Shown one piece after another: positions 1 through 28,527 of a stretch of DNA of 28,527 nt (positions within the stretch are counted from its first letter, which is position 1; each line of letters starts with the position of its first letter). Source of the DNA: a virus. The translations under genes were made by a program, and so were the position numbers. The DNA lies in IMG/VR virus record IMGVR_UViG_3300042868_003329, positions 1-28,527 of that record; one strand, given 5' to 3'. The notes under the pieces were generated by a model. That model did not search any database. It was not told the origin of the DNA and saw nothing but the letters and a program-made list of their open reading frames with translations.

Positions 1-896
1 GGGTAAACCGTTATCTGATGCCCAGCAAATCGCTCCTGCAATATGCGTATCAGGGTCGGTGTATCGCGCACACCCGACAATTCATCCAGTGCCAGCGGGT
101 CGTTGTTCCGTATCACGCACACGACGGCGCTCATGTTGTTGACGTTGAAGTCAACACCGATGTGCAAAGGTTCGCGCTGTTCGATGGTCGCAAAGGTGAT
201 ATTCAGCTTGCGGTCAAACTCTGGGTATATGCTGCCAGCGGTCAGGTTGACAAATTCGCCGTCCAGATATGCGGCCAATAGGCTGGACGAATAGCTGTTC
301 TGTAGGTTGCGGATATAGTCTTCAGGTAAGTTGGCTGCGTTGTCAGATGTCTTGGCCTTATACAGCGCATATCCTTCAGCGGAGTTCTTCACCCAGCGGT
401 CATAAACGAAGCGGAAGCCTTCAGGCGTTGTGCCGACGCTCACCGTGTTCTTCACAGGCTTGCCAGATACCGTGAATGCCTTTTGGCGGTTACGGGCAAT
501 AATCTTGTTCCATACCGCACGGGCCTTGTCGGTGGGCAGTGTATCAAGTTCGTCCACATGGCTGTGCGCCACTTCGTAACCGACGATGCGGTCAGGCTGT
601 TCCATGTTGCGGAATATGATGCGGCCAAGTTCCGTTTCCATCACCGCCTTTTGCTGGTTCAGTTTGAACGGGATGCTGTTCTTTTCAAACAGGGCGGGGA
701 AGCGTTGGAAGGCGATGTCTTCAATCAGCGGATAGGTCGGCAGGTAATATGCCACATCCTGATATGGGCAGTAACGCTTGAGCCGCATGATACGGGCAAT
801 GCCAGCAGCAGTCTTCCCAGAACCAAAGCCGCCAACAAAGGCAGGGAATGGCTCTTGGCTATATACGAAGTCGCGCTGGCTTTGTGTAAAGGTCAA
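1..896 (-). CDS. terL: terminase large subunit (N-terminal part, truncated by window edge)
   Basis: ATP-driven motor that cuts and packages phage DNA into the procapsid. The frame is open from a TTG at 896 to the left edge (298 codons). Visible are a Walker A motif GGFGSGKT at residues 22-29, an acidic Walker B-type segment (HVDELD, residues 113-118) and the start of the RNase H-like nuclease domain with HIGVDF around residue 245-250 (probable metal-binding Asp249). The only stop upstream in frame lies four codons earlier, so the start must be TTG 896 or a CTG just before it. TTG overlaps the stop of the small subunit gene as TTGA, a coupled arrangement. Family identity is strong; the C-terminal half of the nuclease lies outside the window. 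Confidence 0.93.
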   Translation of the reverse strand, partial: MTFTQSQRDFVYSQEPFPAFVGGFGSGKTAAGIARIMRLKRYCPYQDVAYYLPTYPLIEDIAFQRFPALFEKNSIPFKLNQQKAVMETELGRIIFRNMEQPDRIVGYEVAHSHVDELDTLPTDKARAVWNKIIARNRQKAFTVSGKPVKNTVSVGTTPEGFRFVYDRWVKNSAEGYALYKAKTSDNAANLPEDYIRNLQNSYSSSLLAAYLDGEFVNLTAGSIYPEFDRKLNITFATIEQREPLHIGVDFNVNNMSAVVCVIRNNDPLALDELSGVRDTPTLIRILQERFAGHQITVY

Positions 897-1297
897 AGCC
901 AGTCTTCATCCGTGATGGGCTTGAAGGTCATATTCACAGCAAGCTTGGTCGGTTCGTTATAGCCGTGCATGATGTTTAACTCTTTCACCGCTGCGGTCAT
1001 TCCTGTCGATGCCTTGGCTTCCAGCGCGATGCGGTATGCGCTCATTAAGCCCTTTACGGACATTTCGCGTGTCCATAGTTGCTTTTCTACAACTTGCGAC
1101 TTCAATTCCGCGACCCTTGTGGCAATCTTGTGGTTCTTCATTAGCTTTGATGCTTGCGGGTAAACGCTTTCATCTTTCATACCTTCAGCATCATAAGCCA
1201 TGCGATATGCGTCTGCTTGGCCTAAGCCGTCGGCTATGCCTTGGGCAAATGCTTCTTGCTTTGCAGTCAGTTTGGCGTCCGTCATTGCTTTGTCCAT
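893..1297 (-). CDS. terS: terminase small subunit
   Basis: DNA-recognition partner of the large terminase. The 134-residue protein has an N-terminal helix-turn-helix of the terminase small subunit type (residues about 9-35, KLTAKQEAFAQGIADG then QADAYRMAYD), followed by helices expected for ring oligomerisation. Size and position directly before terL fit. A second Met at residue 5 gives better spacing from a GGA-type ribosome site than the first, so the start is uncertain by four codons. The gene follows the dioxygenase gene with 3 bases between them and its stop overlaps the terL start. Confidence 0.85.
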   Translation of the reverse strand: MDKAMTDAKLTAKQEAFAQGIADGLGQADAYRMAYDAEGMKDESVYPQASKLMKNHKIATRVAELKSQVVEKQLWTREMSVKGLMSAYRIALEAKASTGMTAAVKELNIMHGYNEPTKLAVNMTFKPITDEDWL

Positions 1298-1300
1298 ATC

Positions 1301-2074
1301 CTACAAATTCGCAAAAGATTTTAGGGCATACCAGACATGGGAATTGCGATACCCGTTTGGATGGGTCGGGATGATTGGCGTGACACCGTGCATATTGCGC
1401 CAAGCTGGGTAAACCAGCATCGAATTGTCCGTCTGGTCAAACGTGGCTCCGTAATCTGGGACGTGCAGATTGCCACCAGTGCTATTCCGGCGCTTGGTTA
1501 TAATGATATTGATAGCACCCTTCACGTTGGCGTGGTCTTGATGGATTGGCGCAGAAATGTTGCAGTTGCTAATCGTCGAGCTAAAATGCTTTGCGAAGCG
1601 CCATTCTTCAGGTATTTTTTGCGCCACTTGCTCAAGGTGCGTCTTTGCAACGCTTGGGATGTATTGCTCCACCAGTTCAAATGCTTTGATGCCACTGGCG
1701 TTCATCGCCTTGGCGAAAGTTTGCGCTGACTTCACACCATGCACAGATGAGCGCGAGGCATACGGCCTACGCATATGCGGCTTGGGTGGGCATGAGCCAA
1801 GGATGGTGCTGTATTGCTTCACTTCGGCTTCAGCGTTACGCAAACCAGATGAACGGCGCATATCTGATTTGGGCACACGATTGGTTTGGATTTCAGCGTC
1901 GGCTATGTTGACCAGATTTTGCAAATCGTCGGGAAGGTTCCGCAGATACAAACCAACTTCCGTTCCATCTGGGTCTACCAATATGCAACTTTCGGTTATG
2001 TTTGGTTCCAAACCTTCAGGCTGTGCGCCTATCCCGATGATGCGCTGAATTGGGTTTAGGGTGACAATCTTCAT
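1301..2074 (-). CDS. TET/JBP-like 2-oxoglutarate/Fe(II) dioxygenase, likely DNA base hydroxylase
   Basis: Predicted non-haem iron dioxygenase of the double-stranded beta-helix fold. The 257-residue protein shows H178-x-D180, then GGNLHVPDYG at 200-209, then a distal H229 in NMHGVTPI and R243 fourteen residues later. These fit the two-His-one-Asp iron site and the 2OG-binding Arg; the GG-x-L-x-V-P strand and HGV-x-P resemble the TET/JBP superfamily, which oxidises 5-methylcytosine or thymine in DNA. The first 120 residues are not recognised. The start overlaps the ParB-like gene stop by 4 bp (ATGA) and the terminase follows. TET/JBP genes next to ParB-like and terminase genes have been described in other phages. 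No methyltransferase or glycosyltransferase is seen here, so the substrate (thymine or 5mC) is open. A different 2OG oxygenase family is the main alternative. Confidence 0.7.
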   Translation of the reverse strand: MKIVTLNPIQRIIGIGAQPEGLEPNITESCILVDPDGTEVGLYLRNLPDDLQNLVNIADAEIQTNRVPKSDMRRSSGLRNAEAEVKQYSTILGSCPPKPHMRRPYASRSSVHGVKSAQTFAKAMNASGIKAFELVEQYIPSVAKTHLEQVAQKIPEEWRFAKHFSSTISNCNISAPIHQDHANVKGAINIIITKRRNSTGGNLHVPDYGATFDQTDNSMLVYPAWRNMHGVTPIIPTHPNGYRNSHVWYALKSFANL

Positions 2075-2655
2075 GCTGACAAAGCCTCAATCAATTTTAA
2101 GCCGACATATTCGCCGCGCTTTCTTGCGGCATCAACCAAGTCTTTTGCCCGTTGATAATCTTCAGCCTGAAACTCAATCTGGATGGCCTTCATGACGCCG
2201 CTGGCCAAATCAGCGGTTGGGTCATCCAAATCATCCAGCGCGGAATAATCAGGCTCTTTGGCAAAGGTCGGAATATCATCGCCCCAGCCAAGCAGCGAAA
2301 TATCGAAGTCAAGTTCGAGCAACGCTTCCAATTCAGATTGCAGCAAATCGTCATCCCAATCGGCGGTCAAAGCAAGCTGGTTGTCCGCGATGACCAAGGC
2401 TTTCCGTTGCGCTTCATCAAGATAATCAAGAACTATTACAGGAACTTCAACCATGCCCAGTTTTTTTGCTGCCAATGTCCTTGCATGGCCAGCAATGATG
2501 ATGTCACTGCCATCAATCAAAATAGGGTTCGTCCATCCAAACTCTTTTATGCTTGCGGCTATATAAGCCACCTGTGCATCGCTGTGGGTGCGGCTGTTGG
2601 CTGCATACGGGATTAAGTCAGCGACAAGGCGCTGTTCAATTTTGGGGTTGCTCAT
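2071..2655 (-). CDS. ParB/Srx-like nuclease-domain protein
   Basis: The 194-residue protein has a ParB N-terminal-like domain over residues about 5-100: NSRTHSDAQVAYIAASI, then NPILID, the ParB-box-type IAGHARTLAAKKLG (residues 54-67) and VPVIVLDYLDEAQRKAL with ADNQLAL. In phages this domain is often fused to or beside DNA-modification enzymes and can act as a CTP/ATP-dependent or DNA-binding module. Here the C-terminal 90 residues are acidic and carry no methyltransferase motifs. The 4-bp overlap with the dioxygenase gene argues for joint function in DNA modification or packaging rather than plasmid partition; no ParA or parS cluster is visible. Confidence 0.85.
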   Translation of the reverse strand: MSNPKIEQRLVADLIPYAANSRTHSDAQVAYIAASIKEFGWTNPILIDGSDIIIAGHARTLAAKKLGMVEVPVIVLDYLDEAQRKALVIADNQLALTADWDDDLLQSELEALLELDFDISLLGWGDDIPTFAKEPDYSALDDLDDPTADLASGVMKAIQIEFQAEDYQRAKDLVDAARKRGEYVGLKLIEALSA

Positions 2656-2701
2656 TGCTCTTATTTATACTTCGATTTGCATTTTGGCAACTGCCGCATA
2701 A

Positions 2702-2839
2702 TTATCCGACAAACTCTTTCCATTGCCAGTTTGCCCATTGGCGCATTTCGTCATTTGACCATTCATGCTTTCGCCACTTGGTCAGCAATGCTGCCTTATC
2801 TTTGCTGCCGCTTTGCCTGTGGCGTATCAGGTCAGTCAT
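2702..2839 (-). CDS. small hypothetical protein
   Basis: Encodes 45 residues if started at the ATG overlapping the upstream gene stop (ATGACTGA). It is Trp- and Lys-rich (KWRKHEWSNDEMRQWANWQW), probably a short helical protein. Starts at 2911 or 2863 are open but lie deep in the upstream HTH gene. A GGA four bases before 2839 supports that start. No family recognised; its place between DNA-binding regulators and the ParB-like gene says little about role. Confidence 0.5.
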   Translation of the reverse strand: MTDLIRHRQSGSKDKAALLTKWRKHEWSNDEMRQWANWQWKEFVG

Positions 2840-3086
2840 AAAATCCGTTGCCGTCAACTTCATCGTCATCATCGAAATCATAATCCAAGTGTTCAGGCCT
2901 ATACCCATCAACGATTGCTTCCAGTGCTACAGCAGCGGGGCCACTGATTTCCCGCTTGCCGCTCATCCATGCGCGAACAGTCGTGCTTCCCGATGTTTCG
3001 CTTAAACGCAATGCGTCGGCTATTTCGCCAACGCTCCAACCAAGCTTCTTCTTTGCGTCTTTTACGTCTTGTGCCGTGATTATCAT
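2832..3086 (-). CDS. helix-turn-helix DNA-binding protein
   Basis: The 84-residue protein begins with an XRE-like helix-turn-helix: MIITAQDVKDAKKKLGWSVG, EIADALRLSE, then a linker and a recognition-helix region TVRAWMSGKREISGPAAVAL. The RAWMSGKREISGPAA pattern is common in small phage and plasmid regulators. The C-terminus is strongly acidic (YDFDDDDEVDG). Its start overlaps the stop of the DnaA-like gene by 4 bp, so the two are probably cotranscribed and translationally coupled. Target site unknown. Confidence 0.75.
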   Translation of the reverse strand: MIITAQDVKDAKKKLGWSVGEIADALRLSETSGSTTVRAWMSGKREISGPAAVALEAIVDGYRPEHLDYDFDDDDEVDGNGFYD

Positions 3087-3325
3087 TTCTTTTCTTCTGC
3101 CTTTGCCATCTTTTTTAATGCGTGAAGAACGGTGCTATGGTCGCGCTTCATGATGCGTCCGATTTCGGGAGTGCTGTAGCCCTGCTCACGGAAAAACTTA
3201 ATGCACTCATGCCGTATTTCGACCAGCACCTTGAACCTTCGCGTTCCGATTATGTCGTGCCTATCATATCCATAATCGGATGCGATGTGGTCAATGATGG
3301 TTAGGTTTCTTTCGCGTGGCGTCAT
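3083..3325 (-). CDS. DnaA domain IV-like DNA-binding protein
   Basis: An 80-residue protein matching only the C-terminal DNA-binding domain of the bacterial initiator DnaA. Residues 38-70 read RHECIKFFREQGYSTPEIGR and end with RDHSTVLHAL, close to the DnaA signature in which an RDHT/STVLHA segment reads the DnaA box. There is no AAA+ ATPase part. It may bind DnaA boxes to recruit or block host initiation, or act as a regulator. It lies 2 bases after the preceding 71-residue gene and overlaps the following HTH gene by 4 bp (ATGA). Confidence 0.85.
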   Translation of the reverse strand: MTPRERNLTIIDHIASDYGYDRHDIIGTRRFKVLVEIRHECIKFFREQGYSTPEIGRIMKRDHSTVLHALKKMAKAEEKK

Positions 3326-3327
3326 CC

Positions 3328-3543
3328 TTAAATACCCCTGTCTGCGCTAATGGTTGGAGCCATCGAAAAGCGACCCCAAGGCATGATTTGCTCAACGCCA
3401 TCCCACACCTTTATGCCGTAACGCTTGCCGTCTGTGTCAGTGACAGTCTTTTCTGTGCGCTTGGCGATACGAACACTGATAATCGTGTCGTAATCGCAAA
3501 TGCTGCGGGTCGAGTATGTAGTGTTAGGTTGAAACTTAATCAT
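3328..3543 (-). CDS. small hypothetical protein under a promoter-hairpin cassette
   Basis: A 71-residue basic protein (KFQPNTTYSTRSICDYDTII, then SVRIAKRTEKTVTDTDGKRYG) with a predicted mostly beta pattern resembling small phage proteins of unknown role. The start is supported by AAGGAG seven bases before ATG and by a sigma70-type promoter and 5' hairpin directly upstream. It is the first gene of a short leftward unit that continues into the DnaA-like, HTH and ParB-like genes. No function can be assigned. Confidence 0.7.
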   Translation of the reverse strand: MIKFQPNTTYSTRSICDYDTIISVRIAKRTEKTVTDTDGKRYGIKVWDGVEQIMPWGRFSMAPTISADRGI

Positions 3544-3562
3544 GTCGCGTCTCCTTGCTGGC

Positions 3563-3575
3563 GGGGCGCTGCCCC
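3563..3575 (-). other. 5' leader hairpin, cassette A
   Basis: Inverted repeat GGGGC-n3-GCCCC between the promoter and the ribosome site of the 71-residue gene. On the transcript it is followed by GCCAGCAAGGAG, the same hairpin-GCCA-AAGGA order found in three other cassettes of the window. Confidence 0.65.
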
Positions 3576-3588
3576 TTTCTGATAACCC

Positions 3589-3617
3589 CCTATGTAAGAG
3601 GTTTTATATTATGTCAA
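3589..3617 (-). promoter_or_regulatory. sigma70-type promoter A
   Basis: Read on the minus strand: TTGACA (3617-3612), 17-base spacer, CATAGG (3594-3589), followed by GGGG. The -35 is perfect and the -10 weak. Upstream is an A/T-rich stretch nearly identical to that before promoter B (AATAATTTCAAAATAATGAA), possibly an UP element. Confidence 0.7.
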
Positions 3618-3645
3618 ACTTCTTTTTCATTATTTTGAAATTATT

Positions 3646-3828
3646 TTATGCGACAATGTAGCAGTGGCTTGGTTCATCGTTGTAATAATCTTGGACTGCA
3701 ATTTTATCGCCAAAAACATCAACGAACCATTCGCGGCAAAACCCGTTGTTCAGATATTCCCAAGTCGTGCTAACTGCGTCTGCTGTGACTTCTGCAAATT
3801 TTGCTGCGGTGGCATAATTCAAATTCAT
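3646..3828 (-). CDS. small hypothetical protein (start corrected)
   Basis: Encodes 60 residues when started at ATG 3828 (MNLNYATAAKFAEVTADAVS). The frame is open back to 3891, but that ATG lies inside promoter B and upstream of its expected transcription start, so it cannot be used from that promoter. AAGGGA lies six bases before ATG 3828. The protein carries NYATAAKFAEVTADAVSTTW and later CREWFVDVFGDKIAVQDYYN; a compact alpha-beta protein is likely. No family recognised. It has its own promoter-hairpin cassette, suggesting separate, strong early expression. Confidence 0.65.
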   Translation of the reverse strand: MNLNYATAAKFAEVTADAVSTTWEYLNNGFCREWFVDVFGDKIAVQDYYNDEPSHCYIVA

Positions 3829-3847
3829 GTTCATTCCCTTATGTGGC

Positions 3848-3861
3848 GGGACTGCCGTCCC
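3848..3861 (-). other. 5' leader hairpin, cassette B
   Basis: Inverted repeat GGGAC-n4-GTCCC. Compared with cassettes A, C and D (GGGGC/GCCCC) one base pair has changed on both arms (G-C to A-T), which keeps pairing. Followed on the transcript by GCCACATAAGGGA. Confidence 0.7.
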
Positions 3862-3874
3862 TTGCTGATGCCCC

Positions 3875-3903
3875 ATTATATAAAGGGACATATATTATGT
3901 CAA
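3875..3903 (-). promoter_or_regulatory. consensus sigma70 promoter B
   Basis: Minus strand: TTGACA (3903-3898), 17-base spacer, TATAAT (3880-3875), then GGGG. Both boxes match the housekeeping consensus at all positions, so this should be one of the strongest promoters in the window. It fixes the start of the 60-residue gene at 3828. Confidence 0.88.
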
Positions 3904-3955
3904 CACCTTTTTTCATTATTCTGAAATTATTTTTGACGCTGGGCCTGTGGTGGGT

Positions 3956-3971
3956 GGGGGCAGAAGCCCCC
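3956..3971 (-). other. GC-rich hairpin after the 122-residue gene
   Basis: Inverted repeat GGGGGC-AGAA-GCCCCC six bases past the stop of the 3978-4346 gene. On the minus transcript it is followed by ACCC and not by a T run, so it is not a canonical intrinsic terminator. It may protect the mRNA 3' end or reduce read-through into promoter B. Confidence 0.5.
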
Positions 3972-3977
3972 GTTGGG

Positions 3978-4346
3978 TTAGATTTGAACCAGCTTGACGT
4001 TGTTGTTGTGCGTTGGTTCAACAGTGAACGATTTGCCCTTGTAGTTGATTACATCGCCGTGGTTGATGCCGCGAATAATTTCCTGCTTGCGCTTGTCTGA
4101 AGTAATCATCGTGCTTTTGATGTTAGCCCAAAAAACTTGGTGTCCGTTTGCGATTGCTTTTGCTTCTTCTTCGGCTGCGTCCAAACCCATGTCAGCAATG
4201 AAATCAGCAATGCAACCAAGTATGTAAATCCGATACAATGTGCCGTGGTTTTTGCTTTCGTATGCGATTGCAAATTGGTCGCCAGTTTCAAAGTTGTTGT
4301 GACCCGCAACGATGAGGTAAGCTGGTGATGAAGAAATGATAGTCAT
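3978..4346 (-). CDS. hypothetical protein under a promoter-hairpin cassette
   Basis: A 122-residue protein, soluble, with an N-terminal beta-rich part (MTIISSSPAYLIVAGHNNFE), a central helix (GLDAAEEEAKAIANGHQVF) and a C-terminal beta-hairpin-like part (GDVINYKGKSFTVEP). The start follows AAGGAAAACGACC-ATG and a promoter with leader hairpin. It is transcribed alone between two hairpins. No family recognised; small phage genes with private strong promoters are often early host-interaction genes, but this is only inference. Confidence 0.7.
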   Translation of the reverse strand: MTIISSSPAYLIVAGHNNFETGDQFAIAYESKNHGTLYRIYILGCIADFIADMGLDAAEEEAKAIANGHQVFWANIKSTMITSDKRKQEIIRGINHGDVINYKGKSFTVEPTHNNNVKLVQI

Positions 4347-4365
4347 GGTCGTTTTCCTTAATGGC

Positions 4366-4379
4366 GGGGCTGAAGCCCC
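4366..4379 (-). other. 5' leader hairpin, cassette C
   Basis: Inverted repeat GGGGC-n4-GCCCC in the leader of the 122-residue gene, followed on the transcript by GCCATTAAGGA, the same order as in the other cassettes. Confidence 0.65.
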
Positions 4380-4394
4380 CGTGGTTGATGCCCC

Positions 4395-4423
4395 CTTATA
4401 TCGGCGGTTATTTTATATGTAAA
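4395..4423 (-). promoter_or_regulatory. sigma70-type promoter C
   Basis: Minus strand: TTTACA (4423-4418), 17-base spacer, TATAAG (4400-4395), then GGGG and CATCA as in cassette B. Upstream is an A-rich tract with two copies of ATGCAAAAA, possibly an UP element. Drives the 122-residue gene. Confidence 0.8.
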
Positions 4424-4457
4424 CAACCTTTTTCATCTTTTTGCATTTTTTTTGCAT

Positions 4458-4751
4458 TTATTCCTCTTTGACAAAAATTCCGTCCACCATGCGGCCCTTG
4501 CGGTCTTTGATTTCGTGCCATGCGTGAACGACGCATTCTTCAATCTCCAAATTCTTTTGCGCTGCCAAGATGGTTAGCACGACAAAGGCGTCACCGATGC
4601 TGTCCATGAATTGCTCATCCTTGCCCTTGGCGATGGCTTCAGCCAGTTCCCCCATTTCCTCAATCAGTTTGACGAATTGGGCTTGCACGGTGCTGCCAGC
4701 AATCAGGTTGCGGTCTTCAGCCCATTGGCGGATTAGGTTGCCGTAAATCAT
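4458..4751 (-). CDS. MazG-like nucleotide pyrophosphohydrolase
   Basis: A 97-residue all-helical protein of the MazG/dUTPase-like superfamily. The EExxE motif sits at residues 31-35 (KLIEEMGELAEAIAKG) and the second metal-binding helix at 50-54 (DSIGDAFVVL). These enzymes hydrolyse NTPs or dNTPs to monophosphates; phage copies may clean up nucleotide pools or lower alarmones. Its start overlaps by one base the stop of the upstream gene (TAATG-like junction), so it belongs to the leftward operon starting at 6.7 kb. The substrate cannot be told from sequence. Confidence 0.82.
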   Translation of the reverse strand: MIYGNLIRQWAEDRNLIAGSTVQAQFVKLIEEMGELAEAIAKGKDEQFMDSIGDAFVVLTILAAQKNLEIEECVVHAWHEIKDRKGRMVDGIFVKEE

Positions 4752-5251
4752 TAATTCATTCCTTCTTTGGTTTTCAGTGATTGCGTCAATTCAGCCTTCA
4801 ATTCAGCCAAATCCTCTGGTGTCATGTATTCTGGTTCATGCTTGGCGATGCGCGGCGCGTGGAAGTTATCGACCCGCGCCTTGGCGTAACGCAGTTCGTC
4901 CTTAACCCAGCGTATTGCATCAGGTTCAAAGTTGCAGATGAACGGGACAATCTTTGCAGGGTGGTCACAGGTGCGACGGGCTTGCTCACAGGCGCGGCGC
5001 AATATCTGCAAGGGAATGTCGCTTATCGTCATGATGGCAGCTTTATACCAAGCTGTCCGTTCCGCCTCCTGCATACCCGATGGAGCGCACAGCATCAGAC
5101 ACGGTGCTAATAGTGTGATGATTTCCTGTGGCGTTGCCTGTCGGTATTTGTCCTGCGCTGCTTTCAAAGCTTCCAGTGCCGCCTGATATTTCGTGCAGTG
5201 CTTGTCTGGCTGCGCGTTCTGATATTCCTGCGCTGTCAGGCTGTCTGTCAT
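4751..5251 (-). CDS. putative replication accessory protein / helicase loader
   Basis: A 166-residue mostly helical protein. The middle (residues about 40-110) reads TPQEIITLLAPCLMLCAPSG, then IPLQILRRACEQARRTC and HPAKIVPFI; similar segments occur in phage and prophage proteins of Alphaproteobacteria placed next to DUF1376 genes. The start follows AAGGAGCAAAGGA, the ribosome site typical of this phage. A helicase loader or replisome role is inferred only from the neighbour. The first 209 bases overlap the end of the DUF1376 frame in another frame, which is unusual and discussed as a finding. Confidence 0.6.
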   Translation of the reverse strand: MTDSLTAQEYQNAQPDKHCTKYQAALEALKAAQDKYRQATPQEIITLLAPCLMLCAPSGMQEAERTAWYKAAIMTISDIPLQILRRACEQARRTCDHPAKIVPFICNFEPDAIRWVKDELRYAKARVDNFHAPRIAKHEPEYMTPEDLAELKAELTQSLKTKEGMN

Positions 5252-5867
5252 TCCTTTGCTCCTTCACCCATTCTGCTTTGAACGTAATCCAGCCGCGAGT
5301 TGTTGCCTCACTGATGGCGTCCTGTAAATTCCAACCCGCAATGCTGGCCTGATTGATTAAACCCTTCAGCGCGGTTTCCGTGATTGGCGACTTCTTGGCT
5401 TTCCGAACAGCCATGAAATCATCCCACACCTGTTGCGATACACCTTCAGGCTTCGACACTTTCCCCTTCAGGGGTATATTTGTTTCTTGGTTGTTGGTTA
5501 TTGGTTGTTGGTTATTGGTTGGTTGAACGTCCGTTGAACGTCCGTTGTTCCGACGTTGGGCGGATGCCTTACCAGCGTTGGACGCCTTCAGTGATTTGTC
5601 ACGGAAATGCGTTATTTCTGCATCGCACCGTGTATGGTTCCAACCACCCTCATTGTTGGCAATAAAGAAGTCTTGCAGCACCTGTTCGACTTCCTCGATG
5701 TGGTCGCGCATACCTATCTGCCGTGCAACTTCAGGTGCGCTGCCGACAAGGATACCATCCTTCAGGTAATACACATCAAGCAAGCGGCGATAGGCCAAAT
5801 CCTCTAACAAGGACAGGTGGCGCGTATGGCTGGCGTAATCGCCAATGTTGAACTGAAAATAGTGCAT
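5043..5867 (-). CDS. DUF1376 (YdaU-like) replication-associated protein
   Basis: Starts at ATG 5867 with MHYFQFNIGDYASHTRHLSL, the typical start of DUF1376 proteins; the domain spans residues 1-90. A low-complexity Asn/Gln/Thr linker follows, then a helical domain (DDFMAVRKAKKSPITETALK and GWITFKAEWV) as in replisome-organiser proteins. Upstream frame to TTG 5999 is open but lacks homology and contains a hairpin and a small leader ORF. The last 68 codons overlap the next gene and look like out-of-frame sequence: one extra A in a run near 5258 would end the protein at KEQKE with an ATGA overlap. This suggests a recent one-base loss or an error. Confidence 0.75.
   Translation of the reverse strand: MHYFQFNIGDYASHTRHLSLLEDLAYRRLLDVYYLKDGILVGSAPEVARQIGMRDHIEEVEQVLQDFFIANNEGGWNHTRCDAEITHFRDKSLKASNAGKASAQRRNNGRSTDVQPTNNQQPITNNQETNIPLKGKVSKPEGVSQQVWDDFMAVRKAKKSPITETALKGLINQASIAGWNLQDAISEATTRGWITFKAEWVKEQRNDRQPDSAGISERAARQALHEISGGTGSFESSAGQIPTGNATGNHHTISTVSDAVRSIGYAGGGTDSLV
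5491..5546. repeat. two short tandem duplications in the DUF1376 linker
   Basis: A 14-bp unit (TTGTTGGTTATTGG on plus) occurs twice head to tail at 5491-5504 and 5505-5518, and an 11-bp unit (GAACGTCCGTT) twice at 5525-5535 and 5536-5546. They encode the Asn/Gln/Thr-rich linker. Unit lengths are not multiples of three, so copy-number changes would shift the frame. Confidence 0.85.
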
Positions 5868-5869
5868 GG

Positions 5870-5914
5870 CTATGCGCCTTGCAAAATAGTTTTGTGGCGT
5901 ATATAATTCTTCAT
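5870..5914 (-). CDS. possible 14-residue leader peptide
   Basis: ATG 5914 opens a 14-codon frame (MKNYIRHKTILQGA) ending in TAG two bases before the DUF1376 start. It has a good ribosome site (CAGGAG, seven bases before ATG), better than that of DUF1376 itself. Translation of the short ORF could feed ribosomes to the next gene. There is no run of a single regulatory amino acid, so attenuation by amino acid supply is not indicated. Confidence 0.4.
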   Translation of the reverse strand: MKNYIRHKTILQGA

Positions 5915-5940
5915 ATGCGATGCTCCTGTAAAGCGTTGCG

Positions 5941-5976
5941 GCCAGCGAAAATTTGACGCTCCTTATTTTCGCTGGC
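5941..5976 (-). promoter_or_regulatory. 12-bp inverted repeat with a ribosome-site-like loop
   Basis: Perfect 12-bp arms (GCCAGCGAAAAT and ATTTTCGCTGGC) around a 12-base loop. On the minus transcript the loop reads AAGGAGCGTCAA and so shows a Shine-Dalgarno-like AAGGAG with no start codon at normal distance. It lies in the leader between the DUF1064 and DUF1376 genes. Possible roles are an RNA element controlling DUF1376 translation or an operator. Confidence 0.65.
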
Positions 5977-6010
5977 CCCCCTCTTACCTCAATATCCAAA
6001 ATTCCTAAAG

Positions 6011-6364
6011 CTACTTTGTTTGCCGAAATTCGATTGTCGGAAACAAAGCTTTGAATATCGCCTTGCGTAACGTGAAGTCAGGCGTGACCATGCCCTTCAC
6101 ATCTTCGACGCAATCCTGACCGCCTTCAATGTAGGCAAAGTCAGGCTTATATCCAACGCGTCGCCCGTTATCGTGCTTCATCTGCTTGCCATTGATGATG
6201 AACCAGAATTGCGGCTGAATGACCAAGTCGCCAATCGCACCAGTGGCCCACAATGTGTGCAGTTCATCACATCGCGCAGCTTCGCGTTTGCTGTCATGCT
6301 TATGGCACTGGGCGCAATACGCTTTCTTGGCGTTAAATTTCGACCGACGGTTGAACACAGCCAC
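6011..6364 (-). CDS. DUF1064 phage nuclease (PD-(D/E)XK-like)
   Basis: A 117-residue protein of the DUF1064 family, predicted PD-(D/E)XK nucleases often seen in phage replication regions. Visible are SKFNAKK at 8-14, DSKREA at 24-29, QPQFWF, then the active-site-like PDFAYIEGGQDCVEDVKG with D75 and E87-x-x-K90. An additional CAQC...H segment (residues 17-23) could bind zinc. The start is GTG at 6364; its G is shared with the TAG stop of the upstream repressor-like gene, so translation is probably coupled. A Holliday-junction or replication-intermediate substrate is inferred. Confidence 0.8.
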   Translation of the reverse strand: MAVFNRRSKFNAKKAYCAQCHKHDSKREAARCDELHTLWATGAIGDLVIQPQFWFIINGKQMKHDNGRRVGYKPDFAYIEGGQDCVEDVKGMVTPDFTLRKAIFKALFPTIEFRQTK

Positions 6365-6681
6365 TATTCCGATGTCTGTTCATAAACGATTGTTGGTTTT
6401 TGAAAGAAATTTTGTTCATCATCCCTCAAAAAAGCATCCCACATTTCTTTTTTATCCGCTTCACTGCGCTTAGGTCTGTTCCTGATTTTTTCACTAATCA
6501 ATGCGTCCAATGCCTGTTCCACAGCCAGATATGCTTCCAGCATTGGCGTTGAGCGTTCGCGCTTCCAATTGCTTAATGTGACACGGCTAAGGCCAGCGGC
6601 ATCCGCAAGCTTCCCAGCAGTGATTTGATGTTCCGCAGCGCGTCCAAATATACGCATTACGGCTTTGTGGCTTAATGTCAT
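6364..6681 (-). CDS. XRE-family helix-turn-helix regulator (repressor-like)
   Basis: A 105-residue protein with an N-terminal HTH: KLADAAGLSRVTLSNWKRER (residues 25-44), preceded by FGRAAEHQITAG. The C-terminal half is charged and lacks a LexA/CI-type protease domain. It is the first gene leftward from the divergent promoter region and probably controls that region, in the manner of Cro or a small CI-like repressor. A palindrome covering both -35 boxes is a candidate operator. Confidence 0.8.
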   Translation of the reverse strand: MTLSHKAVMRIFGRAAEHQITAGKLADAAGLSRVTLSNWKRERSTPMLEAYLAVEQALDALISEKIRNRPKRSEADKKEMWDAFLRDDEQNFFQKPTIVYEQTSE

Positions 6682-6711
6682 TTTGTATCCTTTTTGCTAA
6701 ATGCAAAGCGG

Positions 6712-6740
6712 CCTATAAAAAAATGCTTTACAAATGTAAA
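6712..6740 (-). promoter_or_regulatory. leftward promoter of the repressor-like operon
   Basis: Minus strand: TTTACA (6740-6735), 17-base spacer, TATAGG (6717-6712). The predicted transcript starts near 6705, 24 bases before ATG 6681; an AAAAGGATACAAA-type ribosome site lies between. Confidence 0.75.
6727..6740. promoter_or_regulatory. palindromic candidate operator
   Basis: TTTACA-AA-TGTAAA, an inverted repeat with 6-bp arms and a 2-base centre. Each arm is the -35 box of one of the two divergent promoters, so a dimeric repressor bound here would block both. The adjacent HTH gene is the natural candidate binder. Confidence 0.55.
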
Positions 6741-6755
6741 TGGGGGTTGCATAAA
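6727..6755 (+). promoter_or_regulatory. rightward promoter of the early operon
   Basis: Plus strand: TTTACA (6727-6732), 17-base spacer, CATAAA (6750-6755). It faces the rightward recombination operon; the first gene has AAGGAGC ten bases before its ATG. The -35 lies back to back with that of the leftward promoter. Confidence 0.7.
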
Positions 6756-6775
6756 AAACACAAGGAGCAAACATT

Positions 6776-6985
6776 ATGAACATCGAAACTTGCACAATTT
6801 GCGGCTTTGGGCTGACGCCTGCTTTCTGCTGCCCAGCTTGCGATGCGGCTGACGCAATCGTTGAAGCTGGCGGCTGTCACCCAAATTTCAAAGAAGCGTT
6901 GTCGGAAAAAATCGGCAACATTCTTTCCGACAATGATTGGCACACGCTCATCAATGTCCGCAAAGTTTATCCACGGTTTTATTAA
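6776..6985 (+). CDS. small zinc-ribbon-like protein
   Basis: First gene of the rightward operon, 69 residues. It has C6-x2-C9 and C19-x2-C22 (CTICGFGLTPAFCCPAC), a likely zinc-binding knuckle pair, then a helical stretch ending in KVYPRFY. Its stop TAA overlaps the AAGGAGC ribosome site of the next gene. No named family recognised; a DNA-, RNA- or protein-binding role is possible. Confidence 0.7.
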   Translation: MNIETCTICGFGLTPAFCCPACDAADAIVEAGGCHPNFKEALSEKIGNILSDNDWHTLINVRKVYPRFY

Positions 6986-6998
6986 GGAGCAAAATGAT

Positions 6999-7361
6999 AT
7001 GAGTGATTTATTGAGTATCCACCAAGTCGCAATTGATAAGGCCATCAAGCTTCTTGATGCGTCTGGCGCGACATACGCAATTCAATACAACGGCCAAAAT
7101 TACGGCGCGTTGGAAGTGAAGCCTCCACGCAAAGAAAGGCGCAATAGGCCTTATGCTCACGGCGAAACCCGTTCGCACTACCTGCCATACATTGAAAATT
7201 TAGAAGTCGGTCAAGGTGCGTCGGTTCCATTTAGTTATTTCGACCGCAAAATACTGTCATCGAACATCAGCGCGTATTGCGTTCATAAATGGGGTGCGGG
7301 GACTGCGATGGTAAAGAGAAACAAGCTTAACGACAGCCTTGAAGTTTTACGTTTATCATAA
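6999..7361 (+). CDS. hypothetical early protein
   Basis: A 120-residue protein started at ATG 6999, eight bases after AAGGAGC; the frame is open further up inside the previous gene but without a ribosome site. The N-terminal helix (SIHQVAIDKAIKLLDASGAT) is followed by a beta-rich part and a basic segment (KPPRKERRNRPYAHG). The last 60 residues (YLPYIENLEVGQGASVPF... AYCVHKWGAGTAMVKRNK) resemble small DNA-binding domains with a closing strand LEVLRL, seen in other phage proteins of unknown role. Function not assigned. Confidence 0.7.
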   Translation: MSDLLSIHQVAIDKAIKLLDASGATYAIQYNGQNYGALEVKPPRKERRNRPYAHGETRSHYLPYIENLEVGQGASVPFSYFDRKILSSNISAYCVHKWGAGTAMVKRNKLNDSLEVLRLS

Positions 7362-7371
7362 GGGGCAAAAA

Positions 7372-7944
7372 ATGAGTGAAGATAAAATTTGCGCTGCGTA
7401 TGTTGCGGCATTTGCGGAATTAGAAGCGGCAACAAAGACTGCCAGCAACCCGCATTTCAAATCCAAATACGCCGACCTTCCGACAGTGATTGATGCCATC
7501 AAGCCTCACCTGTCGAAGCATGGCCTTGCATTCATGCAGATGCCCAAGCCAAGCGACGGCGGCATATCAATCGAAACCATCCTGATACACAGCAGCGGCG
7601 ATAAATTGTCGATGGGCGTATTGTTTGTGCCAGCCAATAAGCATGACGCACATGGTTACGGGTCGGCCCTAACTTATGCGCGGCGCTACGCACTGCAAAC
7701 TTGCTTTGGTCTGCCAACCGAAGACGATGACGGCAACGCAGCGGTCAAGGCGCAGCAACCAGCGCCAGCAAAGCCCATAACGCAGGAACAGTTCGCGGTG
7801 CTGCAAGACCTTATCGACAAAACAGGCACGGACGAAGATGTCATGGCAGCGCATTACAAAGTGCCAGCCCTTGCAATGCTTCCATCGACCGCATTTGAAG
7901 CGGCAAAAGCGGCATTGCAAAGGAAACTGACCAATGCGGGTTGA
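7372..7944 (+). CDS. erf: ERF-family single-strand annealing protein
   Basis: Recombinase that anneals complementary single strands, partner of the exonuclease encoded next. The 190-residue protein has the ERF core over residues 10-125: NPHFKSKYADLPTVIDAIKP, HLSKHGLAFMQ and YGSALTYARRYALQTCFGL. A C-terminal Ala/Pro linker and helical tail follow. Start ATG 7372 has AAGGGGC six bases before it; the upstream ATG at 7339 lies inside the preceding gene. It overlaps the exonuclease gene by 11 bases. Together they form a lambda Red-like pair. Confidence 0.92.
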   Translation: MSEDKICAAYVAAFAELEAATKTASNPHFKSKYADLPTVIDAIKPHLSKHGLAFMQMPKPSDGGISIETILIHSSGDKLSMGVLFVPANKHDAHGYGSALTYARRYALQTCFGLPTEDDDGNAAVKAQQPAPAKPITQEQFAVLQDLIDKTGTDEDVMAAHYKVPALAMLPSTAFEAAKAALQRKLTNAG

Positions 7945-8590
7945 TGTCGAACAACGCAGTGACGATTGGTATACTGCGCGGTGTGGTTCATTGGGGGCGT
8001 CACAGGTAGCTGACGCCCTATCACGCACCAAAAGCGGTTACAGCGCCACCAGAACCAACTTACGCATAAAGCTGGCGCTTGAGAGGCTCACAGGCAAGCA
8101 AGCGGCAGGGTTCACCAGTGCAGCAATGCAGCATGGTATCGACACCGAAGCTGAAGCCAAAATAGCCTATTGCTTTGAACGGAACGTGGCTGTGACCGAA
8201 ACAGGATTGGTCAGGCATTCAAGCATCCCTTGGACGCACTGTTCGCCCGATGGTCTTGTTGGCGATGATGGGCTTGTCGAAATCAAGTGCCGCCAGCCAG
8301 CGGGACACCTTGAAACGCTAACGTCGGGTGTAATACCATCGCAGTATGTCACGCAAATGGATTGGCAGCTTGCTTGTATGCCAGAACGACAGTGGGTTGA
8401 TTACGTTTGTTACAACCCAGATTTTCCCGAAGACCTTAAACTATTCATCAAAAGGCACTATCGCAATGACGAACAAATTTTGGAATTGGAGCAATCTGTT
8501 TGCGAGTTTCTCGCAGAAGTCGAAGCCGACCTCGCAACCATCGACGGCATTAGAGGAAGGGTTAAAAATGGCGAAACTGTCGGCCAATAA
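7934..8590 (+). CDS. YqaJ-like recombination exonuclease
   Basis: 5'-3' exonuclease of the YqaJ/lambda-exonuclease class that makes single strands for the ERF protein. The 218-residue protein has RSDDWYTARCGSLGAS at 8-23 (typical YqaJ start), HGIDTEAEAKIAY, then the PD-(D/E)XK site SPDG (104-107) with E116-x-K118 (LVEIKC), and QMDWQLACM near the C-terminal helices. All catalytic positions are intact. The start lies within the erf 3' end, and its 3' end overlaps the next small gene. Confidence 0.92.
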   Translation: MRVDVEQRSDDWYTARCGSLGASQVADALSRTKSGYSATRTNLRIKLALERLTGKQAAGFTSAAMQHGIDTEAEAKIAYCFERNVAVTETGLVRHSSIPWTHCSPDGLVGDDGLVEIKCRQPAGHLETLTSGVIPSQYVTQMDWQLACMPERQWVDYVCYNPDFPEDLKLFIKRHYRNDEQILELEQSVCEFLAEVEADLATIDGIRGRVKNGETVGQ

Positions 8591-8846
8591 GCAAGGCCCA
8601 GAATGGAACGCATTGGCATACCAAGCCTATGTGGAACACGCCAAGCGCCATAAGTTCTTTACCACCGAAGATGTGCGTAAAGCCGCCAAGAATGTCCCTG
8701 CGGCCAGCAACAACAGCGCGTGGGGCTACATTGCAAAGTCGGCCAGCAAGAATGGTATCATGGTCGAGTTTGAAGTTATGCGCTCCAAAAGCCTGTCCAC
8801 GCATGGTCGGCACATCATCATCTGGCAATCGACGTTGCTGTCATGA
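8568..8846 (+). CDS. hypothetical protein of the recombination operon
   Basis: A 92-residue protein started at ATG 8568 after GAGGAAGG; it overlaps the exonuclease end by 23 bases and the next gene by 4 (ATGA). It begins MAKLSANKQGPEWNALAYQA and has a winged-helix-like middle (KFFTTEDVRKAA, SNNSAWGYIAKSASKNGIM) ending in strand-rich GRHIIIWQS. The pattern suggests a small winged-helix DNA-binding protein, which fits the operon, but no family is recognised with certainty. Confidence 0.7.
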   Translation: MAKLSANKQGPEWNALAYQAYVEHAKRHKFFTTEDVRKAAKNVPAASNNSAWGYIAKSASKNGIMVEFEVMRSKSLSTHGRHIIIWQSTLLS

Positions 8847-9190
8847 TGTTACCGCGCAAGATACCAAAAGAGGCAAAGCGCCAAAGCAGATGGAAGTCGC
8901 CAGCGCATTGCAATTTTGTCAGGGGCCACGCCTGTTCCGTATGTGGCAGCATGGCAGGAATTGAAGTCGCCCACGTTCGCTATGGAAGCGGCGCTGGCAT
9001 GGGGCAGAAGCCGCACGATTGGTTTACTGTCAGCTTGTGCAAGCAATGCCATACGAACCAGCACAGCGTCGGTGAACTTACGTTCTGGGCCAACTATAAC
9101 ATCAACCCATTCGCACTGGCTGAAGCGTTTGCAAAGGCCAGCCCGAAGGCAGCGGAAATTGCCGCGAAGAAACGGGAATTGGGGTTATGA
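8843..9190 (+). CDS. DUF968-type HNH-like nuclease
   Basis: A 115-residue zinc protein resembling DUF968 and phage Ref/NinG-like recombination nucleases. Visible are C31-x2-C34 (CSVCG), H44 (EVAHVRYG), then C66-x2-C69-H70 and H74 (SLCKQCHTNQH). This is the treble-clef HNH pattern. The C-terminal helix NPFALAEAFAKASPKAAE is typical of the family. Overlaps both neighbours by 4 bases. It probably processes recombination intermediates. Confidence 0.82.
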   Translation: MMLPRKIPKEAKRQSRWKSPAHCNFVRGHACSVCGSMAGIEVAHVRYGSGAGMGQKPHDWFTVSLCKQCHTNQHSVGELTFWANYNINPFALAEAFAKASPKAAEIAAKKRELGL

Positions 9191-9567
9191 CGCAGACAGT
9201 TTGGCTGCGCGGTGAGCATCAAAGGCGATTGGCGCACCAGCTTATCGACAAGGCTCCACAGGATGCAGTGGTTTCAGTCAGTGCCGCCAAGCGCAGCGAT
9301 GACCAGAATGCAAAGATGTGGGCCATGCTGTCAGACATCAGCCGTGCAAAGCCAGATGGTCGGATGCACATACCTGAAGTCTGGAAGTGCATTTTTATGG
9401 CTGCATTGGGCCATGAAGTGAAATTCGAGATGGGGTTGGATAACCAGCCCTTCCCGATAGGGTTCAGGACATCAAAGCTGACCAAAGCCCAGATGTCCGA
9501 CCTGATTGAATTTATCTACGCATACGGCGCAAAGAACAACGTGAAATGGAGTGAAAAATATGAGTGA
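9187..9567 (+). CDS. ninB: NinB-like recombination mediator
   Basis: A 126-residue protein of the NinB (lambda Orf) family, a single-strand-binding mediator that helps load annealing or strand-exchange proteins onto SSB-coated DNA. Characteristic segments are [20 protein letters not shown] at 34-53 and [20 protein letters not shown] with the closing [11 protein letters not shown]. Placed after the HNH protein and before GapR and SSB, which fits a complete recombination set. Confidence 0.9.
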
Positions 9568-9793
9568 ACCAAACAACGACCAACTACGCCTTTTGATTGA
9601 GCGTATCGAACGTCTGAACGAAGAAAAAAAAGGCATCAGCGATGACATCCGCGATGTATTCAATGAGGCAAAGGCAATGGGTTATGATACCAAAATTATG
9701 CGGCCCGTCATCCGCTTACGGGCAATGCCAGACCATGACCGCGCAGAATATCAGGCTGTGCTTGATACATACATGAACGCTCTTGGTCTTTGA
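9560..9793 (+). CDS. gapR: GapR-like nucleoid protein (DUF2312)
   Basis: A 77-residue protein matching DUF2312/Gap[21 protein letters not shown] at 9-28, then [20 protein letters not shown] and a short final helix. Cellular GapR is an alphaproteobacterial DNA-binding tetramer that encircles overtwisted DNA and aids replication and topoisomerases. The start is ATG 9560 (GGAG eight bases upstream) rather than GTG 9551. The gene overlaps ninB by 8 bases. It is a good marker for an alphaproteobacterial host. Confidence 0.9.
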
Positions 9794-9804
9794 AAGGATA
9801 GATT

Positions 9805-10245
9805 ATGTCATCATTGAATAAAGTAAGTTTGCTGGGTTCGCTTGGCGCAGACCCAGAAGTGAAGTCGTTTCAGAATGGTGGGCGGGTTTGCAATTTGCGA
9901 ATTGCCACATCAGAACGCTGGAAAGACAAAAGCACAGGCGAACAGAAAGAAACGACCGAATGGCACAGCGTGTCCATCTTTAGCGATGGGTTGGTCGGTG
10001 TTGCAGAACGCTTCCTGACCAAAGGAAGCAAGGTATATGTCGAAGGCCAGTTGAAGACCCGCAAATGGCAGGACGCCAATGGAAACGACAAATACAGCAC
10101 CGAAATCGTTTTGAATGGCCCGAAGGCATCGCTGATTTTGCTTGGCGGCAAGGGTGAGCCACGGCAATTAGATGCGTCTGTTGACCCATCAAAGGGTGAG
10201 CATATGAATTGGGACAACAACCTTGATGATGATGTGCCATTTTAA
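9805..10245 (+). CDS. ssb: single-stranded DNA-binding protein
   Basis: A 146-residue SSB with the OB fold over residues 1-110 (MSSLNKVSLLGSLGADPEVK, then TEWHSVSIF and KGSKVYVEGQLKTRKWQD). The C-terminal tip DDDVPF is the conserved peptide that docks partner proteins (DDDIPF in most bacteria). It coats single strands during phage replication and works with NinB and ERF. Ribosome site AAAGGA nine bases before ATG. Length is somewhat shorter than cellular SSB owing to a short linker. Confidence 0.95.
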   Translation: MSSLNKVSLLGSLGADPEVKSFQNGGRVCNLRIATSERWKDKSTGEQKETTEWHSVSIFSDGLVGVAERFLTKGSKVYVEGQLKTRKWQDANGNDKYSTEIVLNGPKASLILLGGKGEPRQLDASVDPSKGEHMNWDNNLDDDVPF

Positions 10246-10256
10246 GGAGCAATGCG

Positions 10257-10592
10257 ATGACGCAAATTTCAATCAAGGATGTGGTTGACCAATGCAGGAT
10301 TTACGCTTCCGATAAGAAGGTGGCTGAAGTCCTGAATTGCCCAATAACTTTAGTGGAAGCCTGTCGGCCCATGATTTACGCCCGTGGCAAGCATCCCACA
10401 AACTTGGGGGTGAACGAAGAAACTGGCAAGCATTGCCAAGCCACGCTGCGCTACAGAACGGATGCTGAAGCCATCAAAATTGCATCTCAAAAGTTGCTAA
10501 TCAAGCAACTGGAAACGGGGCATCACTGGCTGAACCACGAAAGATTTTTCCATATAGTTTCAAAGCTAAACCCTGAATATGGATTGGCATAA
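10257..10592 (+). CDS. hypothetical protein with HTH-like N-terminus
   Basis: A 111-residue basic protein following ssb after AAGGAGCAATGCG. Residues about 8-40 (VVDQCRIYASDKKVAEVLNC, then PITLVEACRPMI) could form a helix-turn-helix. The C-terminal helix has LLIKQLETGHHWLNHERFF. No family recognised. It is the last gene of the recombination unit; promoter D begins 21 bases after its stop. Confidence 0.65.
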   Translation: MTQISIKDVVDQCRIYASDKKVAEVLNCPITLVEACRPMIYARGKHPTNLGVNEETGKHCQATLRYRTDAEAIKIASQKLLIKQLETGHHWLNHERFFHIVSKLNPEYGLA

Positions 10593-10613
10593 GACAATAA
10601 TTGAAAAAAGGGC

Positions 10614-10642
10614 TTTACATATATATCAACCGACTTTATAGG
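10614..10642 (+). promoter_or_regulatory. sigma70-type promoter D
   Basis: TTTACA (10614-10619), 17-base spacer, TATAGG (10637-10642), preceded by AATAATTGAAAAAAGG, which resembles the stretch before promoters A and B. It is the plus-strand member of the promoter-hairpin family. Confidence 0.75.
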
Positions 10643-10650
10643 GATGGACA

Positions 10651-10664
10651 GGGGCAACCGCCCC
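10651..10664 (+). other. 5' leader hairpin, cassette D
   Basis: Inverted repeat GGGGC-AACC-GCCCC followed by GCCATTCTTAGGAG, the same hairpin-GCCA-ribosome-site order as in cassettes A-C on the other strand. Confidence 0.65.
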
Positions 10665-10687
10665 GCCATTCTTAGGAGTAACACGAT

Positions 10688-10915
10688 ATGACGTATTTAG
10701 TTTACCATGTGAGCGATTATAACGAAGGCAAGAATTTGCCGATTGCCGCTGGCAGCACAGAACAAGATGCACGGGCGCTTGGAATTAAAACAGTCCTTGG
10801 CCTTGGATGGACAGACGGCACATTAAATATCGTTCGCAACGATGCGTTAAGCGAAAATGATGCCAAGTGCATTAACGATGCCGTGGCTGAATTTTTAACC
10901 ACCAACAAATCATAA
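10688..10915 (+). CDS. small hypothetical protein under a promoter-hairpin cassette
   Basis: A 75-residue protein (MTYLVYHVSDYNEGKNLPIA, ending with DAKCINDAVAEFLTTNKS). An N-terminal strand pair and C-terminal helix are likely. It has its own promoter, leader hairpin and a downstream intrinsic terminator, so it forms a single-gene unit. No family recognised. Start follows TAGGAG nine bases before ATG. Confidence 0.7.
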   Translation: MTYLVYHVSDYNEGKNLPIAAGSTEQDARALGIKTVLGLGWTDGTLNIVRNDALSENDAKCINDAVAEFLTTNKS

Positions 10916-10918
10916 CAT

Positions 10919-10942
10919 AAGGGGCTTCGGCCCCACTTTTTT
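10919..10942 (+). terminator. intrinsic terminator
   Basis: Stem GGGGC/GCCCC with a stable TTCG loop followed by AC and six T. It lies three bases past the stop of the 75-residue gene. Read-through could still feed the small ORFs beyond; no new promoter is evident before 10957. Confidence 0.8.
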
Positions 10943-10956
10943 AAGGAATTTTGATT

Positions 10957-11070
10957 ATGACCATTCGTGAAATCATCCAGTCGCAGCCGTTGAGCGAAAT
11001 CATCAGCGGCGTTGCAATGGTAATCGTTCTGCCCATCCTGTTCATCGCATTGATGGTGGTGCTGCCATGA
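10957..11070 (+). CDS. 37-residue single-helix membrane protein
   Basis: ATG 10957 after AAGGAATTTTGATT opens 37 codons. A short polar N-terminus (MTIREIIQSQPLSEIISG) is followed by a hydrophobic helix (VAMVIVLPILFIALMVVLP). It overlaps the next gene by 4 bases (ATGA). Tiny membrane proteins in early phage operons can act on the host envelope or exclusion, but nothing here shows that. Confidence 0.6.
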   Translation: MTIREIIQSQPLSEIISGVAMVIVLPILFIALMVVLP

Positions 11071-11327
11071 TAGTGGAATTTGAATACACCCTGACCCGTG
11101 GCGAAATCGACTTTGATTTGCTGGTTGAATACACTGCAAGCCGCGATTGGGATGAAGTGGATATAGATATCAGCAATGTCACGCTTGATGGTGCGGCATT
11201 TGAAACCAGCCACAAAGAAGACCTTGATATTCTGCAAGCCTGTTACGAACGGGTGGACGAAGACTTCCAAGATTATGCAGCCAGTGAAGGGGATTATCGA
11301 CATGACGAAGCCAAGCACGACTTCTGA
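11067..11327 (+). CDS. acidic hypothetical protein
   Basis: An 86-residue, strongly acidic protein (EYTASRDWDEVDIDISNVTL, ending in DYAASEGDYRHDEAKHDF). A beta-alpha pattern is likely. No motif recognised. Its high negative charge could suit a DNA-mimic or an inhibitor of a DNA-binding protein, but this is speculative. Overlaps both neighbours. Confidence 0.6.
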   Translation: MIVEFEYTLTRGEIDFDLLVEYTASRDWDEVDIDISNVTLDGAAFETSHKEDLDILQACYERVDEDFQDYAASEGDYRHDEAKHDF

Positions 11328-11460
11328 ATTAAAAATTCGCACCGCAGCACCGATGGGCTTAAAACATCGTGTCAGCCCTCAATCAGCATGGCCTTTGCGT
11401 GGGCCTGATGGTCTTACATTTGCAGAGCGTCGGGCAAAGGAACAGGGGCAAGGCAAATGA
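11302..11460 (+). CDS. small basic hypothetical protein
   Basis: 52 residues from ATG 11302 (AAGGGG nine bases upstream), overlapping the previous gene by 26 bases. Reads MTKPSTTSELKIRTAAPMGL and ends with DGLTFAERRAKEQGQGK; largely unstructured and basic. The frame is open upstream to 11176 but without a ribosome site. Overlaps the next start by 4 bases. Confidence 0.5.
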   Translation: MTKPSTTSELKIRTAAPMGLKHRVSPQSAWPLRGPDGLTFAERRAKEQGQGK

Positions 11461-11789
11461 CAAATGATAAATACACCATTGGCCTAGCGCAACCCGCGCC
11501 GCCAACCATTCTTATTCAAAACCCACTTACAAGCCGCCACCTGTTAAGCATTCATCCAGACGGCACTGTGACAGGCGAAATTGAGGATGCGTCCGAAGCT
11601 GCGCGGGTGTTTGTTGAACACATACGGAGGATGGTTGCCCAGCCCACACAGAGCGATGCGCTGCGTGACCAGCTTTTGCAGGAATGTCTGGTTAAGCTGC
11701 GCGATGTGCAAGGGACGGAAGCGCCAAAGCAATACGCTTGCAACTTAATCAAGCGCATTGAGCGGGTGCTACAGGAGCAAAGCAAATGA
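11457..11789 (+). CDS. hypothetical protein
   Basis: A 110-residue protein. The first half is beta-rich (NPLTSRHLLSIHPDGTVTGE), the second helical (DASEAARVFVEHIRRMVAQP and LKVKLRDVQ-type helix ending RIERVLQEQSK). No family recognised. Coupled by ATGA to the preceding gene and overlapping the next. Confidence 0.6.
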   Translation: MTNDKYTIGLAQPAPPTILIQNPLTSRHLLSIHPDGTVTGEIEDASEAARVFVEHIRRMVAQPTQSDALRDQLLQECLVKLRDVQGTEAPKQYACNLIKRIERVLQEQSK

Positions 11790-11854
11790 TTAAATGCGTC
11801 ATCGAATGGATTATATTCCGCTTGGCTGAAGGCAATAAGGATTTTGACCAATGA
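11786..11854 (+). CDS. 22-residue peptide ORF
   Basis: ATG 11786 follows CAGGAGCAAAGCAA and overlaps the previous stop. Encodes MIKCVIEWIIFRLAEGNKDF and two more residues, an amphipathic or membrane-associated helix. Overlaps the next ORF by ATGA. The ribosome site and couplings support it, though such short ORFs are uncertain. Confidence 0.45.
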   Translation: MIKCVIEWIIFRLAEGNKDFDQ

Positions 11855-11979
11855 CCGCCGACAACTGGCTTTTCATATTGGTTATATCGGTCTGGTTATT
11901 GACCGCATACATGATTGCAACCGCGCCAGATTTTACGGAGCAAGAGCGAAAAGAAATGGAGGATGAATGGTGGACATAG
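11851..11979 (+). CDS. 42-residue membrane protein
   Basis: ATG 11851 after AAGGATTTTGACC. A single transmembrane helix near the N-terminus (NWLFILVISVWLLTAYMIAT) is followed by a charged tail (FTEQERKEMEDEWWT). Overlaps the next gene by 13 bases. No function recognised. Confidence 0.55.
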   Translation: MTADNWLFILVISVWLLTAYMIATAPDFTEQERKEMEDEWWT

Positions 11980-12254
11980 ACGAACGCACAATAGCTTTGA
12001 TGAAGGCAGCAAATATCAGCCTGAATAAAGCGGTGGCAATCATTGCGAATTTAGAGGCTGGCGGCTTTGCGATTTACAAGAAAAAGGTTTTCCGCAACGG
12101 CAGACGGCCAGTTTCGTCAGTTCCCGTGACCGAAATGCTGAAGGCAGAAATCGTGGAATTTTACAGGCTCAACCCAACGGTCACGCAATCAAAAATTGCA
12201 GCCATGTTTAACGTCAATGCAGGGCGTGTAGCGGAAGCATTGTCAGGCGAATGA
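11967..12254 (+). CDS. HTH-domain hypothetical protein
   Basis: A 95-residue protein, last of the rightward operon, with GGAGGATGA before ATG 11967. The C-terminal half carries a helix-turn-helix (RLNPTVTQSKIAAMFNVNAG then RVAEALSGE), a pattern common in phage proteins where an NVN-x-GRV-x-EAL helix ends the chain. The N-terminus (ALMKAANISLNKAVAIIANL) may be a second helical unit. DNA binding is likely; target unknown. Confidence 0.7.
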   Translation: MVDIDERTIALMKAANISLNKAVAIIANLEAGGFAIYKKKVFRNGRRPVSSVPVTEMLKAEIVEFYRLNPTVTQSKIAAMFNVNAGRVAEALSGE

Positions 12255-12262
12255 TAAAGGAA

Positions 12263-12289
12263 ATGGGCCACCCATAACGAGCGGCCCAT
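12263..12289. terminator. hairpin between converging operons
   Basis: Arms ATGGGCC and GGCCCAT around a 13-base loop, between the rightward early operon and the leftward lysis genes. T-rich but interrupted tracts follow on both strands, so it may stop transcription in both directions, with modest strength. Confidence 0.5.
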
Positions 12290-12296
12290 ATCTTAT

Positions 12297-12503
12297 TTAT
12301 CCGTTGATGATTTGCGACAGGCCAGCAGCAGCGGCAGCGACAAACGCCAACGCAGCGGCAACGGTTACCTTCCATCCCAGCTTCTTTTCCGAAGCATCGA
12401 CCATAGGCAGAATTTTGCCCGTGGCTTTTTTGACGATGGCTTTTTCGGCTTCTTTCTTCAAAGCCTTTGCAGCCTCTTTCTTCAATGTGCTTTTGATGTC
12501 CAT
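12297..12503 (-). CDS. small membrane protein of the lysis region
   Basis: A 68-residue protein with a Lys/Ala-rich amphipathic helix (KSTLKKEAAKALKKEAEKAI, residues 4-23) and a C-terminal transmembrane helix (VTVAAALAFVAAAAAGLSQI, 47-66). Single-span, C-tail-anchored proteins next to endolysins are often holins or lysis regulators; the polycationic helix could bind inner-leaflet lipid. It is the last gene of the leftward block. A holin role is inferred from place and topology only. Confidence 0.7.
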   Translation of the reverse strand: MDIKSTLKKEAAKALKKEAEKAIVKKATGKILPMVDASEKKLGWKVTVAAALAFVAAAAAGLSQIING

Positions 12504-12513
12504 GTTAATTCTC

Positions 12514-13125
12514 CTATGCCCAAGTCGCGTATTTCTTGGTTTTCAGTTTACGGTCATCCAAGCCGTGCGTTCCACCATTGATGCGCTTTGTCAGGGCAAG
12601 AATGGCAGCATCGTTGATGCCTTGGTCGCAGATGCCCCACAGCTTGTTCTTGTCGAAGAACCACAGGGCGCTTTCAAAGCATAGTTCACCCGACACAAGG
12701 TCAGGATTGGTCATTACGTCGGGCCGTCCGATGTAATCGGCAAACGCTTGGTAATTAGATTTGCCTGTCAGTTGCAACGCACCACGGCCACGATACTTCC
12801 ATCCATCGCCAGAAGCTTCATCACCATTGCCCATGCGGTTGGCATAGACACGGTTGGCAATCTTCTGTGGCTGACGCTCATAGGCACGGGCCATTGCGTC
12901 AGTCGGGAAGTATTTGCCAAAGATGCCACGAAGCCCCTTTGCGCTGTAATTCAGGTTTTCGCTGAACGCTTTGAAGCCGCCGCTTTCATGCGCCGTTTGA
13001 GCAAAAAAATGTGCAGCCCGATTATGTGATAATTTATAGAAAGCCGCAGCCGTCTTAAATGTCCCCTTACCGAAAGCACCATCTGCATCACATCCACATT
13101 TATGTTGTAGGTTCATCAAGCTCAT
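12514..13125 (-). CDS. GH19 endolysin
   Basis: Muramidase/chitinase-like lysin that cuts peptidoglycan glycan chains. Started at ATG 13125 (ATGA overlap with the upstream gene) it has 203 residues. Visible: FFAQTAHESGGF at 40-51 with catalytic Glu47, second acid near Glu56, YRGRGALQLTGKSNYQAFAD at 111-130, and RINGGTHGLDDR at 182-192, the standard GH19 signatures. No signal peptide or SAR helix, so release through a holin is expected. The ORF extends seven codons upstream, but coupling favours 13125. Confidence 0.93.
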   Translation of the reverse strand: MSLMNLQHKCGCDADGAFGKGTFKTAAAFYKLSHNRAAHFFAQTAHESGGFKAFSENLNYSAKGLRGIFGKYFPTDAMARAYERQPQKIANRVYANRMGNGDEASGDGWKYRGRGALQLTGKSNYQAFADYIGRPDVMTNPDLVSGELCFESALWFFDKNKLWGICDQGINDAAILALTKRINGGTHGLDDRKLKTKKYATWA

Positions 13126-13631
13126 TTGCCAGCACTCCGCCAATCAGGGAAATCAAGTTCATCGACCACGCCGTCACCGTTGGCATCATATCGCAAGTCA
13201 CCGCGATACTTTTCCCAAGGTTCCATTTCGTCATCGTCATCATCGTCATCTGCTTCGCTGATAAAGACAGTGCCAGATGGGTCATTATAACGTGGCGCAG
13301 GGGCAACCATGTCAGGTGTAAGCGGCAATGGGTCTGGTTGTGGCGCTACGGGGGCCACAGGCTCTGGTTCTGGGTCGTTGCGGTCTTCTGGTGGTGGTGG
13401 AACCAAATCGCCCTTCATGCCCATCAGGGTGGCGTAGGAGCCAGCCACAGCGCCGACAACCGAAGTCATGACGTATGACAGCAAGCCGAATACGTCTTTG
13501 TTGTCGATAATCTCATTCGATATGAACAGGCCAACAATCATAGCGCAAGTGATGGCGACGATGACGAATGCCATCGTTTTTGCCGCCAGCAGCAACGCTT
13601 TGATGCGAGCCTCCAGTAATTTGTCATCCAT
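13122..13631 (-). CDS. two-helix membrane protein with EF-hand-type loop (holin candidate)
   Basis: A 169-residue protein. Two transmembrane helices at about 15-37 and 48-72 (KTMAFVIVAITCAMIVGLF; SYVMTSVVGAVAGSYATLMG) are followed by a Pro-rich linker (80-112), a run of seven Asp at 128-134, and a loop starting at 149 with D149, N151, D153, G154, D157, D160, an EF-hand/dockerin calcium pattern. Topology resembles class II holins, but the 95-residue acidic tail is unusual. Translationally coupled to the endolysin. Holin role inferred; calcium binding predicted by pattern. Confidence 0.72.
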   Translation of the reverse strand: MDDKLLEARIKALLLAAKTMAFVIVAITCAMIVGLFISNEIIDNKDVFGLLSYVMTSVVGAVAGSYATLMGMKGDLVPPPPEDRNDPEPEPVAPVAPQPDPLPLTPDMVAPAPRYNDPSGTVFISEADDDDDDDEMEPWEKYRGDLRYDANGDGVVDELDFPDWRSAGK

Positions 13632-13634
13632 TTG

Positions 13635-14165
13635 TTATTCCTTTCCTGCCAGCGGGTTTGCCAGCGTCTTTTGGATACGTTCCTTAGTTTCCGCTTCCAA
13701 CTCTTTAATGCGTCGTTGCTGTTCTTGGTCTTGCTGCCGCAACTGGTCAATCACCGCACGTTGCATCTGCATATTCTGTGCATCGCTGCTGCGAACGCTG
13801 CTGCTTACGGCATCGACGGTCTGACGGGTCGCGCCAACGCTGCTGGATATGCTGCCCGTCAAATAGTTAAGGGCTTCGCTATTGCCCTTGGTCAGCCGTT
13901 CAACGCTGGTGACGCGCTCATCCATAACCGAAATGCGGCTTTCAATGCCAGACAAGTCAGGCGGCACATAAGCTGCGGTCACTTCCTGCATCGTCAGGAA
14001 TTGCTGATACACTTGAAAGCCAGCCCACAGGCCACCAAGGATTGTTGAGAATGCAGCAAAGATGATGGCAATTTTGCCGCTGCTTAGGCCACCGATGTTG
14101 AAGCTAAAACCGCTTTCATCAAAGGATACTTTTGGTTCTTCTTTTTCGTCATTTGTATTGGGCAT
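13635..14165 (-). CDS. membrane-anchored coiled-coil protein
   Basis: 176 residues from ATG 14165 (GGGAG eight bases before). A polar N-terminus is followed by one transmembrane helix (SGKIAIIFAAFSTILGGLWA, 29-48) and a long coiled coil (about 75-165; QRAVIDQLRQQDQEQQRRIK). It overlaps the end of the acidic secreted protein gene by 17 bases. The layout recalls inner-membrane spanin subunits or holin-associated proteins, but no lipoprotein partner is seen. Function not assigned. Confidence 0.68.
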   Translation of the reverse strand: MPNTNDEKEEPKVSFDESGFSFNIGGLSSGKIAIIFAAFSTILGGLWAGFQVYQQFLTMQEVTAAYVPPDLSGIESRISVMDERVTSVERLTKGNSEALNYLTGSISSSVGATRQTVDAVSSSVRSSDAQNMQMQRAVIDQLRQQDQEQQRRIKELEAETKERIQKTLANPLAGKE

Positions 14166-15864
14166 CGACAATCTCCCGCCATCTGGCGTCATTGGTTTGG
14201 GTCATCCGATACATTTCAAAGTCAGCGTCACGCAGCCTTCTACGATATATAACACGAATTGCGTAAAAGTCAGCCCTGTCGGATAATCCCGCCTGTCGGT
14301 AAGCGTTGAAGGCAGGAACAGAACCCATTTCGTTGATGGTTTCCGATTGCCCTTCCGCCATTTCGTTTTCGGATTTTTCAGATGATGCCGTTGTCGCAAC
14401 GGGCGCTGCGTTGCTTTGACCACCGACATTGTTCAAAATTTCAAACGTGGTGGACATCGACATGGGGCCAGCCGCCGAAATAGCTGCTTCCACTGGCGAT
14501 GAGCCGACACCAGAACCAACCCCGCCGCCAGACGCGACCGAAGTGCTTGACCCAAAATCAACGCGCATTTGAAAACTGCCAAAACTTTGCGACGATTGCG
14601 ACCCGCTTTCAAATGCCGATGCTTGGCTTACTTCCGCTGCTTCTTCAAAGAATGCCGATTGCATACCCTGTCCGCTTTCTTCCAGCGCCGTAGCAAGCTG
14701 ATTGGATGCTTCTTGCTCCAATGTGCCGCCCGATGCGTCTTGGCCTTCTGTGGCGTTCGCTGCGCCTTCCAGTTCCAATGATGCCAGTGCTTCCGACGCT
14801 TCCGTTTCTTCAACGGCGCTATCATCTTCTGGGCCTTGCGCTGCCAGTGCCGCCAATTCGTCTGGCGACAAGCGTTCATCATCAGACTTAAGGTCTTCTA
14901 AGCCCTGTTCCGAAATCAATTCTTCGATGGCATCTTCTTCGACAGGTTCTTCATCTGCCACAGGTTCTTCAGTTTCGGTGGCAGCGTCGGCTTCAAGCGA
15001 TGCTTCCGCAGTTTCCAATGCTTCTTGCGCGGTTTCAAGCACCTGTTCGATATCAGCAACATCTTCGATTTGCACTTCTTGCTGCGTTTCTTCCATCGCC
15101 GCCTGTTCGACCGAAGCCACGGCAGCTTCCAGCGCAGTTTCAGTCGGGTCAGGTGCGCCGACATCAATTCCCATTGATGCTGGTGGGCAGGATGGGTGCA
15201 GCGGTGTTGCGTTGCAGTCGATTGCCACTTCTTCAGGGATTGGCGAACCATAGGTCAAAAGGCCAGATTGGTTTTGCAGGAATTGCGGATTGCGCCCGTA
15301 AAAAAGCGGGATATTATCGCCAGCTTCAGGGCCAGTAAGACCAGCCGTAAAGTCACGGTTTCCAGATGCAGACATTGACCCGTAGTTGATTTGGATATTG
15401 CCGTTGCTGAACAGGCCAATTTCAAACGTGTTCAAATTGTTCGTGCCGTATTCCTGTGTGCCATACCAGCCGAACAGGGCAGACCCTTCGTCCAAGCGAT
15501 AATATGGGTTGCCAGTGTAACTGATAAGGTCTGACCAGTATGCGTAAATCGTGTTGCGCTGGGCTTGTTCGATAGGTTGACCATTGCAGCAAAGGTTCGC
15601 CGCACTCTCAAACGATACGAAGCCGTTGCTCGATACCCAAACGTCGGTAAAAGTCTGGCCCCAATATTCAAATTCAAAGCCAAGGCTTACACGGCGCGTA
15701 GCATCATCGCCAAGGTTTAACGGCGTCATGGTGGTAGGTGCGCCGTTGATTTGCGGCGGCAGAAGTGTCGGGTCGTATGTTTGGGCAGCAGCAGATGTGC
15801 TGACCAGCAATGCAGCCAATAAGGATATAAGACGCTTATTCTGCGTCAGGGCGGCGGTCAGCAT
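14149..15864 (-). CDS. secreted nidogen-like protein with long acidic region
   Basis: 571 residues from ATG 15864 (GGGAAGAAA before it). Signal peptide: NKRLISLLAALLVSTSAAAQ (9-28), cleavage near 28. Residues 45-185 form a beta domain like NIDO/PEP-CTERM-type sandwiches (FGW, VWVSSNGFVSFES at 76-88, NTIYAYWSDL at 104-113, FEIGLFSNGNIQINYG). Residues about 245-420 are extremely Glu/Ala/Asp-rich. The C-terminal 60 residues (AFNAYRQAGLSDRADFYAIR) are basic and well structured. A role at the host envelope is likely since it is exported; no known phage family is assigned. Overlaps the preceding gene by 29 bases. Confidence 0.72.
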   Translation of the reverse strand: MLTAALTQNKRLISLLAALLVSTSAAAQTYDPTLLPPQINGAPTTMTPLNLGDDATRRVSLGFEFEYWGQTFTDVWVSSNGFVSFESAANLCCNGQPIEQAQRNTIYAYWSDLISYTGNPYYRLDEGSALFGWYGTQEYGTNNLNTFEIGLFSNGNIQINYGSMSASGNRDFTAGLTGPEAGDNIPLFYGRNPQFLQNQSGLLTYGSPIPEEVAIDCNATPLHPSCPPASMGIDVGAPDPTETALEAAVASVEQAAMEETQQEVQIEDVADIEQVLETAQEALETAEASLEADAATETEEPVADEEPVEEDAIEELISEQGLEDLKSDDERLSPDELAALAAQGPEDDSAVEETEASEALASLELEGAANATEGQDASGGTLEQEASNQLATALEESGQGMQSAFFEEAAEVSQASAFESGSQSSQSFGSFQMRVDFGSSTSVASGGGVGSGVGSSPVEAAISAAGPMSMSTTFEILNNVGGQSNAAPVATTASSEKSENEMAEGQSETINEMGSVPAFNAYRQAGLSDRADFYAIRVIYRRRLRDADFEMYRMTQTNDARWREIVDAQYK

Positions 15865-16882
15865 TTTCTTCCCAAGCCGTTGTTGCGTCCGCGCCGATAG
15901 CCCCCATAAACGGGCAGGGTGTGCCAGCCATTTCCATTGCGGCGAATACACGGCGGTCTTGGCAAAGAAGGCTCACAGCGGCAACGCGCATACCCATATC
16001 ATACAGGGTTTTGGATAGCTTCATGCGTTCGCAGTTTTGGTCGCGCACAGTGCGGCCAGCCGACAGGCCAATGATTTGCGTCTGCACAGCGCCTGATTGC
16101 CCCGTGGTGCAAAGGTCTTGGCTGTATGACATCATCGACGGCGCGATGGCGCTGGGTGGTGGCGACTTGATGTTTTGGTCGATAACCTGACGATTGACGC
16201 TTTCGCTGTAGCTTTTGCTGTCGCTCACGTTGACGTTGTTGTTTTGGTTGACGTTGCGGTTATCGCTGCTTGTCGTTTGGTTAATCGTGCTGGTGTCGTT
16301 GTTCGTGTTGTTCGTGTTGACCGTGCTGTTGTTGTTGCTGTTGACCGTCTGGTTGACAGTGCTGTTGCTAACGTCGGTGTTGAAATTGCGATTGGTCGCG
16401 TCGGATGTGTTGACGTTTGTATTCTGATTGATGTTCGTCATCGTGCCAGAATTGATGTTCGTATTCTGGTTGATGTTGGTCATCGTCCCAGTGTTTTGGT
16501 TGATGTTGGTGTTCGTCGATGTGCTGACATTGTTGTTGTTATTGTTGTTCGTGTTCAGCGATGTGCTGGTGCTGGCGTTCACGTTGTTATTCGTGTTGAC
16601 CGATGTGCTGGTGCTGGCGTTAGTGTTGAAGTTTGTGTTCGTGTTGGTGTTGACCGATGTGCTGTCCGACGTATTGTTGTTGTTGTTTGTGTTCGTCGAT
16701 GTGCTGGTCGAATTGTTGTTGTTGTTATTCGTGTTCGTGCTGGTGGACGTATTGTTGTTGTCCGATGTGCTTGTCGTGGTTGTGGTGTAAACATATTCCG
16801 TCGGGGCAACAGATACAGCCTGTGCCAGCACCACTGACGATGACGAAATTAACGCGATAAAAGCCAGCACAAATTGTTTCAT
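15836..16882 (-). CDS. secreted Asn/Ser/Thr-repeat protein
   Basis: 348 residues. Signal peptide 1-20 (MKQFVLAFIALISSSSVVLA). Residues about 35-225 are almost only Asn, Thr and Ser in short repeats (for example NASTSTSVNTNNN; TMTNINQNTN), with no hydrophobic core. A C-terminal domain (about 240-348) has four Cys in DLCTTGQ, DQNCERM, SLLCQDR and GTPCPFMG, probably two disulfides formed after export. The whole looks like a flexible stalk carrying a disulfide-stabilised head. Start overlaps the 76-residue gene by ATGA. No family recognised; role at the host surface is inferred. Confidence 0.75.
   Translation of the reverse strand: MKQFVLAFIALISSSSVVLAQAVSVAPTEYVYTTTTTSTSDNNNTSTSTNTNNNNNNSTSTSTNTNNNNNTSDSTSVNTNTNTNFNTNASTSTSVNTNNNVNASTSTSLNTNNNNNNNVSTSTNTNINQNTGTMTNINQNTNINSGTMTNINQNTNVNTSDATNRNFNTDVSNSTVNQTVNSNNNSTVNTNNTNNDTSTINQTTSSDNRNVNQNNNVNVSDSKSYSESVNRQVIDQNIKSPPPSAIAPSMMSYSQDLCTTGQSGAVQTQIIGLSAGRTVRDQNCERMKLSKTLYDMGMRVAAVSLLCQDRRVFAAMEMAGTPCPFMGAIGADATTAWEENADRRPDAE
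16170..16790. repeat. low-complexity Asn/Ser/Thr-coding repeat
   Basis: Degenerate repeats made of GTTGTT, GTGTTCGTG and GATGTGCTG-type words on the plus strand, encoding the Asn/Thr/Ser stalk on the minus strand. Strong T/G bias on plus keeps the opposite frames open and creates false ORFs. Confidence 0.85.
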
Positions 16883-17109
16883 GGTCGGTCAGCCTTGTTG
16901 TCCAGTTTGTCTTCAATGCGGCGAAGGTGCATCATCACTTCGTCAAACTTCTTGTCGATGGCTTGAAATTTCTCATCGCCAAAGCCCAGCCGCGCTTCAA
17001 GCAGCGTCAGCTTATTGGTGAGGTTTACCCAAACAGTTATCAAAGCCCCAATGAAGCTAAGGGCTGTGACGATAAAGCCAAGGATAGTGAAAAGGGTGGT
17101 GGCGTCCAT
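16879..17109 (-). CDS. small membrane protein with amphipathic coil
   Basis: 76 residues: a transmembrane helix at 5-29 (LFTILGFIVTALSFIGALIT) and a charged coiled coil (FQAIDKKFDEVMMHLRRIED). The layout resembles small phage membrane proteins of the XhlA type that assist holins. It sits between the last tail gene and the Asn-rich secreted protein, coupled to both (one-base overlap upstream, ATGA downstream). Confidence 0.68.
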   Translation of the reverse strand: MDATTLFTILGFIVTALSFIGALITVWVNLTNKLTLLEARLGFGDEKFQAIDKKFDEVMMHLRRIEDKLDNKADRP

Positions 17110-17564
17110 TAGTTATTGCCAGTCGCTATTAGTAGCACTTGATAATAACGGGTCACGCCGCCTGCTACAGCAGTTACGTTGAAAACTGTCGTTCTATATT
17201 GGAACTCTGTTTCAAGATAAAAACTAATGCTAAATGCCGAACCACCACTAGCAACGCTGGCAAATCCGAATGTGCTTCCACTTTTTGTCCAAGTCCATGT
17301 AGCAGCTTCGCTGCAATCTATTGTAATGCTGGCGCTGAATTGGTCTTCGCTTTCCAGCAAAACAGGCGCACCAGAAGTCGTTCCGCCATCAGGTGTAAAC
17401 GTAACCGCGCTTTTGCCGCGCAAGTTGTCCATAGATATTGCCCCAGAAGGCACGCCAGCCAATGAGCGCACAGCACTTTCGTTTAGCGAAATAATAGCGG
17501 TCGCTGACCGACCAAGTTCCGTATTCACTTGGCTCATGGATATGGTTCCAGTGGGCAATGTCAT
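17109..17564 (-). CDS. tail-fibre-associated protein
   Basis: 151 residues. The N-terminus MTLPTGTISMSQVNTELGRS, followed by VPSGAISMDNLRGKS, is a module often found in phage tail and fibre proteins. The remainder (FTPDGGTTSGAPVLL... TWTWTKSGSTFGFAS) looks like an Ig-like beta sandwich that may bind the cell surface. Two bases after the fibre gene. Tail role is well supported, exact place in the fibre is not. Confidence 0.72.
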   Translation of the reverse strand: MTLPTGTISMSQVNTELGRSATAIISLNESAVRSLAGVPSGAISMDNLRGKSAVTFTPDGGTTSGAPVLLESEDQFSASITIDCSEAATWTWTKSGSTFGFASVASGGSAFSISFYLETEFQYRTTVFNVTAVAGGVTRYYQVLLIATGNN

Positions 17565-17566
17565 GG

Positions 17567-18796
17567 TTATGCAGTCCCGTATGCAGTGACGTTATTGATA
17601 GCCGTAAACGCACCCGCGCTGCTTAGTTTAGCGATGGTCGTGCCGTTGTATTTAAACAACAGGTCAGTGCCGCTTTGCTCAACAGTGAAGTTGGCAGCCG
17701 CCAATTTTGTCGCATTTGTTGCGTTGGTCGCATTGGTTGCGTTCGTTGCGTTCGTTGCGTTGGTGGCATTCGTTGCGTTGGTGGCAGTTGTCGCCGTGGT
17801 TGCTGTTGTAGCCGTTGTGGCTGACGTTGCCGTTGCAGCGTTGCCGTTAATGCTAATAGGCCATGACGAACCAAAGTCAGTTGTATCTATCTGAAGCCGC
17901 AACACTGAACCCGCGCCCCAACCGATATAAACCTTGTTTGTCAGTTGGCTAGTGCCACCACCTTGTTGAATTGGGGTAAAGCCAAGACGGGCAGGGATGT
18001 CAGTATAATAAGACGCACCCTGACCGCCTAAGTTGGTGGCATTGGTGGCTGTTGCAGCGGTGGTCGCGTTCGTGGCATTCGTGGCATTAGTCGCATTGAC
18101 TGCGTTTGTAGCGTTCGTGGCAGTTAAGGCATTTCCAGATATGCTTATAGCCCAAGTGCCAGTTGCGTTAGCGCCACCCGTCGAAGGTGCGCCGATGGTG
18201 TTATAGCTTATCGTCCGTGCGGCAGAACCATTGAACGTGCCGCCAGCAGTTACGCCGTCGCCACCATTGCTAAATGTTACAGCAGCAGCAGTCGCGTTTG
18301 CCGTAATCGCAGTTGTAGCCGTGGTCGCCGTTGATGCACTGCCAGCCGTTCCTTGGATATTGATATTCCAAGTGCCGCTTGCGCCAGCCCCAATAAGCGA
18401 AGGAACGCCAAGGTTGGTTCTTGCTTGAATAGCGTCCGATGCGCCCGTTCCGCCATTGGCAACAGCAAGGTCGGTTCCGCTCCAGTTGTCATTGTTTATG
18501 GTGCTGGCAGTGGCAAGGCTCCCAAGGCCAAGGGCAGTTCGCGCACCCGATGCGCTGTTTGCCCCTGTGCCGCCATTAACAACAGCCACGATGCCGTTGA
18601 CGTTGTTTGCAACGACGTTCCAGTTGCCGCTTGCGTTCGACCCATCAGCGCGTGACAATGCGCGTCCACCAACAGTCGCGCCGTCATGAACGTGGATTGT
18701 GTCAGTTGTGGTGTTGACCGTTATTTCGCCTTCGACGCCAGTAAAACTCGCGTGTTGGGTTGCCGTGCCGCGCCGAATTTTTACTTGCTTACTCAT
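17567..18796 (-). CDS. tail fibre protein
   Basis: 409 residues. The N-terminus ([20 protein letters not shown], then [17 protein letters not shown]) is like the attachment domain of phage fibres and of the major tropism determinant. Repeats [20 protein letters not shown] and [16 protein letters not shown] follow, as in lambda-type side tail fibres. Two Ala-Thr-Asn repeat blocks form the shaft; the C-terminus ([20 protein letters not shown]) is a beta tip. Probably trimeric and involved in receptor binding. Overlaps the 201-residue gene by 4 bases. Confidence 0.85.
17700..17830. repeat. Ala-Thr-Asn tandem repeat of the fibre shaft
   Basis: Nine-base units (plus strand GTTGCGTTG, GTTGCATTG and variants) encode successive Ala-Thr-Asn or Thr-Ala-Thr triplets on minus. 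A shorter similar block lies at about 18030-18130. Such arrays expand or shrink readily by slippage. Confidence 0.8.
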
Positions 18797-19398
18797 GCGA
18801 TAAAACCCCAGTCATCAGTTTCGGTATATACTATATCAATTTCCGACCAATCTTCATAGCCGCTTGAAAATACAGCAACGTAATCAGCCAAGCTTTGCAG
18901 CGACAATGAAAACGCCCGTGCGCTTCCGTAAAATGACAGCGCCTTGCTTTCAAAGGCGGATTGTCCATCGTTACGCAATGGGCTTGGGTTTACAGTCGGG
19001 ATGGTCGGGCGTGTCGGGTCAACAATGGTTGGGTTGGCAATGTCAGTTTCGCCATCTATCCAAGCGGCGACAGTGTTTGCGTCCGATATAAACGGGTTAA
19101 ATGTTGCCAGCATATCATCGACGGCATCCGCCAAGGCTTGACCAGATAAAGGCGGGTTGGTCGGCGTCGTGCTGATAAAGTTTGTCACCGATACAGGCGA
19201 TGAACCGCTAACGGGGTCAAGGTTGCCCCAATCATTTGGGTTGAATTTGCCAGCATTTAATGTGTCAGCAACGCTGTTGCACTGCGATGCAAAGCCAACT
19301 TGCGCGTCAAGAAACGCAAGGCTTTCAGTGATGAAATTGCTGGGGTCGCCCAATCGTGAAGGCGATGCTGGCATTGCTGAAATTGTTGCGACAGCCAC
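18793..19398 (-). CDS. tail structural protein, unknown type
   Basis: 201 residues, no signal or membrane segment. Begins [20 protein letters not shown] and contains [20 protein letters not shown], a helical pattern also seen in phage fibre-adjacent proteins with DP-x-NF segments. Placed between the post-tape-measure protein and the fibre, with one-base and 4-base overlaps, so a baseplate or fibre-connector role is likely. No named family. Confidence 0.65.
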
Positions 19399-20297
19399 TA
19401 AATCAACCCCTCAACAGACAATGAGCATTCAGATATTGTTGGGCCTGATAGCACAATTGAGAAATCACGGTAATAGCCTAAAACAATCGTTTCGCCGCGA
19501 TTTTCGTCACCGATGTAAACAACAGGCGTTGTGCGAACGGATGCCAAAAAGCGGGTGAACGCGCTGACATCGCTGGTTTCGACAGTCACATCATAATCAG
19601 CCCGTTTGCTGTATGCCCGTGGCGTAATCGTGACGTTGCCAAAATCATCAATCGTTTTGACCGAATAATCCTTGATGCCGACAGATGTGCCGAAGTTCGT
19701 AACCGCCAACCCAGTTTTCTGACCAATCACAAATTCGCCGCATGAAGCTGTGCCAGCGCCAGCATCGACGATAAGCTGGAAGGATGCGCCCGAATAATTC
19801 GGTATGTCCAAGAACGCCACTTCAGACGCGCCCGTTTCCGTTATCGCTGCAAAGAAGTAATTGAAATAGCCGTCGATGGCGCTGTAATCAGCAAGGCTTA
19901 TGGTTTGGTCATAAACAGTCGTGCCGCCAGATGATTTGACAATAAGCTGTGCGCTTGACCCATCGACGTTGAACAGCACAACCGAATTGCACACTGTGGC
20001 TGGTGTCACTGTAACATCAATCGTGCCGGAATTTTCTGTGCCAGAACCAACCGATATGTCGAACATCTTGAAGCGATTGGTCGCGCTCACAAAAATCCAT
20101 GTGGGCGATACAGCGGCAGCGCCAACATCAGGGCGGTCAGTCGTTGATGTGGCGACAACCTCATAAACCTTGTGGTCATATATACGACGGGTTCCAATCG
20201 TATATGTGCCAGCAGTCCATGCGGGATAATCCGTTTCAGGAACATTGGTCGCCGTCAGGTTGGATGCGGTAACATCGACGGGCTTAATAATAATCAC
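19398..20297 (-). CDS. distal tail protein with carbohydrate-binding-like segment
   Basis: 299 residues from GTG 20297, which follows GAGGACGCAA and gives the start MIIIKPVDVTASNLTATNVP; a longer frame to 20333 would run further into the tape measure gene. Residues about 25-60 (YPAWTAGTYTIGTRRIYDHK) resemble ChtBD3-type carbohydrate-binding modules (Trp, YxxG, Val/Tyr spacing). The rest is beta-rich. Directly follows the tape measure, where distal tail or tip proteins are found. Overlap with the tape measure end is 14 bases. Confidence 0.7.
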   Translation of the reverse strand: MIIIKPVDVTASNLTATNVPETDYPAWTAGTYTIGTRRIYDHKVYEVVATSTTDRPDVGAAAVSPTWIFVSATNRFKMFDISVGSGTENSGTIDVTVTPATVCNSVVLFNVDGSSAQLIVKSSGGTTVYDQTISLADYSAIDGYFNYFFAAITETGASEVAFLDIPNYSGASFQLIVDAGAGTASCGEFVIGQKTGLAVTNFGTSVGIKDYSVKTIDDFGNVTITPRAYSKRADYDVTVETSDVSAFTRFLASVRTTPVVYIGDENRGETIVLGYYRDFSIVLSGPTISECSLSVEGLI

Positions 20298-23200
20298 TTG
20301 CGTCCTCCCGAATGTCAGGCAACCCGTCGCCATCCCACCTGTCCATCAATTCGTATGATTTACCAGTGTTCTTTGCGACTTGATACAGCACGTTATACAT
20401 TTCATTCCGCATATTGGCTATGCCATCAGCAGTCTGTGCGCTGTTGCTTGCCATGCCCGTCTGGTTGCCATCAAAGACCAGCCCTGCGCCTGTGGTAGCA
20501 ACTTCCGCATTGCTTGCATTTTGCGCCCCAAGTGTTTCGCTAAGGCTTGCCGACAGCCACGCACGGATACGGGCAACTTCAAGCGCAGATGTGGCAGAAC
20601 CAAGTGTGGCTTCTTCAATCGACCGACTTAGTTCTGGCAGCTTGCCAAGGGCTTCCAGATTGCCATTCCGCGCCTGTGCGGTCAGCGTTGCAAACTGGGC
20701 CTTCAGCAATACCGAAGATGACGATGCGTTGATGCCACGCAGACGATTGATTTCATCGACAACGGTTTTGCTGACATTTGCCAGTGCATCAACGTATTGC
20801 TTCATGGCGTCCGCAGCTTTTTCAGCGGCCTGTGCAGCCAGTTCATCAGACTTCGCTTTGTCTTCCGCAAAGAAAATCTGTTCCTGTAGGCTGCGAAGGC
20901 TTGCATCCATGCTGTCCAACTCGATGCGGCGTTTTGCCGCCAACGCTTCGACAGCAAAGCCCTGTGCTTCCAGCAACTGTATTTCAAGGCTCATGCGCTG
21001 CTTGGCGATTTCAGCGGCAGCAGCGGCAACGCGCTCTTGTTCTTCAGCGGCAGTTTTGATTGCTTCCGCAGCGGCTTCGCTTGCCTTGTTAGCATCTTCA
21101 GCGGCATAGATTTGGCGCTGCAATGAACGAAGGCTCTCGTCCATCATTTCGATTTCCAAATCGCGCTGCGCCAACAACGAACCAAGCGTATTGCCCTGTG
21201 CCGCCATCAGGTTGATTTCCAACTGACGCCGTGACTTGCTTAATTCGTCGGCTTTGCTTTGCGCGTCGGCCAATTCCTGCGCCGCCTTTTGCTGTGCCGC
21301 AGCCAGTGCATCAGCAGCCTTTGAAGCATCTTCCGCTGTGTAAATTTGGCGTTGCAGCGCAGCAAGGCTTTCATCCATGCCAGCAAGTTCAAGAGCGCGT
21401 CGTGCGGCAAGCGCCTCAACAGCCATGCCCTGCGCTTCAAGCAAATCTATTTCAAGTTCACGGCGCTTGGTCGCAATATCCGCAGCAGCTTCCAATTCTT
21501 TAAGCTGCGTTTCAGCAGCATCCCTTGCCGCTTCAGCGGCAGCATCGCTTGCAGCCTTTGCGTCTTGGGCGGCAAATATCTGCTCCTTTAGTCCGCGAAG
21601 CGATGCATCCATACTTTCAAGTTCAAGAGCGCGTTGTGCTGCCAATGCACCAAGTGCGTTGCCTTGTGCATCCATCAATTCAATTTCAAGGCTGCGACGG
21701 TCACGGGCCAGCGATATGGCATCCTCTGCCATCTGCGCGGCTTCTTCAGCGGCTTTTTCTTGCGCTTCAGCCAATGTTTCCGCAGCCTTTGTTGCGTCTT
21801 CAGCGGCGTAAATTTGCTGTTGTAAGGCACGAAGGTTGGCATCCATACCTTCCAGTTCCAACGCACGTTTTGCAGCCAGCGCACCGACGGCATTACCCTG
21901 CGCTTCCATCAGTTGAATTTCCAACTCACGGCGCGGACGGGCGGCATCGAACAACGCTTTTGCTTGCTTGATGGCATATAGTTCTTCAAGTTTGGCGTAA
22001 TCAGCAGCCGACGCACCAGCTTCAGCAAAGATGGTTTTAAGCTTCGCCATCTCAACAGATAGTTCATCAAGGCTGTATTGCAGCGGGTCGCTTTCCTTGA
22101 CCAAATCCTTAAACACTTGGTCAAACTTCAGCGCCTTCTGCACTTGCTCATTCAAGTCGTTACCAGCGCGGATAAGCGTTTGTGCGCCAGCACTGATACC
22201 CGTGACGATACCTTGCTGGATTGCCAGTTGCGTGATGTATGCAACGGCTGCGGCCTCATCCGTGCCGAAGTTTTTAACGCCAGCGCCCTTGGTGCGACCA
22301 GCGCCAGTTGGGTCAACAACAAAATCCTTTTTACGCATACCAAGGCTGACCTTGACGTTACCGCCAAGTGCGCCGCCAAGTTGCTCTGCGATGTTGCCCA
22401 AGCCTTTCAGTAAGCCGTTCGCCATGTTGTTGGCGATGTCTTTAAGCTGTGCGCTGTTGCCCGTTAGGGTGCGTTCCATCGCGCCGCCAGCAATTTGGTT
22501 GAGCGTTACGGAACCAGTTTTGGTCTTTTTAAGAAGCCCACCGACAAGACCGCCAATCAACCCGCCAGCGATAGCGCCCAAAGGCCCAGCCATGCCGCCA
22601 AGGGCTTTGCCAAAGGCATCGCCAGCAATCTTAGTGCCAATGCTTTGCAATGCATCGCCGCCAAACTTCTTACCCAATGCGCCACCAATGCCGCCGCCGA
22701 TAGCACCGCCAGTGCCACCGCCAACCATCTGACCAATCCGCGCATTGGCAAGGATGGTTCCGAGTGAACCGCCAAAGTCCTTAAATATGTCCTGCATATT
22801 TTTCGGCAAATCGTCGAAAATGGCCTTTAGGTCTTTTGTCAAATCTGGCGCAACAATATCTATTTGCTTGCCAAGGTTAGCCAAAAATGAACCAGCGCCG
22901 CCAAAAAGTTCGTCGGTTAGGTCAATCAGGCCAGCAATAGTTTCTTTCAGCTTTTCAGCTTCTTTGCGCTCTTTGGTCAAAACGCTTTCTGCGTTAATGA
23001 TGTCTGTTTGGGCTTTGACGTATTCCTGCCATGCGGCATTCACATCCTTAATTCCATCAGCCGCAGCCTTGGCCTTGAACCCTTCTTCCTCCAACTCCAA
23101 AGCGCGTCGCGCACGGGCTTCACCAGTAAGGCCAACCAATGCCAATTCGTTCTTCAATGGCTTGATGATGTTGTCTTGGAAATTTTTTCCAGCTTGGTTG

Positions 23201-24819
23201 CGTGTCGCTTCTTCCCAAGCAGCGCCAGCATCCATAATCTGTTTAGCAAGTTCTTTGGTAGGTGCGGCAGCAGCGGCAGCAGCAACTTCAATCCTTTTGA
23301 TTTCAATGGCAGTTTTGCCGATGCTGTTGGTTTCTTTGTTAATGTTTTCCAGAAACTGCTTTGCTTGCTTTTCGCGCTGTTCAAACAACTTCTGTTCTTC
23401 AGATTTCTTTTCGGCAGCGGCCTTCTTCTGCTTGCGTTCCTCATCAAGCCGCTGCTTCGCAACCCCGATGCTATTCGCGTTCCACCTGTCCATAAATGCA
23501 CCAGCATCAGAATAGGCATCAGTGTATGCCTTACCGATGGCCTGACCAGCTTGCTTGGCCGCACCAGCATTTTCGTTTGCCATTTGTGCAAATTTCACGG
23601 GGCTTAAAAGTGGTTCGCCAGCAAGGTCATTGATGGCTTCAACAATGTTGTTGACCAAGAAATTCACAGCGCCAATCGCCGCATTTACCGCTTGAACAAA
23701 TAGGTCGCTCAAAACAGCGGGGAAGCTTGACCAAATGATTTTGACCGCTTCAAACGTGCCAGCGAACGCCGCATAGATAACTTTTGCAGATTTCAGCGCA
23801 AACTTGCCAGCTTCATCAAGCCAGCCTTTAATCGTGTCGAAAACAGCGCCAAGGTTTAAGCCCTCTGAAATGGTTATCCAAAGCCCCTTGATGGTGTCCA
23901 TCGTGGTTACTGAAGCGCCACCAGCCTTTTCAATTTGCTCTGCCGTCATGCCCATTGATTTGGCATAGGCTTCAACTTCGCCCGACTTATCGAATTGCTC
24001 CGATATAAGCGCAAAGCCAGCGGTAAGGGTCGCGGCAGCAGCGACAACACCAAGAATGATTGCCGTCACGGGGGCAAACGCCACTGCGGTGGCAGCGCCA
24101 GCGGCAGTTGATGCGGCGGCGGCTTCAGCTTCCGCAACCGAAAGAACCTTCGCCGTAGCAGCAGCTTCAACTTGCGCGGCGGCAAGTCGGCCTTGGGCAG
24201 CAGCGCGGCGGTCAGTAGCAGCCTGTGCAGCAATCGCCGTTGCAGCGCCTTCACGTTGAGCAACAGCCAAAGCAATTTCAGCCTGTGCAGCAATCATCGC
24301 TTCAGCAGCTTGTGCATTCAGTGAGCGGAACCTTTGCGCGGTTGCGGCAGTCGAAGCGGCAGCGGCGTCCAATTCAGCGTTGGATGTCGTTTTAAGAATA
24401 CCAGCCATAGAAAGCAGGGTGACACCAAACTGCTTGGTGGACATACCCGACTGCATCATGATGCCGCTGATTTGGCTCCCCTGTTGCACAAAAGCCACAA
24501 GCGGGTTTTGACCGCTGGCAATCTGAACACCTAAATCTTGAAACTGGAATGCAAGGTTTGTGATGTGGTGGCCAGCAAGTTGACCAGTTTGACCGACGGC
24601 CCTCATCGCATTGGCGGCAGCGGCTTGTGCAGTAGCGCCTTGGGCAATGACGGCGTTCATGCCATTGATGGCAACTGATGTGCGCGAAGCGGCTGCACCG
24701 ACACTGTTGACATTGGTTTCAGCGCCAGCGGCAGCAGCCCCCATATTATTCAAGTTTCGTGATGCTTCCGTAGCGTCACGACTATCAACTGAAATACGAA
24801 GGTTCGCTAAATCTGCCAC
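20284..24819 (-). CDS. tail tape measure protein
   Basis: 1,511 residues from GTG 24819 (AGGAT eight bases before; TTG 24825 also possible). The N-terminus (LRISVDSRDATEASRNLNNM, then QFQDLGVQIASGQNPLVAFV) is typical of the prophage tape measure family. Hydrophobic segments lie near 250-285, a Gly-rich patch near 700-780 (GGGTGGAIGGGIGGALGKKF). Five 77-78-residue coiled-coil repeats fill about residues 960-1345. At about 0.15 nm per residue this predicts a tail of about 225 nm. It is made last among the tail core genes and sets tail length. Confidence 0.95.
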   Translation of the reverse strand: MADLANLRISVDSRDATEASRNLNNMGAAAAGAETNVNSVGAAASRTSVAINGMNAVIAQGATAQAAAANAMRAVGQTGQLAGHHITNLAFQFQDLGVQIASGQNPLVAFVQQGSQISGIMMQSGMSTKQFGVTLLSMAGILKTTSNAELDAAAASTAATAQRFRSLNAQAAEAMIAAQAEIALAVAQREGAATAIAAQAATDRRAAAQGRLAAAQVEAAATAKVLSVAEAEAAAASTAAGAATAVAFAPVTAIILGVVAAAATLTAGFALISEQFDKSGEVEAYAKSMGMTAEQIEKAGGASVTTMDTIKGLWITISEGLNLGAVFDTIKGWLDEAGKFALKSAKVIYAAFAGTFEAVKIIWSSFPAVLSDLFVQAVNAAIGAVNFLVNNIVEAINDLAGEPLLSPVKFAQMANENAGAAKQAGQAIGKAYTDAYSDAGAFMDRWNANSIGVAKQRLDEERKQKKAAAEKKSEEQKLFEQREKQAKQFLENINKETNSIGKTAIEIKRIEVAAAAAAAPTKELAKQIMDAGAAWEEATRNQAGKNFQDNIIKPLKNELALVGLTGEARARRALELEEEGFKAKAAADGIKDVNAAWQEYVKAQTDIINAESVLTKERKEAEKLKETIAGLIDLTDELFGGAGSFLANLGKQIDIVAPDLTKDLKAIFDDLPKNMQDIFKDFGGSLGTILANARIGQMVGGGTGGAIGGGIGGALGKKFGGDALQSIGTKIAGDAFGKALGGMAGPLGAIAGGLIGGLVGGLLKKTKTGSVTLNQIAGGAMERTLTGNSAQLKDIANNMANGLLKGLGNIAEQLGGALGGNVKVSLGMRKKDFVVDPTGAGRTKGAGVKNFGTDEAAAVAYITQLAIQQGIVTGISAGAQTLIRAGNDLNEQVQKALKFDQVFKDLVKESDPLQYSLDELSVEMAKLKTIFAEAGASAADYAKLEELYAIKQAKALFDAARPRRELEIQLMEAQGNAVGALAAKRALELEGMDANLRALQQQIYAAEDATKAAETLAEAQEKAAEEAAQMAEDAISLARDRRSLEIELMDAQGNALGALAAQRALELESMDASLRGLKEQIFAAQDAKAASDAAAEAARDAAETQLKELEAAADIATKRRELEIDLLEAQGMAVEALAARRALELAGMDESLAALQRQIYTAEDASKAADALAAAQQKAAQELADAQSKADELSKSRRQLEINLMAAQGNTLGSLLAQRDLEIEMMDESLRSLQRQIYAAEDANKASEAAAEAIKTAAEEQERVAAAAAEIAKQRMSLEIQLLEAQGFAVEALAAKRRIELDSMDASLRSLQEQIFFAEDKAKSDELAAQAAEKAADAMKQYVDALANVSKTVVDEINRLRGINASSSSVLLKAQFATLTAQARNGNLEALGKLPELSRSIEEATLGSATSALEVARIRAWLSASLSETLGAQNASNAEVATTGAGLVFDGNQTGMASNSAQTADGIANMRNEMYNVLYQVAKNTGKSYELMDRWDGDGLPDIREDASDYY
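20780..21945. repeat. five 231-234 bp tandem repeats in the tape measure gene
   Basis: Units begin near 21942, 21708, 21474, 21240 and 21009 on the minus strand; the matching words lie 234, 234, 231 and 234 bases apart. Each encodes (K/R)RxLEIxLxxAQG, then ALELxxMD and LRxLQxQI(Y/F)xAED. Units have diverged in DNA but keep the protein pattern. Confidence 0.85.
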
Positions 24820-24835
24820 GCGCAATATCCTATCA

Positions 24836-24865
24836 GGCCCACAGCGTTATCGCTTAATATGGGCC
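24836..24865 (-). other. inverted repeat before the tape measure gene
   Basis: Outer arms GGCCCA/TGGGCC and inner arms AGCG/CGCT with loop TTAT, in the 63-base gap between the chaperone gene and the tape measure start. No T run follows; an mRNA leader structure is likelier than a terminator. Confidence 0.5.
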
Positions 24866-24882
24866 ATAGCACAAGATTATCG

Positions 24883-25338
24883 TCATGTCTTGGTGTTGAT
24901 GCGATTTGCCCAATCAGACATTGCTTTGGATATTTTTTCGCGGCGTTCAGTGGTCATGATTTCTGGGTCAAGCCAAGGTGGTGGCGTGTTTGGTTCGACA
25001 GCCTCCGAAAGCATCGCTGCGTATTCGCGTGATAACTGCCTTACTGTTTTGGCTTCCCAAGGTGTCAGCGTCACGCATTGGTTCGCCATCCATGCGGCCA
25101 AATCAACGTCATCTATCGCAACATTGCCACCCATGCCAATGGGCTTGGCGGGGCCAACCTCAAACAGTATTTCGACAAGGTAGGCTCCACCAAGCAGGGG
25201 GGGCATGGCATCTGACTTGGTTTCCCGCCGAGGGCGTTTTGCCTTCGACGGGATTGTATTAAGCCAAGCAGCTTGTTTTACGAATAGGGTGAGTTGCTCA
25301 ATCGTTTGAGCGAAAGAAGTTTGCGCGGTCTGCGACAA
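24883..25338 (-). CDS. tail assembly chaperone, downstream frame
   Basis: The frame from TTG 25338 gives 151 residues (SQTAQTSFAQTIEQLTLFVK; later DVDLAAWMANQCVTLTPWEA). It lies between a gpG-like protein and the tape measure, the place of the gpT-like frame of tail assembly chaperones, and it has no ATG near its start and only a poor ribosome site. It overlaps the upstream gene by 41 bases in a frame reached by a +1 (or -2) shift, so it may be made as a C-terminal fusion. Confidence 0.68.
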   Translation of the reverse strand: MSQTAQTSFAQTIEQLTLFVKQAAWLNTIPSKAKRPRRETKSDAMPPLLGGAYLVEILFEVGPAKPIGMGGNVAIDDVDLAAWMANQCVTLTPWEAKTVRQLSREYAAMLSEAVEPNTPPPWLDPEIMTTERREKISKAMSDWANRINTKT

Positions 25339-25702
25339 ACTCCGATACCTGTTCCTTAATCCACGACCATTCGTTGTAAACTTTGCGGACGTTTTCAGGT
25401 GTGCAATCCAGCTTCACATCATCAAGCTTAAAGCCAGACCATGATACTGTCAGCTTCACAAGGTCATCAATGCTATCTTCAGCCAGCTTTTCAGCGTCTA
25501 AATCGACAGCACGTTTGCCCTTAGAAATGCGGTTCAATGCCGCTTGCTGCTTTGAAAGTTGGATTTTGCGGTAAACTTTGCTGTCCTGTCCAAGCAGGGT
25601 GATTGTCATACCCTCAATGGCTTCTTCGCTTTCGGGGTGCAAGATTTGCAAAACAGCACCATCGTCAGCTTTAACAGGCTTCAATGAATTTAGGTCAAAC
25701 AT
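25298..25702 (-). CDS. tail assembly chaperone (gpG-like)
   Basis: 134 residues from ATG 25702 (MFDLNSLKPVKADDGAVLQI); frames to 25714 and 25765 are open, the latter inside a hairpin region. The middle (GMTITLLGQDSKVYRKIQLS) and the helical LDAEKLAEDSIDDLVKLTVS, ending in VRKVYNEWSWIKEQVSEFV, fit chaperones that coat the tape measure. Placement directly after the tail tube gene agrees. Stop TGA at 25300-25298. Confidence 0.75.
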   Translation of the reverse strand: MFDLNSLKPVKADDGAVLQILHPESEEAIEGMTITLLGQDSKVYRKIQLSKQQAALNRISKGKRAVDLDAEKLAEDSIDDLVKLTVSWSGFKLDDVKLDCTPENVRKVYNEWSWIKEQVSEFVADRANFFRSND

Positions 25703-25740
25703 ATTTATATCCATCCGAATGCACCGATGTTGAAAGTCTC

Positions 25741-25772
25741 CCCCGCCGTGGTCGGATGCAGCCACGACGGGG
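25741..25772 (-). other. strong hairpin after the tail tube gene
   Basis: 11-bp arms with a 10-base loop. On the minus transcript the single non-Watson-Crick pair is G-U; on the plus strand it would be a C-A mismatch, so the structure suits the leftward mRNA. No T run follows. It could set the tube/chaperone ratio by partial stop or by protecting the tube mRNA. Confidence 0.65.
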
Positions 25773-25788
25773 AAGTTTATAAGCTACC

Positions 25789-26247
25789 TTATGCAGCAAC
25801 CTTAACGACCGAATTGTCGATTTCAAGCGTGACTTCTGCCATCGTGATGGCGTCAGCGTTACCGACATTGGTTTTGTAGGACATGACTTGGCCTGTGAAA
25901 TACTGGATTTCGCCATTGACCAAAGCAACCTTGACCGAAACAGAAGCGTCAACGCCAGCAGCGGCTTCGCCCTTGTCTTGGATGATGGCTTGACCAGCAT
26001 CGTCAGCCGACAATGCCATTGTGAGAGTGACCGAACCATAGTTCAGCGAACCACGACGCTTTGCAACGATACCAGTTTTCAGTGGCGTGTGGGTTGCAAG
26101 TGCAGCTTCAGCACCGAAAGCTGGCAAGTCAGCCAGTTCACCGCAAGCGGCCCAAGTCAGGGCAGCGAAGCCAGTGGCGTCATAAGTGGCAGGGGCAGTA
26201 GCGGACACTGAAACGATAGTGCCAACCGAGGAAACAACGTCAGACAT
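25789..26247 (-). CDS. major tail tube protein
   Basis: 152 residues; forms the tail tube by stacking of rings. Begins MSDVVSSVGTIVSVSATAPA, with TYDATGFAALTWAACGELAD and the beta-strand YGSVTLTMALSADDAGQAII, then GEIQYFTGQVMSYKTNVGNA and a final EVTLEID. These are typical of siphophage tube proteins. GGAGATTAAATT before ATG is a good ribosome site, and the hairpin after the gene fits a highly made product. Confidence 0.85.
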   Translation of the reverse strand: MSDVVSSVGTIVSVSATAPATYDATGFAALTWAACGELADLPAFGAEAALATHTPLKTGIVAKRRGSLNYGSVTLTMALSADDAGQAIIQDKGEAAAGVDASVSVKVALVNGEIQYFTGQVMSYKTNVGNADAITMAEVTLEIDNSVVKVAA

Positions 26248-26304
26248 AATTTAATCTCCATGCATGGGATTGAACATTTAACACAAAAAAGCAGCCAAGT
26301 CACC

Positions 26305-26721
26305 TTAACGCATTTTGCGTTCTGCGCGGTTGATTGCCAGCCGCACCATACCACGGGGAGCCTGTTTAGAGAAGCCTTGAATAGTTTTCGGCCCTTCCCC
26401 GTATAATCCAAACTCCAGTGATGAAATATAGGGAAGGTTATTTGTTATCCAAAATACATTCCCAGCAGCTTTTGCAATGTCAGGCATTGCACGGCCAATA
26501 GCTAAACTTTGTGCAGCCGCGCCTCCGCCCTCAAATTCTATAGTTTGAATTGATGGCGTGCCAACAGATGTAAACCAGTTGAACCTTGCCCTTCCAGTAT
26601 CGACAGGCGTGTTCAAAATGATGTCCGACAAAAGTTCTTGGCATACATTTTTGATGGCAGCGTCAGCATTTTCTTTAGCCCGTTCCGCAAACTTCTTTAC
26701 GTCCAAACTGAAGGTGGTCAT
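26305..26721 (-). CDS. HK97 gp10-like neck/tail completion protein
   Basis: 138 residues. The N-terminus (SLDVKKFAERAKENADAAIK) and LLSDIILNTPVDTGRARFNW (residues 30-49) carry the typical PVDTGR-x-R-x-NW pattern of the HK97-gp10 family; NLPYISSLEFGLYGEGPKT near the C-terminus also fits. It connects head and tail. The start overlaps the tail terminator gene by ATGA. Confidence 0.9.
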   Translation of the reverse strand: MTTFSLDVKKFAERAKENADAAIKNVCQELLSDIILNTPVDTGRARFNWFTSVGTPSIQTIEFEGGGAAAQSLAIGRAMPDIAKAAGNVFWITNNLPYISSLEFGLYGEGPKTIQGFSKQAPRGMVRLAINRAERKMR

Positions 26722-27113
26722 GTGAACGCTCTGTAGGTCACGCTCACAGGGATGACGAAGCGGTCGCCAGACATAAAGGCTGGGTTCTGCGTTGTGCGCT
26801 GTATCGTCACTGTAACGCCATCATAAACAAGCCTGTCGCCACGCTGGAAGGCAGCGGCAACATCGTCGGCAGTTGCACGGGCTGGGCCTTTGTTGGCATC
26901 CGCAGGGGCATATACAAGCACTTGGTAAACGCCGCCAAATTCATCCGATGCCGCGCTTGCAAAGCCGACAGGGATGGTGTCACCGCTCAACAGGGTTTCG
27001 CTCAAATAAATGTCGCCAGCAGGGGGAATGAATTTTGCATTTTCCCAATGGGTCGGCAATCCAAGCGTATTAAGCTGCGTAGCAAGTGCCGCGCTTATCT
27101 TGCTGTTAATCAT
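26718..27113 (-). CDS. tail terminator protein (DUF4128-like)
   Basis: 131 residues. LGLPTHWENAKFIPPAGDIY and LSGDTIPVGFASAASDEFGG followed by YQVLVYAPADANKGPARA match DUF4128, the family of gpU-like tail terminators. These rings cap the tail tube. Overlaps neighbours by 4 and 8 bases. Position between the adaptor and gp10-like genes agrees. Confidence 0.85.
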   Translation of the reverse strand: MINSKISAALATQLNTLGLPTHWENAKFIPPAGDIYLSETLLSGDTIPVGFASAASDEFGGVYQVLVYAPADANKGPARATADDVAAAFQRGDRLVYDGVTVTIQRTTQNPAFMSGDRFVIPVSVTYRAFT

Positions 27114-27294
27114 CTAAAGGCTCCACGATTTGCATATCAACGGCGACCTTCTTACCATCATCCAGCTTAATTATGTAGGCGATAACGTGATTGTGCGTAT
27201 CGTGAAGGACGCTATCCAAAATGCCAGAGTTCCATTGCGATGGAAAGAAAACCCTCTGGCCTATCGGTATCATCAGTTTGACCTTAACTGGCAT
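27106..27294 (-). CDS. small hypothetical connector-region protein
   Basis: 62 residues, all-beta (KLMIPIGQRVFFPSQWNSGI; YIIKLDDGKKVAVDMQIVEP), probably a small SH3-like barrel. Overlaps the head-closure gene by 22 bases and the terminator gene by 8. No family recognised. Confidence 0.6.
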   Translation of the reverse strand: MPVKVKLMIPIGQRVFFPSQWNSGILDSVLHDTHNHVIAYIIKLDDGKKVAVDMQIVEPLDD

Positions 27295-27626
27295 ATATAA
27301 ATCACATCCTCACCTGTCAGTCGGATAGGTTGCACATCCATGATGCGGTATGTCGTGCCGTCAATTGTCGATAAACAGCCCACAGCAGGGCGTGTGGCGA
27401 TAAGTTCAAGGATAAGGCGCACATCACCCGCCTGTATCACTGTGCCGTCAATATCGCGCTTGTGGTAAGCAGCGGGATAGCCCTTGCCCGTTATGGTCGT
27501 GCTGCTGTCCGTGCCAATCACTGCGCCAGTAATCGGGTCGGTCGCGCCATACACGGGAAAGATGATGGAAACCGCTTCGCCATATTTAGCAAGCAGCCGT
27601 GATGCTGTTTGCGCTTGGCTGCTCAT
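27273..27626 (-). CDS. head closure / head-tail adaptor protein
   Basis: 117 residues. Shows ASRLLAKYGEAVSIIFPVYG and the GYPAAYHKRDIDGTVIQAGD segment followed by STIDGTTYRIMDVQPIRLTG, as in head-closure (gp16/FII-like) proteins of siphophages. Coupled to the upstream gene by a 4-base overlap. Confidence 0.75.
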   Translation of the reverse strand: MSSQAQTASRLLAKYGEAVSIIFPVYGATDPITGAVIGTDSSTTITGKGYPAAYHKRDIDGTVIQAGDVRLILELIATRPAVGCLSTIDGTTYRIMDVQPIRLTGEDVIYICQLRSN

Positions 27627-28135
27627 GTGCGGATGACCCGTGCAACACCGAACCCGCTTTCGGATGCGGATAACAAGAAGGGTGTAATCATCCGATTAAC
27701 GAATGGGTAACGCTGCGTTGGGTCGGAATAATCTTGGTATTCAACCTCGATTACGTCAATCTTTTCGCGCTTCACCTTCTGGCCTTGGTCGGCAATCAGC
27801 GTATCGCCAACAGATGCGCGTATCGCCATTTCGACGCAAGCGTTCACCACCTGTGGCGGGACAACACCGCTGGGATAGTTAAAGCCATCGACAACGACGT
27901 TATAGCGCGGCCATGACAATGACTGCGTTTCGCTAACCCGATTGCCCTTCCAAGCATCGCGGTAGGTGGCTTCCAGATAGTCTGTTGCCTTAACCAGCGA
28001 TTGCTCTTTGATTGTTTGCGACAGGCTTGCCCAACCCGTTATGCCACGGTCAGCAACATAGCCATCCGCAGCCGAAACGCTGGCATAGCTGTTAGCATTA
28101 GAAAGCCCTGCACCTGTTTCGACCACGAATGCCAT
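27623..28135 (-). CDS. head-tail connector, DnaT-like family
   Basis: 170 residues. MAFVVETGAGLSNANSYASV, then YLEATYRDAWKGNRVSETQS with LSWPR, and VPPQVVNACVEMAIRA are the pattern of a protein family usually annotated as DnaT-like ssDNA-binding in phages. In this location it is the gp6-like adaptor that attaches to the portal. The DNA-binding label probably reflects a distant match rather than role. Confidence 0.8.
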   Translation of the reverse strand: MAFVVETGAGLSNANSYASVSAADGYVADRGITGWASLSQTIKEQSLVKATDYLEATYRDAWKGNRVSETQSLSWPRYNVVVDGFNYPSGVVPPQVVNACVEMAIRASVGDTLIADQGQKVKREKIDVIEVEYQDYSDPTQRYPFVNRMITPFLLSASESGFGVARVIRT

Positions 28136-28138
28136 TTG

Positions 28139-28453
28139 TTACTCCTTGCGGCTTTTGCCAGTTTTAGCTGCTGGTTCTGCTTCTTCAGCAACAGCGGCTT
28201 CTTCAACCACAGGTGCTTCTTCAACAGGCTCATCAACGGCTGGTGTTTCTTCTGCTGGCGCTTCTACCACTTCCACTACCTCTGGGGCAATGACAGCTTC
28301 AGCTTCAACAGCGATTTCTTCTACATCCAGTTTTTCGTGCAAAGGTGTGCCAGCGGGGGCAAAAATAGCATCAATGATTTTGTAACCCTGCGCTTGCAGT
28401 TTAGCCTTACGCGCTGGGTTCATTGGATGCGGTTCGTAAATGATTTTAGCCAT
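28139..28453 (-). CDS. capsid-region protein with acidic Ala/Glu tail
   Basis: 104 residues from ATG 28453 (GGAGGATTTT before). A short structured part (MAKIIYEPHPMNPARKAKLQ, then GYKIIDAIFAPAG) is followed by an Ala/Glu/Val-rich acidic tail and a basic end (AAKTGKSRKE). Such short proteins occur after capsid genes; decoration or assembly role possible. The frame upstream to 28489 lacks support. Confidence 0.65.
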   Translation of the reverse strand: MAKIIYEPHPMNPARKAKLQAQGYKIIDAIFAPAGTPLHEKLDVEEIAVEAEAVIAPEVVEVVEAPAEETPAVDEPVEEAPVVEEAAVAEEAEPAAKTGKSRKE

Positions 28454-28463
28454 AAAATCCTCC

Positions 28464-28501
28464 AAAAAGGTTGGGGGCCGCCCTTCCAACCGACGGCCCC
28501 C
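28464..28501 (-). terminator. terminator-like hairpin after the probable capsid gene
   Basis: On the minus transcript, GGGGGCCG and CGGCCCCC (8-bp arms, 28501-28494 and 28480-28473) are followed by AACC and five T. It likely lets through part of the transcripts to lower the connector genes relative to the capsid gene. Confidence 0.7.
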
Positions 28502-28514
28502 GCTCTGTGCTTAA

Positions 28515-28527
28515 TTAAGCAGCAGAA
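28515..28527 (-). CDS. 3' end of probable major capsid gene
   Basis: Only the last codons are present: Ser-Ala-Ala then TAA (28517-28515). Identity is inferred from place: the gene before the head-tail connectors, followed by a strong terminator-like hairpin, is usually the major capsid protein. Confidence 0.3.

Follow-up and report, generated by a model that had tools for sequence, protein, structure and literature searches.

A TET/JBP-type gene lies between ParB-like and terminase genes

The DNA analyzed here, referred to over its whole length as the window, is a 28,527-base IMG/VR virus record of a marine phage (IMGVR_UViG_3300042868_003329). On its minus strand, an HTH gene, a gene for a ParB-N domain protein, a gene for a TET/JBP-type Fe(II)/2OG dioxygenase (hereafter TET) and the genes for TerS and TerL follow one another in this order (Table 1). 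The stop codon of ParB and the start codon of TET overlap as ATGA, and the plus strand across the TET gene contains no open frame. ParB-N thus lies directly upstream of TET and the terminase directly downstream, the coupling that a preliminary description of this DNA had pointed out.

Table 1. Coordinates of the features discussed, in the window and in related records
Feature	Record	Position	Strand	Details
Terminase large subunit TerL	Window	3..896	-	PF03237 1.4e-14; cut at window edge
Terminase small subunit TerS	Window	893..1297	-	PF03592 2.2e-5; phrog_1595 1.3e-17
TET/JBP-type Fe(II)/2OG dioxygenase	Window	1301..2074	-	257 aa, ATG start; Fe ligands H178, D180, H229; 2OG ligand R243
ParB/TET overlap	Window	2071-2074	-	ATGA
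ParB-N domain protein	Window	2071..2655	-	194 aa; PF02195 7.8e-6
Likely GapR-like DNA-binding protein	Window	9551-9790	+	PF10073, 3.4e-32
Acidic protein	Window	14149-15951	-	600 aa; no Pfam match
Ser/Thr/Asn-repeat protein	Window	15836-16882	-	348 aa; no Pfam match
FkbM-type methyltransferase gene beside TET	L082 (MED4-184)	16431-17132		
FkbM-type methyltransferase gene beside TET	L160 (HTVC112P)	3992-4690		
FkbM-type gene beside kinase-like gene	L161 (Streptomyces phage Yaboi gp96-gp97)	3800-5198		
711-residue protein after TET	L189	2063-4195		ADDT domain C-terminal
TET, TAGT, N6/N4-type DNA methylase	L198 (Nonlabens phage P12024L gp26-gp28)	4001-6266		

Conserved residues and predicted fold of the window TET

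The motifs of the window protein are H178-Q-D180, G200-G-N-L-H-V-P206, H229-G-V-T-P and R243, which include the Fe(II) triad HxD...H and a 2OG-binding arginine downstream of the second histidine. Seven residues (H178, D180, G200, G201, P206, H229 and R243) do not vary across an alignment of 67 distinct TET homologues, and the same seven are invariant in six actinophage homologues at ~25% identity, so the ligand residues are not a product of chance. Tet_JBP was the sole family matched in a Pfam search (E=5.7e-8), at 32.6-33.5 bits, slightly below the cut-off of 34.9. A profile including the actinophage homologues reaches TET2 by sequence (E=2.2e-4) and aligns R243 to the TET2 2OG arginine. In that alignment, L251, invariant in the window's TET family, falls on TET2 H1904, which we take to be a contact to 5-methylcytosine (5mC); the exchange of this histidine for an invariant leucine hints at a different mode of base reading. 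Y249 is aligned to the tyrosine in the 'VFYQH' segment of TET2, two residues ahead of H1904; this tyrosine, Y1902, stacks on the target base in TET2 (PMC12830177). N183, three residues past the iron aspartate, is aligned to the asparagine of the TET2 HRDxxN segment.

An AlphaFold2 model of the protein has medium confidence, with a mean pLDDT of 71.5 and values below 50 at residues 85-108 and 172-174. All 26 Foldseek matches of this model at E<=0.001 are CcTet, NgTET1, TET2 or CMD1. The DALI-like Z-scores are highest for NgTET1 (13.5) and TET2 (13.0) and lower for the other 2OG enzymes, namely FTO (10.0), AlkB (9.1) and PHD2 (9.1), which places the best structural match outside the AlkB, FTO and prolyl hydroxylase families. 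The predicted fold is a TET-type double-stranded beta-helix and resembles TET more than it does the other 2OG enzymes. The preliminary description had called the gene product a TET/JBP-like dioxygenase, had proposed a comparison with TET2 and had named a better fit to the P4H or AlkB families as the contrary outcome; its assignment is borne out by the conserved ligands and the TET-only structural matches, and its residue positions are exact.

The ParB-TET pair occurs next to divergent terminases

Close relatives of the window TET form a set of 83 records, comprising 80 IMG/VR loci, two cyanophages and the window; rescanning with a broader alignment gave mostly these 80 loci again. The number of IMG/VR stretches with a confirmed TET relative is 496, and a profile scan of genome contigs with the TET alignment returned no bacterial or prophage relative. 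All 74 records that contain both genes keep the order ParB(-slot)-TET beside the terminase, the other nine of the 83 stopping ahead of ParB. The Prochlorococcus siphophages MED4-117 and MED4-184 / P-HS2 share this order with the window, and in the comparison with MED4-184 the TET is 75% and the ParB 56% identical. They differ from it in having an FkbM gene between ParB and TET and in their terminases, with TerL at 34% identity and TerS unrelated and not alignable. Because TET is retained at 75% next to terminases this divergent, the ParB-TET pair appears to be a module exchanged among phage lineages that is nevertheless kept docked at the packaging genes. We did not use dN/dS because dS is saturated (2.67 for the window versus its relative L005, other values mostly undefined).

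Several database labels on these proteins were rejected. The label 'queuine tRNA-ribosyltransferase' (PHROG 6059) is attached to the TET of MED4-184 (L082) and MED4-117 (L083), although both proteins match Tet_JBP; the ParB of the MED4 phages is labeled 'DNA methylase' but matches ParB_N; and gp18 of Pelagibacter phage HTVC112P (L160) is labeled 'DnaJ/SNF2' but matches Tet_JBP. Such wrong TET and ParB labels propagate through databases.

The slot between ParB and TET exchanges tailoring genes

Most close relatives have one more gene in a slot that separates ParB from TET, and its identity varies. Of the 83 records, 68 have an FkbM-type methyltransferase (PF05050) in this slot and eight a TET-associated glycosyltransferase (TAGT, PF20691); the slot is empty in six and without a call in one. 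The six empty-slot records are the window, L002-L004, L016 and L017, and TET is intact in all of them. On the TET tree the slot label changes at least six times, and the glycosyltransferase and empty states each have more than one origin. The window's empty slot is the ParB/TET junction itself. At that point L005, with a TET 94% identical to that of the window, carries an FkbM gene: the two flanks of the slot align between the DNAs (85% and 81%), and ~700 bases, the FkbM gene, are present in L005 only. The simplest reading of this alignment is that the tailoring gene was lost in the window's clade, the alternative being a gain in L005.

The Pfam families listed for the window, 25 out of 27, include no methyltransferase, kinase or glycosyltransferase, and targeted searches of the window with PF00145, PF05050, PF20691 and PF18724 gave no match, in agreement with the preliminary description. 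That description had also suggested that partner enzymes might lie beyond the edges, which holds in part. In close relatives the partner gene is located within the operon itself, in the ParB/TET slot, and it is this gene that is missing here. Compared with a 37.2-kb relative, the window record is ~7-8 kb short of head genes, and this leaves room for a distant tailoring gene in the window phage. The 37.2-kb relative itself has FkbM and TET and otherwise no modification enzyme among the 25 of its 32 Pfam families listed.

FkbM recurs beside a second TET lineage

The FkbM of L005, used as a query, led to Pelagibacter phage HTVC112P. As in the window's family, this phage has ParB-N (gp17), Tet_JBP (gp18; 103 bits, 1.1e-29) and FkbM (gp19) in one operon upstream of the terminase. 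It differs in that gp18 shares only 23% identity with the TET of the window, the order is ParB-TET-FkbM and the terminase lies nine genes downstream of the trio. FkbM follows TET in 25 of the 36 IMG/VR relatives of gp18; in others TET is accompanied by TAGT, TAGT plus a PNK-like gene, FkbM plus TAGT, or a 711-residue protein with an amino acid:DNA transferase (ADDT) domain. That ParB, TET and FkbM come together again on a remote branch of TET, and in a changed order, is the strongest argument for a joint function of FkbM and TET. By these sequence comparisons, phage TETs of two lineages repeatedly have FkbM as a partner, a finding that goes beyond the preliminary description.

Some further neighborhoods were seen. 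In L189 and L190, the 711-residue protein lies directly after TET, and the part N-terminal to its ADDT domain has no assignment. Nonlabens phage P12024L has another cassette combination, with TET, TAGT and an N6/N4-type DNA methylase consecutive. In Streptomyces phage Yaboi, an FkbM-type gene lies beside a kinase-like gene, three genes before the terminase, and no TET gene is among the neighbors listed.

Gene context favors thymine as the substrate

An operon arranged as in the window has been published for Rhodococcus phage Tonitrus and Gordonia phage CaiB, where it is described as one for thymine hypermodification or nucleotide modification (PMC11955845; PMC9302106); these actinophage papers cite Iyer et al. 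2013 for the ParB-TET/JBP-hypermodification operon. Like the window, these phages combine a ParB-like gene and a TET/JBP oxidoreductase with short overlaps and a terminase just downstream, and their TET is homologous to that of the window (~25% identity, same ligands). The tailoring genes differ: pyrophosphorylase/ADDT and P-loop kinase genes come after TET in the actinophages, FkbM or TAGT comes before TET in the marine family, and the window operon has neither, with no FkbM, TAGT or ADDT in the record. The window system is therefore a minimal variant of the published operon kind, not a full member.

A co-encoded C5-cytosine methyltransferase, the mark of a 5mC-acting TET system, was sought with PF00145 and is absent from 57 of 59 records. 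These include the window, near-complete relatives (30.7 and 37.2 kb), the complete cyanophages MED4-184 and MED4-117, six actinophages and fourteen second-lineage records. Two of 39 relatives do have one (L090 and L091, the records of L028 and L031; FkbM-type), outside the TET cassette. Homologous cassettes carry ADDT (PF18724), Ploopntkinase3 (PF18751) or TAGT, and those of the actinophages have both ADDT and P-loop kinase genes, which published annotation assigns to thymidine hypermodification (PMC11955845; PMC9302106). The lack of C5-methyltransferases and the thymidine-hypermodification partners together favor conversion of thymine to 5-hydroxymethyluracil. On gene context, thymine is a more likely substrate of the window TET than 5mC, and the enzyme probably oxidizes thymine in the phage's own DNA. 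This strengthens the earlier proposal of a pyrimidine oxidase for which thymine was a possible substrate.

Conversion of 5mC to 5-hydroxymethylcytosine, with the 5mC made by the host or by an unseen phage methyltransferase, is in our view unlikely. The TET-like fold, the possible base contact N183, the two C5-methyltransferase-bearing relatives and a possible supply of 5mC by a host enzyme are in keeping with it, but PF00145 is missing even from complete genomes, the partner enzymes of homologous cassettes belong to thymidine pathways and the invariant Leu251 takes the place of H1904. The phage TETs of Burke et al. 2021 (cited in PMC11404850) reportedly act in cytosine hypermodification and are said to depend on a C5-methyltransferase. 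They resemble the window TET in being phage-encoded TET-fold proteins for which hydroxylation in situ and a subsequent decoration have been proposed, and differ from it in that no C5-methyltransferase was found with the window TET. Kinetoplastid JBP1/JBP2 with the base J glucosyltransferase, in which thymine hydroxylation precedes glycosylation, provide a model for the TAGT-bearing relatives, a likeness to the window TET that rests on the pathway and not on sequence comparison. JBP1/JBP2 are eukaryotic and have a J-DNA-binding domain, to which the 257-aa window protein has no match.

A proposed pathway and its predicted bases

The best explanation, and one we consider fairly probable, is that an active TET makes 5-hydroxymethyluracil from thymine, as a bare end product in the window phage, and that the slot enzymes decorate this base in relatives. 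Acting once the phage DNA has been replicated, and either just before its packaging or in the course of it, TET would hydroxylate thymine at the 5-methyl group, with the ParB-like partner perhaps directing the enzyme to phage DNA. In most relatives the third operon gene, in the ParB/TET slot, would then decorate the new hydroxyl. FkbM enzymes O-methylate hydroxyl groups. From this family knowledge we predict an O-methylated base, e.g. 5-methoxymethyluracil, in FkbM-bearing phages, and a TAGT in the slot would yield a base-J-like glycosylated hydroxymethyluracil. Since the slot is empty in the window and its nearest relatives, the predicted base of the window phage is bare 5-hydroxymethyluracil. 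Defense of the phage DNA against restriction is a plausible role.

The FkbM of the slot could instead be a C-methyltransferase that makes the TET substrate, and not a later decorating step, but we regard this as very improbable. FkbM is indeed co-inherited with TET in two lineages, and the first structural matches of an FkbM model include RNA uracil-C5 methyltransferases. These matches are, however, generic SAM methyltransferase folds that do not discriminate, so the substrate is not readable from the fold; the slot methyltransferase has the FkbM signature KMDIEGAE and no C5-methyltransferase motif; its place in the slot is taken in other records by glycosyltransferases, enzymes of a step later than hydroxylation; and the window and five other records retain an intact TET without it. 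Least probable of all is a non-DNA target (e.g. a capsid or terminase protein) or a role in packaging regulation, which would suit the position of TET beside terminase genes in nearly all records, but the closest folds are DNA oxidases, DNA-base glycosyltransferases and amino acid:DNA transferases repeatedly accompany the cassette, and TET holds at 75% where the terminases diverge.

Extending thymine hydroxylation by TET to the wider set, we tentatively propose a modular base-writing cassette of abundant marine phages, in which ParB and TET form the core and the slot would set whether the base is bare 5-hydroxymethyluracil, O-methylated (FkbM), glycosylated (TAGT) or, in the second lineage, linked to an amino acid (ADDT). 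The cassette is present in the cultured phages P-HS2 of Prochlorococcus and HTVC112P of Pelagibacter, two hosts that rank among the most abundant bacteria of the ocean. Should the prediction be correct, the DNA of many marine phages would be non-canonical in a way that standard genome sequencing does not show. The exchangeable slot and the FkbM partner in two lineages, which the preliminary description of the window did not cover, are the part of interest to specialists: the FkbM partner leads to a definite prediction, open to test, of a base of a new kind, and phages of a single TET family that differ naturally in the slot (bare, methyl, sugar) offer a ready comparison of the protection given by each decoration. 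To our knowledge, no methoxymethyl DNA base made by FkbM has been reported; a full-text literature search on FkbM and phage DNA modification, with Iyer 2013, Burke 2021 and Lee 2021 outside its coverage, gave no paper naming FkbM among the matches listed.

Other genes of the window and the likely host

Two genes near the endolysin gene encode a Ser/Thr/Asn-repeat protein and an acidic protein. Matches to TAL effectors in a PDB sequence search were rejected as chance, being the sum of many near-identical repeats of ~1-7 bits each. Megablast of the window structural genes against phages gave no match. The nearest phage relative of the window TerL is that of Caulobacter phage DMCA (60.7%), and this, together with the GapR-like gene, suggests an alphaproteobacterial host.
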